Below are positions 1-64,000 of a stretch of 64,000 nt of DNA, one piece after another; positions within the stretch are counted from its first letter, which is position 1, and every line of letters starts with the position of its first letter. Source of the stretch: a bacterium (GTDB taxonomy: Bacteria; Arandabacterota; Arandabacteria; Arandabacterales; Arandabacteraceae); the NCBI GenBank assembly GCA_029933125.1, contig JAOZOU010000006.1, positions 1-64,000 of the forward strand, written 5' to 3'. A program made the translations under genes and the position numbers. The notes below the pieces were generated by a model, which was not told where the DNA came from, made no database searches, and worked only from the letters and a program-made list of their open reading frames with translations.

Positions 1-287
1 GTACCCATGATGCAGTGTCCTGCGGTGCCTATAACGGAGCAACACCCAACACCCAGCATCCAAAACCCACCAGGCACCACCCACCAACGCCATCCATCAC
101 CCACGCCATCACACCCCGGGGTACCCATGATGCAGTGTCCTGCGGTGCCTATAACGGAGCAACACCCAACACCCAGCATCCAAAACCCACCAGGCACCAC
201 CCACCAACGCCATCCATCACCCACGCCATCACACCCCGGGGTACCCATGATGCAGTGTCCTGCGGTGCCTATAACGGAGCAACACCC
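1..287. repeat. 120-bp tandem repeat, 2.4 copies
   Basis: Copies at 1-120 and 121-240 look identical base for base, and a third copy matches over 241-287 before diverging into C-rich sequence. The unit starts GTACCCATGATGCAG and ends CACACCCCGGG. It is pyrimidine-rich on the plus strand, with many CCCA runs, so the minus strand is G-rich. Because 120 is a multiple of three, more than one frame stays open; the resulting proline-rich ORFs are not convincing genes. The array touches the window edge, so the true copy number is unknown. Confidence 0.95.
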
Positions 288-390
288 CCAACCCTCAACC
301 CCCCAAAACCCAACACCCAAAACCCAGCAGGCCCCACCCAACGAGCCTCGTCCAACAAGGCCCGCCCAAAAATTTTCACGGAATTACTAC

Positions 391-419
391 TTGACTTTAT
401 GAATGTATGGTAATATACT
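391..419 (+). promoter_or_regulatory. Sigma70-type promoter for the first ArsR gene
   Basis: TTGACT (391-396), a 17-bp spacer and TATACT (414-419) make a strong match to a housekeeping promoter. The -10 box is bracketed by inverted hexamers GAATGT (401-406) and ACATTC (431-436). A direct repeat TATTTCGCT/TATTTCGCT follows at 441-458, between promoter and gene. Either could be an ArsR operator; this is inferred from position only. Confidence 0.6.
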
Positions 420-487
420 CATATCGTTACACATTCTTAATATTTCGCTTATTTCGCTGGCTCGTCGAGGAGATGGGGTGGGAAGCG

Positions 488-787
488 ATGAGGACAAAAG
501 ATAGGCTTGATTACAAGGTGCAGGCTCGGCTCTTACGAGCATTGGCTAATGAGACGCGGCTTAAGATCATAGATGTATTAAGTCGTGGGGAGGAGCATGT
601 GGGGGCATTAGCGGAGGGGATGGGGGCTGAGCAGTCAACAGTATCCAAGCACTTGGCGATTCTGCGTGCGATTGGTGTTGTTGATGATGAGCGGAGGGGG
701 AATGAGGTTTACTATCGGTTAGTGACACCCTGTGTTGTGAACTTCTTCTCCTGTGCCATTGACGTAATGAAAGAGCGTGGGATCTAG
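488..787 (+). CDS. ArsR/SmtB-family metal(loid)-responsive repressor
   Basis: A 99-residue winged-helix regulator. It has the family hallmarks: LLRALANETRLKII near residues 15-28 and the recognition helix QSTVSKHLAILR near 49-60. The C-terminal helix carries Cys82 and Cys89 (TPCVVNFFSC), seven residues apart. The same pair occurs in the second ArsR protein at 22.5 kb, so it is a plausible thiol site for arsenite or a soft metal; the ligand is inferred. The start at 488 is chosen because family similarity begins there and a purine-rich GGTGGGAAG precedes it. ATG 473 would add five residues. It probably represses itself and the permease/thioredoxin genes downstream. Confidence 0.85.
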   Translation: MRTKDRLDYKVQARLLRALANETRLKIIDVLSRGEEHVGALAEGMGAEQSTVSKHLAILRAIGVVDDERRGNEVYYRLVTPCVVNFFSCAIDVMKERGI

Positions 788-917
788 CTTGAGCGTAGCG
801 TGTGGAGAAGTGGCTAACGGTACTTAGACGTAGTCAATGGCGTGGGGAAGTGGTGAGCCCGTTGGAGAGATGGTCAAAAAGGCGCAATATGAGCCGACAC
901 GGAGGGATGATGCATAA

Positions 918-2213
918 ATGAGAAATGAGATCAAGCCTCTTACGATCATAATCATCGTTTTTGCTGCTTTCTTCTGGCTTCCAGTTGATTCAATTCGTTT
1001 TCAGACTGCTCTCTATGAAGCCCTTGCACTGGCAAGATGGTATGCGCGCGAACATGTTATCCTATGCTTGGTTCCAGCCTTCTTCATTGCCGGTGCGATT
1101 TCATGCTTCATATCCCAGGCGTCAGTGCTCAGGTATCTGGGTCCCAAGGCGAAGAAGGCACTTGCATACGGAGTTGCATCCGTCTCAGGTTCAATCCTTG
1201 CTGTGTGCAGTTGCACGGTGCTTCCACTTTTTGCAGGGATCTACCGGCGGGGGGCAGGCTTGGGACCTGCAACGGCTTTTCTTTACTCGGGACCTGCGAT
1301 AAATGTTCTGGCAATTGTGCTTACGGCAAAGGTGCTCGGAGCTCAGATTGGCCTGGCGAGAGCTGTTGGTGCCATCACATTCAGCATCATAATAGGGCTC
1401 CTTATGCATCTCATCTTTCGCAGGGAAGAGCTTGCGAAGGCTGAGGCTACGGCTCAGATGCCAGAGCCGGAAGTTACGAGGCCTCTCTGGAAGAATGCCG
1501 GCTATTTTGCGAGTATGGTTGCCTTACTTGTCTTTGCCAACTGGGGGAAGCCGGCTAGCGATAGTGGATTGTGGCACGCGATCTATTCCGCCAAATGGAT
1601 CATAACTTCAATTATAGGTGTCATCTTCACAATCCTACTCGCCTCCTGGTTCAATGTGAACAGAAAGTGGCTTTTCTGGGGTGCCTTGCCTGTCGTTGCA
1701 CTTGCGATTGGCTTTAGGGGAGAGCCGATGGTGGCATTTGTTGCTGCGATTGCAGTGCTCTCGTTGGTGCTTTCGAGATCGGGTACCGACGAACAGGAGT
1801 GGCTATCCTCAACTTGGGGCTTTGCAAAGCAAATCCTACCTCTTCTCTTGATAGGCGTGCTCATTGCTGGAGCATTGCTGGGAAGGCCAGGGCACGAAGG
1901 TCTAATCCCTTCACGCTGGATCGCAAGTCTTGTAGGCGGCAACTCCATTTGGGCAAATCTCTTTGCATCCATTGCAGGCGCATTCATGTATTTTGCGACT
2001 CTCACTGAGGTGCCAATACTGCAGGGCTTACTTGGTGCTGGGATGGGCAAGGGTCCGGCGCTTGCGTTACTTCTGGCAGGTCCTGCACTTTCGCTTCCCA
2101 ATATGCTTGTAATTCGGAGCGTAATGGGAACCAAGAAGACTGTCGTGTTCGTTGGGCTGATTTGTATCATGGCTACAATTACAGGTAAGATCTTTGGCTT
2201 GTTGGTTGGTTGA
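918..2213 (+). CDS. ArsP/YraQ-type permease (DUF318, UPF0718 family)
   Basis: A 431-residue inner-membrane protein of about 8-10 hydrophobic segments. The family motif CSCTVLPLFAGIYRRG holds Cys97 and Cys99 and is followed by GLGPATAFLYSGPAINVLA; a second inverted half ends in GPALALLLAGPALSLPNML. Known members export trivalent organoarsenicals (ArsP) or are linked to metal resistance. The substrate here is unknown, but the ArsR gene upstream and the redox genes downstream point to a thiol-reactive metalloid. GGAGGG at 901-906 lies 11 nt before the ATG. The 130-bp gap after arsR may hold its own promoter, though none is clear. Confidence 0.85.
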   Translation: MRNEIKPLTIIIIVFAAFFWLPVDSIRFQTALYEALALARWYAREHVILCLVPAFFIAGAISCFISQASVLRYLGPKAKKALAYGVASVSGSILAVCSCTVLPLFAGIYRRGAGLGPATAFLYSGPAINVLAIVLTAKVLGAQIGLARAVGAITFSIIIGLLMHLIFRREELAKAEATAQMPEPEVTRPLWKNAGYFASMVALLVFANWGKPASDSGLWHAIYSAKWIITSIIGVIFTILLASWFNVNRKWLFWGALPVVALAIGFRGEPMVAFVAAIAVLSLVLSRSGTDEQEWLSSTWGFAKQILPLLLIGVLIAGALLGRPGHEGLIPSRWIASLVGGNSIWANLFASIAGAFMYFATLTEVPILQGLLGAGMGKGPALALLLAGPALSLPNMLVIRSVMGTKKTVVFVGLICIMATITGKIFGLLVG

Positions 2214-2249
2214 GTGTTAATCCTAACTCGATGTTAAGGAGGGATGAGC

Positions 2250-2495
2250 ATGAAGATTCAGATTCTTGGAACCGGTTGCCCCAAGTGCAAGAAGACCTAT
2301 GAGAATGTGGAGCAGGCTGTCAAAGAACTTGGAGCCTGTGTGGATGTTGAGAAGGTGGAGGACCTTAAGTCAATAATGAACTTTGGTGTGATGGTAACCC
2401 CGGCAATTGCAATTGATGGGGAGGTCAAAGTTGCCGGTAAGATTCCATCGGTCGAAGAAATAAAGCAGTTGATAGGACAGACCGAAAACAAATGA
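2250..2495 (+). CDS. Small redox-active disulfide protein (thioredoxin_3, MTH895/TM0996-like)
   Basis: An 81-residue thioredoxin-fold protein with CPKC (Cys10, Cys13) right after the first strand and a cis-proline segment VMVTPAIAIDG. This family is repeatedly encoded beside ArsP/YraQ permeases, which fits its position 36 bp after one. It could reduce the permease, its substrate or a partner; that role is inferred. Start: AAGGAGGG at 2236-2243 abuts the ATG at 2244 but sits 6 nt before the ATG at 2250, so 2250 is preferred. A paralogue lies at 21752-21985 in the second ArsR island. Confidence 0.85.
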   Translation: MKIQILGTGCPKCKKTYENVEQAVKELGACVDVEKVEDLKSIMNFGVMVTPAIAIDGEVKVAGKIPSVEEIKQLIGQTENK

Positions 2496-2519
2496 CAAGC
2501 CATAGGAAGGGGTTTTCTC

Positions 2520-3035
2520 GTGATGAGGCTTTCAGTGAGGTCTCCATTGTTGGTTGTCCTCGCGTGTGTGTTAGCTGTGGGCTTACTTGTTATGGCTTGC
2601 AGCAAGGAGTCCAAAGAGGCTAAGACAGAGAAACACCAAACCGCTACTGAGCAAAAAACCGAAGTCGCCAAACCGAAGATTGAGACTCAGGCAGGGAAGG
2701 TGGAAGTTTCGAAGGGTGGAGAGGAAACAAGCTCGTCTCCAAGCTCTCGAACGCATGCAAAACTTCCCAATCTTGTTGATTTAGGGCGCAATACTTGCAT
2801 CCCTTGCAAGATGATGGCGCCCATCCTTGAGGAGCTCAAGAAGGAATATGAGGGCAGGGTGATTGTTGAGGTCATTGATCTGCGAGAGGATCGGGAAGCT
2901 GCGCGCAAGTATCGCATTCGGGTGATACCCACGCAGATCCTGTTCGATGCCAACGGCAACGAGGTATGGAGGCATGAGGGCTATATACCCAAGGAGAAGC
3001 TTGAGGCAAAGCTTGCCGAAGTCGTGGTGAAATAG
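2520..3035 (+). CDS. Thioredoxin-domain lipoprotein
   Basis: A 171-residue exported protein. A hydrophobic signal ends in a lipobox with Cys27 (LVMAC), then a charged, low-complexity linker (about 28-80), then a thioredoxin domain with active site CIPC (Cys93, Cys96) and cis-proline VIPTQILFD. It would be membrane-anchored and face the periplasm. The CcdA-like gene starts 5 bp after its stop, so the likely role is to receive electrons from CcdA and reduce periplasmic disulfides or thiol-bound metalloids (inference). The start is GTG 2520 or the adjacent ATG 2523; AGGAAGGGG lies 7-10 nt upstream. Confidence 0.85.
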   Translation: MMRLSVRSPLLVVLACVLAVGLLVMACSKESKEAKTEKHQTATEQKTEVAKPKIETQAGKVEVSKGGEETSSSPSSRTHAKLPNLVDLGRNTCIPCKMMAPILEELKKEYEGRVIVEVIDLREDREAARKYRIRVIPTQILFDANGNEVWRHEGYIPKEKLEAKLAEVVVK

Positions 3036-3040
3036 CAAAA

Positions 3041-3739
3041 ATGAACGAACTGTTTGAAACTTTAACGAATGCAGTAGCAGGGACACCGGCAGTTGCAATC
3101 CTGGCTGCACTTGGCTGGGGCGTCTTGAGTATCCTTCTAAGTCCTTGTCACCTCGCAAGCATTCCTCTCATAATCGGCTTCATTGGTGAACAAGGAGTGA
3201 TGCCAACCAGGCGTGCCTTCAGCCTCACACTTGCCTTCGCTCTTGGAATCCTTGCGACGATAGCAGCAATCGGGATAGTGACAGCAAGTGTTGGGAGAAT
3301 GCTGGGCGACCTTGGGGAGTGGACAAATTATCTCGTCGCAATTATCTTCTTCGTCATCGGGCTTCACCTGCTTGGAGTGGTGCCCCTACCTTTTAAGGCT
3401 GCAAATGCTAGGGCGGCTCGGCGTAGTGGGGTCCTTGCGGCTTTTCTCTTGGGGCTGATCTTTGGGCTTGCCCTCGGTCCTTGCACATTTGCTTACATGG
3501 CACCAATGCTCGGAATAACGCTCTCGGTGGCTCGAACCAACATGGCTTATGGAATTCTCCTCTTAGGTGCATACGGTGTTGGTCACTGTAGTGTGATTGT
3601 TGCTGCAGGAACATTTACCGAAGTCGTGGAGCATTACCTTAAGTGGTCAGGTAAATCCCGCGGAATAGATATCATAAAGAAGGTATGCGGTGCTCTTGTT
3701 ATCCTAGGTGGCGTTTATCTCCTCTGGGGACAAGGCTAA
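3041..3739 (+). CDS. CcdA/DsbD-type transmembrane thiol electron carrier
   Basis: A 232-residue protein of about six membrane segments arranged as two similar halves. Each half has the conserved cysteine of the family: Cys36 in LSPCHLASIP and Cys148 in LGPCTFAYMAP. These two residues form the disulfide that carries electrons from cytoplasmic thioredoxin across the membrane. The gene follows a thioredoxin lipoprotein by 5 bp, which names a likely periplasmic partner. CcdA proteins usually serve cytochrome c maturation, but no cytochrome c maturation gene is seen here, so a dedicated metalloid/thiol pathway is more likely. Confidence 0.88.
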   Translation: MNELFETLTNAVAGTPAVAILAALGWGVLSILLSPCHLASIPLIIGFIGEQGVMPTRRAFSLTLAFALGILATIAAIGIVTASVGRMLGDLGEWTNYLVAIIFFVIGLHLLGVVPLPFKAANARAARRSGVLAAFLLGLIFGLALGPCTFAYMAPMLGITLSVARTNMAYGILLLGAYGVGHCSVIVAAGTFTEVVEHYLKWSGKSRGIDIIKKVCGALVILGGVYLLWGQG

Positions 3740-3813
3740 GAGTTTGCATCCTGAAGTCAAGCGTATGAGTTTTTCTATGAAGGCGATATCGAAGCTTAAA
3801 CAGCAGGTAGCCC

Positions 3814-4869
3814 GTGTGGGGCTCAGCTTTGAGCAATGATTGGCAGCGACCAGAGAGGATGCTGAAGACTTATCCCCACAACTGCTATGCGTTTTTCTGG
3901 CTAGGATCCCTCCAAAGCCGATTTGGAAATACCGAGATTTTCCACCAATTGGCGATGACTCTCTTGGTATTAGGGCTTGCGCTTGGCCTGGCTGCCAATC
4001 TCTGTGCTTATGAGCAAGGCGAGCAAGGATTCGCCGATGAGCTAGCTTTCATCTTGAGCTTGAGAGGCTCCTGCGAGAAGATATTGGAGATTTCTAGCAA
4101 AGCAATCCTTGCCCCTAAGGAGCGGATAAAGCGCATAGAGACTGAGTGGAAGGCAAGCGACAAGTCACTGAATGATTCCATGAATGATTCCATAATTGCG
4201 ACTTCCCAAATCGGTCAGGTGATTCTCTTGCAAGGTCAGCGTATTTCAAGACTCATAGAAAAGGCTGATTCATCAGTCGGCGCATCTGCCACTGAGGAGG
4301 TACTGAGCGAGATCACTCAAACCAGTGCGGAGCTTGAAAGGCTCATTCCAATTTTCACAGCTACTTCGAACTCCAAGCGCAGCGCATTGCTTGTCGTTTC
4401 CTCCGTGGGTTGCGCGTGTGAACTAGAAAGATGCTCGAAGATGAAGGCACTTTATGATTCACTTCGCGTCGGTTTTGCGCGAGATAACCCTGATAGCGCG
4501 ACTCGCCATAACCTCAATGGAGGGGGCGATGGGAGGGAAAGCCCAGGAGATCATACAAAATCTAACATACTTGAGTCTTCGCTGGGTGGCGAAAACTCAA
4601 GCCCCGATTCAGTATCCTCATTGCATTCGAATAGTCTTACCGGGGCAGATCCGAACCTAGCCATTTCGATGATTGATCTCATGCAGGTCCCCGCACTGGA
4701 GAAGGTTTTGGGCGTGATTGATATTCCGTCATGGATTCTTTTTGACGAGACTGGTTCAGCGACAACGATTGTTGCGGGCGATTCTGATCCAACCGAGATT
4801 AGGATGATGCTTGAATCCTGGCTGGATTCATCACAGGAATCTGGAAGGGAGGTAAGAGCAAATGAGTGA
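3814..4869 (+). CDS. Membrane-anchored protein with thioredoxin-like C-terminal features, function unknown
   Basis: A 351-residue protein I do not recognise as a named family. A hydrophobic segment at about 48-66 suggests a signal anchor, followed by a helical, coiled-coil-like region (70-180). Then a strand LLVVSSVG leads into GCACELERC, a cysteine cluster where a thioredoxin would have its active site. A Ser/Asn/Gly-rich stretch (about 225-275) comes next. The end (IDIPSWILFDETG...) resembles the cis-proline half of TlpA-like proteins. It looks like a thioredoxin fold split by a low-complexity insert. The stop overlaps the start of the DGC gene, so it belongs to this operon. The start is uncertain: GTG 3814 has a weak AGG upstream, and ATG 3859 or 3955 are alternatives. 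Confidence 0.6.
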   Translation: MWGSALSNDWQRPERMLKTYPHNCYAFFWLGSLQSRFGNTEIFHQLAMTLLVLGLALGLAANLCAYEQGEQGFADELAFILSLRGSCEKILEISSKAILAPKERIKRIETEWKASDKSLNDSMNDSIIATSQIGQVILLQGQRISRLIEKADSSVGASATEEVLSEITQTSAELERLIPIFTATSNSKRSALLVVSSVGCACELERCSKMKALYDSLRVGFARDNPDSATRHNLNGGGDGRESPGDHTKSNILESSLGGENSSPDSVSSLHSNSLTGADPNLAISMIDLMQVPALEKVLGVIDIPSWILFDETGSATTIVAGDSDPTEIRMMLESWLDSSQESGREVRANE

Positions 4870-5245
4870 TGAGAAGTGCCTTTGTGAAGGAGGCCCAACT
4901 CTTATCTTTCCATGTTCCGGTGCTCCTGATGTGGGAGAGATTGCTGACCGCGCAGGGCGAAAGCTTACACGCTATGGGGTCGGAAGCATGTATTGTCTTG
5001 CAGGTATCGGCGGGGAGGTTAGCGGTATAGGCGCTACCACCAAAGCAGCCGGGTGCATAATCGTGATCGATGGTTGTCAGCTTGAATGTGCTCGCAAAAC
5101 CCTTGCGAAGGCAGGCATAAGTGACATAAGGCACGTCCGGGTCACTGATCTTGGCCCGGTCAAGGGACAGGCACCTGTGACCGACGAGACAGTTGCAAAA
5201 GTTGTGAATGCAGTAAGACAAAATATCTCCTCACCTAAGCTATAG
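4862..5245 (+). CDS. DGC-motif putative zinc-binding protein
   Basis: A 127-residue cytoplasmic protein with the pattern of the DGC family: PCSG near residues 17-20, a middle cysteine in MYCLAGIGG, and the signature IDGCQLEC with Cys72 and Cys76. Family members are annotated as putative zinc-binding and often sit with thioredoxins and permeases in metal or metalloid clusters. The ATG overlaps the end of the preceding gene by 8 bp, suggesting translational coupling. It is the last gene of the first redox/permease operon; a palindromic repeat begins 15 bp after its stop. Confidence 0.8.
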   Translation: MSDEKCLCEGGPTLIFPCSGAPDVGEIADRAGRKLTRYGVGSMYCLAGIGGEVSGIGATTKAAGCIIVIDGCQLECARKTLAKAGISDIRHVRVTDLGPVKGQAPVTDETVAKVVNAVRQNISSPKL

Positions 5246-5259
5246 GTCTCCTTCCCAAC

Positions 5260-5378
5260 GGGGTCGGAGCTAAAAAGCTGCGCACACTTAATTCCTTCTC
5301 TAACAACGGGTTAAGTGATCTACCGCCTCTTCGTTAAGCCGCATTTCTGCAGTAATGCAGTTTTTTAGCTCCGACCCC
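5260..5378. repeat. 119-bp palindromic dispersed element (copy A)
   Basis: The left arm GGGGTCGGAGCTAAAAA (5260-5276) and right arm TTTTTAGCTCCGACCCC (5362-5378) are perfect 17-bp inverted repeats. With CTGC beyond them the match reaches 22 bp with one mismatch. The 85-bp core carries no gene; it contains ACTTAA and TTAAGT. The same arms occur at 21.6 kb and 45.3 kb. The form fits a non-autonomous MITE or REP-type element. It lies just after the DGC gene and before the DUF3795 promoter. Confidence 0.9.
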
Positions 5379-5386
5379 AGAGGGGG

Positions 5387-5415
5387 TTGACGGGGTGGGG
5401 GAGGTGTGGTATAGG
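5387..5415 (+). promoter_or_regulatory. Putative promoter for the DUF3795 gene
   Basis: TTGACG (5387-5392), a G-rich 17-bp spacer and TATAGG (5410-5415). It lies 57 bp before the start codon and right after the palindromic element, so the element would insulate it from the upstream operon. Confidence 0.45.
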
Positions 5416-5471
5416 GTGGGGGAGAGCGTTAGAGTATCTTTCGTCATCTTGCCTCTGTCAAGGAGTAGTGT

Positions 5472-5924
5472 ATGAACTTTGCAGCGGAAAAGGAGCGTTA
5501 CATTTCGTTTTGTGGATCATATTGCCGTCAGTGCGAGTGGTTTACGGGCAAGATCAGGGACACATTCAGGCTGGCTGTTGTGATGCTCGATGACTACGGT
5601 TTCGGCAGACTGCTGGATGGTAAGGTTGACAAGGAGAATTTCCGCAAGGGCCTTGAGATAATTGCCAATTCAGGTATTTGCTCTGGTTGCAAGGCGGAGA
5701 TTGCTGAGGATCCCGCTCGGGACAGATGTGCCATCAGGCAGTGCTGCTACCGTAAAGGGCTGAGTCTCTGTGGTGACTGCCCAGAGTTCCCATGCGAGCA
5801 GCTCAAGAGCAATCCGGGTGTCATCAAGTTTGGCTGCATCGAGAATCTTAGGGAAATCGCCGACAAGGGAGTTGAGTTCTTCGTTCGAAGGCAGTGGCAA
5901 TCGGAGCCGGCGCGTTCGTCATGA
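5472..5924 (+). CDS. DUF3795 cysteine-rich protein
   Basis: A 150-residue protein with the DUF3795 pattern: an N-terminal CGSYCRQCEW (residues 14-23), then CSGCKA, then a C-terminal cluster with RCAIRQCCYRKG and CGDCPEFPCEQLK. Around a dozen cysteines in CxxC-like pairs suggest zinc or Fe-S binding. The family has no established function. AAGGAG at 5459-5464 gives a well-spaced ribosome-binding site for ATG 5472. It stands alone between a repeat element and the TPR gene. Confidence 0.75.
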   Translation: MNFAAEKERYISFCGSYCRQCEWFTGKIRDTFRLAVVMLDDYGFGRLLDGKVDKENFRKGLEIIANSGICSGCKAEIAEDPARDRCAIRQCCYRKGLSLCGDCPEFPCEQLKSNPGVIKFGCIENLREIADKGVEFFVRRQWQSEPARSS

Positions 5925-6030
5925 AGGCTTCCGAATGGGCTAGGAGCCTTGTGCCATGACTGGCGAGGTTAGGTTAGGCCAGTTTGGAATGGGGCAAGAA
6001 CTCGAGAGATGACAGCAATTCAAGGAACTG

Positions 6031-8139
6031 ATGATGGAATCGGTTGATGAGATTCTCAAACGAGGTGCTGCCTATGCGACCGAGGGGCTCCTCAAAGAGG
6101 CGCTCGCTTGCTTTGATGATGCGATTGCAAGGAAACCTGATTCACCTCACGCCCTCTGGTTGCGAGGACGTGTCCATGCCGAGATGGGTAAACTCAAGGA
6201 AGCCCTCAACGATTTTGATCGCGCGATAGAACTCGACCCCACGGTGGGTGGTTTTTACGAAAATAGAGCCAACATCTACTTTAGATTGGGCAAACCCGAA
6301 GCAGCACTTTCTGATCTTGACAAGGCAATTGCGCTAAATCCTGGTAAGGGAAGTGCGTACTTGGGTAGAGGTTATGTCAACTCAGCTCTCTGTAATCTCG
6401 AAAAGGCTATCACTGATTTCGCAAGCGCAATTGTATTTGATCCAGAATCTCCTGCCGGCTATATCGGCAGGGGAGATGCCCTTCTGCGGATGGGCAGGCT
6501 CAAAGAGGGTATTGCAGACTTCTCAGCTGCCGTTGAGATCGACCCCGATTCGGCCTTTGCGTACAGGGCTCGCGGCATTGCCTTCAACCATCTCGGAGAG
6601 TGGGATCGGGCAATCGAAGATCTCAACCGAGCAATTGCCCTCGATCCGAAGGATGCGGAAGCCTACATGGCTAGAGCAATTGCCAGTGGTAACAAGAAGG
6701 ACTACGCACAGGCGATTGATGACCTTACACGTGTGCTTCAACTCAGAGGGCCTGACGGTGCGGTCTTTGCCTTACGCGGAGGTGCTCACGTGGAGCGCGG
6801 CGAATTCGGCAAGGCGGTTGATGATTACACTGCAGCCTTGAGGATAAAGCCCGATGATCACTTCGCCTTAAGCCAGAGGGGATATGCCTACATCAAACTT
6901 GGAGACCTCAAAAGGGCTCATACAGATTTCTCAAAAGCGATTGAATTGAACCCCAATGTGGCAAGTTACTATCTCCACAGAGGAATCGTCCGGTCTGAAC
7001 TGGGAATGACAGAGTCAGCACTTGCCGACTTCAACAAGGCACTGGAGATTTCCCCTGATGACATAGATGCCATTCGTAATCGAGGGTTTTTCTACTTTGA
7101 TCTTCAGCGCTTTGAAGATGCTATAGCTGACTTATCGAGGGCAATAGACCTCGGTGACACACTCTGGAAATCTTACCTCATTCGCGGGCGAGCCCTTGGT
7201 GAGCTCGGTAAGATCGATTCAGCAATTCATGACCTGCGCAAGGCGCTGGAACTTTCGGATAGCGCTGAGGCGCATTTCTATCTGGGTCTTGCTTTGCTCG
7301 ACGGCAAGCAACCAGAAGAGGCAATCAAGAGCTTCAACCAGGCGATCGAGCTCGAACCAACTAACGCTGATTACTACCGTAACAGAGGTGTAGCCTACGG
7401 TATGCTTGGCAAGCGTAGTGCTGCTCTTGCTGATTTCAATCGCGTTGTTGAGCTCGATCCTCAGTCGGCACTTGGTTACGTCAATCGGGCAATCATAGAA
7501 GCCGAGCAAGGTGACTATAAGGGGGTGATCAAGGATATTGGCACCGCCATAGAGCTGGGTTATGTTAGTGCACCTATCCTTGCCATCCGCGGCATGAGCT
7601 TTCTCAGACTGGGCAAGGCGAGACAGGGCTTTGCCGATCTCGATAGGGCGATCGAGCTTGACCCTAATTTCCCGGATTCTTATCTGGATCGGGGCATTGA
7701 GTATCTCAACAGACGCAAGTATTCCGAAGCGATAGAAGATTTTACCCGCCTGATAGAACTTCGGCCGGAGGCACAGTCTTACTTCCTGAGGGGATTGGCG
7801 TTTGAGGGGATTATGGAAATCGAGCGTGCCATCGAAGATTATTCAGAAGCGATTCGGCTGGCTCCGTGCGCTGAATACTTTCTTGGCCGAGCATATTTAA
7901 GGCTGCTCAGGGGTGAGATGAGTGGGGCACTTGAGGACTGCGATAGGGCTGTGGGATGCGCCCCCCAATCCTGCAGACAGTATCTTCTCAAGGCAGAGAT
8001 ACTCGACAAGATGGGACGGCTTTCCGAAGCGCTCCAGTGCTATGAGACCTTTGTTCATCTTGCTGATCGTTCGGTGGATCCAAAGGTCCTCAAGCAGGTA
8101 AACAAGCGCATCTCAAAAATCAGAAAGAAATTGAAGTAG
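6031..8139 (+). CDS. Long tetratricopeptide-repeat protein
   Basis: A 702-residue protein built almost wholly of about twenty 34-residue TPR units. The recurring consensus is xAxxDfxxAIELdPxxaxxyxxRGxxyxxlG, for example DFDRAIELDP, DLDKAIALNP and DFNRVVELDP. There is no signal peptide or membrane segment, so it is probably a cytoplasmic superhelical scaffold. No catalytic domain is attached and the partner is unknown. AAGGA at 6022-6026 precedes tandem ATGs at 6031 and 6034. Confidence 0.9.
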   Translation: MMESVDEILKRGAAYATEGLLKEALACFDDAIARKPDSPHALWLRGRVHAEMGKLKEALNDFDRAIELDPTVGGFYENRANIYFRLGKPEAALSDLDKAIALNPGKGSAYLGRGYVNSALCNLEKAITDFASAIVFDPESPAGYIGRGDALLRMGRLKEGIADFSAAVEIDPDSAFAYRARGIAFNHLGEWDRAIEDLNRAIALDPKDAEAYMARAIASGNKKDYAQAIDDLTRVLQLRGPDGAVFALRGGAHVERGEFGKAVDDYTAALRIKPDDHFALSQRGYAYIKLGDLKRAHTDFSKAIELNPNVASYYLHRGIVRSELGMTESALADFNKALEISPDDIDAIRNRGFFYFDLQRFEDAIADLSRAIDLGDTLWKSYLIRGRALGELGKIDSAIHDLRKALELSDSAEAHFYLGLALLDGKQPEEAIKSFNQAIELEPTNADYYRNRGVAYGMLGKRSAALADFNRVVELDPQSALGYVNRAIIEAEQGDYKGVIKDIGTAIELGYVSAPILAIRGMSFLRLGKARQGFADLDRAIELDPNFPDSYLDRGIEYLNRRKYSEAIEDFTRLIELRPEAQSYFLRGLAFEGIMEIERAIEDYSEAIRLAPCAEYFLGRAYLRLLRGEMSGALEDCDRAVGCAPQSCRQYLLKAEILDKMGRLSEALQCYETFVHLADRSVDPKVLKQVNKRISKIRKKLK

Positions 8140-8190
8140 TGGCACGGTTGTTGCGAATTGCCTAAGTGTGGAATGCCCGCAAGTGGCGAA

Positions 8191-8217
8191 GCCCCCTGAG
8201 CAAAAATACAAGGGGGT
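8191..8217 (+). promoter_or_regulatory. Hairpin that buries the ribosome-binding site of the cysteine-repeat gene
   Basis: CCCCCT (8192-8197) pairs perfectly with AGGGGG (8211-8216), extended by a G-U pair, around a 13-nt loop. AGGGGG is part of the Shine-Dalgarno sequence for ATG 8225. Folding would hide the site, so translation may depend on an RNA switch, a protein or temperature. The structure is seen; the regulatory role is inferred. Confidence 0.5.
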
Positions 8218-8224
8218 GAAAGAG

Positions 8225-8689
8225 ATGCGATTCGTCCTGTGTGCATCAGTTTTGTTGTTGCTCGCCGCAATGGCTACTGCCAATGAGTATTCACCACTGT
8301 TTAGCGCTTGACTCGAGGCAACACTTGCAAGCTGGCATGATGCTGCTCCGGCAGCCAAGGAGAGTGGTACTTCTCAGGACCCTATGGTCGTAAGCGTCGT
8401 GCCGCCTTGGAGTTATTGCGCTGGAAGTGTCTGTGTCGGCAGCTATTGTTTCGGAAGTGCCTGTGTTGGGAGCTTCTGTATCGGAACCGGCTGCCTGGGA
8501 AGTGTGTGTGTTGGTTCTGGTTGTGCCCAGAGTACATGTCTTGGCAGCGGTTGTGTAGGGAGCGTGTGTGCTGTATCTGGCTGTGTTGCGGAGACATTGT
8601 GTGCCAAGAAGTGTTCAGGTGCTGGACCTCCAAGGGAAATTGATCCTGATCGGTTACTTACAGTCTATCCCCAGTGCCCAGAGTATTAG
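8225..8689 (+). CDS. Secreted cysteine-pentapeptide repeat protein with in-frame TGA
   Basis: Read through one TGA, this frame encodes 154 residues. ATG 8225 has the ribosome-binding site AAGGGGGTG. A good signal peptide (VLLLLAAMATA, about residues 9-19) is followed by TGA at codon 29 (8309-8311), then an open frame to TAG. The mature part has twelve cysteines at exactly five-residue spacing (65, 70, ... 120), each unit close to C-V-G-S-x, then Cys126, 130 and 151. The DNA shows a degenerate 15-bp period. The five-residue rhythm recalls pentapeptide-repeat beta-helices with Cys at the core position. The TGA may be a nonsense mutation, selenocysteine or readthrough. A hairpin (8342-8355, loop TCCG) follows but lacks the G-U expected of a SECIS loop. 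Alternatively the stable product starts at ATG 8384, without a signal. Confidence 0.6.
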
Positions 8690-8826
8690 TCAGGAGCAAC
8701 ACCATGGCGAATCTGGATGCTGCGCAGCATCGACTTGAATTCGAGAAAGGTGAATCGCTTACTTAGAGAGGAGTGGGCTTGCCAACCGTCTCCATGCGGA
8801 GGCGATGTGTGAAAGGAGGGGCTCTC

Positions 8827-9120
8827 ATGGATGTACTGGGAGTTGGCATTTCGCTTGGTGCCCTGACCGGTGGGGGAGCCGGAATAGCGGTTTCCATTCT
8901 GCTTGCCCTGTCAGCCCGTCGTGGATGGACACGGGATAAGCTTCTTGCGGCTTTCACCTACCTCACCGCTGTTGTTCTTGCGTTAGCGGTGATTACATCT
9001 GTGCTGATCAGCCGCGACTTGGGATTCCGGTGGATCAACTGGATAGCTCCTGCCAGTTCAGTTGTCTTGCTGGTCGTGCTCATCACCGAACGGAGTCGCT
9101 TGCGGAAGAGAACCGACTAG
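8827..9120 (+). CDS. Small membrane protein, about three helices
   Basis: A 97-residue hydrophobic protein with membrane segments at about 5-28, 39-62 and 70-88, and a basic C-terminus (RSRLRKRTD). AAAGGAGGGG lies 6-7 nt before ATG 8827, which decides the start. I do not recognise a family. It follows the cysteine-repeat gene by 137 bp in the same direction and might be its membrane partner, but that is only positional. Confidence 0.65.
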   Translation: MDVLGVGISLGALTGGGAGIAVSILLALSARRGWTRDKLLAAFTYLTAVVLALAVITSVLISRDLGFRWINWIAPASSVVLLVVLITERSRLRKRTD

Positions 9121-9403
9121 GGTGGCAAGATCTCGCTCGGCGCCGAGTACAAGGGGGGCTCCTTGCCTGAAGGCAGGATGTAGCTTTTTCTGACGCCACC
9201 GTTTAGAAAATTTTCTTTTCGACGCCATCTCGAGCGCAAGGGATACATACGTCCTGCCAGCGACACCCAGAGGATTTCTGTCTGCATTCCATCCCTTGGG
9301 ACTTTCCTAGATGTATTCTTTTGCTATTTGGATCTCATAACCCTCGCGCGCATCCTGGCATGGATAATGCTAAACAGAAGCGTTAGGAATTTGGCTGATC
9401 GAA
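9121..9403. other. Intergenic region with small hairpins
   Basis: No gene seen. A 12-bp palindrome CTCGGCGCCGAG lies at 9136-9147. A short hairpin TGCCT-GA-AGGCA (9164-9175) is followed by a T-run from about 9184, a weak terminator candidate for the preceding membrane-protein gene. No convincing promoter was found for the next gene. Confidence 0.45.
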
Positions 9404-11692
9404 GTGAGGGTGGATGGGTTGAGATGCTATCTGGTCAATGTGCTCGCTTTGCTTGCTCTCGCACTGATGAGCAGTTTAGTTCTTGTCGCTTCCGAGATGT
9501 ACTCAAGGTGCTTGGGCACCTTATGCCTTGGATTTCTTTTTCTCATATGTGCCAGCAAGTCTGCCGTGGCTTCAGGAGTGAAGACAGTTTTCGGTCTATG
9601 TGGTCTCGGACTTGCTCTGTATGTCTCAAGGATGAGGAGCTATGAAGCCCTGCTGGCTTTAAGCGCTGGGTTTGGACTGCTTGAGATTGCAAGGTTGGCA
9701 AGTGAGAGGAAGCGAAAGCAAGGTGACGAAGAGAGCTGGTTTGCTTTTCAAGTGGCATCGCTTGCTTTGGCTCTTTTCCTATTCTTAAGAGCAAACACCA
9801 ACGCAGTGCTGCGAGTAACCGATGCTTTCGTGGGTCTAACCACATTTTGGGGAGGGCGTGTTGGATTCTGGGTTTCGGCATCACCTCTTTATCTATTTGG
9901 CATTGTAGTGATCCTGACACTGGCACTCATCCAGCATAGTCCTGGGCTCATCACTAAAAGCGCTTTTCTTGGTGTTTCCGCTATCGCGGCTAAGCACCTG
10001 CTCCTTGCCCTGAGCCCGATAACAGCAACGAAGGTATCGCTTTTCCAGGTTGCCTGCGTGGCTTGGATTGGTCTCATGATAACCTCTTCGCAGCAAGCCA
10101 GCGTAGTGCCCAGCTCTCAAGCTTTGAAGCGAAGACGGATGAAAATAATTGTCATATCACTCATCTTTGCCTCGGTGGCTGCGATATCATTTCAAGAAGG
10201 TTACATCTCTAGGTGTTTCAGGAGCTTGCCTCCAACGAAGGTAACTGCCGAGGCGCAGAGAAAGATTAGCTCTAGTGGCTTCTCGGATAAGAAGGCCTCT
10301 CGATCCAATATCATTTTGTATTCCCCTGGACTTCTTAACTGGGAAGTTCCCTCCATGGAAAGAATTGGTCTCATAAGTTCCGGCATGTTTGGATCGTTTA
10401 GGGACATACTTGATCATCTTGCAAGAAGCCGGTCTGGAAATCTCACGCTGGCAGATTCTCTCAGTTGTGAGATTCTCAAAGGAGCCGCGCTCGTTGTCTT
10501 CATAAACCCTACACGAGCTCTTAGCCATCATGAGGTTGGAACCCTCGAAGGTTTTGTCAGAGAAGGTGGAGGTATGCTTGTTCTCGGGGATCATACCAAC
10601 ATTGGAGGTTCCAAGGCTGCTCTCGACAGTATACTTTCTTTTTCAAAGATCCGATTCAATTTTGATTCGGCGGTTTCTCTTCGCAAGTACTGGCGCGGTT
10701 GTCTTGAGATAAGAAGACATGGTGTGACAGAGGGCATGAGAGATGAGGTGGATGTGCAGCTTGCGACAGGCGCATCGCTTAGGATTTCGAGACCTGCCGA
10801 GGCCCTCGTCCTGGGGAAATATGGTTTCTCAGATTGGGGCGATCCAACGAATGCGGGGTTCAAGGCTTTCATGGGAAATGTAACCCACGAAAGCCATGAG
10901 CAACTTGGTGATCTTGTCCTCGTCGCAAGCCAGACGATAGGAAAGGGTAGGCTTCTTGTTTTTGGTGACACCTCACCTTTCCAGAATGTTAGCCTCGCAC
11001 TGACCTGGCGCTTAGTTCGAAATTCAATCGTATGGTTGGAAGGTTGGGAACGAGCCACCCTCAGGCGAGCCGAGCCTCTTACCAATGCACATGAGATTGC
11101 CATAATAGATTTCTCCTTAAGACCAAGAGCAAGCCTCGAACTTTTCAATCCGAATTCGCTGGGTGGATTGGCGAATTCCCTCGCCAGATTTGGCATTGAA
11201 GCGAGGATTGCACGATCGGGTGAGGAGTGGTTGCCCGATGCAGCATTCATTTTCCTGGTTTCACCGGGAAGAAACCTGCGCTCGCGGCTCGACGATCTGA
11301 AAGGCTATATGAGGCGCGGTGGGCACGTCATCATTGCTCAAGGTCGTGAGTACAGAGGGCCTTCTCAAGCCATTCTCAAGGCATTCGGTTTTGAAGTTGG
11401 ACTAGCACCACTTGGTGGCGGTGACAACCACGATGTGATCGAGCATAAGGAAGCCTGGCCCATAGAGGTAAGTGATGGGTGTGATACCCTGACTTTCGCT
11501 TGTGCCTTTGGCTATCCAACTGTAGTCACGAGGCGCATCGGGCAAGGTTCGTTGACACTCATAGCAGATGCCAAACTCTTGCTCGATGACAATCTCGAAT
11601 CAGAGCGCACGGGTAACCCACACAATATAGCCTTCCTCGGGCACTTGCTTGATGGGATAAGGGGTGGTTGCGGTGGCTTTTCGAAAAAGTAG
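9404..11692 (+). CDS. Multi-pass membrane protein with two DUF4350/GATase1-like domains
   Basis: A 762-residue protein. The first about 250 residues hold seven or eight hydrophobic segments. Two extracytoplasmic Rossmann-like domains follow. The first (about 300-550) has FVREGGGMLVLGDHTN and IGKGRLLVFGDTSPFQN. The second (about 560-755) has LKGYMRRGGHVIIAQGR. These strand-glycine patterns resemble DUF4350 and GldG-type class I glutamine-amidotransferase-like domains, but no catalytic Cys-His pair is apparent, so a binding role is likely. A paralogue follows with a short overlap. The start is GTG 9404 or TTG 9419; the latter has GAGG 8 nt upstream. Confidence 0.65.
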   Translation: MRVDGLRCYLVNVLALLALALMSSLVLVASEMYSRCLGTLCLGFLFLICASKSAVASGVKTVFGLCGLGLALYVSRMRSYEALLALSAGFGLLEIARLASERKRKQGDEESWFAFQVASLALALFLFLRANTNAVLRVTDAFVGLTTFWGGRVGFWVSASPLYLFGIVVILTLALIQHSPGLITKSAFLGVSAIAAKHLLLALSPITATKVSLFQVACVAWIGLMITSSQQASVVPSSQALKRRRMKIIVISLIFASVAAISFQEGYISRCFRSLPPTKVTAEAQRKISSSGFSDKKASRSNIILYSPGLLNWEVPSMERIGLISSGMFGSFRDILDHLARSRSGNLTLADSLSCEILKGAALVVFINPTRALSHHEVGTLEGFVREGGGMLVLGDHTNIGGSKAALDSILSFSKIRFNFDSAVSLRKYWRGCLEIRRHGVTEGMRDEVDVQLATGASLRISRPAEALVLGKYGFSDWGDPTNAGFKAFMGNVTHESHEQLGDLVLVASQTIGKGRLLVFGDTSPFQNVSLALTWRLVRNSIVWLEGWERATLRRAEPLTNAHEIAIIDFSLRPRASLELFNPNSLGGLANSLARFGIEARIARSGEEWLPDAAFIFLVSPGRNLRSRLDDLKGYMRRGGHVIIAQGREYRGPSQAILKAFGFEVGLAPLGGGDNHDVIEHKEAWPIEVSDGCDTLTFACAFGYPTVVTRRIGQGSLTLIADAKLLLDDNLESERTGNPHNIAFLGHLLDGIRGGCGGFSKK

Positions 11693-14123
11693 TCTTGGGC
11701 TCGCACTCGTCATCATAGCGCTTGCCTGGCGGATCGGTATTCACTTGACTTGCGAATCCGAAACCTGGGTTGCAGCTCTTATAGGATTGGGCGGTGTTTT
11801 GCTCTTTGCACTCACGGTGAAGGCTAGCTGGCTTCACCGATCGTGGACAAGAGATGTCATGAGAGATGTGAGCCAAATAGCCGTGCTTGCCTGCGTTAGC
11901 CTCATCCTTGGCATAATCAGTGGGGGATACTGCCGGGTATTCTTCCTTGGTTTCTGCGGCTTGAACATGCTGATGCCCGTCCTTAAGCGGCAGAACAGCA
12001 ATCTGGTTGGAGGTCTTTGGGCAGGATTCTTTATTGCTGCAGTGTGTGCCGTTTCAAGCCACCTGCTTTTGAGATTGGGTTGGTGTTTTCATGATATTGC
12101 TCTTCCTTCGTGGGCAAATGTGGTCGCCAGGTTGTTTCCCAACACGAGCGTTAGCGATGGTTTTCTCAATATCTGGACAAGGCAAGGTCCTAGGAATGTT
12201 AGAATCACATTTGAAGCGCTTGGTCTTTATGAGGTTTGGTTCCTAAGTGCCTCGTTTGTTGCTTTCTCTGTGTTTCTCAAGGCAAAGCATGCCCTGCGCT
12301 GGCTTGCTTTGAGTTTTGCGATTGCAGTTTTCTATGCGTTGATTAGATTCCTTGCAATCGCAGTGACGGCAATTGAAATTGATCTTCCCCGCCTTCTCTG
12401 GGACAGCAATGTAAGCTTTGTGACCTGGCTCCCCATGGGTCTTATGCTTGGATCAGCTCTGCCTCACCAGAACCAGGTGAAACTTCGATTCTTTAGCCGA
12501 GTATCCTCAAGATTTCCTCTTGCGCTTGTTATGGCTCTTGCCCTTGGCATGGCCCTGGCTTTCAATGATCCAGGTCGTCTCAAGAGCGGTAGAGTCGTGA
12601 TTGATGAGACCCATGCCAATTGGGAATGGACAGACATACCTTTTGATACAACATCTGTTGGAATTCACGCAGAATACAATTACCGATGTCTTTATGATTA
12701 CATAGCTCGCCACTATAAGGTTGCACGTTGTACGTCGGGGCTGACACCATCGCTTCTCGATACAACTGACATAGTCATTATAAAGACGCCGACAGAGCCT
12801 TATGGTGAGGATGAGATCAACGCAATAGTTGAGTTTGTCAAGAACGGGGGCGGGCTTATCCTTATCGGTGATCACACCAATCTCTTCGGAATGTCTGCCT
12901 ACCTCAATGAGATAGCAAGGCAATTTGGCATGAGGTTTCGTTATGATGATACATTTGATGTTGCGACAACGAGCCTCACAGTCTTCACCCCAGACCGTAT
13001 CGCTTATCATCCATCTGTCCGTAAGGTAGAAGAATTCTCCTTTCTCACTTCGTGCTCGATTGATGCTGATCCCTTTGTCGAGCCAGTCATGGTTGGAAGC
13101 GGGCTTGGGAGTGAGGATGTCGACTATTCACATCCCAATTTCTTTGGTAACATAACTTTCGACCTGAGTGATCGCTTCGGCCTTTTCTTGCAGGCAGCAG
13201 CGAGGAAGTTTGGAGAAGGTAGAGTTCTGCTTTTCACCGACAGCACATGCTTCTCAAACTTCTGTATGTTCAGCGATGGCAAGGCGGAATTCGTCTCTGG
13301 CTTTCTGGATTATCTCAATCGCAAGGGCAAGAGATTTGGCTGCATTCCTCTTCTCGTCGGTCTCGCCTCCTTCAGTGGTCTACTCCTCCTCATGGCTTCG
13401 AAATCTCTCAAAACATTATCACTTCTTACAGGCTTGCTGTGTCTTTTGGTCGGCATTCATCTTGGAAGTGAGCTCAGCTCAGCTCTCTATGGCAGGCTCA
13501 CTATTCTTGATCCTGGGAGGACTGTTCTTTTTGATACGAATCACTCACGAGCGGGATTCTTTGATTATTTCGGGCTTAGCGATGAGCGAACCTCTGCAGA
13601 CTATACTGAATTCTTCATATCCACTCAGAGAATCGGGTTCCAACCCGTTGCGACGCACCTTGCTAGGCTGAAGCAGCTCGCGCCTGCAGCTGTGGTTGTA
13701 GTTGAGCCATCTAAACACTTTTCTCAAGATGAGATCGATATGGTCAAGTCGTATGTGAAGGACGGTGGCAGACTACTTGTTCTCGATAGCATCCTTAACG
13801 GTACATCTACGGCAGATGAGCTTCTGGGCAATTTTGGTATGAGCTTGAAACTTGGCTTTCGAACAAGTCGGGATTCATGTAACCACATCTTGATACAACC
13901 TGTTCTTAACGTTATTGGCGGGTTTGACGCTCCGGGCGATATGGATTCCAGCATCCGGTATAGTCGCCTCGGAGAAGGCTATGCGATGGTCAGTGTGGAC
14001 AGCTTTTGCCTGACTGGGCGAGTTCTTGGTCGCTTGCTTCGCGGCAGACTCGATCCGTTTATTTTAAAACGCTACCTTGATGCTTCACGCCTCCTGCGAG
14101 TTGCACTTTGTGAGAACCCATAG
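11673..14123 (+). CDS. Paralogous membrane protein with DUF4350-like domains and a degenerate exosortase-like region
   Basis: An 816-residue protein, tandem paralogue of the gene before it, overlapping it by about 20 bp. Eight or more N-terminal membrane segments are followed by a first domain with FVKNGGGLILIGDHTN and FGEGRVLLFTDSTCFSN. A further membrane pair comes next (around 555-605), then a second domain with VKSYVKDGGRLLVLDS. Within the membrane part, ITFEALGLYEVWFLSAS followed by an R-containing helix recalls exosortases, but the catalytic Cys is absent; this likeness is weak. GTG 11673 is preferred because AGGGG lies about 9 nt upstream; GTG 11664 would abut it. Confidence 0.65.
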   Translation: MAFRKSSLGLALVIIALAWRIGIHLTCESETWVAALIGLGGVLLFALTVKASWLHRSWTRDVMRDVSQIAVLACVSLILGIISGGYCRVFFLGFCGLNMLMPVLKRQNSNLVGGLWAGFFIAAVCAVSSHLLLRLGWCFHDIALPSWANVVARLFPNTSVSDGFLNIWTRQGPRNVRITFEALGLYEVWFLSASFVAFSVFLKAKHALRWLALSFAIAVFYALIRFLAIAVTAIEIDLPRLLWDSNVSFVTWLPMGLMLGSALPHQNQVKLRFFSRVSSRFPLALVMALALGMALAFNDPGRLKSGRVVIDETHANWEWTDIPFDTTSVGIHAEYNYRCLYDYIARHYKVARCTSGLTPSLLDTTDIVIIKTPTEPYGEDEINAIVEFVKNGGGLILIGDHTNLFGMSAYLNEIARQFGMRFRYDDTFDVATTSLTVFTPDRIAYHPSVRKVEEFSFLTSCSIDADPFVEPVMVGSGLGSEDVDYSHPNFFGNITFDLSDRFGLFLQAAARKFGEGRVLLFTDSTCFSNFCMFSDGKAEFVSGFLDYLNRKGKRFGCIPLLVGLASFSGLLLLMASKSLKTLSLLTGLLCLLVGIHLGSELSSALYGRLTILDPGRTVLFDTNHSRAGFFDYFGLSDERTSADYTEFFISTQRIGFQPVATHLARLKQLAPAAVVVVEPSKHFSQDEIDMVKSYVKDGGRLLVLDSILNGTSTADELLGNFGMSLKLGFRTSRDSCNHILIQPVLNVIGGFDAPGDMDSSIRYSRLGEGYAMVSVDSFCLTGRVLGRLLRGRLDPFILKRYLDASRLLRVALCENP

Positions 14124-14834
14124 ACCCATCTTCCGCCAATCTAGCTCTTCGACCTGCAAAGCTAAATCTCAAGCCGTCACCGAGGCGGACGCAAATCAAA
14201 TTTCAAGCATTGCTAAGCATCGGACGTGGGAGTGGTGCGAGGTGGGAGTCAGCGTGATGAAGGTAAAGGGGTAGGGCCGGAGCCAAACTACTGCAACTGC
14301 AATTGCTGGCTCCGGCCCCGCAATGAAGCCGCCTCAGTCGGGATAGCAGGCAATCGGAGCCTCGGGAGGCGGAGGAGGCGGCCACAATGATCTAAGATTT
14401 TTCATGCGATCTTCCTTCTCGTGGCCTCGGAGGCGCTACATGCTCGCTGCAAATCAAGCCTTCGAGAAGCCTCGCATTCGAATGAACCACACCAGTGCCC
14501 TGAGCACCTGCATTGAGATTGTAGCATAGTGTTGCGTGTAAATCAATAACAAAATTTGTCCATTTTTTGCGAGTTTTTGGATTTTTAGACGTATCAGATA
14601 CTGCAGGCGATCAGCGAAAATGCGCAAGACGTGGGCTCCTCAATATGAGTGCCTTCTGCCTCTTGACAAGAACAGCAAGAAGCCTAAATTCTCATAGGGC
14701 GGCATTCCTACTCTCAGATCTATGCTTTTGTTTTGCCCTTGGCAGAAGGGCATCTCCTTAGGCGACTTTTTGGTTTCGGTTTCTTAACGATCGATGGTGT
14801 GGTTATAGGTTTGAGACCCTCGGAGGGTGTTGCC
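14124..14834. other. 711-bp intergenic region before the mannoside operon
   Basis: No convincing gene. It holds the variant palindrome at 14274-14318, a further inverted repeat GCCGCCTC (14328-14335)/GAGGCGGC (14375-14382), and a small palindrome GCCTCGGAGGC (14424-14434). A locally AT-rich stretch at 14515-14580 could contain the promoter of the downstream operon, but no box pair is persuasive. The short ORFs at 14567-14761 show no family features. Confidence 0.5.
14274..14318. repeat. Palindromic repeat variant (copy D)
   Basis: GGGCCGGAGCCA (14274-14285) and TGGCTCCGGCCC (14307-14318) form a perfect 12-bp inverted repeat around a 21-nt loop. Read from the right arm the end is GGGGCCGGAGCCAGCAAT, which resembles the GGGGTCGGAGCTAAAAAT arm of the other elements with a few substitutions. 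It may be a diverged member or a separate REP class. Confidence 0.7.
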
Positions 14835-17165
14835 ATGAAGCACATGACAGTTTATAGAAGCGGTCCCGACAGCATCGCTCTCATAGGTAATTACCTTCCT
14901 CGGCAGTGTGGGATAGCAACTTTCGCAACCGATTTACTAAGAGCTCTGGCCGATGAAAAGCCCGAAGCTGACTGCTGGGCGATGGTCATGAACGATGTGC
15001 CAGAAGGTTACGACTATCCACCTGAGGTGAAATTTGAGCTCACCTACAAAAACCTATCTGACTATCGTCTTGCTGCCGATTTTCTCAACATGAATCAGGT
15101 GGATGTCGTGTGCTTGCAACACGAGTTTGGAATCTTCGGTGGTGAACAGGGCAGTCACATTCTCGACCTAATTGGCAAACTCAGAATGCCCGTTGTCACC
15201 ACATTGCACACCGTTCTCAAGGAGCCCAACCGTGCACAGAAAACAATTATGCAGCGTATCTGTTCGCTTTCAGATCGGATTGTTGTCTTGAGTCGCAGAG
15301 CCATCGATCTGCTTCATGATGTCTATGGAACACCCAAAGAGAAGATAGCCTTCATCCCTCACGGAATCCCTGATGTTCCATTTGTCGATCCCAACTATTA
15401 TAAGGATCAATTTGGTGTTGAAGGCAAGCGAGTGATTCTAACCTTCGGGCTTCTCTCCCCTGACAAGGGAATCGAGTACATGATTGAGGCGATGCCGAGG
15501 ATTGTGGATCGCTTCCCCGATACCGTCTACATAGTTCTTGGTGCCACGCATCCCAATATCCGGCGTGAGCAGGGTGAGTCATATAGGCTATCCCTTCAAC
15601 GCAAGGCGAGGGAGATAGGAGTTGGTGATCATCTTATTTTCCATAATCGTTTCGTAGATATAAAGGAACTTTGTGAATTCCTTGGTGCTGCTGATATCTA
15701 TGTGACCCCGTATCTCAAGAAGGAACAGATAGTCTCTGGTACCTTAAGCTATGCCCTTGGCACTGGCAAAGCTGTTGTATCGACACCCTACTGGTATGCA
15801 GAGGAGATGCTGGATGAGGGTAGAGGAAGAATTGTTCCCTTCAGAGATCCCGAAGCGCTTGCCAATGAGATCATTGATCTTCTCTCCAATGAGGTAGAAA
15901 GGCATGCCATACGCAAGCGCGCCTACACCTATTGTCGCGGGATGCTCTGGAAAGAAGTGGCTCGCCAGTATCTTGAGCTTTTCACATCCGTCATGCTTGA
16001 GCGTGAGCGAGGTCCTCATGTTGCTTTCGCACCTCCTACGTTGAGTGAAGGACGACAGGAGATGCCTCAGGTCAAGCTTGATCACCTTATCAGATTGACC
16101 GACAACGTTGGCATTCTCCAGCATGCCCGCTACATTGTTCCTGACCGTTACCATGGATACTGTACTGATGATAATGCGCGTGCACTTATCGTCACCATGC
16201 TAGCGCAGGACATCCTACCTGAAAGCGAAAAATTGAGAAACCTTGCCTGCATCTATCTAGCCTTTCTCAATCATGCATTCAATGAGGCAAGTGGCTGCTT
16301 CCGCAACTTTATGAGTTACGACCGCAGATGGCTTGAGGAACGAGGCTCGGATGACTCCCATGGAAGAGCCATTTGGGGTCTTGGCAAAACAGTCGAGCTT
16401 TCCAAAGACGATAACCTTCTTGGAGCGGCACTCATACTTTTTAGAAAGGCTTTGCCGCAGGTACTGGAATTTCAGGCGCCGAGATCATGTGCATTTGCCA
16501 TCGTTGGAATTGATGCTTATCTGCATCGCTTTCCTGGCGACAGTGAAGTCAGGCGCATTCTTGAACGTCTTGCAGGTCGTCTCCTGAGGATGTATCGCAA
16601 GAATGCAGAGGATGATTGGCCCTGGCTGGAGGACATCCTTACCTATGCAAATGGTAAGATACCTCATGCAATGCTGCTTGCAGGTCGCTTGCTTAAGAAC
16701 GATGAGATGGTTGAGGCTGCTTTGAAGAGTTTAAAGTGGCTGGTTGATATCCAGACAGGTCGCAAAGGGCACTTTGTTCCTATGGGCAACCTGGGCTGGT
16801 ACAGGAAGGGTGGTGACCGTGCTCGGTTTGATCAACAACCCCTTGAGGCTCTGCATATGATTGAGGCCTGTGAGCAGGCACACATCACGACAGGTGATAG
16901 ATTTTGGCTCAACTTTGCCCAGACATGTCTCGAATGGTACTTGGGGAGGAACGATCTCAACGAGCCACTCTATGACTACAGCACAGGTGGTTGCTGTGAT
17001 GGCTTGACCTCAGGGGGGCCAAATCGTAATCAAGGAGCTGAATCTACTCTTGCGTGGCTGCTTTCGCTGCTAAAGCTCAGTCGCATATCAGAGGCAGCGG
17101 TTGAGTCGAACGTACTGAGGGAAGTTAGCGAGGCTGACGCCCAAAGGGTTAGCGATGGTAGCTAA
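14835..17165 (+). CDS. GT4 glycosyltransferase fused to a six-hairpin (alpha/alpha) domain
   Basis: A 776-residue, probably cytoplasmic protein. Residues 10-410 are a GT-B glycosyltransferase of family GT4: glycine-rich start YLPRQCGIATFATDLL, LHTVLKEP, IPHGIPD, FGLLSPDKGIEYMIEAMP, and the acceptor/donor loop EQIVSGTLSYALGTGK. Residues about 440-755 are all-helical with regular aromatic motifs (GYCTDDNARAL, DSHGRAIWGLGK, DDWPWLEDILTYANGKIPHA), typical of six-hairpin carbohydrate enzymes. CGGAGGG precedes ATG 14835. It leads a five-gene operon with GH130 phosphorylases, so the product is likely a mannose-containing glycan (inferred from neighbours). Confidence 0.8.
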   Translation: MKHMTVYRSGPDSIALIGNYLPRQCGIATFATDLLRALADEKPEADCWAMVMNDVPEGYDYPPEVKFELTYKNLSDYRLAADFLNMNQVDVVCLQHEFGIFGGEQGSHILDLIGKLRMPVVTTLHTVLKEPNRAQKTIMQRICSLSDRIVVLSRRAIDLLHDVYGTPKEKIAFIPHGIPDVPFVDPNYYKDQFGVEGKRVILTFGLLSPDKGIEYMIEAMPRIVDRFPDTVYIVLGATHPNIRREQGESYRLSLQRKAREIGVGDHLIFHNRFVDIKELCEFLGAADIYVTPYLKKEQIVSGTLSYALGTGKAVVSTPYWYAEEMLDEGRGRIVPFRDPEALANEIIDLLSNEVERHAIRKRAYTYCRGMLWKEVARQYLELFTSVMLERERGPHVAFAPPTLSEGRQEMPQVKLDHLIRLTDNVGILQHARYIVPDRYHGYCTDDNARALIVTMLAQDILPESEKLRNLACIYLAFLNHAFNEASGCFRNFMSYDRRWLEERGSDDSHGRAIWGLGKTVELSKDDNLLGAALILFRKALPQVLEFQAPRSCAFAIVGIDAYLHRFPGDSEVRRILERLAGRLLRMYRKNAEDDWPWLEDILTYANGKIPHAMLLAGRLLKNDEMVEAALKSLKWLVDIQTGRKGHFVPMGNLGWYRKGGDRARFDQQPLEALHMIEACEQAHITTGDRFWLNFAQTCLEWYLGRNDLNEPLYDYSTGGCCDGLTSGGPNRNQGAESTLAWLLSLLKLSRISEAAVESNVLREVSEADAQRVSDGS

Positions 17166-18381
17166 GCCAATTGTAATTGTGAGCTCTTATCCACCACGTC
17201 TCTGTGGGATAGCTACATTCACTGAAGAAGCCCGTGAGTTCATTCAGAAGGCGCATCCCGAAAGAGATGTGCTCGTGATAAGCCATTTAGACGGTAGAGG
17301 CGATGGTGTTTTCCCGATCATTGATCTTAAGAATCCTGAGTGGTGGGAAGTTGTAGCCTTGAAGATTCGCGAGCTTGATCCCTATGTCGTCCATCTCGAG
17401 CATGAGTACGGCCTTTATGAGTACAGGGACACGAGCGGCAGAGGGGACAACAATGAGGGCTTTCTAAGATTACTTGACGCTCTGAGGCAATACCCAACAG
17501 TTGCTGAGCCCCATACGGTTCATGGAAGACTCAAAGACCATGAAGCCTATTTCATGCGCGGGCTATGTCAGTTGACTGATGTTGTGCTTTTCAAGTGCCA
17601 CTACCAGCGCTGGCGCCTCGATTGGAACTTCACAAGCTATGGCTGGGAGGTGTCTCGCAATATCATGGTTGTGCCCCACGGTGCGAGACCTGATAGGCGT
17701 TGGGGACCAGAGGATGTTCGGCGGCTTAAGCAGGAGCTGGGCCTGGCACGGGCTGGGGTCGCCGATCACATCGTTGGCATGATAGGTTGGATTCAGTCTA
17801 ACAAAAGATGGGACATTCTGCTTTCGATGTGGGAGGACGTAAGGCGTGAGATCATGGAGAAGTGCGGAACCGAATGGGATTTACTTGCTGCAGGAACCGT
17901 GAGAGATGAAGCACATCTTAAGGATTACCAGGAATGGAAAAGGGAGACGCTCCACCTAGAAGATAAGGGCATTGCTCACTATTATGAATTCATCCCGAGG
18001 GGCGATCTCTACTACAAGATTATGGCTGTTTGTGACTTTGTCGTTATCCCATCAATCGATGAGACACAATCCGGTACACTTGCAAGAGTAATAGCTCTTA
18101 ACAAGCCTTTCATAACCACAGCTCCTCTTGAGGGACTGACTGCACAGACCCTCGAGAGCGAAGGTGGCCTTCTCTTTACGACGAAGCGAATGCTTAAGGA
18201 GAAAATTGTAAGACTTGCATGTGATGAGAATCTGCGGCTCAGGCTCGGTGACAATCTCAAGCGTTATCTTGAGAATGAGGTTTCGTGGGAAGTTGTTGCT
18301 AAGCAGTACAGTGAAGCCTATCGGCTTGCCAATGAGGCTAAGAGAAGTGGGAAATCCGTAGTGATCGATCCTGAATTCTGA
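17155..18381 (+). CDS. GT4 glycosyltransferase
   Basis: A 408-residue GT-B glycosyltransferase, similar at its N-terminus to the preceding enzyme (SSYPPRLCGIATFTEEA). It has HLEHEYGLYEY, AEPHTVHGRL, VVPHGARPD, MIGWIQSNKRWDILL and a C-terminal loop VIPSIDETQSGTLARVIALNKPFI with the expected acidic residue. Its ATG overlaps the upstream gene by 11 bp, so the two are probably translated together. No membrane segment is present. With the GH130 gene that follows at once, it likely handles a mannosyl donor, although the donor cannot be read from sequence. Confidence 0.82.
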   Translation: MVAKPIVIVSSYPPRLCGIATFTEEAREFIQKAHPERDVLVISHLDGRGDGVFPIIDLKNPEWWEVVALKIRELDPYVVHLEHEYGLYEYRDTSGRGDNNEGFLRLLDALRQYPTVAEPHTVHGRLKDHEAYFMRGLCQLTDVVLFKCHYQRWRLDWNFTSYGWEVSRNIMVVPHGARPDRRWGPEDVRRLKQELGLARAGVADHIVGMIGWIQSNKRWDILLSMWEDVRREIMEKCGTEWDLLAAGTVRDEAHLKDYQEWKRETLHLEDKGIAHYYEFIPRGDLYYKIMAVCDFVVIPSIDETQSGTLARVIALNKPFITTAPLEGLTAQTLESEGGLLFTTKRMLKEKIVRLACDENLRLRLGDNLKRYLENEVSWEVVAKQYSEAYRLANEAKRSGKSVVIDPEF

Positions 18382-18392
18382 GGAGGATGTGG

Positions 18393-19337
18393 ATGAAATC
18401 AAGAGCAGGCGAGAAAATCTTTAGGCGCTATGAGGGAAACCCCATAATTTCGGTTGATGATCTACCCTATTCAGCCAATTCTGTGTTTAATGCTGGTGTT
18501 GCCGAGGTCAACGGCGAGACTGTACTTCTTATGAGGGTGGAGGATCGGCGTGGAATTTCACACTTCACAATCGCAAGGAGTGAAAATGGGATTGATAACT
18601 GGCGTATTGATTCGAAACCTACGCTCCTTCCCAGTCCCGAAACTCATCCTGAGGAGCTTTATGGCATCGAGGATCCGAGAATAACTTTCATTGCGGAAGA
18701 GGGCTACTGGGCAATTGTATTTACCGCCTTTTCAAAGGGTGGGCCTCTCGTTGCCCTCGCTACGACCTACGATTTCAAAGAGTTTGAGAGACATGGTCCC
18801 GTCATGCCACCGGAGGATAAAGATGCCGCGCTTTTCCCTGAGCGTTTCGGCGGAAGATGGGCGATGCTTCATCGGCCAGTATCCACATTTCCTACAACGA
18901 CAGCTGACATATGGATATCCTTCTCACCCGATCTCAAGCACTGGGGAGACCACCGTGTGCTGCTTCCAGCAAGAAAAGGTGCATGGTGGGATGCAAACAA
19001 GGTTGGGCTCTCGCCTCCTCCCCTGAAGACCGACCTGGGCTGGCTCATCCTCTATCATGGTGTAAAGCTAACAGCCAGCGGCAGTCTCTACAGGCTTGGC
19101 CTTGCACTTCTCGATCTTAAAAATCCAGCAAGGGTCGTTGCGAGGTCAAATGAATGGATTTTTGCTCCTCAAGAATCCTACGAGCTCTATGGTGATGTTG
19201 ACAAAGTGGTTTTTCCGTGTGGTTGGATCTTGGCAGATGGCGAGTTGAGGCTCTATTATGGAGGAGCCGATCGGTGTATAGCACTGGCAACTGCCAGGCT
19301 GGATGAGGTTCTCGCGTGGCTTAAGGATCACAGTTAG
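18393..19337 (+). CDS. GH130 family beta-mannoside phosphorylase
   Basis: A 314-residue five-bladed beta-propeller enzyme of GH130. It opens with RYEGNPIISVDDLPYSANSV and has the family signature GIEDPRIT, where Asp94 is the expected proton donor. DPR-type blade repeats follow, with HRPVSTFP, WWDANKVGLSPPP and a YYGGADRCIALA terminus. GH130 enzymes phosphorolyse beta-1,4- or beta-1,2-mannosides, or hydrolyse beta-1,2-mannosides. GH130 pairs that act on beta-1,2-mannooligosaccharides are known from Thermoanaerobacter. Start: AGGAGG abuts ATG 18387 but is 6 nt from ATG 18393. It acts in the cytoplasm (no signal peptide). Confidence 0.88.
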   Translation: MKSRAGEKIFRRYEGNPIISVDDLPYSANSVFNAGVAEVNGETVLLMRVEDRRGISHFTIARSENGIDNWRIDSKPTLLPSPETHPEELYGIEDPRITFIAEEGYWAIVFTAFSKGGPLVALATTYDFKEFERHGPVMPPEDKDAALFPERFGGRWAMLHRPVSTFPTTTADIWISFSPDLKHWGDHRVLLPARKGAWWDANKVGLSPPPLKTDLGWLILYHGVKLTASGSLYRLGLALLDLKNPARVVARSNEWIFAPQESYELYGDVDKVVFPCGWILADGELRLYYGGADRCIALATARLDEVLAWLKDHS

Positions 19338-19384
19338 CCTTCGGGGGGAATCCGACACGAGAATCAGTGTGAGGGGTTGAAGAG

Positions 19385-20740
19385 ATGAGAATAGCAATGC
19401 TTTCACCTATTGCCTGGCGCACACCCCCAAGACGTTACGGTCCATGGGAGAATGTGGTTTCTCTTCTCACCGAGGGGCTCGTTGAACGAGGCTTTGATGT
19501 TACCCTCTTTGCAACTGCCGATTCGCAGACGAAGGCAAAGCTGGTTGCAGTATGTCCAAGGGGATATGAGGAGGACAAAACCATTCTTCCCAAAGTTTGG
19601 GAAGCTCTTCACATTTCAGAGCTCTTTGAGCACGGGGATGAGTTTGACCTCATTCATAACAACTTCGATTATCTTCCACTTACTTACATGGCTATGACCA
19701 CAACCCCTGTCCTTACCACCATCCATGGTTTCTCAAGTCCCAAGATCTTACCTGTATACAAGAAGTACAACGGGCGGGCGTTCTATGTGGCTATAAGCAA
19801 TGCTGATCGCAGCCCTGAGCTTGACTACATTGCGACCATATATCATGGAATAAACATAAATCAATTTACCTTTAAGCCTAAGGGTGGTGATTACCTTCTC
19901 TTTTTTGGAAGAATCCACCATGACAAGGGCACGAGGGAGGCGATTGAGATAGCCAAGCGAGTTGGAATGAAACTTATTCTTGCAGGCATAATCCAGGATG
20001 AATCCTATTTCAAAAAATATGTTGAACCTGAGATTGACAATGAGAAAGTGATTTTCATCGGCAGTGCCGATCCTGAGCAAAGAGACAGGCTGCTTGGTGG
20101 TGCATATGCTCTGCTTCACCCCATAAACTTTGATGAGCCTTTTGGACTTTCAGTTGTCGAAGCGATGGCTTGTGGCACACCCGTGATTGCTAACAGGCGC
20201 GGGAGCATGCCGGAGATTGTTGTCGATGGTGAGACGGGTTTTCTCGTTTCAGATGTTGACTCGGCAGTAGCGGCTATTGCTAAAATACCACAAATTGACA
20301 GAAGAAGGTGTCGGCGGGTTGTTGAGGAAAAATTCACAGCCGATCGGATGGTTGAAGAATACATTCAGGTCTATCAACGGATTGTTGAAATGACACAGCG
20401 CGAAGATCACAGACCGTGGGGGTTCTATGAGATTCTCTCAGATGAGCCAGATCACAAGGTGAAGCGTATAACCGTCCATCCAGGCCACCGTCTTAGCTAT
20501 CAGCGTCATCGTCGAAGATCAGAGCACTGGTATGTTCTTAAAGGCGATGCTGTTGTGACCCTCGACGACAAAGATTATTCACTCAAGCCGGGACAGGCGA
20601 TTGATCTTCCGGCTGGAAGCTGGCACAGAGTGCGTAATGCAGGGGCTGGGGATCTGGTTCTCATAGAAGTTCAGACTGGTGACTATTTTGGTGAGGACGA
20701 TATCGAACGCAGCGAAGACGACTATGGAAGGGTCAGCTAG
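19385..20740 (+). CDS. GT4 glycosyltransferase fused to a mannose-6-phosphate isomerase-type cupin
   Basis: A 451-residue two-domain enzyme. Residues 1-335 are GT4: PPRRYGPWENVVSLLTEGL, TTIHGFSS, YHGININQF, FFGRIHHDKGTREAIEIAK, and the EX7E-like segment FDEPFGLSVVEAMACGTPVIANRRGSMPE (described here in part). Residues about 337-440 are a type II cupin like the C-terminus of mannose-1-phosphate guanylyltransferase/phosphomannose isomerases: RPWGFYEIL, HPGHRLSYQ and RSEHWYVLKGDA. The fusion joins mannose-phosphate supply to sugar transfer and supports mannose as the operon's sugar. ATG 19385 is preceded by GAGGGG. The next gene starts inside its 3' end. Confidence 0.85.
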   Translation: MRIAMLSPIAWRTPPRRYGPWENVVSLLTEGLVERGFDVTLFATADSQTKAKLVAVCPRGYEEDKTILPKVWEALHISELFEHGDEFDLIHNNFDYLPLTYMAMTTTPVLTTIHGFSSPKILPVYKKYNGRAFYVAISNADRSPELDYIATIYHGININQFTFKPKGGDYLLFFGRIHHDKGTREAIEIAKRVGMKLILAGIIQDESYFKKYVEPEIDNEKVIFIGSADPEQRDRLLGGAYALLHPINFDEPFGLSVVEAMACGTPVIANRRGSMPEIVVDGETGFLVSDVDSAVAAIAKIPQIDRRRCRRVVEEKFTADRMVEEYIQVYQRIVEMTQREDHRPWGFYEILSDEPDHKVKRITVHPGHRLSYQRHRRRSEHWYVLKGDAVVTLDDKDYSLKPGQAIDLPAGSWHRVRNAGAGDLVLIEVQTGDYFGEDDIERSEDDYGRVS

Positions 20741-21659
20741 TCCTGTCAGGCGCTATCCTGGAAATCCAATCCTGACCAAAGACGATATCCCCTATCCTGT
20801 TGCAACAGTCCACAATGCAGGGGTTGTGCGTTTCGGACAGCTCTACATCATGCTCTTCCGCTCGCATCTGCGTAACGGACGCTCGATAATCGGTATTGCT
20901 GAAAGTTCTGACGGTTTTGATTTCAAGGTGCGCAAGGAGCCTTTCCTCACACCTTCGAGTGAGGAACCTTTCAAAACATATGAGGAATTCGGCGTTGAGG
21001 ATCCTCGAATAACGAAGATCGATGGTGATTTCTACATTACCTACAGTGCCTACTCGCGTTACGGTGTGCGGACTTGTCTTGCGAGAACGCGGGACTTTGA
21101 GCATGTGGAGCGCATGGCGCCCATCACTCAGGCTGATCATCGCAACGTTGTACTTTTCCCAGAGAAGTTTGATGGTTTCTACGCACGCCTCGATCGCCCC
21201 CATTCACAAATCCATCCATGGTCGATATGGATATCATATTCACCTGATCTTATTCACTGGGGCAGATCACAAGTCGTACTTATTCCTCAACGTTATCATT
21301 GGGATGAGCTCAAAGTGGGCCCAGGTGCTCCGCCCATAAGAACCGAATCAGGGTGGCTAAATATATTTCATGGTGCCTTTGAGACGATGGACGGTGCTAT
21401 TTATAGGCTTGGTGTCGCCTTGCATGATCTCAAAGATCCATCCAGAGTTCTTGGCATTGCCGATGAGTGGATACTTCAGCCTGAAGATCCGTGGGAGGTA
21501 ACAGGTTACGTTCATAACGTCGTTTTTACATGTGGAGCTGTTGCCGAGGATGATGGCACAGTCAAAATTTACTGGGGTGGAGCGGATAGTGTCATGTGCG
21601 TTGGGATAGCAGCGGTCAGCGATCTCATTAACCTCTGCCTTCAGCGGGGTCGGAGCTAA
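20724..21659 (+). CDS. Second GH130 family mannoside phosphorylase, stop codon donated by a repeat
   Basis: A 311-residue GH130 enzyme paralogous to the one at 18.4 kb: RYPGNPILTKDDIPYPVATV, GVEDPRIT with Asp93 as likely acid, DRPHSQIHPW, WDELKVGPGAPPI and IYWGGADSVMCVG. Two GH130 genes in one operon often differ in chain-length preference (established for a Thermoanaerobacter pair); which does what here is unknown. ATG 20724 overlaps the preceding gene by 17 bp. The last residues RGRS and the TAA stop lie inside the palindromic element that begins at 21646, so the native C-terminus may have been altered. Confidence 0.86.
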   Translation: MEGSASPVRRYPGNPILTKDDIPYPVATVHNAGVVRFGQLYIMLFRSHLRNGRSIIGIAESSDGFDFKVRKEPFLTPSSEEPFKTYEEFGVEDPRITKIDGDFYITYSAYSRYGVRTCLARTRDFEHVERMAPITQADHRNVVLFPEKFDGFYARLDRPHSQIHPWSIWISYSPDLIHWGRSQVVLIPQRYHWDELKVGPGAPPIRTESGWLNIFHGAFETMDGAIYRLGVALHDLKDPSRVLGIADEWILQPEDPWEVTGYVHNVVFTCGAVAEDDGTVKIYWGGADSVMCVGIAAVSDLINLCLQRGRS

Positions 21660-21765
21660 AAATCTGCAAATCTCACAGAAATGCAGCCCTTCATTTAGCT
21701 GGTAACCCTGTAACTTGTTTATCCGTAATAAGTTGCGAAGTTTGCAGATTTTTAGCTCCGACCCC
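21646..21765. repeat. 120-bp palindromic dispersed element (copy B) between convergent genes
   Basis: Perfect 25-bp inverted repeats: the left arm at 21646-21670 begins GGGGTCGGAGCTAAAAATC, and the right arm at 21741-21765 is its exact complement. Total length is almost the same as copy A, with an unrelated core. Both flanking genes end inside it: the GH130 gene (+) stops at 21657-21659 and the thioredoxin gene (-) at 21752-21754, each reading Gly-Arg-Ser-stop. The arms could form a long hairpin between the convergent transcripts. Confidence 0.93.
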
Positions 21766-21985
21766 ACTTCTGGAGAAATTCGGTGAGGTGACGGTGTGAG
21801 GGGATGTTACCGCTAGCGACTACTTTACCATTTATGAGAAGGGCTGGCGTTGGTAGCGGACCATATTTGGAGATCTCACCCAAGTCCTGAACATGCTCGA
21901 AATCAGCCCGCAGGTCTATTTCAGCAAGAACTTCAAGCACCTGCTGTACGAGGCGATCGCAACGGGGGCATCCTGGCCCAAGCAC
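21752..21985 (-). CDS. Small redox-active disulfide protein (thioredoxin_3), unusual start
   Basis: About 77-82 residues; paralogue of the protein at 2250-2495. It has GPGCPRC as active site, VQDLGEISKYG and LPTPALLINGKVVASG. The frame before GTG 21985 reads ILEIKV, which matches the normal N-terminus of the family, but the only codon at the expected start is ATA (21998-22000), overlapping the TAG stop of the gene upstream. Either ATA is used by coupling, or the protein starts at GTG and lacks its first strand. The last residues GRS and the stop are encoded by repeat copy B. Confidence 0.75.
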   Translation of the reverse strand: MLGPGCPRCDRLVQQVLEVLAEIDLRADFEHVQDLGEISKYGPLPTPALLINGKVVASGNIPSHRHLTEFLQKWGRS

Positions 21986-21993
21986 CTTGATTT

Positions 21994-22236
21994 CTAGTAT
22001 GCCTGGTTCGGGGGGACATCTTCACCCATAAAGCGTTTGAATTCTCTGAGCAGGGCACACTTATGGTCCTCGCGTCGACTCGGTGTCATATAATTCTGCT
22101 TCGATGTCAGCTCAAGTAGCTTCTGAGCTGTCTCATCGTCGCTCATGGGCTGCATCGCCTTTACTTGTTCGAGGATCTCATCCAGTCCTACGAGACCGAC
22201 TTTCACACCAGCAACGAGTATTTGCCTTACGCTCAT
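21994..22236 (-). CDS. Small conserved protein of ArsR/thioredoxin clusters
   Basis: An 80-residue soluble protein: N-terminal MSVRQILVAGVKVGLVGLDE, then a helical part with SDDETAQKLLELTSKQNYM and a C-terminal ALLREFKRFMGEDVP. As far as I recall, similar short proteins occur next to thioredoxin_3 and permease genes in anaerobes and archaea, sometimes labelled NAC-like without evidence. No catalytic motif is visible. It lies between the second ArsR gene and the thioredoxin_3 gene on the same strand. Confidence 0.65.
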   Translation of the reverse strand: MSVRQILVAGVKVGLVGLDEILEQVKAMQPMSDDETAQKLLELTSKQNYMTPSRREDHKCALLREFKRFMGEDVPPNQAY

Positions 22237-22338
22237 GGCTCACCCCAAACCCAAAGAATCCACCGACGCCATTACAAAACTTGCGCCTAGGCGTTCATCC
22301 AGTTTGAGTTCGTCATCATCGCTTTGCTTCCTAAGCGC

Positions 22339-22656
22339 TTACCTACTGGAGCGCCGCCTTTCCTTGATTACCTCCGCGCTACATTCAAGAAAACCGATTA
22401 CGCATGGAGTCACAAGGTGATAGATAACCTTGTTTCCCTGCCTTTGGTCTTCGACAATACCGCTGTTCCTTAGCACAGCAAGATGCTTTGATATCGTTGA
22501 CTGATCAACCTTTGTCAGTTCCACGAGCTCGCTCACATTGCAAGGCCCTTCGTAGAGCCTAACGATAATCTTGAGCCTGGTTTCATTTGCTATTGCTCTA
22601 AGAAGCCGAGCCTGCTGTTTGAAATCCAACACACGCTGCGCAGTCTTCTTACTCAA
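22339..22656 (-). CDS. Second ArsR/SmtB-family repressor
   Basis: A 105-residue winged-helix regulator close to the first ArsR protein: ARLLRAIANETRLKII, recognition helix QSTISKHLAVLR, and the same C-terminal pair TPCVIGFLEC (Cys85, Cys92), with an extra Cys39. It starts at TTG 22656, supported by GGAGG 7 nt upstream. It sits 42 bp downstream of the broken ACR3 pump gene on the same strand. Likely effector: arsenite or antimonite (from neighbours). It probably controls the divergent promoter region at about 23.7 kb. Confidence 0.86.
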   Translation of the reverse strand: MSKKTAQRVLDFKQQARLLRAIANETRLKIIVRLYEGPCNVSELVELTKVDQSTISKHLAVLRNSGIVEDQRQGNKVIYHLVTPCVIGFLECSAEVIKERRRSSR

Positions 22657-22698
22657 TTCTCTACCTCCGCCTTTTTCTCGCCACTGTTGGGCTCACTC

Positions 22699-23640
22699 TC
22701 AAAGCCTCTGGGGAAACCAGTGGCTTGAGCGTTTGCATATTTCAACCAGTGTAAGCACTACAGGTACTTCAATCAGCACCCCAACAACAGTCGCTAGTGC
22801 CGCTCCTGAGTTTAACCCATAGAGCGTCGTCGCAGTTGCAATAGCAACTTCAAAGTGATTACTAGCCCCGATCATTGCGCTGGGAGCAGCATCAGCATAG
22901 TTAAGTCTTATTATTTTAGCAAGTCCATAGGTCATCCAGAATATTAGCATGGTTTGGATGAAAAGCGGTATGGCAATCCACGCAATTGTTGCTGGATTTG
23001 TTGTTATCATGTCCCCCTTCAGGGAGAAAAGGAGCACCAATGTGAAGAGCAAGGCTGTTATAGATATAGGAGTGAGGATGGGTAGGAAGTACTCTTTGAA
23101 CCATGCCGTGCCCTTATGCTTAATGATCCACTTGCGCGTAAAGTAACCACATATCAGAGGCAAAGCAACATAGACCGAGACTGAAAGAAGGATGGTTTGC
23201 CATGGGATTGGCATTGCGTTTACACCGAGAAGAAAACCACCAAGAGGAGCATGGAGAAAAAGCATTGTCAGAGAATTAATCGCCGCCATCACAAGAGTAT
23301 GGGCATCATTTCCCTTGGCTAAGTAGCTCCACATGAGAACCATTGCTGTGCAGGGGGCGATTTCTAGGAGGATGCAACCAGATATGTAACTTCTCCAGAG
23401 CTCAACTTCCTGTCCGGATTTTACAACTTCGGTTCCGGGCAGAAATCTCCTGAAGAGATCCCCAGAAAGAAGGTCGAAATTGCATATATGGTGAAAGGTT
23501 TGACAGCCCAATTGGCAAAAAGCGTGAGGGCGACAGGCTTTGGTGTCTTGCCAGCCCTTACGACTTCCGAGACGATACAAAGACCGACCCAAACCGTAAA
23601 GTACTTCTCAAACAGACTGAGCCTTGTTGTCCGCTGCTTT
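22699..23640 (-). pseudogene. ACR3-type arsenite efflux permease, broken
   Basis: The downstream part is a clear ACR3 permease: [52 protein letters not shown] and [20 protein letters not shown]. The upstream part is in another frame: [17 protein letters not shown] joined directly to [20 protein letters not shown]. Two defects show. A one-base loss in the G-run at 23460-23463 shifts the frame after TFFLG. Also, roughly 50 codons expected between LCIV and SEVV (membrane helices 2-3) are missing. No start codon is evident for the N-terminal piece. The frameshift alone might be a sequencing error; the deletion is not easily explained that way. Confidence 0.78.
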
Positions 23641-23707
23641 CTAATGCTAGTCGGGGCACAGACACAAAGTGAAGCTAGAATCGTATGAACACCGCGAAAT
23701 ACGCGGG

Positions 23708-23736
23708 ATGATACACTATTGGTGGGTGTATTCTAA
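23708..23736 (-). promoter_or_regulatory. Putative promoter/operator of the minus-strand arsenic cluster
   Basis: On the minus strand, TTAGAA (23731-23736), a 17-bp spacer and TATCAT (23708-23713). A perfect inverted repeat ATACAC (23711-23716)/GTGTAT (23726-23731) lies inside the promoter, and CCGCG-AAATA-CGCGG (23692-23706) lies just downstream. These are good candidates for ArsR operators, inferred from position. Confidence 0.45.
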
Positions 23737-23743
23737 GTGAAGG

Positions 23744-23772
23744 TTGACACACCATGGACACTCTGCCAAACT
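23744..23772 (+). promoter_or_regulatory. Putative promoter of the glutaredoxin gene
   Basis: TTGACA (23744-23749), a 17-bp spacer and CAAACT (23767-23772). The -35 is perfect but the -10 is poor. It is divergent from, and adjacent to, the arsenic-cluster promoter, so both may share control. Confidence 0.35.
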
Positions 23773-23791
23773 GATATCCGCGGAGGTGCTT

Positions 23792-24022
23792 ATGAAGAAG
23801 GTTACGGTCTATACGCAGTCGGGGTGAGTGTTTTGTATCGGTGTGAAGGAGTTTCTTTCGCAGAAGGGGATCGAATTCAGGGAGATTGATATTTCGAAGG
23901 ACGAGACCGCGATCAAGCGGCTAGAGGAGCTTGGCGTGATGACCACACCCGTGACGGTGATCGATGATGAGATTGTCATTGGGCTCGACAAGCCCAAGCT
24001 CGAAAAGCTGCTGAGCGGTTAG
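23792..24022 (+). CDS. Glutaredoxin-like protein with probable selenocysteine (UxxC)
   Basis: Read through TGA at 23825-23827, the frame encodes a complete 76-residue glutaredoxin-like protein: KKVTVYTQSG, then U12-V-F-C15, then VKEFLSQKGIEFREIDIS, cis-proline MTTPVTVIDDE and a DKPKLEKLL helix. GGAGGTG precedes ATG 23792. The TGA replaces exactly the N-terminal catalytic cysteine of the CxxC motif, the classic place for selenocysteine, and both sides are family-like in one frame. A hairpin starts 14 nt after the TGA. Starting downstream of the TGA would remove the first strand and active site. The alternative is a TGT/TGC-to-TGA nonsense mutation. Neighbouring ArsR/ACR3 genes suggest a metalloid or thiol-stress setting. 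Confidence 0.75.
23842..23862 (+). promoter_or_regulatory. SECIS-like hairpin downstream of the in-frame TGA
   Basis: Bases 23842-23849 pair with 23855-23862 to give eight consecutive pairs (including two G-U pairs) and a five-base loop AGTTT containing G-U. The loop begins 23 nt after the TGA, in the range reported for bacterial selenocysteine insertion elements. Found by eye; no folding energy was computed. Confidence 0.5.
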
Positions 24023-24221
24023 CTCGACTCTTAGGTGTAAACACCGCTTGAGATGCTTATTCTGCAATTCTGGTTCCACCAGACTCGAGTCTATCCCAGC
24101 CCTAGGCAGGTTCTCTGGATGTAGCGTATACGGACTGTGGGGGCTGTGATAGGTTTGACCTCGAGCCCTGATGATATGGAATTCAATCGTATTGGAACAT
24201 CCCCCATGGGAGGGAAACAAG

Positions 24222-25862
24222 ATGGCTAATGAGGAGATCTTCTATTCAAAGTCGGAGGCATTCATCCGGCGAATGCTAGAAGTCAACCCTGTCATTGCAA
24301 CCGAAATGGGCGAACATCGTTGGGACGGACGCTTTGCTGACAACAGCCTTGACGCTTTAGATGGATTCAATAAGGAGGTTGGCCAGACCGTAAGCGAAGT
24401 CTCAGCAATGGATGTCTTGACATTTACCAAGGAAGCTCAAATCGATCACCACATCATGATCAGCCTGCTTAAGGATCTTGTGCGAGAGCACGAGATTTTT
24501 GCCCGTCATCGGCGTGATCCGAGCTACTACGTAAACCAAGTGATGACAGGTCTTCTGTTACTCATTCTCAAAGACTTCGCTCCTCTGGAAGTTCGTCTCG
24601 ATTCGGTGCGATCACGGCTTGAGGGTGCTGGTAAGGTACTTGAGGATGGTAGAAGGAATCTTGATCCTTCGAGAGTACCCAAGATCTGGGCAGAGATTGC
24701 AGTTGATCAGCTGAATCATGTAGGGGGCTTCTTCACCGAGCTCACTCCATCGATTGCTGCCGAAGGAGCACCCAAACTTGTTGACCAACTCAAGGAGGAA
24801 GGTTCCAAAGCTGCACAGGCAATGGATGCGTTCAAGCAGTATATCGCCACTGGCATTCTACCCCGGGCATCCGGTGATTTCGCTGCCGGAGCTGATGTTT
24901 TCAATGAGATGCTTTCCGAGCGACACATGGTTGACTACGATGCCGCTGAGCTCCTCGATACAGGTCTTAGGCTTTTCGATGAGACCAGGGCTCAAATGGC
25001 GCAAGTGGCCAAGCAGATCGATCCTGACAGATCAGTTGATGACATAATCGAGGAGTCCAAGCAAGACCATCCATCTCCTCAGGACTTACTTAAAGCCTAC
25101 AAGCAGGCAGTTGAGGATGCCAAGCGATACGTTATCGAGCATGACATCGTTACCATTCCGGAGGGGGAGTCATTGACCATCATACCTACACCTGATTTCC
25201 TTCGACCGATTCTGCCTTATGCTGCTTATCTACCCCCGGGAATTCTCGAGGACAAACAGGATGGATTCTTCTTTGTCACTCCCGTTGATCCTGGTGATCC
25301 TCCCGATGTTCAGGAACAGAAGCTTAAGGGACATAGCTATGCTGGGCTTCGAATCACAGCTCTTCATGAAGCCTATCCGGGGCACCATCTTCAGCTCAGC
25401 TGGGCTAACAGGCAAGGGAGCCTTCCGCGGAGAATGGCATCCTTTCTTTCGACTTTCTTCATAGAGGGATGGGCATTCTACTGCGAGGAGCTCATGGAGG
25501 AGTTGGGCTATATTGCTAAACCCATTCACAAACTCATTCGTCTCAGGGATCAGCTTTGGCGTGCGGCTCGCATCATCCTTGATGTCAAACTCCATACAGG
25601 AAAGATTTCGCCAGAGGAGGCAGTTCAATTTCTTGTCGACGAGTGCAAGCTCGAGAAGCCCAATGCCCTGGCTGAGGTTCGGAGGTATACCACCTCACCT
25701 ACTCAACCGCAGTCCTATCTGATGGGCAAGCTCGCCATTGTTGACATCATCAAAACCTATCGCAGTCGACATGGTGAACTAACTTTGTGCCAACTTCACG
25801 ATACTATTCTTGCCTGTGGGTCCTTGCCTCCTAGGCTTATGCGGAAGTGCCTTTTGGAGTAG
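24222..25862 (+). CDS. DUF885-family putative zinc metallopeptidase
   Basis: A 546-residue mostly helical protein matching DUF885 in length and motif. The centre is LHEAYPGHHLQ (His382, Glu383, His388/His389), followed by FIEGWAFYCEELMEELG with Glu415 as the expected third metal ligand. The arrangement HExxPGHH...E is that of gluzincin-like peptidases, but substrates are not established for most members. There is no signal peptide, so it is probably cytoplasmic. GGGAGGG lies 7 nt before ATG 24222; an upstream in-frame extension has no support. An MFS transporter gene follows 64 bp later. Confidence 0.82.
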   Translation: MANEEIFYSKSEAFIRRMLEVNPVIATEMGEHRWDGRFADNSLDALDGFNKEVGQTVSEVSAMDVLTFTKEAQIDHHIMISLLKDLVREHEIFARHRRDPSYYVNQVMTGLLLLILKDFAPLEVRLDSVRSRLEGAGKVLEDGRRNLDPSRVPKIWAEIAVDQLNHVGGFFTELTPSIAAEGAPKLVDQLKEEGSKAAQAMDAFKQYIATGILPRASGDFAAGADVFNEMLSERHMVDYDAAELLDTGLRLFDETRAQMAQVAKQIDPDRSVDDIIEESKQDHPSPQDLLKAYKQAVEDAKRYVIEHDIVTIPEGESLTIIPTPDFLRPILPYAAYLPPGILEDKQDGFFFVTPVDPGDPPDVQEQKLKGHSYAGLRITALHEAYPGHHLQLSWANRQGSLPRRMASFLSTFFIEGWAFYCEELMEELGYIAKPIHKLIRLRDQLWRAARIILDVKLHTGKISPEEAVQFLVDECKLEKPNALAEVRRYTTSPTQPQSYLMGKLAIVDIIKTYRSRHGELTLCQLHDTILACGSLPPRLMRKCLLE

Positions 25863-25926
25863 AGGTGGCTGTGATAGCGAGTGGCAAATCCTGGCTTTTC
25901 TGCAAGGAGGTCGACGCTCTGGAGCG

Positions 25927-27216
25927 ATGAACCAGGACGTGCCTGACAGAAAGGTCTTTTTCAGAATCTCATCATTCCAGATCCTCGCTATGTTCAGGCG
26001 GGGACTCTTCTACAGTTATCTTTCAATCTACCTTCGATTCTTTCTTGGGCTTAGCGTTACTGAGACCACCTTGTTCGCAACCTTCCCAATGATCCTCAAT
26101 GTCATCTTTCAAACATTCGTCTGGGGAGGACTTTCCGATAGGTATCAGAAGCGCCGAACGCTCATCATTGTTGGTGAGATAACAGCTGCAATAACGACTG
26201 TTCTCGTCTGGTTTCTCCACACCTTGCCTGCGTCGCACCATGCAGCTGGCTATGTCATCATAATCGGGCTGTCAGTTACTGAGATCTTCTGGTCGATGTC
26301 AAATGTCGCCTGGAGTGCCCTGATTTCTGATCTCTATGCTGCTTTTGAGCGGACCGCGGTCCAGGGGAGACTCGCAAGCATTGGAGCTCTGGGGAGGATT
26401 GCTGGGGTCTGGATTGGTGGACTGGCCTACGACGGACTGGCCCGGTATTACGAGGGCTGGGGCTTTCATAAGGGTTTGCTCTTCTTCATCGCCTCAGGTG
26501 TAATGATTGTATCAACCATCCCAATGTTTTTTGTGCCGGAGGGTGGAATTGCCTCAAACCGCATCACGCCAACCGCTGCGCCGAAGACTCACATGATCCG
26601 GAATCTCTCGCGTCGCTTTCTGCTCTTCCTGATTGCCATGGTGCTTATCAACTTCGGGAGGAATTGTGTCGCAGTAACTAAGACACAGTACCTTGTACTT
26701 GATGATGGCTTCGATGTTTCAAGCAATCTTCTGAGCTACATCGTCAACATGCAATCAGTTGCGGCAGTCATCGCGGGCTATGTTATTGCCAGAGTCTCTA
26801 AAAAGATAAGTGACGGTATGCTGATCACGCTCGGCTCAGGTCTTGCCTGCCTCAATCTTCTTGGATTCGCGCTTGCCCGAAGCCTTGGCGTGATCTTCGG
26901 AAGCAACTTCCTGGCAGGCGCATCAGATGTTGTTATCTTCACATCCTCATACACCTACGCCTCGAAGTTGATTCCACCGGCTCATAGAGGTAAGCAGTTT
27001 GCACTTTTCAATGCCACGCTTTTCCTGAGCTGGGGAGTTGGTGCCACCCTTGTGGCGGGTCCCATCGTTGATAGCCTGATAGCGAGAGGCAAAACCCAGG
27101 TCTTCGGCTACAGGATGTCGTTTATGGCTGCACTTGCCATGGTCATTGCAGGCATGATCGTGTTCGCAATCTGCGATCGCTGCAAAGATACCCCTAAGTC
27201 GTCACCTACGCCTTAG
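25927..27216 (+). CDS. Major facilitator superfamily transporter
   Basis: A 429-residue protein with about 11-12 membrane segments. The loop 2-3 motif GGLSDRYQKRRTLIIVGE is the MFS signature, and a second half starts near residue 225 after a basic loop. Substrate is not deducible. ATG 25927 is chosen because homology-like sequence starts there; AAGGAGG is 16 nt upstream and GGAG is very close, so initiation is not ideal. Its stop codon overlaps by 4 bp the stop of the convergent GH57-like gene. Confidence 0.82.
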   Translation: MNQDVPDRKVFFRISSFQILAMFRRGLFYSYLSIYLRFFLGLSVTETTLFATFPMILNVIFQTFVWGGLSDRYQKRRTLIIVGEITAAITTVLVWFLHTLPASHHAAGYVIIIGLSVTEIFWSMSNVAWSALISDLYAAFERTAVQGRLASIGALGRIAGVWIGGLAYDGLARYYEGWGFHKGLLFFIASGVMIVSTIPMFFVPEGGIASNRITPTAAPKTHMIRNLSRRFLLFLIAMVLINFGRNCVAVTKTQYLVLDDGFDVSSNLLSYIVNMQSVAAVIAGYVIARVSKKISDGMLITLGSGLACLNLLGFALARSLGVIFGSNFLAGASDVVIFTSSYTYASKLIPPAHRGKQFALFNATLFLSWGVGATLVAGPIVDSLIARGKTQVFGYRMSFMAALAMVIAGMIVFAICDRCKDTPKSSPTP

Positions 27217-30200
27217 CGCAGTCTCACGATCTTGGCTGTCCCCACCTCTTCACCATCTACAATCACACGCATGAAGTAGATGCCGGCACCGGCAGGCCTA
27301 CCGGAATCAGTTGAGCCATCCCAGACGAGATTGTGAGCGCCTGCAGCGAGTTTGCCTCTGAAAATACTGGCAACCCGCCGTCCCATGGTGTCATAGACGT
27401 TTGCTCCCACGTCATGGGCTTTCCTGGCTGAGTCACCAAGCATGAGCCTGACAGTTGCCTTTGAGGTTGCTGGCAAGGGGTATGTGCCCAGAATCGCAGC
27501 TCGTGTACCTGATAGGGGTTGCTTGACCGAAGCCTGGAGCTCAGGATCAGGAATGCCGTCATTGTTAGCATCAACCAGTATCTCACAGAAATTGTCTATG
27601 GTAGGAAGACTCGCCGATAAGTTGCTCGGAGCTGAATCTCCGCCAAGCTCCCCATCAGGTTCGGGATCCCAGCAGACAGATGCAACAACACCAATTTTCG
27701 TTCCAGGCGGAACATTGCCAGGACCTAATCCATAAAGGACATCCCAGGGAACGGCGATCTCACTTCCACCATCGTAGCCATAGGTGTGCTGAGGATCAAA
27801 TGCCATTATCGCCTGCGAGCTGATATCTTCACTCGTTGAGTCACTCAGGAGTCTCCACAGGGTCTGTGAATCCCATGGGCCCTGATGCTGATAGGCTCCA
27901 TATTGATAATCAACTTTAAAGCCAGGCGCCGTAAAGACCGCTCCTCTTTCCCAATGATCGATATGTCTCAGATCAGTGAATCCATTGGGTCCAGCAACAT
28001 CTGTATCAAGATAGAGGATCCAGGAATTGCCCTGAACGTGACCACGTATGCCAAGGTAGAGATATGTGGAGTCCCAGTCAACGAAGAGCACATTGATCTC
28101 ATTGGTATCACCTGGCGAGGTTCCATTCCAGCTTGAATCCCACCAATCCTCAAGTTTCTTGTGCGGACAATCCCAATCAGAGTCAGGCAGATAGCCATCT
28201 ATCTGGACCTTGGTCTCTGGAGCCATCTCAACAGGAATGTTGTCATCGTTTGTAATCGCAGGATTGGTGTTCCCAGCACCATCGGCTACTGAGCCAGCAG
28301 CGAGAAGGAGCTCGATTGGTCCGGTTAAGGCTTCAAGTGCTGCTGCTGTTGAGGCACTGAGATCGAAATCAAGACGTTTGTTTGTGCCTGTTGTTGTGAG
28401 CACATCCGAGGTGGTCAGTGTAACATCGGCTATGGCGTCATCATCGTCATCGAAGGCAAAGCCAGTGACAATGACTGAAGAGGCATCAACTGCTTCGTCG
28501 AAGTAAATCTTAAGATGATCTGTTGATGTGTAATAGGAACCATTTAGCGGCAATGGCGGCATATGGTCGGTGAGGCTATCGCGTAGGGCTTCAAGTTCAG
28601 CGATGCGGCCGGTGCTGTCAGCAGGACTTGTATATCCGCCATAAATCCAAACTTCAAAAGGTGCATCTCCGTAGAGCTCATCGCCCTCGAGTAGAGTTGC
28701 TGCAAACTGGAAATTGTGAGTTGCTCCAGCAGTCCCAACGATGGTCGCAGCTGTAGCGTCTGTGTTTGTGTTCTTTTGTCCGAAGTAGCCACCACCAGGA
28801 TCCCATACGCGTTCGAGAGCATGCCCAGCCCAGGTGAGATTGAGAACATCGGGAGTAAAGCCATTCTTAACATAAACACGTTGGCCGTAAGCTCGATACT
28901 GCACCTTGAGATAGGGGTTGCCAATTGTAAGACTCACCGTCTTGGTGACAGTCGGATGTATTATCCTTGCTTCGACTGTTGAACCTGTTGGAGATACGAT
29001 CTCGAAGGAGTAGGTTTCGTGCTCACGGTCAATGCCACCAACACTCACATCCGATAGTGCCGCAACATGGTTGGTTTCGTTGTAGTCACCGTCGGTATCT
29101 GCCCAATAGACATTATCATTGGAGACGACACTATAAGTGTAGCCAGGGCCTTTGCAGAATAGCCACTGGAGCTTACCACCTATCGGATCAAAGACTGCAA
29201 GCAGTCGATCATTGTAAAGCACAAGCTCATCGACGCCGTCTTCTTCAAAGTCGGCGATATAGGCGCCGGTTGAGTCGGTGTAGAGGCCTGCCGCCCAGCG
29301 GGCAGCCTCGGCATGGGCGTTAGCAAATCGAATGTGATTGCTATAGTGATGCTGCCATCCTGAGATCTGTCCCTCATCGTGCCAGCCTGTCTCATGCAGA
29401 TTCGTAAGCAGAACATACCAGGCCATCTCGCTCAGGTTGTTGGCTGGTACACTCAAGATTTTGTTTAAGGCAAAATTCCACTGGGTTCCGTAATCCCACT
29501 TAGGAGTATGCCCATCGAGGTTGGAATCACCGGTGTAGCTCGCCCAGTCACCATACCAAGCGTTGTTACCACCGCCATAGCCATAGAATTCGCCAAGTAA
29601 GCCGTATGTGCCGTTCTGGAGCACAAGTGATTGATTGGTAAAGCCGGGATCTTGCAATACGTCGGTGAGTTTCCAGACACCCACTGTTGCACTGTTGTTA
29701 GCGCATTGCTGGAGGAGCCAGATGTAGTTGTTGAGCGCATCAGGATTGCTCGCTCCCTGCATCACCTCTGCAACAACCTCGGCATCATTCGCATAGATAA
29801 TGATCTCATCAGATGTGCCAGCGAGGATAGTATTCCATGCATCACCAGCGTTCCAGTTGACCTGACCTACGAAGTCGTTGTCGAGGGGTAAGACCTTGAT
29901 GCTCCCACCTGAATAGGAATAGGTATAGATGTGATGATCATCAAACACGTTATTCCGATAACCGCAGTGGACATAATCATCGAGAATGACTGCCCAGACA
30001 CCATTGTCTGTGAAATCATCGCCAATGTGGTCAATCACATGGGCTGATGCATCGATCCCATTGCCATCGCTGTCGGGATTCTCAACCCAAACACGTTCAG
30101 GGACCCATGCTACTCGCGGTGTGAAGCCATAGAATGTCTGAACCATGTCAGTCTCGACACTCACGGCTTTGCCGTTTATTTCATCCCTCAGGAAGGGCAT

Positions 30201-31223
30201 GATGTGCTGACCTAAAGCCGATGTGAGAATCTCATACCTGCCGGCAGAGACACCGGAGGCCAGCCAATCATTGAAGCCCGGATCGTGCCATTCGGCTGCT
30301 GAGATCAGAAGTCCGCCCTGATGCCAGTTGAGCGGAAGATCATAGTAGTCATGGGCGGCAAGGATCTCATCAGCACCATCATCGGGATTGTTGGGATCGC
30401 CATCATAGGATGCATTCTCGCCTCGTTCGCCACGGAAAACATTGGTGTAGGTTAAGCCCTGATTGAGGTGATGTACAAAGGCGACATTGTGGGTGTTGCT
30501 TAAGGTCTGATTAGAAGCAAAGATGTCATCGAGGATTCTTGTCTTCGTGCATGTGTAGACATAGAAGTTGATGGGTGTGCCTTCTCTATCAGCGATTGCC
30601 TTAGCAACGGCGTCGTAATCCGAAACCTGCTTTCCCGCTGCAGCTGTTACAGCCTCAGCGAATCCCTCTGGAAGCCACATACTAGCTTCGATATTCCCCC
30701 ACTGCTTGGAGCCAAGCAGACGTCGTAAGCGCGAAGTTGGAGTGTCATTGAGGCTGGGATCGAGGATGTGGGCTTCGAGCCTACCTGCCACTTCCTGAAA
30801 TTCGAAAGCCCTATCCCATTCGATAGGAGCGCTTGCAGCAAGATTGCCAGGAAGGTCCTTCGAGCCTCCAGGCATGTAATCCATAAGGACGAAGAGGCGA
30901 ACGCCCTCAGGAAGGAGTGGGGCATCCTCAGGTGTGCCAACAGGGCGAAAGAGACTCACCCTGAGGGAGAGCCTGTCGATTTCCTGGTCAAAGTAGAAGT
31001 CCATAAGGTCGCCCAAGCCATCCCTTCCCGTTGTACCATCATAGACGGGATCAAGAGCTTTTGCGTTTAGTGGCTGCCAGACCTTCGGATCTCCGGTGAC
31101 TTCGAGCCCGGGTGCAGGGCGAGACGGTGGTTTCGACATTCCAGCCGCTAGACCTGCATGAAGAATTAGAACCAGAAGTCCAAAGACAAGTCGTATTAGA
31201 AGGTTCCGTTTTGCCAAAAACAT
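27213..31223 (-). CDS. Large secreted GH57-like glycosidase with CBM9-like and FlgD-like modules
   Basis: A 1336-residue exported protein. The signal peptide is at 1-28 (LLIRLVFGLLVLILHAGLAAG). A GH57-like barrel spans about 230-640: FVHHLNQ near 248, GQHIMPFLRDE near 337, WVPERVW near 371 and TNLHETGWHDE near 608, where GH57 has its conserved motifs. Later come a beta-rich part, an SbsA-type Ig-like domain (about 890-985), a CBM9/DOMON-like domain (about 1005-1230; VDWDSTYLYLGIRG) and a C-terminal FlgD-like sandwich (1251-1336) ending GIYFMRVIVDGEE. It likely cleaves or binds an alpha-glucan at the surface, though activity is not shown. GAAGGAGAAG precedes ATG 31223; the longer frame to 31454 lacks a signal at its start. 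Confidence 0.78.
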   Translation of the reverse strand: MFLAKRNLLIRLVFGLLVLILHAGLAAGMSKPPSRPAPGLEVTGDPKVWQPLNAKALDPVYDGTTGRDGLGDLMDFYFDQEIDRLSLRVSLFRPVGTPEDAPLLPEGVRLFVLMDYMPGGSKDLPGNLAASAPIEWDRAFEFQEVAGRLEAHILDPSLNDTPTSRLRRLLGSKQWGNIEASMWLPEGFAEAVTAAAGKQVSDYDAVAKAIADREGTPINFYVYTCTKTRILDDIFASNQTLSNTHNVAFVHHLNQGLTYTNVFRGERGENASYDGDPNNPDDGADEILAAHDYYDLPLNWHQGGLLISAAEWHDPGFNDWLASGVSAGRYEILTSALGQHIMPFLRDEINGKAVSVETDMVQTFYGFTPRVAWVPERVWVENPDSDGNGIDASAHVIDHIGDDFTDNGVWAVILDDYVHCGYRNNVFDDHHIYTYSYSGGSIKVLPLDNDFVGQVNWNAGDAWNTILAGTSDEIIIYANDAEVVAEVMQGASNPDALNNYIWLLQQCANNSATVGVWKLTDVLQDPGFTNQSLVLQNGTYGLLGEFYGYGGGNNAWYGDWASYTGDSNLDGHTPKWDYGTQWNFALNKILSVPANNLSEMAWYVLLTNLHETGWHDEGQISGWQHHYSNHIRFANAHAEAARWAAGLYTDSTGAYIADFEEDGVDELVLYNDRLLAVFDPIGGKLQWLFCKGPGYTYSVVSNDNVYWADTDGDYNETNHVAALSDVSVGGIDREHETYSFEIVSPTGSTVEARIIHPTVTKTVSLTIGNPYLKVQYRAYGQRVYVKNGFTPDVLNLTWAGHALERVWDPGGGYFGQKNTNTDATAATIVGTAGATHNFQFAATLLEGDELYGDAPFEVWIYGGYTSPADSTGRIAELEALRDSLTDHMPPLPLNGSYYTSTDHLKIYFDEAVDASSVIVTGFAFDDDDDAIADVTLTTSDVLTTTGTNKRLDFDLSASTAAALEALTGPIELLLAAGSVADGAGNTNPAITNDDNIPVEMAPETKVQIDGYLPDSDWDCPHKKLEDWWDSSWNGTSPGDTNEINVLFVDWDSTYLYLGIRGHVQGNSWILYLDTDVAGPNGFTDLRHIDHWERGAVFTAPGFKVDYQYGAYQHQGPWDSQTLWRLLSDSTSEDISSQAIMAFDPQHTYGYDGGSEIAVPWDVLYGLGPGNVPPGTKIGVVASVCWDPEPDGELGGDSAPSNLSASLPTIDNFCEILVDANNDGIPDPELQASVKQPLSGTRAAILGTYPLPATSKATVRLMLGDSARKAHDVGANVYDTMGRRVASIFRGKLAAGAHNLVWDGSTDSGRPAGAGIYFMRVIVDGEEVGTAKIVRLR

Positions 31224-31428
31224 AATCTTCTCCTTCGGTTTTGAGACACAATCAGATATATCATTCACAGTAAGCTTAACATAAAACTGGCCCCATGTAA
31301 ATCGCCCGACCTGTGGGTCTTTGGAATCCAGACCCGGCTCCTTGCTTATGACTCTCCCTCTTTTTAGATGAACTTGAGGCTCTGAGGGTGCTACCTGATA
31401 CAATGCCGTCGATTTTGGGGGCTCCATG

Positions 31429-31437
31429 TGATATAAT
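31429..31437 (+). promoter_or_regulatory. Extended -10 promoter for the M28 peptidase gene
   Basis: TGATATAAT (31429-31437) contains a perfect TATAAT with the TG extension. The -35 position (TCGATT, 31409-31414) is poor, as is common for extended -10 promoters. It lies 53 bp before ATG 31491, in the divergent region with the GH57-like gene. Confidence 0.5.
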
Positions 31438-31490
31438 GAACGAAGATAGTGCAAAATGGATCAAGCGAAGATGACATCAAGGGGGTAAAG

Positions 31491-33965
31491 ATGAGGAAAG
31501 CAGGTCTTCTTGTGGCTTTCATTGTGCTTGCGACCAGTGTATCGACTCTGTTTGCTTTTCAGGCTGAGAACCTGGTTGTGGTGACCGATCCTGCGCCTTC
31601 AACTGCACGCCAGCTCGTAGAGAAAGGCATGATGGTTGTTCGTGACATGGAGCGCTACCTGCTGGTGGTGGCTACCACTGATGATCTCGAGAAACTCTCA
31701 AACCTTGGGCTCAATTGGGAGGTGCTCGACGAGTCGATCGAAGGCAAGATCTATTACACGGTAGGTATAGGCGAGCGGGTGAAAGTTGAAAAGGTGGCGT
31801 CTCTGGGGCGCCTTTTGCGCTTTGATGGGCTTGAAGCCGTTGTTGAGGCAACCCCTGAGGAGGCTCAAGAGATTGCTGCTCTCGGTCTTGACATTGCCAA
31901 GGTCTTCATGCGCCCTATTCGATTTGCCACGGAAGAGAAACCTTTTCCGAAAGGATTTGCGCTCGAGCAAGATCTCGAGATTCAGGCAATGGTGGATTCG
32001 GTTTCAGGAAGTCGTATTGACGCCTGTGTGCAGCGACTCCAGGACTTCGTCACAAGGTATGCCTCACACGACAGCTGCCAGGCAGCGGCCAATTGGATCA
32101 AGGCTCAATTCGAATCCTTCGGCATTGACAGCGTCTTCTTTCACCATTTCAGCAGCACCTACAAAGACAATGTAGTTGCTGTTCTCCCAGGGGCTGCCAA
32201 CCCTGACAAGATCGTAGTTATCGGCGCTCACTATGATTCATACACTTCGAATCCGGATTATTGTCCAGGGGCTGACGATAACGCCTCAGGTACAGCCTGC
32301 GTGCTTGAGTGTGCTCGCATCCTGAGTCAGTACGAGTTTAACTATACGATCAAACTGATAGCATTCGGTGCAGAGGAGATGGGTTTGATAGGAAGCGAAG
32401 CCTATGCCAGCGATGCTGCAAGTCGTGGAGACGATATTACGGGCATGGTCAATGTTGATATGATTGGTTATCTGGCAAGTGGCGACGTTCTCGATCTCGA
32501 TGTCGTCGATAATGCCAGCTCACAATGGATGCGTGACCTCGCCTTCGAGGTCGCCTCAGTCTATGTGCCTGAACTGAGTCTTGTTGATGGCAGTCTGCCG
32601 GCGGGTGCAAGCAGTGATCATGCATCTTTCTGGGCCAACGGTTACGACGCCATCATGTTTTTTGAAGATAGCGATTCCTACAGTCCCTACATCCACACCT
32701 CAGATGACGTTGTGGGACTCAGCTATAACTCACCGACACTCGCCGAGCGATCGGTAAAGGTCGCAGTTGGTCTCGTCGCTACAATGGCTGAGCCTTTCAG
32801 AATCGCCATCTCGCATACACCACTTGGAAACACCGAGGATACCGAGAACCCGTATCCTGTCGTTGCTCGCATCGTTGCTGCCGAACCTCTCAATCCCGAT
32901 TCACTTATTGTGTATTACTCAGCAGGTGGTGCATGGACTGCACTTACTATGGCTCCTACTGGCAATCCCGATGAATATGAGGCACTTATTCCAGCCCAGC
33001 CGGGAGGAACATGGGTTGACTATTACATAGTTGCTCAAGACAGCGCTGGCAATACGGCAAGGGATCCCAAGGGCGCACCAGCAGAGGCACACAGATTCTT
33101 CGTTGGCACAGTCACTCCAATCGTCATGCACGATTTTGAGTCAGATCAGGGCTGGACGGTTGGTGACGTTGATGACAATGCAACAACCGGTATCTGGGAG
33201 CGATGCGATCCCGAAGGCACTGAGGCACAACCTGAGGATGATAATACACCTGATCCTGGCACAAAAGCCTACATTACTCAGTGTGCAGCCGGTACAGGTC
33301 AGGGCAGCTACGATGTTGACGGTGGTAAGACAACACTCTTTAGTCCGATTTTTGATCTTTCCGGATATCCCAATGCATGGGTTCGCTATTACCGGTGGTA
33401 TAGCAATGACACAGGAGCAAGTCCTGAGACCGACAGGTGGATTGTTGATATCTCAGATGATGGTGGTTCAACCTGGGTAAGACTTGAGACGCTGGGATCA
33501 AGCGATCGTACCTGGCGCTTTGTAGAACGCAACCTCCTTGACTACATCGATCTGACGTCGCAGGTGCAGTTCAGATTTGTAGCTTCTGACAGTGAGCCGG
33601 GTTCTATCGTTGAGGCGGGTCTTGATGACTTCTCGATTGTCGTCTATGAGGATGTAAGTGGCATCTCAAGTCATGAAAGCCCGGCAGCAAAACTCTGGCT
33701 CTCCGAGACCTCACCCAATCCTTTCGGTTCGGCGGTTACGGTTGAGTTTTCGGCATCCCCCGGGGCGAGGGTTTCGCTGACTGTTCATGACGTCCTGGGA
33801 CGTGTAGTTAAGACACTCTTAAAGGAGCGCGTGAGTAGCGGCTCCCATGTGATCACGTGGGATGCGACAAATGACCGTGGAGCTCAGGTCGCTGCAGGTC
33901 TTTATATCGTGCGACTCGAAAGCACCGGTAGAGCTGTAACGCGTAAGATTGTTCTTACGCGATAG
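31491..33965 (+). CDS. Secreted M28-family zinc peptidase with FlgD-like C-terminus
   Basis: An 824-residue exported protein. Signal peptide at 1-24. A propeptide-like region runs to about 165. The M28 aminopeptidase domain follows (about 185-450) with the zinc ligands in order: GAHYDS (His247), GADDNASG (Asp262), FGAEEMG (Glu295/296), NVDMIG and YIHTSDD. A beta domain (about 455-545), a MAM/jelly-roll-like domain (about 550-720; DFESDQGWTVG, DVDGGKTTLFSPIFDLS) and the FlgD-like module (745-824; SPNPFGSAVTVEFS, GLYIVRLES) complete it. The MAM-like domain is shared with the papain-like protease at 61.5 kb. The ribosome-binding site is AAGGGGGTAAAG. Probable role: extracellular peptide degradation. 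Confidence 0.88.
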   Translation: MRKAGLLVAFIVLATSVSTLFAFQAENLVVVTDPAPSTARQLVEKGMMVVRDMERYLLVVATTDDLEKLSNLGLNWEVLDESIEGKIYYTVGIGERVKVEKVASLGRLLRFDGLEAVVEATPEEAQEIAALGLDIAKVFMRPIRFATEEKPFPKGFALEQDLEIQAMVDSVSGSRIDACVQRLQDFVTRYASHDSCQAAANWIKAQFESFGIDSVFFHHFSSTYKDNVVAVLPGAANPDKIVVIGAHYDSYTSNPDYCPGADDNASGTACVLECARILSQYEFNYTIKLIAFGAEEMGLIGSEAYASDAASRGDDITGMVNVDMIGYLASGDVLDLDVVDNASSQWMRDLAFEVASVYVPELSLVDGSLPAGASSDHASFWANGYDAIMFFEDSDSYSPYIHTSDDVVGLSYNSPTLAERSVKVAVGLVATMAEPFRIAISHTPLGNTEDTENPYPVVARIVAAEPLNPDSLIVYYSAGGAWTALTMAPTGNPDEYEALIPAQPGGTWVDYYIVAQDSAGNTARDPKGAPAEAHRFFVGTVTPIVMHDFESDQGWTVGDVDDNATTGIWERCDPEGTEAQPEDDNTPDPGTKAYITQCAAGTGQGSYDVDGGKTTLFSPIFDLSGYPNAWVRYYRWYSNDTGASPETDRWIVDISDDGGSTWVRLETLGSSDRTWRFVERNLLDYIDLTSQVQFRFVASDSEPGSIVEAGLDDFSIVVYEDVSGISSHESPAAKLWLSETSPNPFGSAVTVEFSASPGARVSLTVHDVLGRVVKTLLKERVSSGSHVITWDATNDRGAQVAAGLYIVRLESTGRAVTRKIVLTR

Positions 33966-33990
33966 GGCTCGCTGATAAACTGCCAGGTGT

Positions 33991-35043
33991 CTAAGATTGG
34001 AGCAGTTCTTGCATACGCCTTAATTCACGCTCAGTATCAGCAGCAAGCGTCTCGATTATCTCGGCAACGCTGCGCTCAGCGTTGACCAGTCCGACTGACT
34101 GCCCCGCCATCAGCGACCCATGCTCGATGTCACCATCAATTACTGCCTGCTGGAGCCTTCCCATCCAGAACTCCTCAACTCGCTGCTGCGCCTCATCGCG
34201 GCTGATCCTTCCCTCATCGAGGAGCTTGATAAGCTCGAGCTGGAGCTTGCCAAAGTCTTCAGTCGCCCGGTTGCGCAGTGCACGAACTGCAACGACAGGC
34301 AGACGACTATCAAACTGGGGAGTGGCAACCGCATCGCGTGCATTGGCTCTTAAGAAGTATTGCTTAAATCTTGGATGGGCACGGCTTTCCTTAGAGATTG
34401 CGAAGATTGTTCCGAATTGGATGCCCGCAGCTCCCATCATGAAAAGGTGGGCACACATTCTTCCGGTTGCGATGCCACCTGCGACAAAAACCGGCACTTC
34501 GGTAACCTCGAAGAGCACTTGTTGGAGCAGAATAACAAGCGTGACGCGTCCCACGTGCCCACCTGCCTCCATCCCCTCGAGGATCAGTGCATCTGCCCCA
34601 TAATCGAGCATCCGCTTAGCAATCGAGTGGGTTGAAGCAAAGCACATAACCTTCGATCCTGCCGACCTTACCTTTTCGACCTCACTTCGGCGGGGGAAAT
34701 TGCCTGCGAAGATTACGAACGGGACCCTAAGATCTGTTACAAGATCGAGATGGCTTCGATAGGCGGGTGCTATTGTTATGAGATTAACGCCGAAGGGCTT
34801 GTCCGTAAGATTGCGGGTTTGTTCGATCTGCTCCCTTAAGACCTCGACTGGCATGTTGCCACCTGCGAGGCAGGCAAAGCCACCAGCGTTTGCTACGGCA
34901 GCAACAAGGTGAGGCTCGCTTACCCACGTCATTGCCCCACAGATGAAGGGGAAGCGAACCCCGAGGAAGTCACTTCCTTGTTTGGCGATCCTATCGAGAA
35001 GTGGGGTATCCATTTGCAAGCTAGCTATACCAAGTGCACTCAT
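33991..35043 (-). CDS. NPD/nitronate monooxygenase-family FMN enzyme (FabK-like)
   Basis: A 350-residue TIM-barrel flavoprotein. Features: PFICGAMTWVSEPHLVAAVANAGGFACLAGG at the start of the barrel (given here only by its type), GVNLIT, DALILEGMEAGGHVG and VFVAGGIATGRMCAHLFMMG, the FMN-phosphate binding site. The family covers nitronate monooxygenase and FabK-type enoyl-ACP reductase; sequence alone does not decide between them. No Shine-Dalgarno is evident at ATG 35043 or the alternative ATG 35013. It is a single gene between two plus-strand genes. Confidence 0.82.
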   Translation of the reverse strand: MSALGIASLQMDTPLLDRIAKQGSDFLGVRFPFICGAMTWVSEPHLVAAVANAGGFACLAGGNMPVEVLREQIEQTRNLTDKPFGVNLITIAPAYRSHLDLVTDLRVPFVIFAGNFPRRSEVEKVRSAGSKVMCFASTHSIAKRMLDYGADALILEGMEAGGHVGRVTLVILLQQVLFEVTEVPVFVAGGIATGRMCAHLFMMGAAGIQFGTIFAISKESRAHPRFKQYFLRANARDAVATPQFDSRLPVVAVRALRNRATEDFGKLQLELIKLLDEGRISRDEAQQRVEEFWMGRLQQAVIDGDIEHGSLMAGQSVGLVNAERSVAEIIETLAADTERELRRMQELLQS

Positions 35044-35218
35044 ATGTCAAGACTATCAGGCAGGCTGCCCCGCTAGCGAGCCGGTCAGAATGAGAACTGA
35101 CTTGAGCGTGGTGCGCCCCTCTGCTAGCAGGATTGAGCCTCCCCGGACTCAGCATAATTTCGGAGCGTTTTAGATGTGTCGCATCTGGTATGCAGTTTCC
35201 AGGTTGGGATAACGAGAC

Positions 35219-35248
35219 TTGACATGCAATCTACGCTTCAAATAAAAT
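35219..35248 (+). promoter_or_regulatory. Promoter for the transglutaminase-like lipoprotein gene
   Basis: A perfect -35 TTGACA (35219-35224), an 18-bp spacer and TAAAAT (35243-35248), 72 bp before ATG 35321. Confidence 0.62.
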
Positions 35249-35320
35249 CGAGACCGAGAGCAGAGAGGTAGTTCCAAGTGTCAAGCCTGCCAACAAGTTC
35301 ACTTTTCAGGAGGTGCACCC

Positions 35321-37303
35321 ATGCGTCATTCCCACATTAGATTGGTGGCGGTAATTTCGTTGTTCGCCGCTATCAGCTTTACTTTCAGCTGCGGTGTTGG
35401 ACAGAAGAAACTTAGTGGTGAGGACAGGATCTTTCTTCAGGATGACTTTTGGGGAAAAGCCAGGGCGATGTTCGGTGAATTTGGCGGTGGCTGGTGGCAT
35501 AGGGAAAAGAGCGTGAGAATCAGATACGAGGGTGGGAACTGGTATGTGACGGAGGATCATCACTACCAGCTCGTTGTTCTTGATGCTGACAAAATGGAGG
35601 AATACGCCAATGTTACAATTAGTCTTACGGGCGATGCCAGGGTGGTTAGTCTCCGTGCACGGACCATAAAGGCAGATGGTGAAATTATCCGTGTAACCAA
35701 AGATAAGGTATATGAGAAGTCGCTAGTGCCGGGTTTCATGCTCTTTTCTGATGTGAAATCCAAGGTATTTGCCATGCCTGGCTTGAGTGACGGATGCATT
35801 CTCGATTACGCCTATCGCATTGAGACGCAATCCCTACGCTTCAGAGATATGTTCGAATTTGGGCAAGAGCTTCCTGTGAGGAAAGCTAAGTACACCTATC
35901 GTATCGATTCGCGACTTGAGACCGCCGGCTATCGCTTGCATTACCTTGATCGTTTCGTGGCCACCAAGCCTGAGGCAAAAGTAATAACAACAGCTTTGGG
36001 CGATATGTCGTCCTACTCTTGGACTATGGAGTATCTTGATGCTTTTCCTGATGAGCCCTGGGCGCCTCCCAGGGACCGTTATGTCCCAACAATCTATCTT
36101 GCTGGTTTTGGTCCAGGTGAGCGAGCGAACGACTGGAACAATTTTAGCAAATGGTATGCCCGTCTAGTTCCGTGGCTGAATACAACAATGATAGGTGTCG
36201 AGGGTGTAACGGATGATGTTACAGCAGGTGCAGACAGTCCGAGGCTTGTCATTCAGAGAATAATGGACTATGTAGGCGAGAATATTCGATATGTTTCGGT
36301 CTCCGTTGAAGAGTCAGGGTTAAAACCTCACTATCCAACGGAGGTCCTCAAAAATCAATATGGCGATTGCAAGGATATGTCTTGCCTCGTCATTGCAATG
36401 CTTCGCCATAAGGGTATAGAAGCTTATCCTGCCTTGCTCCTCACAAGGAGCGAAGGTGTGATTAATAAGGCGCTTGTGTTGCCACGCTTCAACCACATGA
36501 TTGTCTATGTGCCAAATGAGAAAGGTGACATTTGGCTGGATCCTACAGCTGCTCCTTGTCCTATGGGATATCTCCCTGAAACTGATCGAGGGGTAGATGC
36601 TTTGGTTCTTGAGGGCAAAAAAGCGATTTGGAGGCATATTCCTGAAGATTGTCCATTTCCTTGCAAGCGTAACATAAAGGTGGATCTGAAAATTACTCCT
36701 GGCGGCGACATCGAGGGACTTGTAAAAGTTGTGCTTTCGGGTGATTATGCTTTTCGCTTGTCAAGGCGAGTCAAGAGCAGTCAACGGGCTGAGGTAAAGA
36801 GAGCATTGGAAAGGCAAATTGCCTCGTGTTTTGCAGATGTGGCGCTGGATTCGTGCAATCTGGATTGGTTCGATGAGAAGGGTCTCACCATGTGCTTGAG
36901 GAGCCACCTTGCAAGAAAGCAGACGGCGATACAGGTTGAGGATAAACTCGTTGTGAGATGTGACTTCTTGCAAAACATTGCATCCAGCCTTAGCGGTATC
37001 ACGAAGGGTGGCGGGCGGAAATATCCTTTATGGTTCCCGACTTCGGTTGAAGAGACAGATACCGTAACGATCGAGGCACCGAGGGGCTGGGTTGCTGAAG
37101 AGGTTCCAGCCGATGTGAGTATCGTGGGAGACTATGGATCTTATTCCATGCGGAGCCGGTCGAGGGGAAACATTGTTCAAATCGTTGTGGAAAACCGTAT
37201 CAAAGCTGGTGAGATTCATGGTGAATACTTCGATGATTTCCTCAAGTTTTGGGGTGATGCTAGAGATTTGCTGAGAAGGGGTATTGTTTTCAAAAGGATG
37301 TAG
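35321..37303 (+). CDS. DUF3857/transglutaminase-like lipoprotein
   Basis: A 660-residue exported protein. The N-terminal signal ends SFTFSCG with a lipobox cysteine at residue 24. The DUF3857-type beta domain (about 55-265) is followed by a transglutaminase-core domain (about 290-430) with NQYGDCKDMSCLVIAMLR (catalytic Cys), NHMIVYVP (His) and WLDPTAAPCPMGYLP (Asp), then a DUF3858-like C-terminal part. Such proteins are common in Bacteroidetes-like genomes, with unclear roles in cell-surface or polysaccharide work. CAGGAGGTGCACCC precedes the ATG. Confidence 0.84.
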   Translation: MRHSHIRLVAVISLFAAISFTFSCGVGQKKLSGEDRIFLQDDFWGKARAMFGEFGGGWWHREKSVRIRYEGGNWYVTEDHHYQLVVLDADKMEEYANVTISLTGDARVVSLRARTIKADGEIIRVTKDKVYEKSLVPGFMLFSDVKSKVFAMPGLSDGCILDYAYRIETQSLRFRDMFEFGQELPVRKAKYTYRIDSRLETAGYRLHYLDRFVATKPEAKVITTALGDMSSYSWTMEYLDAFPDEPWAPPRDRYVPTIYLAGFGPGERANDWNNFSKWYARLVPWLNTTMIGVEGVTDDVTAGADSPRLVIQRIMDYVGENIRYVSVSVEESGLKPHYPTEVLKNQYGDCKDMSCLVIAMLRHKGIEAYPALLLTRSEGVINKALVLPRFNHMIVYVPNEKGDIWLDPTAAPCPMGYLPETDRGVDALVLEGKKAIWRHIPEDCPFPCKRNIKVDLKITPGGDIEGLVKVVLSGDYAFRLSRRVKSSQRAEVKRALERQIASCFADVALDSCNLDWFDEKGLTMCLRSHLARKQTAIQVEDKLVVRCDFLQNIASSLSGITKGGGRKYPLWFPTSVEETDTVTIEAPRGWVAEEVPADVSIVGDYGSYSMRSRSRGNIVQIVVENRIKAGEIHGEYFDDFLKFWGDARDLLRRGIVFKRM

Positions 37304-37345
37304 ACCAGTTCTTCGTCGCCCTGTGGCTAAAGAGGCAAAGAGGGG

Positions 37346-38506
37346 TTATCTCAGCTCGAAGCCTACACCTAAGCTTACCGTGAGCAGCTTGCCGAGGTTG
37401 TCAGCGGAGCCCAACCCGTGCCAGTAAGTGAGATCGGCTCTTATCCCAAAGAGTGTGGATCTACACCCAAAGCAGGCAAATACGTTGCTTATCCCGGTCT
37501 CATCCCTAAAGTCTCTGAAGCCAGCACCGGCATCGGCAGAGAAGCAGGCATAGTGGCACTGGTAAAAAGTGTAGGTGATGCGTGGAAATGCGAACATCGC
37601 TAGCGACTTGCCATCGTTAAACCTTCTCGGGTTAGCCCACGACCACCTTGTTGACATCATGCCCACCGAGAACCCTAGAATCCATGGCTTGTCCCTGAAT
37701 CTAACGTCTATGGGAATCTGAGCTAGCCAGTCAAGGGTTGCACCATATTCTGTGCAGACTTCATTGACGCCCTTGCATTGTTCCACCTTTGAAGTTCTAC
37801 CGTATAATCCTGTGCCGAGATAGAAGCCTATGCTCGTTCGGAGATTGGCGAGGAGCCGTTCGCGAGCGTGTTCGATCTCATCAGGATATGGCTGGTTGCC
37901 TGGTGGCAGCTGGTGAACGAGACGAGATAGCTGTGCAGCTATGCTATCAGCAAGCTGGGGGACTCCCATGGCACCCTTTACACTTTCAGCCTTCAGCTTT
38001 GCAATTTCTTGCCCGGAGCAGACATCCACTACTTGAGATTCAACAACCAGGAGTTTGCGAAGACGCGTTACGGAACCCACCAGTACCACGCTCACGCGAA
38101 GTTTTCTGCCGGTTTCTACTGCGTCATCAAGGGTATAGTGCGTGTAGGTGAGATGTGATCCTTTCGGTTCTTGGCCAGCAAATTGTAGCGGAGTCCCGCA
38201 GTGTTTAACCACGACATCATCACACCTCTTCACAGACTCGCAGATTGAGTCTTGTAAAGCCTGAACAATATCTGCTGGAACATTGTGGTGCTCAAATTCG
38301 AGAACAGCAATTGTTGGTGGATATGTATTCTGCTCATCGCCGGCCACGCACGGATTGAGATCAAATAGAAGGAGGCAAGCAGCTAAGAAGGAAGCCAGTC
38401 TCAAGGGCTGAATTGGTCTCGAAGGCAAGGTCCAAGAACACAGAACAGGCCACCCGCTCCGTGCCCTTGGGGTACTTAGAGATAGGTCTCGCACACTCAT
38501 GTTCAT
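37346..38506 (-). CDS. Exported protein with TolB/FlgO-like N-terminal domain and beta-rich C-terminus
   Basis: A 386-residue protein. A hydrophobic stretch at about 36-55 (LASFLAACLLLF) looks like a signal peptide, though it is preceded by an unusually long basic N-terminus, so the true start may be downstream. Residues 60-210 (PTIAVLEFEHHNVPADIVQAL, VVLVGSVTRLRKLLVVESQV, LADSIAAQLSRL) match the pattern of TolB-N/FlgO-like domains that form multimers at the outer membrane. The C-terminal 170 residues have alternating patterns ending in GVGFELR, suggesting an outer-membrane beta-barrel. Function unknown. Confidence 0.6.
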   Translation of the reverse strand: MNMSVRDLSLSTPRARSGWPVLCSWTLPSRPIQPLRLASFLAACLLLFDLNPCVAGDEQNTYPPTIAVLEFEHHNVPADIVQALQDSICESVKRCDDVVVKHCGTPLQFAGQEPKGSHLTYTHYTLDDAVETGRKLRVSVVLVGSVTRLRKLLVVESQVVDVCSGQEIAKLKAESVKGAMGVPQLADSIAAQLSRLVHQLPPGNQPYPDEIEHARERLLANLRTSIGFYLGTGLYGRTSKVEQCKGVNEVCTEYGATLDWLAQIPIDVRFRDKPWILGFSVGMMSTRWSWANPRRFNDGKSLAMFAFPRITYTFYQCHYACFSADAGAGFRDFRDETGISNVFACFGCRSTLFGIRADLTYWHGLGSADNLGKLLTVSLGVGFELR

Positions 38507-38668
38507 CTTCCGGCTTCCTTATGGTGCCTCGAATCTGAGGCGGTGTCAAGAAAATAAGTTGTCTTGGCCATAATGGGGTTCGTTGAGGCAAGCGGCGGGA
38601 TTGATGGAGGCGCTTTTCTCGAGAGCATGTGTGGCTAAAGGGGGGCAGGGCCAAGCCGATTAGCTTGA

Positions 38669-39556
38669 TTGAGTGAAACAGCTGACTCCACGTTGGATGT
38701 GCAAATCTCTTCAACCGACAAGGCGGACAGTGCGATGGAAGCTGTTGTTTATAGATGTGAAGCCTATGCATCCTTTTTCCAAAGACTCGCTGCCAATGCT
38801 ATAGATGGTCTGCTCATTGGCATACTCAACATCCTCGCATTTCCGATTGCAATGCTTCTTAGTGTTTCGCCTGAGGTGCTGCAGGCTCTGGTTTCTATCC
38901 TGTACATCATAGGTTACAAAGCGGCTCGCGCTGAGAGCATAGGCTATAGAATGGCCAAAATCACAATAGTTGCTCTCGATGGATCACGACCTCGTTTCTG
39001 GCAGATGGTTGTGAGGGAGATATGTGCTATCGTCTCAGCAATTGCCTTATTCATTGGTTTCATTGCAATGCTTTCGAGCCCAAATCGGCAAACCTGGCAT
39101 GACAGATTGGCGGGGACCTATGTCATCAAGCGTGGATCTCAGCCAGCGGAGCAAGTTCGCCTTGAGAGGGATAGCATGGTAAATACCCGCGGCGCGGTAA
39201 GTCTCATCGCGATTTCAACCCTCATAGCCATTGGCTTCCTCAGCCTTGTGTGGCATGTGGTTGAGAACAATCCTGCATGTATTGCCTCCAAGGAATTCGT
39301 TAAGAAAAATCCAAGAGTGCTTGCGGCTCTTGGCAGCCAACCGAGAAAGCTCGGGTGTCTCGAATTCCGAGTAACGACTCATGGCGACACAGGAGAAGCT
39401 CAAGTCGTGCTGCGCGCTGAAGGTGATGATGGGGAGGCAATAGTTCGTACAGAGCTGACCAGGAAGGGGGAAGCCTGGGAAATAGTAAGAGCAGGTATTG
39501 TGAAGGGAGATAAGATTGAGCAGGTGGACGTTACTGAACGTAACCCAGAGCCTTGA
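38669..39556 (+). CDS. RDD-family membrane protein with C-terminal Coa1/TIM21-like domain
   Basis: A 295-residue protein. The RDD domain spans about 25-165: YASFFQRLAANAIDGLLIG, IGYRMAKITIVALDG and NRQTWHDRLAGTYVIKR, with three or four membrane helices. A further helix (about 178-196) leads to a soluble domain with a GEAQVVLRAEGDDGEAIVRTEL pattern (described in part), like small Coa1/TIM21-type domains. RDD proteins are sometimes transporters, but most are uncharacterised. Start codons are weak: TTG 38669 is the longest choice and ATG 38733 also fits. Its 3' end overlaps the convergent sulfatase-fold gene by 26 bp. Confidence 0.72.
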   Translation: MSETADSTLDVQISSTDKADSAMEAVVYRCEAYASFFQRLAANAIDGLLIGILNILAFPIAMLLSVSPEVLQALVSILYIIGYKAARAESIGYRMAKITIVALDGSRPRFWQMVVREICAIVSAIALFIGFIAMLSSPNRQTWHDRLAGTYVIKRGSQPAEQVRLERDSMVNTRGAVSLIAISTLIAIGFLSLVWHVVENNPACIASKEFVKKNPRVLAALGSQPRKLGCLEFRVTTHGDTGEAQVVLRAEGDDGEAIVRTELTRKGEAWEIVRAGIVKGDKIEQVDVTERNPEP

Positions 39557-41351
39557 GACGCTTTTTCTCCTGGGGACTGAGGTGGTAGCTCGTGCGTTGT
39601 CGTAGCTCACGTCTTCCAGGCAGCCACCAGATGAAAACCCCTGATTGCTTTGACTTGCGGTAATTCGTGAATTCTTCGGGAAGTCCAGTTGCTTCCATTG
39701 GATTGAGTTTGAAGGTGGTTCCGATTGCACGCCTCCCATTTCTTCCGACAAAAATATTCCTTGCTCCCTTTCCTTCGACATCGAAGCGGAACGCAAGCTC
39801 CGCATCCTGAGGAATGCAATCCAGAGAGAGGAGATTTATACCCGCCGGCTGGGATTCAACAGTGAGCGTACCGTCATTCTCCTTGCGTGCAACGAGATGT
39901 CCGCGATAGGCGTGTTTCTTAAGATGAACAAGTTTGCCACCACCTTCGGCCTCGACGTGAGCACGGAAGGTGCAGGCTGAGGACGTGCCAACGAATGCGA
40001 TTCTCCAGCCGGCAAAACTTGAACCGGGGATCCTCTCAAGCAATTCAGCGAGTGAATCAGCCGGGGCTGGCATCACTGAGAGGAGATTGGTTGTCTCAAG
40101 TGGATCATTTTTGAGATTGTAAACCTCCATGAGTCCAGTTGCCGGCTCAAGAATGACTTTCCAGGCTGAGGTTCGAGCAGACTTAAGTGGCAGAACCCCT
40201 GGTCGCATGCTTGTCTCGGTGATTGCGATATGGGGAGGTATGAGGCGTTTCCCAGATGGCTTGTGCATCTTCTTTCTAGGAGGCAAGATACTCACACCCT
40301 CCCAGGACGAAGGTATTGGTATGCGGGCAAGCTCAAGCAGGCTTGGTGCAAGATCGATGAGACGGACCTGCCCGGTCACAGCCGTTGGCTTGGTAAATCG
40401 GAGGGGGAGATGAAGTATGAGGGGCACCTTGAGCTCCTCATCGTAGAGGGTTCTCCCGTGACCCGTGGTTCCGTGCTCGCCGAAGGCTTCTCCATGATCA
40501 GCAGTTACGATGAGAAGGGTCGTTTCGTAGATTCCCATCTGCTTAAGGGTCTCAATTATACGTCCAATTTCTGTATCGACATACCTTATGCATGCATCAT
40601 AAAGCACAATGTCATGAGCGATCTTGCCGGACTGTAGCTTCTTGAGATCTTGAGATTTCCGTTCGGATCCCCCTTCGGATTTCGTGCACGATTCGACACG
40701 AGTCATATCCCCAGTTATGAGCTCTACGAATTCTTTGGGTGGATTGTAGGGATGGTGGGTATCGAAATAGTGGGCGAGTATGAAGAAGGGTCGAGGTAGG
40801 GTTCGGACTAGTTCCAGCACCTTGTCTGTCGTGGCTGTGGCGTTCCGATCGTACTTGCCTGCTACACTCTGGTGTTGAAACCCGCGAAGCATACCAAAGC
40901 GCCCATCCATACCTACCATATTGATAACACAGGCTGTCGCATAGCCTCCCTCTGCAAGAACCTCAGGCAATAGGACGAAGGTGTCGGGTAAGACAGAAGT
41001 CCAGTCGGTTATGCCGTGCTGGAAGCAAGCAAGTGAGGTCAGCATGCCTGCAAACGAGGCTTTGGTCCATGGGGCTTGGGTTATAGCATCTTCATATCTT
41101 ACACCTTTCGCAGCTAGATCATCGATTGTCGGTGAAGTTGGACGCTCGTAGCCATAGCATCCGAGGTGATCAGGTCTTGTTGCATCAAGAATTATGAGGA
41201 TGAAATTAGGTTTATCGCTTACGCCTTCCTTTTCGCATCCCGCAAGAAGCATAAGAAGAAGTATCAGAAGAAAAGTGATGCTAGCAACCTTAACAGCCTC
41301 AGGCTTTTGCCCAAATGCTTTTTCGATGCAAATTCGTCCCCAAAGCAGCAT
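39531..41351 (-). CDS. Sulfatase/alkaline-phosphatase-fold lipoprotein lacking the formylglycine cysteine
   Basis: A 606-residue protein with a lipoprotein signal (LLILLLMLLAGC, about 27-39). The sulfatase fold starts FILIILDATRPDHLGCYGY and continues with TADHGEAFGEHGTTGHG and a C-terminal VYNLKNDPLETTNL segment. The nucleophile motif C/S-x-P-S-R of true sulfatases reads APWTKASFAGMLTS, so a Thr sits near the nucleophile position. It is therefore more likely a phospho- or phosphoglycerol-transferase-like enzyme, or uses Thr. A metallophosphatase gene ends 9 bp upstream on the same strand, suggesting a phosphate-ester pathway (inference). Confidence 0.75.
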   Translation of the reverse strand: MLLWGRICIEKAFGQKPEAVKVASITFLLILLLMLLAGCEKEGVSDKPNFILIILDATRPDHLGCYGYERPTSPTIDDLAAKGVRYEDAITQAPWTKASFAGMLTSLACFQHGITDWTSVLPDTFVLLPEVLAEGGYATACVINMVGMDGRFGMLRGFQHQSVAGKYDRNATATTDKVLELVRTLPRPFFILAHYFDTHHPYNPPKEFVELITGDMTRVESCTKSEGGSERKSQDLKKLQSGKIAHDIVLYDACIRYVDTEIGRIIETLKQMGIYETTLLIVTADHGEAFGEHGTTGHGRTLYDEELKVPLILHLPLRFTKPTAVTGQVRLIDLAPSLLELARIPIPSSWEGVSILPPRKKMHKPSGKRLIPPHIAITETSMRPGVLPLKSARTSAWKVILEPATGLMEVYNLKNDPLETTNLLSVMPAPADSLAELLERIPGSSFAGWRIAFVGTSSACTFRAHVEAEGGGKLVHLKKHAYRGHLVARKENDGTLTVESQPAGINLLSLDCIPQDAELAFRFDVEGKGARNIFVGRNGRRAIGTTFKLNPMEATGLPEEFTNYRKSKQSGVFIWWLPGRRELRQRTSYHLSPQEKKRLKALGYVQ

Positions 41352-41360
41352 ATCTTTTGC

Positions 41361-42818
41361 CTATTTCTTGAGGGTGTAGCTGAAACTCACCGATCGGTTC
41401 TCGATAATCTTTCCATTCTGGGAAAGTGGTTCATCCTCTGGGCGAACAGCTCGCACATATTCGACCCTGACTGAATCGGGTGAAACGATGACTCTGACAT
41501 GGCCTGAATTGTTAAAGACCGTGCCTTGCTTGAAGATTCCTTTGCCTGAGACTCCTCTGCCATAAGATGCATCGGATGGCTGAGGGCATGTTTGATAGAC
41601 GATGCCATCGAGCTTCTCGTAGACAAAGGCATGGTCATGTCCCCTGAAGACAATGTCCACCCCCTCGTTGACAAGTATCTGGTGGATTGGGCCATGCTCC
41701 CAACCTGGTCGCTTCTCATCAAAGACATAGCGTCCTGTGGAATCTTCACCTCCCCACTCGAAGGTGGGATTCCCGGCAACCTTATGACTGACAGCGTCGA
41801 TGCCACCTCTGCCGTATGCGCTTTTACCCATCTTGCCTACAAGGAGCCCGCCCACAAGATGATGGCAGAAGACAAACTTCCACTTGGCATCTGAGCTGTG
41901 GAGGGTTTGATAAAGCCATTCATACTGTTGTTTGCCAAGCGTCCAATCCCAGCCATTACCGGTTCCTGGATATTGACCTCCACCAAGGTGGGGCTTACGC
42001 GTCGTGTACCAGAATGGATCAAGCACGACAAAGAGGGCATCTCCCCATTGCCATGCATAATAGTCCTCACGCAGACCGCAGCAGGCTGTTGCGTCTGTAT
42101 TTCCTGTGTAGAAATGATTGGGATAGGGATTGGGTATGAGTTGCTTGCGCGCAATAGTTCCCCATATCTCGAGACTATCGGAATCGTTGAGGCGTCGCCA
42201 TCCCTGTTCGCCTTCATGATTGCCAAGGACAAGGTAGAAGGGAACGGAGTTTGTTAGCTTGGCGAGAAGGTAGCGCTCGAAAAGGTAGCGGTTATAGGCT
42301 TCCTTCGCACTTTCGGCATTTCTTCCTGCATAGAATTCACTATGAGCAAAATCGCCCAGATCTATGTTGAAGTCAGGACTATCGGCTGCAACATTGGCAA
42401 GGGTGACTGAATAGAGGGCGATGGAAGCTGAATCACCTCGGAAGGCTTTGGGAACGATGTGAGAATCCGCTGTTATGGTGAATCTGTATTTCGAGCCCTC
42501 CCTGCGCTGGGTATTAAAGGTACCTGTTTGCCCGACAGCATAGCGCGAGGCCGGCGATTTGCGATAGTGCAAGCGATACCAGTAGCGCTTGTCAGGCGCA
42601 AGATTGTTTATTTCAATTTCTCTGCATTTCTCACTTGAGAGGTTGAAGGGGCGTGTCGATCTGTCGAAGCAGGTATCGCAAAGACCGTACTCGATGAAGG
42701 CTTCAAGATGAGTTGAGGCTATTATACTTACGGTGATGGAGGTATCTGTCGGTCGCCCAAGCATGATGCTTGTTATGGGGGAGATCTGATGAAGTTGGAG
42801 AGGCTGATAACTTGTCAT
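41361..42818 (-). CDS. Purple-acid-phosphatase-like metallophosphoesterase
   Basis: A 485-residue protein with an N-terminal fibronectin-type domain (about 10-110; INNLAPDKRYWYRLHY) and a calcineurin-like domain: ITADSH, IDLGDFAHSE, LVLGNHEGEQG, VFCHH and FRGHDHAFVYEK, the five metal-binding blocks in order. This is the layout of purple acid phosphatases and PhoD-like enzymes. No signal peptide is obvious at the chosen start, which is odd for this family; the frame upstream lacks a usable start. ATG 42818 has AAAGG 7 nt upstream. It forms an operon with the sulfatase-fold gene. Confidence 0.8.
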   Translation of the reverse strand: MTSYQPLQLHQISPITSIMLGRPTDTSITVSIIASTHLEAFIEYGLCDTCFDRSTRPFNLSSEKCREIEINNLAPDKRYWYRLHYRKSPASRYAVGQTGTFNTQRREGSKYRFTITADSHIVPKAFRGDSASIALYSVTLANVAADSPDFNIDLGDFAHSEFYAGRNAESAKEAYNRYLFERYLLAKLTNSVPFYLVLGNHEGEQGWRRLNDSDSLEIWGTIARKQLIPNPYPNHFYTGNTDATACCGLREDYYAWQWGDALFVVLDPFWYTTRKPHLGGGQYPGTGNGWDWTLGKQQYEWLYQTLHSSDAKWKFVFCHHLVGGLLVGKMGKSAYGRGGIDAVSHKVAGNPTFEWGGEDSTGRYVFDEKRPGWEHGPIHQILVNEGVDIVFRGHDHAFVYEKLDGIVYQTCPQPSDASYGRGVSGKGIFKQGTVFNNSGHVRVIVSPDSVRVEYVRAVRPEDEPLSQNGKIIENRSVSFSYTLKK

Positions 42819-43242
42819 AATAGAGCCTTTGTGCCGTGTGTTGTGGCTTCTCAAGAAGGGTCGGTGTCTGCTGGGTCGTGTGGACTCCCTTGCATGAGAC
42901 AGGCTTGCGAGCGACGTAAGGAGCCAGACAATGCAGAGTGCCCTATATAATCCACCTGTGTGCGTTCCTTGCTCACCTCGTTCTGGTTTGTTCGTTAAGA
43001 CAAATTGCTTGTGGCTTCACGAGAAAAGTCTAAGCAGGGTGCGAAGTATTGGCAAGCTAAAGCATGAGATCACTATATCACTGAAATGTCATTCAATTGT
43101 GGCCCATGGCCTATACGTGTCGAAAATTGAAGCCGCCCGGATGGTTATACTCCACAGGGGCGCTTGATCTGTACTTGCACGGCATTAGCAGGCTTGATAG
43201 GATTTGTCGCGAGTCACAACGGAAGGTGAACGGAGGCTTGTT
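42819..43242. other. Intergenic region, divergent
   Basis: No gene with family features. It separates the minus-strand phosphatase gene from the plus-strand glycosyltransferase gene and must hold both promoters. TATACT at 43146-43151 is a possible -10 box without a matching -35. The open frame at 42931-43167 has no recognisable motif. Confidence 0.4.
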
Positions 43243-44484
43243 TTGAGAAGAATAGGAAAGTTCTTACCTCTTATTGCCCTTTATATTGTGCTCGTTGTGG
43301 TGAGTTCATTCAATATAGGCCGTTCCGATCAGGCAAGGTATGTCTGGTACGCAGAGAATCTTGCAAATGATTTCTTCACAACGAGGCAAGATGTAAATCT
43401 CTGGAGTGGTCCAGGATACCCCCTTCTGCTTTCCCCTTTTGCAGCACTCGGTGGAAGGTGGGCTCATGCCAGATTTCTTAATGTTGCCCTGCTCTTCGGT
43501 GCGGTTGTGTATCTCTACCTGCTACTTAGAGCCTATACAGGTCAGCGAATAGCAATTGTTGGTGCTTATCTTCTGGGGCTCTGGCCTTCCATGCTTGCTT
43601 TTTTGCCACGACTTATGACAGAGATTCCTGCCGTTTTCCTTGTTTGTGCATTCATGTTTCATCTTTCGAGAGCTTGCATTTCGAAGTACCGACTGCGCCT
43701 CCATCTGCTTGTTGGTGCAGCCATGTTAGCCTATCTGATCCACACACGGGTCCTGTTCGCCTATGTGACCGTTGGAGTTGCTTGCATCATAGGTTTAATT
43801 GCAGCAATCAAACGGACTGCTGAACTCAAAAGAGGTCTGATTTTGCTGCTCATCGCCCTTGCCTTCTCTATCCCATATCTCACATATACCTATAGTCTCA
43901 CCCACAAGATCTTTTACTGGGCAACTTCAGGAGGACTATCACTTTACTGGATTTCTTCTCCCTATGAGGGTGATCTAGGCGAATGGCACCAAGCCGGTGA
44001 GGTTCTCACTAAGCCGGAGCTTGAAAGAAATCATGGTTCTTTCTTCAGGAGTCTTGCCAATCTTAGTGAGGTGGAAAGGGATGAAGCCCTAAAGAGAAAG
44101 GCAATTGAGAATATAAAGAGTCATCCAGGGAAGTTCCTCAAGAACTGGTTCGCCAACCTTGGCAGGCTACTCCTCGGATATCCATTTCCTCGCAGGCATC
44201 AGAATCTTGGCACATTCCTATACATGCTTCCTGGCGTTTTTGTAATCGCATTTTCAGCTCTCGCCATTTATCCTACCCTGGTGGGAAGAAGGAGAGTGCC
44301 GGTCGAGATATGGGTCCTTCTTCTTTTTGGGTTAGTGAGCTTCGTCGCAACTTCGCTCCTGAGTGCTTTCGGTCGCCTCTTCCTCCCCATTTTCCCTGTG
44401 GTGATCGTCTGGTGGATGTTTGTTCTCACCAACTGTGTTAGTATAGAATTCCTTAGGACTCCCAAGGGGTTCTGGCCTCACTGA
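43243..44484 (+). CDS. GT-C type membrane glycosyltransferase (PMT/ArnT-like)
   Basis: A 413-residue polytopic protein with about nine to ten membrane helices. The first loop has SDQARYVWYAENLANDFFTTRQD followed by WSGPGYPLLLSPFAALGG (given in parts), matching the acidic, aromatic first loop of GT39/GT83-type dolichyl- or undecaprenyl-phosphate sugar transferases. It would move a lipid-linked sugar onto a glycan, lipid or protein at the outer face of the inner membrane. TTG 43243 is chosen because CGGAGG lies 6 nt upstream; the frame extends to TTG 43204 without a ribosome-binding site. Confidence 0.72.
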   Translation: MRRIGKFLPLIALYIVLVVVSSFNIGRSDQARYVWYAENLANDFFTTRQDVNLWSGPGYPLLLSPFAALGGRWAHARFLNVALLFGAVVYLYLLLRAYTGQRIAIVGAYLLGLWPSMLAFLPRLMTEIPAVFLVCAFMFHLSRACISKYRLRLHLLVGAAMLAYLIHTRVLFAYVTVGVACIIGLIAAIKRTAELKRGLILLLIALAFSIPYLTYTYSLTHKIFYWATSGGLSLYWISSPYEGDLGEWHQAGEVLTKPELERNHGSFFRSLANLSEVERDEALKRKAIENIKSHPGKFLKNWFANLGRLLLGYPFPRRHQNLGTFLYMLPGVFVIAFSALAIYPTLVGRRRVPVEIWVLLLFGLVSFVATSLLSAFGRLFLPIFPVVIVWWMFVLTNCVSIEFLRTPKGFWPH

Positions 44485-44691
44485 GGCTGATTTGATTTTC
44501 ATCCAACTTTGCCTTGCCGGCTTGTGCTATTTCAAATCCGAGAAGACTCGGGGATATGCTTTGCTGGGTGTGGTGGAAGCAACTTGCCTCACCTATCTCC
44601 TTGGGATTTCAGGGTGAACATTAGAGGCTTGGGATTTCCAACCCCTGCCACAGGACGGAGCTTCGCTCAGACTGTGAGGATTTGCGGTTTC

Positions 44692-45261
44692 TCAGGACAG
44701 ACCGCGGGGTTTGCAGATTATCTCGAGGATGCGTGTGTCAAAGAAGTTGTGAGTATTGGAGGCTTTTATGACAATGGCAGTATCTGCCCCGCTGGCAGTC
44801 CCGGCAATAGCTATTACCTCCGAGCCACTCCTTAGAAGTCCTGCATCGGTTGCCATGCATGTAATCTCGCATGCTACCTTCACACCTTGCCCGAAAATTC
44901 TGAGTACATTTGCAATAATCTCATCTATCTGGATTGCACCAAATCTGTTGCGCACAGCCCTGCCCAGCATGCCGAAGGCGTGGCCCGTGAATAGGACTTT
45001 TCCACCCATTTTTTCAATCTCCGCTTTTCTGCGTCTGGACATGGCAACCGCGTTGGGTTTCTCAAAGCCGTAGACTCCTCCGACCACGACAATGTTGAAT
45101 CCGTCAAATATTCGGCAGGCTCTGATACCGGTCAGGCCAGTGTATGAAGCCACCACTATGTCCCTGATATTGAGATCTCCCGCACGCCTTCTTGCTAGCT
45201 CGAGTGTTTGCATAGTATTACGCTTGCCAGGGCTGGGAAAGTAGATTGTTTCCGCCTTCAT
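44692..45261 (-). CDS. Pyruvate kinase C-terminal-domain-like protein
   Basis: A 189-residue stand-alone protein with the fold pattern of the pyruvate kinase alpha/beta C-terminal domain: FPSPGKRNTMQTLELARRRA, DIVVASYTGLTGIRA, NIVVVGGVYGF, MGGKVLFTGHAFGML and EVIAIAGTASGADTAIVIKA. Such single-domain proteins occur in archaea and anaerobic bacteria and have no assigned reaction; the conserved Gly-rich loops suggest phosphate or nucleotide binding. ATG 45261 starts 24 bp after a repeat half-element. It lies downstream of the threonine dehydrogenase gene on the same strand. Confidence 0.75.
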   Translation of the reverse strand: MKAETIYFPSPGKRNTMQTLELARRRAGDLNIRDIVVASYTGLTGIRACRIFDGFNIVVVGGVYGFEKPNAVAMSRRRKAEIEKMGGKVLFTGHAFGMLGRAVRNRFGAIQIDEIIANVLRIFGQGVKVACEITCMATDAGLLRSGSEVIAIAGTASGADTAIVIKASNTHNFFDTRILEIICKPRGLS

Positions 45262-45284
45262 ATTGAAGGTGCCCCCCCTGTCGA

Positions 45285-45337
45285 TTTTTAGCTCCGACCC
45301 CAGAATGGGCGATTTGCCGATTTTTAGCTCCGACCCC
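45285..45337. repeat. Two direct half-copies of the dispersed palindrome arm (copy C)
   Basis: TTTTTAGCTCCGACCCC occurs at 45285-45301 and again at 45321-45337, a 36-bp direct repeat (each preceded by CGA). They match the right arm of copies A and B. No opposite arm is present, so this looks like a deleted or rearranged element. The TAA stop of the threonine dehydrogenase gene (45324-45326) lies in the second copy, again giving Gly-Arg-Ser-stop. Confidence 0.9.
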
Positions 45338-46292
45338 GCTTGGCTTTGAGGTGTTTGATCATGTCTTCGGTCATTGAGGCGAGGTCCCACTTGGGTTGCC
45401 AGCCCCATTCCTCACGCGCAGCTGAATCATCAATAGAATTAGGCCAGGAATCGGCAATCTCCTGGCGGAAATCGGGTTCATATGTGATTTCGAATTCAGG
45501 AATATGCTTCTTTATCTCAGCTGCAAGTTGAGCAGGAGTGAAGCTCATTGCCGCGACATTAAAGTCGCAGTGGTGCTTGAGCTTGGAGAAATCTGCCTCA
45601 GCCAGCCTGATCGTGGCTTCGATGCAGTCAGGCATGTACATCATGGGTAGCATCGTATCTTCCCGCAGAAAGCACTTATAGCGACGCTTGTCGATCGCCT
45701 CATAGAAGATCTCAACAGCATAATCGGTTGTGCCACCACCAGGTAAGGTTTCGTGGGAGATGATGCCAGGATAGCGAAGACCTCGGACATCGAGCCCAAA
45801 CCGGCGGACATAGTAGTCACCGAGAAGTTCGCCAGCAACCTTAGTGACACCATACATGGTCGTAGGCTTAAGCACAGTCTCCTGGGGGGTATTATCCAGC
45901 GGCACACCCGGACCCCATACCGCGATTGAGCTCGGAATAATTATGCGAGCCATTTCATATCTGAGACCAAGCTCAAGGATATTGATCGTACCATCGATGT
46001 TGACCTTCCAGCAGAGCTGAGGATTCTGCTCGCCTTTGGCAGAAAGGATTGCAGCCATGTGATAGACGGTATCGATATCATATTTCCTCACTATTTCCTC
46101 GACGGTTTCAATCTTTGTGACGTCGATGAAGTGGAAAGGACCGGAGTTACGAAGCTTCTCTGAGGGTTGTGTCTTGCGTCCTGTAGCAATCACATTTTCA
46201 GCTCCATAACGTTGCCTGAGCTCCATCGTGAGTTCTGAGCCTATCTGACCGACTGAACCCGTTACCAGGATCTTTTTCATCTCTTTTTTCAA
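45324..46292 (-). CDS. L-threonine 3-dehydrogenase, short-chain (epimerase-like) type
   Basis: A 322-residue SDR enzyme. The NAD site is ILVTGSVGQIGSELT, followed by GAENVIATGRK, the catalytic YGVTK (Tyr-xxx-Lys) and family-typical LRYPGIISHETLPGGGTTDYAV (described in part). These features mark the epimerase-like threonine dehydrogenase, which oxidises L-threonine to 2-amino-3-ketobutyrate in the cytoplasm. The usual partner, 2-amino-3-ketobutyrate CoA ligase, is not in the window. TTG 46292 has GGGGGAAGG 5 nt upstream; ATG 46280 (MKKILVTG) is the conservative alternative. The C-terminal GRS and stop come from the repeat. Confidence 0.85.
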   Translation of the reverse strand: MKKEMKKILVTGSVGQIGSELTMELRQRYGAENVIATGRKTQPSEKLRNSGPFHFIDVTKIETVEEIVRKYDIDTVYHMAAILSAKGEQNPQLCWKVNIDGTINILELGLRYEMARIIIPSSIAVWGPGVPLDNTPQETVLKPTTMYGVTKVAGELLGDYYVRRFGLDVRGLRYPGIISHETLPGGGTTDYAVEIFYEAIDKRRYKCFLREDTMLPMMYMPDCIEATIRLAEADFSKLKHHCDFNVAAMSFTPAQLAAEIKKHIPEFEITYEPDFRQEIADSWPNSIDDSAAREEWGWQPKWDLASMTEDMIKHLKAKRGRS

Positions 46293-46473
46293 CTTAACCT
46301 TCCCCCTTCTTTGGATATTTCGTTGCAAGAGCGATCCCATGCATTTTACCCCTCTGCCCTCTGTGGGTCAAGCAAACACACATGCTCGCCAGCGTGAGGA
46401 GTTGGCCTGGACACCCCTGTCATCGTTGGTGTATGCTGTCAGGGACAAATCTTCCAAGAGAGGTGAAGCCGTT

Positions 46474-46776
46474 ATGAAGGTCATTGCTGACGTTGGTATT
46501 GTGCCAATTGGGGTTGGGGTGTCGCTTTCAAGATATGTTGCAGAATGTGAGCGCATCTTTAAGGAGGCAGGTTTGAAGACCCGCTTGCATGCCTATGGGA
46601 CAAACCTTGAAGGTGATTGGGAGACCGTATTTGCAGCCATAAGGCGTTGTCATGAGGTTCTCCACGATATGGGGGTTCCGAGGATTTCAACAGTGATAAA
46701 AGTTGGAACCCGCAGCGATCGTGACCAGACGATGAATGACAAAGTTGCAAGTGTGGAGGAAAAGCTCGTGGTCTGA
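46474..46776 (+). CDS. MTH1187/UPF0045-family thiamine-binding-like protein
   Basis: A 100-residue ferredoxin-fold protein: VIADVGIVPIGVGVSLSRYV, LKTRLHAYGTNLEGDWETVF and RISTVIKVGTRSDR. The family forms tetramers and has been linked to binding thiamine or related compounds. ATG 46474 is chosen because the family starts here and AGAGGTG precedes it; the longer open frame to 46339 has no such match. It is divergent from the threonine dehydrogenase gene. Confidence 0.85.
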   Translation: MKVIADVGIVPIGVGVSLSRYVAECERIFKEAGLKTRLHAYGTNLEGDWETVFAAIRRCHEVLHDMGVPRISTVIKVGTRSDRDQTMNDKVASVEEKLVV

Positions 46777-47007
46777 GTCCGCCTCGTTCTCATGGCGATC
46801 TATGAAGTGATAAGCCCTTTGGGATGCAAAGCGAATTCTCGGGATTTTGCTGACGCATGATTTTCAATGCCAGTCGCGAGATCTGAGTTAGGCCAGGGAA
46901 TGAGTATCAGATGCAGGCATAAGCTTGGAAGTCGGCGCTGGAGACGATTGGGGATTCTTCTCAGTCTCTGCTCTTGATTGCTTCTATGATCCTCAAGGAG
47001 GTGTGGG

Positions 47008-49254
47008 ATGATATCTAACAGACGGGAGCGCGATAAGAGATGTGCTGAGGTTCCCGATCTCGGCTTCGGAGGATTGCGAGGATTAGCGGTGAAATCGATC
47101 TTGATCGCTGTCATCGCCACAGCGCTAGCGGTTTTCACTGAGACTTGTATGGCTGACGAAGGCATGTGGCTACCCTACAGTCTTCCCGACTCTCTTATCA
47201 GCTATATGCAAAGCCGAGGCTGTAGTCTCAGTCAGCAGGATATTTTCAATTCGGATGGCACTGGCGTGGCCAATGCGGTTGTGAGCGTTGGTGCAACTGG
47301 TTCCTTTGTCTCCCCCTTGGGACTCATCCTCACGAATCACCACGTTGCGTTCGGAGCAGTTCAGCGAATAAGCACTCCGGAGCACAATTACATTGAAGAT
47401 GGTTTTCTTGCAAGGACGCGTGAGGAAGAGGTTGAAGCCCCAGGCTATATTGTCTATGTACTCGAAGAAAGCAAGGATGTAACCAGCCGAGTTCTCGCCG
47501 CTGTCAAACCAGGTATGGATCCTTTCAAGCGCCATGAGGCTATAGAGCGAGCGATAAAGCAAATTGTGAGCGAGGCTGAATCTGGGAAAAATGTATATTG
47601 TGAAGTGAATGCATTCTACGGAGGAGCAAGATATCGGCTTGATAGGTACCTGAAAATCCCCGACGTGAGGGTTGTATATGTTCCTTCGAGATCGATTGGA
47701 GAGTACGGTGGTGATATCGATAACTGGATGTGGCCGAGACACACAGGCGATTTCTCATTTCTGCGTGCCTATGTTGCACCAGATGGCTCACCAGGAAAGT
47801 ACTCGCCCAACAATGTACCCTACCACCCTAAATCCTACCTCAAGATAAATCTGCAGGGACTTAGCGAAGGTGATTTCTCATTTATCATAGGCTTTCCTGG
47901 AAGGACACACAGGTATCTTAGTTCATATGGGTTGGCGTATTTCGAGGATTTTGTCTATCCCGAGAGAATACGTCTCTATAAGCAGACGCTGGCAATACTC
48001 GATGAGATCTCATCCCGTGATGCGGTGGCAAAGGTGCGTGTTGCCTCCATGGTGAAGGCTATCAACAACAGGCTAAAGAACAATCAGGGAATGCTCGACG
48101 GTTTCAGGCGATTTGATCTGGTTGCCTATCAGAAACAGCGTGAGGAGCTCCTTACCAAGAAGTTTGCCAATGATCCTGAAAGAGCTGCGCATCTTAAGCG
48201 TCTGCTTGAAGAATTTGCAAGCCTCTATGGTGAGCGGAAGCGCTTGGGGCTCAAAGACCTTCTGCTTGAACAGATGCTTACACGCTGGACACTTCTTGGC
48301 CAAGCCATGCTGCTCTACAAGTGGAGCATTGAAAGGCAAAAGCCCGATATGGAACGGGATCCAGACTTTATGAATCGCAGGATCCCAGATCTCAAACGCT
48401 ATCTGCGTGTCTTCCAGATGGGATATCATGAAGCGAGTGATAAAGCGATTCTCAAGATGTTTCTCCTTGAGCTCATGAAACTGCCCGAGCCTTTGCAGAT
48501 TGACTTTCTCAAGCAGTGCTTCGGAGATCTCGAGCAGCCTGAACTGGGCGGAGCGATTGATGCCTTCCTAGATAGTCTTTATGCTGAAACCCAAGTCGAT
48601 GAGCTAACTAAGCGCATGGCGATGTTTGACCAAAGTCAGGATCAGCTTCTCAGGGCTAAGGATCCATTTATAGACCTCGCCGCTCAGTTCTATCCTGAAA
48701 ATGAGGAGCGAATCAAACGCGACAAATCCTATGATGGTAAATTGAGCATGATCGTGCCAGAGTGGCTAAATCTGATCTCAGGCAGCAAGCTCGATAAGCT
48801 TTATCCTGATGCGAATGGAACCATGCGTCTCAACTGTGGGATTGTTAAAGGATATTCACCAAAGGATGCAGTTTACTATGAACCCTTTACAACTCTCCGG
48901 GGTGTAGTGGAGAAGCATACGGGTGTTCCACCCTTTAACTGTCCAAAGAGGCTTCTCGATGCCATTGCAAGCAGCAACTACGATCCCTATCTTTCTCAAG
49001 ACGTAGGAAGCGTTCCCGTAGATTTCCTTACGACGCATGATTCGACTGGAGGCAATTCAGGTAGTCCTGTTCTAAATGCAAATGGTGAGCTTGTTGGCTG
49101 CCTCTTCGACGGTAACTACGAAGCCATGACAAGCGATTTTCGTTTCGAGCCTGATCTCACACGTTCTATAAGTGTCGATATAAGGTATATCTTGTTCATT
49201 GCTGACCACGTTGACAGTGCCTACAATGTGCTCGAGGAGCTCGGGCTGAAGTAG
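47008..49254 (+). CDS. S46-family dipeptidyl peptidase (DPP7-like)
   Basis: A 748-residue exported serine peptidase. The N-terminal hydrophobic segment lies at about 28-48 after a long basic leader. The mature part begins EGMWLPYSLP. The catalytic motifs are LTNHHVAFG (His111/112), an Asp around GEYGGDIDNWMWPRH, and GGNSGSPVLNANGELVG with Ser684. In S46 enzymes the residue in FDxN after the serine decides specificity: Gly in DPP7 and Arg in DPP11. Here it is FDGNYE, so a hydrophobic or broad P1 preference is expected. AAGGAGG lies 6 nt before ATG 47008. It probably supplies dipeptides from oligopeptides in the periplasm. Confidence 0.9.
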   Translation: MISNRRERDKRCAEVPDLGFGGLRGLAVKSILIAVIATALAVFTETCMADEGMWLPYSLPDSLISYMQSRGCSLSQQDIFNSDGTGVANAVVSVGATGSFVSPLGLILTNHHVAFGAVQRISTPEHNYIEDGFLARTREEEVEAPGYIVYVLEESKDVTSRVLAAVKPGMDPFKRHEAIERAIKQIVSEAESGKNVYCEVNAFYGGARYRLDRYLKIPDVRVVYVPSRSIGEYGGDIDNWMWPRHTGDFSFLRAYVAPDGSPGKYSPNNVPYHPKSYLKINLQGLSEGDFSFIIGFPGRTHRYLSSYGLAYFEDFVYPERIRLYKQTLAILDEISSRDAVAKVRVASMVKAINNRLKNNQGMLDGFRRFDLVAYQKQREELLTKKFANDPERAAHLKRLLEEFASLYGERKRLGLKDLLLEQMLTRWTLLGQAMLLYKWSIERQKPDMERDPDFMNRRIPDLKRYLRVFQMGYHEASDKAILKMFLLELMKLPEPLQIDFLKQCFGDLEQPELGGAIDAFLDSLYAETQVDELTKRMAMFDQSQDQLLRAKDPFIDLAAQFYPENEERIKRDKSYDGKLSMIVPEWLNLISGSKLDKLYPDANGTMRLNCGIVKGYSPKDAVYYEPFTTLRGVVEKHTGVPPFNCPKRLLDAIASSNYDPYLSQDVGSVPVDFLTTHDSTGGNSGSPVLNANGELVGCLFDGNYEAMTSDFRFEPDLTRSISVDIRYILFIADHVDSAYNVLEELGLK

Positions 49255-49255
49255 G

Positions 49256-50686
49256 TTAGTAGTTCATGGTAAGGAATCTGCCAACAGCTGCAAGATACTT
49301 CTTGGCGAACCTCACAGGCTGTGTGGAGTACGTAGCAACCATTGTAGCCAGCGGAGGTGCAACCAGGCGGGGTATCGCTGGTAGGACGCGCATGACATAT
49401 TCAAAATTCTGAATAGCCTTACGCGGTCTTCCGTAAAACTCGCTGTAAGCCCTCAGGAAAAGTCGCCTGAGCGCACCTGATGATATGTGATCAAGCCTGA
49501 TCGTTGGATACATGCCTGAGTAGAGGTCCCAGTTGCGACTCAAGAGCCTATCTTCAACCTGATTGAAGAGGCGCGTGCCAGGATAGGGTGTGAGAATAGA
49601 AAACTGAGCACGCTTTGGATCTAGCCTCTTGGCGAAGTTGATCGTCTGCCGCACCATTTCGGGTGTCTCGTGGAGCTCGCCCAGGATAAATGCCCCTGTG
49701 ACATTGACCTTATTTGCCTTGAGGATCTCCATAGCTTTCAATGCATCTTCAATTGTTGCCTTCTTGCCATACTTATCTAGTGTCTCCTGTGTGCCACTTT
49801 CAAAACCAATAAAGGTCCACGAGAAACCACTGCGCGCCATTGTGCGTACCATCTCGGGATGCTTAACAATTGTATCTACACGGGTCATTGCAGCCCAGAT
49901 CAGGTCCCAACCCCTTTTGAGAATTTCCTCAGAGATCGCAATTGCACGGGATGGATCAAGGGTGAAGTTGTCATCCACAAATGAAATAGCGCGATAGCCA
50001 TACTTTTCGTAAAGAACTTCGACTTCTGCGATCACGTTGTCAACAGATCTTGCTCTCCACTTCACGCCTGAGAATTGAGAAGCCGAGCAGAATTCACAGT
50101 TAAACGGACATCCTCGTGATGTTGTTAGCGTAGTCATTAATCTACCGTTCATCTTCTCGTTGTAGCGTTCAAGACTGAGAAGATCTCGCGCAGGGAAAGG
50201 AAGCGAGTCAAGGTCTGCAATGAAAGGAGCATCAGGTGTACGCTTAAAGACACCTCCATCACGATACGAGACACCACGCACCTCATCGAATGGGATGCTT
50301 CCAGCAAGGTATTCGACAAGCGTGCGAAATGAGTACTCACCTTCGTTCCTGACGACATAATCGATGTAGCCTGTTGCGAGGGCTTCCTTATCCAGGAAGC
50401 TTACATGTGGACCACCAACGACGACGGTTGTATTTTGAGCTTTTGCAACCTCAGCAATGCGAAAAGCCTTAAGGCAACGGGTGGTGTCAACAGAGATACC
50501 CACTATGTCATAGTTACGGTAAGGAAATTTGCGCCAATCGGTCTTGGCAACATTGAAATCGACGATTTCTACTTCAAAATCATCCTTTACGACTGCAGCA
50601 ATGTAGGCAAGCCCAAGTGGTGGACGGCTTATGCCCAGGATTCCATAGGAAAATCCAACTGGTGGATTTGCGAGCAAAATGCGCAT
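49256..50686 (-). CDS. B12-binding radical SAM protein
   Basis: A 476-residue enzyme. The cobalamin-binding Rossmann domain (1-140: ILLANPPVG, VGGPHVSF) is followed by a radical SAM barrel with TTSRGCPFNCEFCS, the CxxxCxxC that holds the 4Fe-4S cluster, then GFESGTQETLDKYGK and FSILTPYPGT. The layout is that of the BchE-like group that methylates or cyclises unactivated carbons; the substrate is unknown. It is convergent with the S46 peptidase gene, with a single base between stops. Confidence 0.85.
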   Translation of the reverse strand: MRILLANPPVGFSYGILGISRPPLGLAYIAAVVKDDFEVEIVDFNVAKTDWRKFPYRNYDIVGISVDTTRCLKAFRIAEVAKAQNTTVVVGGPHVSFLDKEALATGYIDYVVRNEGEYSFRTLVEYLAGSIPFDEVRGVSYRDGGVFKRTPDAPFIADLDSLPFPARDLLSLERYNEKMNGRLMTTLTTSRGCPFNCEFCSASQFSGVKWRARSVDNVIAEVEVLYEKYGYRAISFVDDNFTLDPSRAIAISEEILKRGWDLIWAAMTRVDTIVKHPEMVRTMARSGFSWTFIGFESGTQETLDKYGKKATIEDALKAMEILKANKVNVTGAFILGELHETPEMVRQTINFAKRLDPKRAQFSILTPYPGTRLFNQVEDRLLSRNWDLYSGMYPTIRLDHISSGALRRLFLRAYSEFYGRPRKAIQNFEYVMRVLPAIPRLVAPPLATMVATYSTQPVRFAKKYLAAVGRFLTMNY

Positions 50687-51190
50687 GATTCCAATGTTCC
50701 CTCACAGTCTGTGTTAAAAGATAAATGTCTTGGAGCTCAAGGGCTTCTGGTAGCCCTGCGATCCTTCGAGCCTGTGCCACACTATTCTCATCCGTGGAGA
50801 CAATACCAGTCCGCCTTCTGAGTGTCAACAATTCAATTGCCAGGTGAGCCTTCTTTAAGTTGTCGTCGGGGTTCAGGCAATCGACGGAGGTAGCTTGCGT
50901 CGCTCGCCGTGGGCCTTGAAGAGTAAGGCATTGCCAGGATTGATACTGCTAACTGAATTCTGTAGAAATTCTTGCTCGTAGCGAAAAATCTTTCTCACTC
51001 AGGTCAAGTTTGGGATTGCCTGTGCCATAGGTATAGGTTTGAGTCCAAATCTAAGGTTGCAGTTGAGTGGTTACGAACGAGAGCCACGGATAGGACTTCT
51101 CAAGGAACTGGGCAAGATGTGGCTGGTCATTCTAACTCAAGCCCAAGAGCAAGGAGCAGGGGGGCATCGATGCCCCCCTTGGCAGAGCCA
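50687..51190. other. 504-bp intergenic region
   Basis: No gene or promoter was identified with confidence. Open frames in this stretch have no family motif. It ends with the palindrome at 51159-51178 just after the stop of the minus-strand secreted-protein gene. Confidence 0.4.
51159..51178 (-). terminator. Perfect 20-bp palindrome after the secreted DOMON/CBM9-like gene
   Basis: GGGGGGCATC followed by GATGCCCCCC is a perfect palindrome, 12 bp beyond the stop codon on the minus strand. A strong hairpin is expected only if a few central bases form the loop. The following T-tract is weak, so termination is plausible rather than certain. Confidence 0.5.
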
Positions 51191-51901
51191 CTATCTATAG
51201 AGCTGCTTAATACCGCCCCAGGTTGTTGTCTCTGTAGCACTAGGACCGAAGAGCTCAATGCAGTGGTAGCATCCGATAAGCACTGGCTCGTTTATATCCC
51301 AGATGGTTCCACTTGGAGTGCTCAGCTGGAGATCGTCATTGTAGCTTAAGTCTAGCGGACCCTTTGTAGTACCTTCCTGAGTAACCCAGAGCTCGAGGAA
51401 GACCTGGCTGTAGATAGTGCAGTCGATCCCCATGAGATCATAAGGAAGCGCGATCTCATCAAAGCCGGTATTCACGACCCAGTTGAGGATATTGGGAGTT
51501 CGATCCCAGTCAGTCCCATTCCAGACACACCACTCGTTCCACTCGGAATCAATGTTGATGTAAGCAATAAAGTGAGGCAAGCAGGTTCCCTGGAAACCAA
51601 TCTGGTGAGCCCAGGGATCGGTTGCACCACCAGCTAGATCAGGAAACATGATAGCGATACCAATCTGAACGCCCGTCCAGCCATCCTGATCATGTTCATA
51701 GCCGATGTAAAGGGCATTGGCGTCATAGGTGACATAGATATTGCCCATGTCTATCGGTGTAAATTCGGTGTCCCCGCCATCAGCGTCAATCAAAGCATCA
51801 GGTGGAAAGTCGTTAACTCCGTCAATTACGACGGTGGACGCCCAGCCCATGCCTGCTGCAAACACCAGAGCTGCAGCCAGTACACAAACTTTAGCAAACA
51901 T
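51191..51901 (-). CDS. Secreted CBM9/DOMON-like protein
   Basis: A 236-residue exported protein. Signal peptide at 1-21 (VCVLAAALVFAAGMGWA). The rest is a single beta-sandwich: VVIDGVNDFPPDALID, DMGNIYVTYDANALYIGYEHD and a late IALPYDLMG, which matches the CBM9/DOMON-type domain seen in the large GH57-like protein. It may bind sugars or haem-like ligands. It lacks the FlgD-like C-terminus. AAGGAGGG precedes ATG 51901, and a promoter with an overlapping palindrome lies upstream. Confidence 0.72.
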   Translation of the reverse strand: MFAKVCVLAAALVFAAGMGWASTVVIDGVNDFPPDALIDADGGDTEFTPIDMGNIYVTYDANALYIGYEHDQDGWTGVQIGIAIMFPDLAGGATDPWAHQIGFQGTCLPHFIAYINIDSEWNEWCVWNGTDWDRTPNILNWVVNTGFDEIALPYDLMGIDCTIYSQVFLELWVTQEGTTKGPLDLSYNDDLQLSTPSGTIWDINEPVLIGCYHCIELFGPSATETTTWGGIKQLYR

Positions 51902-51987
51902 TTTCCTTTATCCCTCCTTTCGCATGATCTCTTCAGTTCTGACAAGCCTAGGATCAGCTTGTACCTAGACCCTCTCTCGACTCGCTG

Positions 51988-52018
51988 CTAGTGTACCACA
52001 CACTAGCGTCGGTTTCAA
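51988..52018 (-). promoter_or_regulatory. Promoter with overlapping operator-like palindrome
   Basis: On the minus strand, TTGAAA (52013-52018), a 17-bp spacer and TACACT (51990-51995). A perfect inverted repeat CTAGTGT (51988-51994)-ACCAC-ACACTAG (52000-52006) covers the -10 box, the usual place for a repressor site. The regulator is unknown. Confidence 0.52.
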
Positions 52019-52469
52019 GCTCATAACGCGTAAGAGATTTCTGGAAAGATTACATACGAAGTTACCAATTGCTCGATTGTTATTCTCTTTTGCCTTCACC
52101 TTGCTGAAGTAAAACAGAGCAAGCGAGCCACACTGTCTCACTAACTTGCATCAGCTTGTTGCGTATATTCCCTTCAAATGGTTCAAGATCCCTGTTATCG
52201 ACTGCCGCCATCGAAGCTACAGGATGATTCGCAGCAATCTCTCCTCCTTGCCCTATCTCGTCAACAAAGCTGCACGGAAGCATAATTCCAATCTTAGGCT
52301 ATGCAAGAGGTGCCCTGTGAGCATAGGAGGGATTGCAGACTCCGAGAATTAGCTATCTTCTGAAGTCCAGCATGAGTTTTTCGCTCGAGAGTTGCCTGCA
52401 CATCATTAGCTATCAAATGGACGGGGCAACCTGCCGATAACATTGTTAACGCACCATTGGAGGCTACAG
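52019..52469. other. Intergenic region before the STAS/kinase gene
   Basis: No convincing gene. A minus-strand open frame at 52080-52283 reads like protein in part (GQGGEIAANHPVASMAAVDN) but has no ribosome-binding site, no neighbouring support and no recognised family; it could be a gene remnant. Confidence 0.35.
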
Positions 52470-53228
52470 ATGCGTGTTGATGCTGAGAAGCATTACAGGA
52501 TACTTGTGCCGGTAGATCTCGATGAGGGGGCAATCGAGGGATTTTGCGGAGAACTCGAGGTCGTACTCGAGGACAAGCCCAACATAGTCTTGATTGATTG
52601 TTCACGCCTTGAACATGCAACATCAGGCCACATAAATCTTCTCTGGGAAGCTCAGACAAAGTGTGATGAGGCTGGTGTCGCAATGCAACTTGTGTCGGTG
52701 CGTTACGGACTTGAGCGCGTGCTCAAAGTGCTCGATCTCTATGATCTCTTCACTATGGGCTATGACCATGTCGAAGTTGGGGGACAGCCACCTGAGGATC
52801 CGAGTAATTCAGGGGTCTCTCTCGAGATTGAATTCAAGTCTTCCATGGCAGGGATAAATAATGCCCTGCGCCGCTTCCACGACTTTCTTGTGAGGCTCGG
52901 CGTTCCCGGTACCATAGCCTTTGATCTCGAGATAGTCTTCTATGAAGTTGCGACAAACATTCGTCGCCATAGTGGTCTTAGCGAGGAGGATTCCATAGCA
53001 TTCAGCGCTACCCCTGAGAAAGATGAGATCTCCTTGAGATTTGCCGATTCTGGTGAGCCATTTGATCCAAGGAGTGCTTCCTTTGATTTCGATCCTCGTA
53101 TGGCTGTGAGAAAGAAGCAAATCAATGGGATAGGGCTAACAATGATCCAGCGCCTCGTGGATGATATTACCTATCGCAGAGTTGGCGATAGGCTTAACGT
53201 TGTTACTCTGACAAAGAAGTTGAGATAG
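52470..53228 (+). CDS. STAS domain fused to an RsbW-like HATPase (anti-sigma/switch protein)
   Basis: A 252-residue regulatory fusion. Residues 1-105 form a STAS (anti-anti-sigma-like) domain: VLIDCSRLEHATSGHINLLW and LERVLKVLDLYDLF. Residues 120-250 form a GHKL ATPase of the RsbW/SpoIIAB type: N-box EVATNIRRHS, ADSGEPFDP (G1) and GIGLTMIQRLVDD (G2). Normally the two are separate partners that control a sigma factor by phosphorylation; here kinase and a possible substrate domain share one chain. GGAGG lies 6 nt before ATG 52470. A second STAS gene follows directly. Confidence 0.83.
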   Translation: MRVDAEKHYRILVPVDLDEGAIEGFCGELEVVLEDKPNIVLIDCSRLEHATSGHINLLWEAQTKCDEAGVAMQLVSVRYGLERVLKVLDLYDLFTMGYDHVEVGGQPPEDPSNSGVSLEIEFKSSMAGINNALRRFHDFLVRLGVPGTIAFDLEIVFYEVATNIRRHSGLSEEDSIAFSATPEKDEISLRFADSGEPFDPRSASFDFDPRMAVRKKQINGIGLTMIQRLVDDITYRRVGDRLNVVTLTKKLR

Positions 53229-53284
53229 GAGACACAGTCATTGTCTATCTGGGAAGAAATCTTGACAACGACAATGCACACGAG

Positions 53285-53548
53285 ATGAGCTCTCTTCTTA
53301 GCCAGATGCTGAAGGGTGGGATAAGGTATGCAATCATCGACATGAAGGAGCTCGAACTTCTATCCTCGGCAGAAGTCCGATCCATACTTGGAGTGCTCGG
53401 CGGTTTTAGAGATGCGGGAGGGGACATAGTGCTCTGCAATGTTAGCGATCGGATTCTCCATGTTCTTGAGATTCTGGACCTTCGTGATTTTCTTACAATT
53501 ATGTTACCTTTCGAATGCGAAAGCGCCCAGCATGTGCCTGCGTGGTGA
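53285..53548 (+). CDS. Stand-alone STAS-domain anti-anti-sigma-like protein, start uncertain
   Basis: An 87-residue STAS domain: IRYAIIDMKELELLSSAEVRS holds the usual Ser-Ser phosphorylation region (SSAEV), followed by GGDIVLCNVSDRILHVLEILDL. Starting at ATG 53285 removes the first beta-strand. The same frame upstream reads VEIGDTVIVYLGRNLDNDNAHE, a typical STAS beginning, yet has no ATG, GTG or TTG there; ATA 53225 overlaps the stop of the kinase gene. Translation may be coupled to that gene from a rare start. It is the likely substrate or partner of the preceding kinase. Confidence 0.65.
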   Translation: MSSLLSQMLKGGIRYAIIDMKELELLSSAEVRSILGVLGGFRDAGGDIVLCNVSDRILHVLEILDLRDFLTIMLPFECESAQHVPAW

Positions 53549-53879
53549 GCACGGCCAGCGGAACTCTAGGGTTCCTACAGCAAAGGCGAGTTGTATCTCA
53601 CTGTGACGCATTCTTTGAGCACTGTATTGAGCTTTTGCACGACAGCAGCACAAGCGACTACATGCGATACAAAGTCGCTCTATCGGTGGCATTGGCATAC
53701 AGTACGCGGACTGCAGAGGCAGAGTCCAGCAAGCAGTGCTGACCTTAGCCGATATTGGGACTCCCGGACGCCAGGGCCGCGAGTCTCACCCCCATCAGCC
53801 TTACCATGTTCCCCAGTTGGCTGTTGCATGTGCGTCAAGACCCAATAGTGAGGGAGCACGATTTGCCTTTCACGCCCTG
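53549..53879. other. 331-bp intergenic region
   Basis: Lies between the convergent STAS and rubrerythrin-like genes. Short open frames here are arginine/cysteine-rich with no family motif. No terminator was recognised. Confidence 0.35.
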
Positions 53880-54395
53880 TCAGAACTCGCCATCCATGCG
53901 GAATTCATGAACGTCAAACCAGAAGCCTGAATTATTGATGCTATCGATTTCCGATTGAATAAGGTCGTAGTGATTCTTTTCCTCTTCAAGAATCCTCGAG
54001 AAGACTTCCCTTGCTTCCGCAGTTTCGGCATTGGCTATAGCATCCTCGAAGAATTTTATTGCCTTCCTTTCAATGTTGAGGGCTCTATCAAGGAATTCGA
54101 GCTCAACTGTTAGATCCTGTGCCTTGAATTCCTTACGTGCTTCATCGAAATAGGGCATTCTCTTGGTTGGAGTGACTGAAGAGATAACCTTTTTCCAATC
54201 CCCTCCGCTTGAGAGCTCATCAAATATTTTCTCGAATGTTCTCAGATGATCGATCTCCTCACTTGCTAGTCTCTTGAAAAGTTTGCGTCCCACTTCATGG
54301 GATACCTTGTTGGATGCTTCCATGAAGAAGCGGTGTCCTGACTTCTCCATCTCGATCGCTGTCTTCATTGCTTCAACAGTTCTTTCGTCTATCAT
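53880..54395 (-). CDS. Rubrerythrin/ferritin-like di-iron protein
   Basis: A 171-residue four-helix protein with two ExxH-type iron motifs: an early helix AIEMEKSGHRFFMEA, then SEEIDHLRTFEKIF, and a second pair with LNIERKAIKFFEDA and EEEKNHYDLIQSEI. This is the ferritin-like half of rubrerythrin without the rubredoxin domain, usually tied to peroxide defence in anaerobes. GAAAGGAGTG precedes ATG 54395, and a promoter lies upstream. Confidence 0.83.
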   Translation of the reverse strand: MIDERTVEAMKTAIEMEKSGHRFFMEASNKVSHEVGRKLFKRLASEEIDHLRTFEKIFDELSSGGDWKKVISSVTPTKRMPYFDEARKEFKAQDLTVELEFLDRALNIERKAIKFFEDAIANAETAEAREVFSRILEEEKNHYDLIQSEIDSINNSGFWFDVHEFRMDGEF

Positions 54396-54457
54396 GCTAC
54401 ACTCCTTTCCTCAAGTGAGCCTTAGGTGAAATCCAAAATCACCTTTTCCGATCTCTT

Positions 54458-54486
54458 ATCGTACCGACCCGAATTGCACCCATCAA
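54458..54486 (-). promoter_or_regulatory. Putative promoter for the rubrerythrin-like gene
   Basis: On the minus strand, TTGATG (54481-54486), a 17-bp spacer and TACGAT (54458-54463), 62 bp before the ATG. Confidence 0.42.
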
Positions 54487-54599
54487 TCAATTTAGATGAT
54501 CAGGTCACAGGACGAGTATCACACGTAAGAGATTTTTCTGCAACTAAACCCTGGTGTTGGCATTGTGGCCGCAAGAGGCAGCAGCTCTACTGATTTCTA

Positions 54600-54627
54600 T
54601 TGACATTGGCAGGGGTCGAGATAGAAT
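54600..54627 (+). promoter_or_regulatory. Promoter for the surface-protein operon
   Basis: A perfect -35 TTGACA (54600-54605), a 16-bp spacer and TAGAAT (54622-54627). It lies 145 bp before ATG 54772, leaving a long leader in which no further structure was identified. The region 54396-54771 otherwise holds no gene. Confidence 0.58.
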
Positions 54628-54771
54628 CGAAGCATAATTTTCAGGGTGGGTTCGCTTGGAGAAGTCAGTCTTGCCAAAGGGGTGGGGAGGACGCAAAGCT
54701 CGCTTGGTCCCCTTGCCTTCTGTACTTTTGTGCCCTTCTAGCGCACCAGCTCAATTGAAAGGAGGAGTAGC

Positions 54772-57192
54772 ATGATGAGAATTACAACACCCTTTGCCGT
54801 GGTTCTTATAGTTCTTTTCTCTGTGAGCCTGGCATTTTCCGCCGTGCCAAAGAAGATAAGCTATCAGGGGGTTTTGAAGGACAAAACAACTGGGGAGCCC
54901 ATCGCAGGTCTCCAGACAATGACATTTCGCATTTATGATGCAAGCTCCGGGGGAACCGAGCTCTGGTCAGAGACACAAGATGTTACCACAGACTCCTCAG
55001 GGGTTTTCACAGCTATCCTCGGAAGTGTCAATCCAATCGAACTTGCCTTTGATAGCCCCGTATGGCTCCAGGTTGAAGTCGGGGCAGAGGTCCTAAGCCC
55101 AAGGCGTGAGATTGTAAGCGTCCCATTTGCCTTCCACGCAACCAACGCTGATAGCCTTGGTGGTGTGGCGGCTGATGGCTATGCAGTGGCAAGCCATAAC
55201 CATGATGAGCGCTATTTCACTGAAAGTGAACTCAGCAATCCTGGCACACTCAATGATGTCTCCAATCCTGTTGACTGGACAAAGCTTAAGAACGTGCCTG
55301 CTGGCTTTGCGGATGGTACGGACGATGTTGGCGGCGCGGGTGATGGGTACTCGCTAGACGCCGCTGATGGTGATCCTGTTGATGTCGTCTATGTCAACGA
55401 CGATGGCAAGGTTGGTCTTGGGACAACTGAGCCCGAGGTTTTGCTTCACGTTTTCGATGGTACGGCAGGAGCGGTATCACCTGTCGATGGTGCTGAGGTT
55501 GTTGTTGAAGACGATGGTAATGCACGAATCAATATGCTTACTCCGACCAACAAGAGCTCAGGCATTGATTTCGGTGACCCCGATGATGCAAATGCTGGCT
55601 GGATTCATTACGACAATACGAGTGATAAATTCAAGCTTGGTACAAACAATGCTGATAGGATGACAATCGATGACGAGGGCAAGGTTGGTATTGGGACAGC
55701 GAGTCCAGATGCGCCTCTTCATATCTATGATGACAAGGATGGTCAGACTATACTCAGGATAGAAAATCCAAATACCGGCTCGAACTCCGCCGAGCGCATA
55801 GACTTTTCTGATGAGAATGGGGACCTGGCGCATATCGTTGTTTTTGATGAAGGCAACAGTAGCTATCCCGCTTCGATGATAATTGCCAACAATCGTCCGG
55901 ATGGCGATATCAGGTTCCGGACGGGCTCATCCGACAGGATCTACATAACCGATGATGGCAAGGTTGGGATCGGCACGACATCACCAGCTGAGAAGCTGCA
56001 CGTTGCTGGTGATATAAGACTTGACACCGGTGGCAGTATCAGCTTCGGTGATGACAATACTCGAGTCTATCCTACCGATAGTGATCTTATCTTAACTTCA
56101 GCAGATGATCTTAATCTCTGGCCGACTGACGATGTCTATATAGGCGAGAACGGAAGTTCTTACTGGGTACGGTTCGACAATAGCAGTGAGCGACTCCTTG
56201 TCGGATCCACCAGTTCCGTCACAGATGCGCGCGTGTATGTAGATGGGAGTGGCATGTATTATGGCGTAAAGGTTGAAGGCGCAACCTCATATCCCATTCA
56301 TGCAACCTGGGACGGTAGTAGTCTTGGGTCAGCGATATATGCGATGAATGTAGGAACAGGTGGTGATGCGATTCAGGCGGTCGCTAATGGCACTGGCAGG
56401 AGTGCCATTTATGCGTGGGGCAGCAGCGGCGTCGACTATGCAATACGTGCCGACGCCGACGGTGCAGACTACGCTGGATACTTTGAGGGTAAGGTCAAGG
56501 CTACCCATGACGGCACTTCATTTTCAGTTCCGCTAAGGGTTGAGAACACCAATTCCGCCGGGACCGGATTGATCGTAACCGGCCAGGGTCAGGGTGGTTA
56601 CAACATTACCGGCGGGTGTGGAGCGGCGATTACAGGATATGACGTGGGGCTTGGTGTGCGTGCGAATCGCACAGGCAATAACGGGCAATGTGCTATCTAT
56701 ACGTACGTGGGCACGAGTGACTATGCCTATGTCAATTACACCTCATCTGGTGGCACCCACTATAAGATTTACGGCGATGGCACAGTGGCGAGTATTATGA
56801 AGACACGGGCTGGGAGGCGCACGCTGATGGCTTCTGAGAGCCCTGAGGCCTGGATTGATGACTATGGAAGTGGAGAGATTGTGAATGGAAAAGCTCACAT
56901 CGATCTCGATCCTCTGTATCTTGACTGCGTCACCATAAATGAAAAGCATCCGATGAAAGTTTTTGTCCAGCTTACCTCTCCAATGTCCAACCAGTTCTAT
57001 GTTAAGAAAGGCACAACAGGATTTGATGTGATCGTCACGGGTGAAGGTGCTGAAAGCGTAAGTGCAACATTTGACTATAGGGTCGTGGCTAAGTGGAAGG
57101 GTTACGAACACGTTCGTTTCGAGGTAGCTGAGGAGCCTGCGAAAGCGATGATGGCTCCCATAGAGCCAACAGAAGAGCAAATAGGCGAATAG
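54772..57192 (+). CDS. Secreted fibre-like protein with repeated KVGIGT motifs
   Basis: An 806-residue exported protein. Signal peptide at about 1-23. The N-terminal domain (25-125; KKISYQGVLKDKTTGEPIAG, REIVSVPFAFHATNADSLGG) matches the conserved head of long surface or tail-fibre-like proteins. The middle carries several copies of DDGKVGIGTTSPxxxLH (about residues 205-420), which form beta-rich fibre segments. The C-terminus (RAGRRTLMASESPEAWIDDYG onward) resembles an intramolecular chaperone/attachment part. AAAGGAGGAGTAGC precedes the ATG. It heads a run of three genes, probably one operon, and likely forms a surface appendage. Confidence 0.72.
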   Translation: MMRITTPFAVVLIVLFSVSLAFSAVPKKISYQGVLKDKTTGEPIAGLQTMTFRIYDASSGGTELWSETQDVTTDSSGVFTAILGSVNPIELAFDSPVWLQVEVGAEVLSPRREIVSVPFAFHATNADSLGGVAADGYAVASHNHDERYFTESELSNPGTLNDVSNPVDWTKLKNVPAGFADGTDDVGGAGDGYSLDAADGDPVDVVYVNDDGKVGLGTTEPEVLLHVFDGTAGAVSPVDGAEVVVEDDGNARINMLTPTNKSSGIDFGDPDDANAGWIHYDNTSDKFKLGTNNADRMTIDDEGKVGIGTASPDAPLHIYDDKDGQTILRIENPNTGSNSAERIDFSDENGDLAHIVVFDEGNSSYPASMIIANNRPDGDIRFRTGSSDRIYITDDGKVGIGTTSPAEKLHVAGDIRLDTGGSISFGDDNTRVYPTDSDLILTSADDLNLWPTDDVYIGENGSSYWVRFDNSSERLLVGSTSSVTDARVYVDGSGMYYGVKVEGATSYPIHATWDGSSLGSAIYAMNVGTGGDAIQAVANGTGRSAIYAWGSSGVDYAIRADADGADYAGYFEGKVKATHDGTSFSVPLRVENTNSAGTGLIVTGQGQGGYNITGGCGAAITGYDVGLGVRANRTGNNGQCAIYTYVGTSDYAYVNYTSSGGTHYKIYGDGTVASIMKTRAGRRTLMASESPEAWIDDYGSGEIVNGKAHIDLDPLYLDCVTINEKHPMKVFVQLTSPMSNQFYVKKGTTGFDVIVTGEGAESVSATFDYRVVAKWKGYEHVRFEVAEEPAKAMMAPIEPTEEQIGE

Positions 57193-57248
57193 CCTGAAAT
57201 ATCAGTCATAATGGAGAGAGCAAGGTTACCTATTGGGGGGAGCTTAAG

Positions 57249-59423
57249 ATGAAGAGACCCAAATTGGCTACTTGGGCTTTTGTAGTTGCAATGTGGTGTG
57301 CTGTCGCTTTTCTCCCGAGACCCGCACCCCTCCTGAGCGCAACCGAAATTGGTGCAGATGTAGTTGGGGCTGGAGGTGGCGATAGCGAGAGTGGCTCTTA
57401 CGCAGTCACCGGCACTTTTGGGCAGGGCGCGGTAGGTGAGACTGCATCCTCATCTAGTTTCAATCTTAGGGATGGTTTTTGGGGTGTGGTGGCATCTGGA
57501 ATTCCGATTCCAGGAGATACTATTCCACCTGGAAAGGTTATTGACTTTGCGGTGCTACCACTTGACACAGCAATCTCCCTTCAGTGGACAAATCCCGGTG
57601 ATAGTGATTTCGCCGGAACACTCATACGCTACTCCACAACAGGCTTTCCTTCGACCCCAACAGACGGCGAACCAGTAGAGAATGGCGAGAACGGTATGTT
57701 CTACAATACGCCGGGCTCAAGTGAAGCATTCACCCACACGAGCCTCACAAATGGGACAACCTATTATTACACTGCGTTCGCTTTTGATGCCTCTATGAAC
57801 TTTGCAGAAGGTGTGGGTGACAGTGCAACTCCATTTGATGGGATAGCCCCTTCAATGCTTGCCTTCGGCACGATTAGTGTTGGTGACATGACAGTAACGT
57901 TGCGGTGGACGAATCCTGCTGATGGCGATTTTGATCATACAGTCATTCGTTACTCCACGAGTGGTTACCCATCTGGGCCCACCGATGGCGCACCGGTTGA
58001 AAACGGCAACGATGGACACTTTCCTAATGAGCCGGCAAGTGTAGACAGCTTCGTTCACACGGGTCTTACGAATGGCGTCACCTATTACTATTCTGCTTTT
58101 GCTGCTGATGAGGTGCCTAACTACTCAATTCCCGACACGGTTAGCGCTATCCCTCAGGATACTATCCCGCCAGCGGTGGTTACCATACTTGAGATTGATC
58201 CCCTTCCCGATGGGTCGGTAAGGCTTACGTGGCGTAATCCCTCCGACAGCGACTTTGAGGGAACCTTGATAAGGTATTCAACAACCAGCTATCCCACTTC
58301 TGTTAACGCTGGCGATCCAGTTCCCAATGGCAACGATGGGATGTTTCCAAACGAACCCGCAAGCTCCGATACCTTCATCCATAGTGGACTCGCTACAGGT
58401 GAGATTTACTACTATGCGGTTTTTACCTATGATGAGGTACCCAATTATTCACCTCCTGTGACAGGCTCCGTAGTTTCAACGGATGAGGTGGCACCAGATC
58501 TTACGCTTTCTGTGCTTCAGAATCCCTACATAACCAATCACCTAGATATCTACCTTGTCTCATCTGAGGCTCTCATTGATACCAGCATCTATTGTGCCCT
58601 CAACGATGCTGAGCTGAGTCTTGAGCTCGTTGATGGGGAGCAACATGTCTGGAAGGGTGACTATGATCTTTACTCTACAGGTACCCTCAACCTCTACGCC
58701 CGTGCAAGGGATATGGCTCTCAACTTTAGTGAGGAAAGTCGACCCTTCTCATCCACTTTGATACTTGCCGATATTGGTGGTGTTGCTCAGAGTGTCGATG
58801 GGCGACTTGAAATTGCCTTCTCATCAGGTTGCATGGAGCGTGATACCTATGTGCTCATCCTCGATGGGGAGCGATCTTCCGAGGGCGGGACTGAGATGGA
58901 GGCTTCCTATTCCATATCGCCTCTTGCTCTTGGTCTTGGCGACTATGCGGAGATGGCGATCTCCTATGATGAGGCCCTCGCGGACCCTCAGCACCTGGCG
59001 ATAGCGGAAGTGACGGCTGACAAGACAATACCTCTTGAATCTTTTGTTGACACCAAAGCCAGGTGCCTGATCGCCTATATTAGCCACCTCGGTACTTTTG
59101 GCGTGGTGTATTCAAGTGATATAGAGACTCCAGTTTATGGAGTGGGTGATTTTGAATTACTCCAGAACGTTCCCAATCCATTTGCAACATCAACGATAAT
59201 TTCGTTCATCACTCCACGAGCCGGGCATGTAAGAGCTGAAGTTGTTACAATTGATGGTCGCCGGGTGCGGCGACTTTGTGATAGGAGTTTCATCCCGGGC
59301 AGGCATACTATCAAGTGGGATGGAACTGATGATGCTGGTAGGCGTGTTGCTGGTGGAGTATACTTCTATAGAATAACATTTGAATCAAGTTCACTTACTA
59401 AGAAGATGGTATTCCTTCAGTAG
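57249..59423 (+). CDS. Secreted protein with three fibronectin-like repeats and FlgD-like C-terminus
   Basis: A 724-residue exported protein. Signal peptide at 1-30. A short glycine-rich domain (GADVVGAGGGDSESGSY) is followed by three homologous units (about 95-200, 200-305, 305-415). Each contains LxWTNPxDxDFxxTxIRYST, NG...P, and LTNGxTYYYxAFxxD, a fibronectin type III pattern. Beta-rich sequence continues to about 640, then a FlgD-like module ends in GGVYFYRITFESSS. It lacks catalytic motifs; an adhesive or structural surface role is likely. It follows the fibre-like protein gene by 56 bp. Confidence 0.76.
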   Translation: MKRPKLATWAFVVAMWCAVAFLPRPAPLLSATEIGADVVGAGGGDSESGSYAVTGTFGQGAVGETASSSSFNLRDGFWGVVASGIPIPGDTIPPGKVIDFAVLPLDTAISLQWTNPGDSDFAGTLIRYSTTGFPSTPTDGEPVENGENGMFYNTPGSSEAFTHTSLTNGTTYYYTAFAFDASMNFAEGVGDSATPFDGIAPSMLAFGTISVGDMTVTLRWTNPADGDFDHTVIRYSTSGYPSGPTDGAPVENGNDGHFPNEPASVDSFVHTGLTNGVTYYYSAFAADEVPNYSIPDTVSAIPQDTIPPAVVTILEIDPLPDGSVRLTWRNPSDSDFEGTLIRYSTTSYPTSVNAGDPVPNGNDGMFPNEPASSDTFIHSGLATGEIYYYAVFTYDEVPNYSPPVTGSVVSTDEVAPDLTLSVLQNPYITNHLDIYLVSSEALIDTSIYCALNDAELSLELVDGEQHVWKGDYDLYSTGTLNLYARARDMALNFSEESRPFSSTLILADIGGVAQSVDGRLEIAFSSGCMERDTYVLILDGERSSEGGTEMEASYSISPLALGLGDYAEMAISYDEALADPQHLAIAEVTADKTIPLESFVDTKARCLIAYISHLGTFGVVYSSDIETPVYGVGDFELLQNVPNPFATSTIISFITPRAGHVRAEVVTIDGRRVRRLCDRSFIPGRHTIKWDGTDDAGRRVAGGVYFYRITFESSSLTKKMVFLQ

Positions 59424-59435
59424 GGGGTTATTCCG

Positions 59436-60038
59436 ATGAGATTGCTCCTCGTTAGTCTCGTTTGTATCGGATTGGTGGTCTATGGTTGCGGTGGTGGGGG
59501 CGGTGGCGGACCGACGAAAACAGCCGAGTCATTGACTGTGGATGGATGGGCACTCTTTGAGCAGGGCAAGTATGAAGAGGCTATTGACAAGTTTGGCGAA
59601 GCCCTTGAACTCGATGAAACCTATGCAGATGCCTACAATGGGCTCGGATGGTCGTATGCAAAGCTTGATGAGCTCTCTGATGCTCTGGCTGCTTTTGCCG
59701 ACTGCATTGCCAATGGGATGGATGAGGCTGATCCCTATGCTGGACAGGCACCTGTTTACCGTGATTTTGATGACTCAAATCATTTTCAGAATGCTATCTC
59801 ATCTGCTACGACGGCACTTTCCAAGGAACGCCGCTACATCTTCAGCCACTATACTTCATTCGACTGGCATGATCTTATGATCATCATCGCTCAGAGCTAT
59901 TATGGACTGAGTGAATATACGAGCGCCAATGCATGGGTTGATTCGCTGGGTGGAACTCCAGCAGATCCCAATAGCGACACTTTTGTCTCCGACCTTGCAA
60001 GTGAGATCGAGCGCCTCGAGGTTCAGTGGGGCGATTGA
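59436..60038 (+). CDS. TPR lipoprotein
   Basis: A 200-residue lipoprotein. The signal ends VVYGCGGGGGGG, with Cys18 followed by a glycine run. Then come two TPR units: GWALFEQGKYEEAIDKFGEAL and AYNGLGWSYAKLDELSDALAA (described in part), plus a helical C-terminal region. It probably acts as a periplasmic scaffold or assembly factor for the two surface proteins encoded upstream; that link is positional (12-bp gap to the preceding gene). Confidence 0.8.
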   Translation: MRLLLVSLVCIGLVVYGCGGGGGGGPTKTAESLTVDGWALFEQGKYEEAIDKFGEALELDETYADAYNGLGWSYAKLDELSDALAAFADCIANGMDEADPYAGQAPVYRDFDDSNHFQNAISSATTALSKERRYIFSHYTSFDWHDLMIIIAQSYYGLSEYTSANAWVDSLGGTPADPNSDTFVSDLASEIERLEVQWGD

Positions 60039-60175
60039 ATCGCAAAGAGGCTCAAATTATAGCTGGAAAGTCGCAATTGCAGGCCTGTCTGCATAGAAAA
60101 AGCTGGATTTTGTGAACGTAGCAGAGTAAGATTAGGAAAACAGAGGATTCCAAACAAGACCAAAATGGTAAGGCA

Positions 60176-60206
60176 GCCAGTCTACCTTGCTGGCGGTTTT
60201 TGTTTT
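60176..60206 (+). terminator. Rho-independent terminator after the TPR lipoprotein gene
   Basis: GCCAG (60176-60180) pairs with CTGGC (60190-60194), followed by GG and TTTTTGTTTT (60197-60206). The stem is short, but flanking CCAAAA (60160-60165) and TTTTGG (60204-60209) could extend it. It lies about 140 bp after the stop and just before the foldase gene. Confidence 0.6.
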
Positions 60207-60244
60207 GGGCAGATTTTGGCTACACGCAACCTAAGGAGGCGGAG

Positions 60245-61282
60245 ATGATGAGGATGCTATCTGTCATGATGGCTCTTTTAGTCGTTGTGACATTTGCCTT
60301 TTGCTCCTGCTCAAAGGAGAAGGCAGAAAATTCCGATCAGACACAAGGAGGATCAATGAGTCCAGGTGGAGGAAGTCCCGAGGCAATGGCCGTTAAGGTC
60401 AATGATCAAGTAATTACCAACAAGGAAGTTGCAGATGAGGAGAACAGGCTTCTGCAGCAACTTGCTGGACAGGTGGATCCAAGTCAGCTCGGTCAGATGA
60501 GAAGCTTGGTTCACAAGCAGGCCGTGAGCAACATGGTTGATCGCGAGCTTCTGCGTCAGGCAGTTGAAAAAGAGAAGATAGCCGTTGATCAGGCTGAAGT
60601 CGATGCCAGAGTAGCTGATATCGCTGAGCGACTCGGTTCTCGCGAGGCCCTATCGCAAAGGCTTGAGATGATCGGCATGAGCGAAGACGACTTTGTCCAC
60701 GAGATGGAAACGTCACTCAAGATTGAAAAGCTTCTTGCTGAGCATTCCGATGTCAAGCCGGTCACCGAAGATGAGGCCAGGAAGTATTACGAGGAGAATA
60801 TCGATCGATTTAAGCAGCCCGAGAGGATTCGAGCAAGTCATATCCTCATTCAGGTAAAGCCAGAGGATACCGAAGCTCAGAAGAAAGCAAAGCGCGAAGA
60901 GGCTGAGCGACTACTTGCTGAGATCAAGAATGGTGCGGACTTTGCAGAGCTCGCTGCCCAGTATTCAGATTGTCCAAGTAAGCAGCGGGGTGGCGATCTT
61001 GGCTACTTCGAAAGGGGCAGAATGGTCAAACCTTTCGAGGATGCTGCATTCGCCCTCAAGGTTGGTGAGGTAAGCGGGATAGTTGAAACCCAATTTGGTT
61101 ACCACATAATAAAGGTGACGGATCGCGAGGAGGCTCGCACTGTCCCATTCGAGGAGACCAAAGAGGGTTTGATCAATTACCTCGAAGGGCAGCAAAAGCA
61201 GCAGGCGATGCAGACATACGTGGAACAACTGCGGCAGGCTGCTACCATTGAGTATCCCGACACGGGTTCTGCGCAAGAATAG
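60245..61282 (+). CDS. PpiC/SurA-type peptidyl-prolyl isomerase lipoprotein
   Basis: A 345-residue exported foldase. A lipoprotein-like signal (LLVVVTFAFCSC) is followed by a SurA-N-type helical domain (about 45-165). A parvulin domain (about 190-305) has RASHILIQVKPED, LLAEIKNGADFAELAAQYS, GGDLGYFERGRMV and VETQFGYHIIKVTD. It helps fold exported and outer-membrane proteins, consistent with the many secreted proteins around it. AAGGAGG lies 5 nt before ATG 60245, which sets the start; the frame open to 60200 is not needed. Confidence 0.87.
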   Translation: MMRMLSVMMALLVVVTFAFCSCSKEKAENSDQTQGGSMSPGGGSPEAMAVKVNDQVITNKEVADEENRLLQQLAGQVDPSQLGQMRSLVHKQAVSNMVDRELLRQAVEKEKIAVDQAEVDARVADIAERLGSREALSQRLEMIGMSEDDFVHEMETSLKIEKLLAEHSDVKPVTEDEARKYYEENIDRFKQPERIRASHILIQVKPEDTEAQKKAKREEAERLLAEIKNGADFAELAAQYSDCPSKQRGGDLGYFERGRMVKPFEDAAFALKVGEVSGIVETQFGYHIIKVTDREEARTVPFEETKEGLINYLEGQQKQQAMQTYVEQLRQAATIEYPDTGSAQE

Positions 61283-61355
61283 ATTTAGCAAGAGTAGATC
61301 TAGGAAGAAGAGCAGGTTCTGATTTCCCTGCGATCTGACAGAGAAAGGCTCCGTG

Positions 61356-61390
61356 AAAGAGTGGGGAAGGCTATGCCGACTCCACTCTTT
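61356..61390. terminator. Strong hairpin between the foldase and protease genes
   Basis: AAAGAGTGG (61356-61364) pairs perfectly with CCACTCTTT (61382-61390), extended by G-U and G-C pairs, with a further GGC/GCC stem in the loop. It could terminate transcription from the upstream gene, but the downstream T-run is short, so this is tentative. Confidence 0.5.
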
Positions 61391-61422
61391 GCCTATGAGG
61401 CCCACCCTAGTCGAGGTTCGGT

Positions 61423-61451
61423 TTGAAATAGCAGCAAAATTGTGCTAAACT
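61423..61451 (+). promoter_or_regulatory. Putative promoter for the papain-like protease gene
   Basis: TTGAAA (61423-61428), a 17-bp spacer and TAAACT (61446-61451), 52 bp before ATG 61504. Confidence 0.42.
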
Positions 61452-61503
61452 GAAAAAGATAGGCCATGCTTAGCTCTTGAGACTGTACCAGAAGGGGGAA
61501 ACG

Positions 61504-63966
61504 ATGAAGCTAGTGACAGCATCATTGCTTGTTTTGCTCATACTCCTTGCAAGCACCATCACCTTAGGTGCTGACATTCCCTCCGATGGCCCTGATGCAA
61601 GGCTTGAGGAGGTGCGTAAGGACATTGAAGAGCATGGTTACTCCTGGACAGCTGACCACACTCCAATTTCGGATCTGCCAGATGGCGACTTTCAGAAGCT
61701 CTTGGGTCTGCGTGTTCCTGAGAACTATGAGGAGATCATAAAGGAGATCCATTCAAAGTCGCGCTCCTATTCTCCGCTTGGACTTCCATCAAGATTTGAC
61801 TGGACAGACTCTGGTGCAGTATCTCCTGTGAGGAGTCAGTGGTGTGGTGATTGCTGGGCGCAGTGCTCGGTTGCTGCTATGGAATCCAAGTTGCGTATCT
61901 TTGATGGTGATACGCGGAGACTTTCCGTCCAGCAAGCCATTGATTGCAATTATGGTCGTTCGGGTTGTGATGGTGGTTGGATGGAAGATACCTACAACAT
62001 GTATAGAGCTGTTGGTGCAGTGCGCCAGGCCTGCTACCGCTATATAGGTGCGGATGGGAGTTGTTCGGAAGACACCTGTGATTTCATTGCAAAGATCGAT
62101 AGCTGGGAATACATCGACACAACTGTTGTCAGCATAAAAACGCATCTAATGAGCAATGGGCCCATAGCTGTTGGAATGACAGTTTACAACGACTTTAGCT
62201 ACTACACGGGTGGCTGCTATGAGCATGGGGGCACAGGAGCAATCAACCATGGCGTTCTCATCGTGGGTTGGGATGATTCAAAGTGTGGTGGTGCTGGAGC
62301 GTGGCACATAAAAAATAGTTGGGGGGTCAGCTGGGGTGAGGGTGGCTATGCCTGGCTGAAGTATGGAACCTGCGGCATAGGCACAGGAGCTGCTATCATC
62401 CACTACACGCCCCGCAATCCAGCGAAGCTCGTCTTTGATTCCTATATCGTGGATGATTCCGCAGGTGATGGTGATGGCAAGGCGGACCCAGGCGAGATGC
62501 TTACCCTTCCTATATCAGTCGTCAATAAGGGTTGGGAAACTGCAACCAATTTAACAGCAACGATTGCGGCACTGGATAGCGGGGTAACAATTGTTACGAG
62601 TTCTGCAACGTTTCCTGACATAGATCCAGATGCAACGGCTCAATCCAACTCACCTCACTTTGCCATTTCAATTGACCCAGATCTGCTCTGCGGCAGAAGG
62701 ATACACTTTTTGATTTCGCTTGAGTGCGATCAAGGAACCTCCACAGATAATTTCGATATGGTAATTGGCGACGCTGTGACTATATTTTCAGATGACGTTG
62801 AAGAGGATCAGGGTTGGACACTTGGTGCCCCTGATGATGAAGCAACCTCAGGACGCTGGAAAAGGAGAAACCCGGTCGGAAGCTTGCTTGATAGCGTTCT
62901 TGTGCAGCCAGAGCTGGATCACACAGGTGGCAATCGTGTGAAGTGTTTTGTCACTGCAAACATCACACGCAATTTTGCGCCTGATGCTGCTGATGTTGAT
63001 GGTGGCAAGACCACACTCATCAGTCCAGTTCTTGATCTTTCGGCATATGCAGCTGCTAACCTCAAGTACTGGAGGTGGTATACCAATGATGCCTCTGGCT
63101 CGGTTGATGATATCTGGAGCGTTGATGCATCTGGCGATTCGGGTGCAACCTGGGTAAACCTCGAATCCGACTCTGTGAGTGCGAGGGAGTGGCTTCCACA
63201 CGAATTCGACCTTGGCAACTTCATTCCACTAACTGACAGAGTGCTCTTACGCTTTGTTGCGAGTGACTACGGGGAAGAGTCAATAGTCGAGGCTGCAGTT
63301 GATGACATAGAGATCGTTGGAAGCCCAGCCTCTGTCGATGTCGAAGCTCCTTTTGTTGAGGTGCTTTATCCCAACGGTGGCGAAGAGCTAACTGAGGGTG
63401 CCGATGTTGAAGTTAGGTGGCAGGCAAGTGATGACTATGGAGTTCGGCAGTTCATAGTTCTTGCTTCCTATGACGATGGTGCTACCTATGCTGACACAAT
63501 AGGTTATGCAGATGGCTTTGACTCAACGCTAACCTGGTCAGTTCCTCTTGGGGAGCATGCCACTTGTCGTATTGGTGTTGCAGCAATTGATCGCGGTTAC
63601 AACGAGAGCTTTGATGAAAGCGATTCCCATTTTTCAATTGTTCGTGATATATCTGGAACGACTCCGGATGTCTCGATCGAGCTTCCGAGCGAGCCGACTC
63701 TATTGGGAAGCCAAAGCAATCCTTTCTCCCATTCAACTCATATCTTCTTTGGTTTGCCGAGCAGGATGGCAATAGCGATCAGGATATACGATGCAAGCGG
63801 TCGTTGTGTGAGAGAGCTTCTCAATTCGACTCTACCTCGTGGCTATCATTCAATGGTCTGGGATGGGAGATCGTCTGATGGGAATGCTGTCTCATCGGGG
63901 GTTTATTTCATAAGGCTTGAGACCGCTGGAGCCAACACGACTGCGAAGGTTGTCGTGGCACGCTGA
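61504..63966 (+). CDS. Secreted papain-family (C1) cysteine protease with FlgD-like C-terminus
   Basis: An 820-residue exported protein. Signal peptide at 1-23. The propeptide-like part runs to about 90, then a C1 domain (about 95-300) with a complete papain active site: Gln112 and Cys117 in RSQWCGDCWAQCS, His249 in NHGVLIVGWD and Asn271 in IKNSWGVSWGEGG. Then come a beta domain, a MAM/jelly-roll-like domain (about 430-605; DQGWTLGAPDDEATSG, DVDGGKTTLISPVLDLS) shared with the M28 peptidase, an Ig-like domain (VEVLYPNGGEELTEG) and the FlgD-like module ending GVYFIRLETAG. AGAAGGGGGAAACG precedes ATG 61504. It is an extracellular protease, probably retained by the C-terminal module. Confidence 0.9.
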   Translation: MKLVTASLLVLLILLASTITLGADIPSDGPDARLEEVRKDIEEHGYSWTADHTPISDLPDGDFQKLLGLRVPENYEEIIKEIHSKSRSYSPLGLPSRFDWTDSGAVSPVRSQWCGDCWAQCSVAAMESKLRIFDGDTRRLSVQQAIDCNYGRSGCDGGWMEDTYNMYRAVGAVRQACYRYIGADGSCSEDTCDFIAKIDSWEYIDTTVVSIKTHLMSNGPIAVGMTVYNDFSYYTGGCYEHGGTGAINHGVLIVGWDDSKCGGAGAWHIKNSWGVSWGEGGYAWLKYGTCGIGTGAAIIHYTPRNPAKLVFDSYIVDDSAGDGDGKADPGEMLTLPISVVNKGWETATNLTATIAALDSGVTIVTSSATFPDIDPDATAQSNSPHFAISIDPDLLCGRRIHFLISLECDQGTSTDNFDMVIGDAVTIFSDDVEEDQGWTLGAPDDEATSGRWKRRNPVGSLLDSVLVQPELDHTGGNRVKCFVTANITRNFAPDAADVDGGKTTLISPVLDLSAYAAANLKYWRWYTNDASGSVDDIWSVDASGDSGATWVNLESDSVSAREWLPHEFDLGNFIPLTDRVLLRFVASDYGEESIVEAAVDDIEIVGSPASVDVEAPFVEVLYPNGGEELTEGADVEVRWQASDDYGVRQFIVLASYDDGATYADTIGYADGFDSTLTWSVPLGEHATCRIGVAAIDRGYNESFDESDSHFSIVRDISGTTPDVSIELPSEPTLLGSQSNPFSHSTHIFFGLPSRMAIAIRIYDASGRCVRELLNSTLPRGYHSMVWDGRSSDGNAVSSGVYFIRLETAGANTTAKVVVAR

Positions 63967-64000
63967 AATGGATCAGGATAGCCTAAAGACCGGGAGCGAA

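Follow-up and report, generated by a model that had tools for sequence, protein, structure and literature searches.

A probable selenocysteine (UxxC) glutaredoxin with a covarying SECIS hairpin in a member of the Arandabacterota

A small gene on the plus strand of the DNA analysed here, a stretch of 64,000 nucleotides referred to below as the window, raises the question of whether the single TGA in its reading frame ends a damaged coding sequence or specifies selenocysteine (Sec) in a working redox protein. The gene spans positions 23792–24022, and when TGA is translated as Sec (U) it encodes 76 residues followed by a TAG stop at 24020–24022 (MKKVTVYTQSGUVFCIGVKEFLSQKGIEFREIDISKDETAIKRLEELGVMTTPVTVIDDEIVIGLDKPKLEKLLSG*). 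The TGA at 23825–23827 constitutes codon 12 and falls at the first catalytic position of a UxxC motif, here U-V-F-C, whose resolving cysteine at +3 is encoded by TGT at 23834–23836; the TG of this codon is invariant among 15 homologues carrying the TGA. The original prediction had placed one TGA at the first catalytic cysteine of a glutaredoxin with family-like sequence in frame on either side, and this description is borne out by the translation, by alignment with Cys homologues, in which the first Cys of the CxxC motif aligns with the TGA, and by a match to the Pfam Glutaredoxin family (PF00462) that extends over the full domain (profile positions 1–60 of 60, E 8.5e-16, 58.3 bits, the cut-off being 22.9). 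The upstream signals it had recognized are likewise in place, with a ribosome-binding site, GGAGG, readable on the plus strand at 23782–23786, five bases before the ATG. A phage search returned relatives that were all below 60% identity, and among the matches listed these were mostly annotated as NrdH-like or thioredoxin.

Incorporation of Sec at such a codon depends on a dedicated decoding machinery, and the search for selA, selB, selD and tRNA-Sec proposed in the original prediction was carried out in the assembly to which the window belongs (3.23 Mb, with 96.7% completeness and 0.25% contamination). All four components, selA, selB, selC and selD, were found, as expected of a host genome that decodes Sec. 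The tRNA-Sec scores 76.6 bits, over the Rfam cut-off, and ARAGORN reports it as a tRNA-SeC with the anticodon TCA (UCA); SelA (580.5 bits), SelB (398 bits) and two copies of SelD (397 and 362 bits) all exceed their cut-offs as well. The second SelD gene (G000:C171:209908-210825) lies directly before the tRNA-Sec and carries an in-frame TGA of its own in the context FSSCAG-U-ASK, so that this genome has at least two selenoprotein candidates, the glutaredoxin among them. The other SelD copy (G000:C76:20148-21071) sits inside an open frame of 741 amino acids and is possibly part of a fusion.

The neighbourhood of the gene had suggested a function, namely a selenol-based enzyme of arsenic metabolism encoded within an arsenic island. 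The ArsR regulator and broken arsenite pump named as neighbours were correctly identified. Upstream of the glutaredoxin gene, the minus strand encodes an ArsE/MTH895-family thioredoxin-like protein (21752–21985), an ArsR-family regulator (22339–22656) and an ACR3 arsenite pump in two pieces, one at 22735–23394 (profile positions 102–327) and one at 23460–23567 (profile positions 64–99). The two ACR3 pieces differ in frame, and together they leave the first 63 positions of the profile uncovered at the threshold used. No other ACR3 was found in the genome, whose only such pump is thus broken, through decay or through an assembly error, either of which could apply. A Sec glutaredoxin acting in the ars cluster, for example as reductant of an arsenate reductase, would be compatible with Sec insertion, and it draws some appeal from the presence of ArsR, the ArsE-like protein and the ACR3 remnants within 2.1 kb, as well as from reports that arsenate reductase and arsenite methyltransferase exist in Sec form elsewhere (PMC13188914). 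Against it, the glutaredoxin gene and the ars genes are divergent and occupy opposite strands, and the pump is broken in a genome with no second ACR3. The corresponding locus of a same-genus relative (L009; its counterpart contig in genome G001 is L099) reads glycosyltransferase, GH130, Sec glutaredoxin, DUF885 and MFS; 302 bp separate GH130 from the glutaredoxin gene, and the locus contains no ars genes. In an Anaerolineae genome (L010), the homologue follows genes for a heavy-metal P-type ATPase and an FTR1-type permease, and no ars genes lie beside it. Neither a shared operon nor a conserved neighbourhood was therefore found, and membership in an arsenic operon is rejected on the basis of strand and gene context. 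As ars genes are missing from the first locus and are not adjacent to the gene in the second, the glutaredoxin gene is independent of them; the ars genes would either have arrived later at the present locus or have been lost locally from the same-genus relative. An arsenic enzyme is accordingly a highly improbable reading of this gene, and we regard as equally improbable the variant in which the Sec glutaredoxin serves this lineage as a reductant for arsenic or another metal(loid) and was co-opted by an ars cluster that arrived later.

The broken ACR3 gene adjoining the glutaredoxin gene also invites the suspicion that the latter is itself a pseudogene, an ordinary Cys glutaredoxin disabled by a nonsense mutation or a sequencing error, and indeed a single-base change suffices to turn TGC or TGT into TGA. 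The distribution of the TGA among homologues speaks strongly against this explanation. The same codon is TGA in the same-genus relative (83% identical), in the Anaerolineae homologue (72%) and in a homologue from a Firmicutes MAG (L021; 36%), and it is kept in further Sec forms from other lineages, so that the alignment called for by the original prediction shows TGA in the closest relatives and Cys in the Cys homologues. In a search of 193 genomes, 19 matches contained an internal stop; each has exactly one, a TGA, and TAA and TAG are absent from all of them. This pattern argues against random decay and, together with the TGA shared by the nearest homologues, excludes a chance origin; the further disabling mutations in relatives that would have betrayed a pseudogene were not encountered. 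Comparison with the same-genus relative yields a dN of about 0.08 with synonymous sites near saturation, and this contrast recurs on each side of the TGA when considered separately, the upstream stretch being short at 11 codons. Judged from these substitution patterns, purifying selection is acting on both sides of the TGA.

The genomes that carry TGA forms offer further observations. Among the nine lying outside the window's own class, SelA exceeds the cut-off in seven. Counting against the Sec reading, one TGA-form genome, G038, gave no SelA match, though it has SelB. So does another, G080 (L080, L084, L104), which is 97% complete and encodes two TGA glutaredoxins with SECIS hairpins and a tRNA-Sec(UCA), yet yielded neither a SelA match nor a SelB above the cut-off. 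As for the window's own family, its genomes other than the same-genus one hold only relatives with at most 35% identity to the Sec glutaredoxin, as against 72% for the Anaerolineae homologue, a pattern of identities that may reflect horizontal transfer.

A further line of evidence comes from a predicted RNA signal just downstream of the TGA. Positions 23843–23861 of the plus strand can form a bacterial SECIS hairpin (GUGAAGG-AGUUU-CUUUCGC) that begins 18 nt downstream of the first TGA base, with a 7-bp stem (23843–23849 paired with 23855–23861) and the apical loop AGUUU (23850–23854). The published bSECIS model places a G within the first two positions of the loop, with G or U next, at a distance of 16–37 nt from UGA to loop (PMC13188914), and the small apical loop here, separated from the TGA by 22 nt, agrees with it. 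Folded singly, the window sequence gives an energy of -8.8 kcal/mol and surpasses its shuffles only moderately (z -1.9), and the weight of the case therefore rests on conservation. In an alignment of the 15 TGA homologues, gapless from the TGA, the stem lies at an equal distance and standard pairs occupy 104 of 105 cells (99%), nine of which have compensatory changes on both sides. Covariation in this alignment scores 0.378, compared with 0.210 +/- 0.031 for shuffles, of which none of 500 scored as high, and pairing falls to 37–64% when the partner strand is slid by 1–3 columns as a control. The 33 Cys homologues examined form a mean of 2.6 of the seven pairs (maximum 5), and the full 7-bp stem occurs in none of them. 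Random synonymous recoding of the window codons preserves all seven pairs in only 270 of 20,000 trials (~1.4%), indicating that the need to encode VKEFLSQK does not by itself account for the hairpin. An Rfam search gave no credible family at this site. When the hairpin model was run against the genome, this gene alone rose above noise (the second match had an E of 0.97), and this SECIS type thus led to no further selenoproteins here. Three more distant TGA matches (L092, L094, L096), in which the hairpin was not seen in the same register, weigh against the Sec reading; they are glutaredoxin-like frames with a TGA at or near the catalytic site and could represent either other SECIS shapes or decay.

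With the covarying hairpin and the complete Sec machinery of the genome added to the TGA conserved in independent genomes and the selection flanking it, a pseudogene or sequencing error is ruled out for practical purposes and retains only a very slight probability. The least probable proposal, and one we reject, has the UGA specifying some other amino acid, or a shortened product beginning at the GTG at 23828, from which a 64-aa ORF does extend. The short form would be without the catalytic residue and the first strand, the codons preceding the TGA are under selection too, the anticodon of the genome's tRNA-Sec is UCA, and the SECIS hairpin would serve no purpose. That the in-frame UGA is a genuine Sec codon is very probable, given that relatives share both it and the RNA signal and that the genome holds the whole Sec machinery. 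The selenoprotein glutaredoxin envisaged by the original prediction is in this respect upheld, and we put the probability that the gene encodes a small YruB/NrdH-like glutaredoxin with Sec as its first catalytic residue at roughly 0.96. By analogy with the family, the hairpin within the coding sequence would recruit SelB carrying Sec-tRNA(Sec)(UCA) to decode codon 12; the selenolate at this position would attack a target disulfide, and the cysteine of codon 15 would then resolve the mixed selenide-sulfide, a role modelled on cGrx1 (PMC7642778).

Automatic annotation in which UGA can only mean termination would cut this gene short or overlook it. Its recognition as a very probable selenoprotein gives a sparsely sampled lineage a Sec glutaredoxin whose SECIS is clean and covarying, and the 15-member hairpin alignment could be used to find other members. 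The gain is modest, as the family is already known. The best NCBIfam models, TIGR02196 GlrX_YruB (75.6 bits) and NF041212 Uxx-star (57.5 bits), both fall under their curated cut-offs (88.55 and 66, respectively), and Uxx-star proteins are not known to carry the second Cys, which the protein described here possesses. The best PDB sequence matches, 7c10 and 7c12, are named simply 'Glutaredoxin' and are probably cGrx1 of Clostridium (Alkaliphilus) oremlandii. In 2005, ten Sargasso Sea sequences were described as UxxC glutaredoxin selenoproteins (PMC1088965), Geobacter sulfurreducens has one (PMC1794560), and the family is listed in a 2026 review (PMC13188914); that the present gene joins this established bacterial family is well supported. 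It shares with the Sargasso Sea and G. sulfurreducens glutaredoxins the PF00462 domain, a Sec as the first residue of UxxC and a bacterial SECIS directly downstream, and differs from them in its U-V-F-C motif and its lineage. It is also akin to cGrx1 of C. oremlandii, a native Sec glutaredoxin with a U(or C)PxC motif and a resolving Cys that has been proposed to reduce the selenoprotein MsrA (PMC7642778), the motif here having V where cGrx1 has P.
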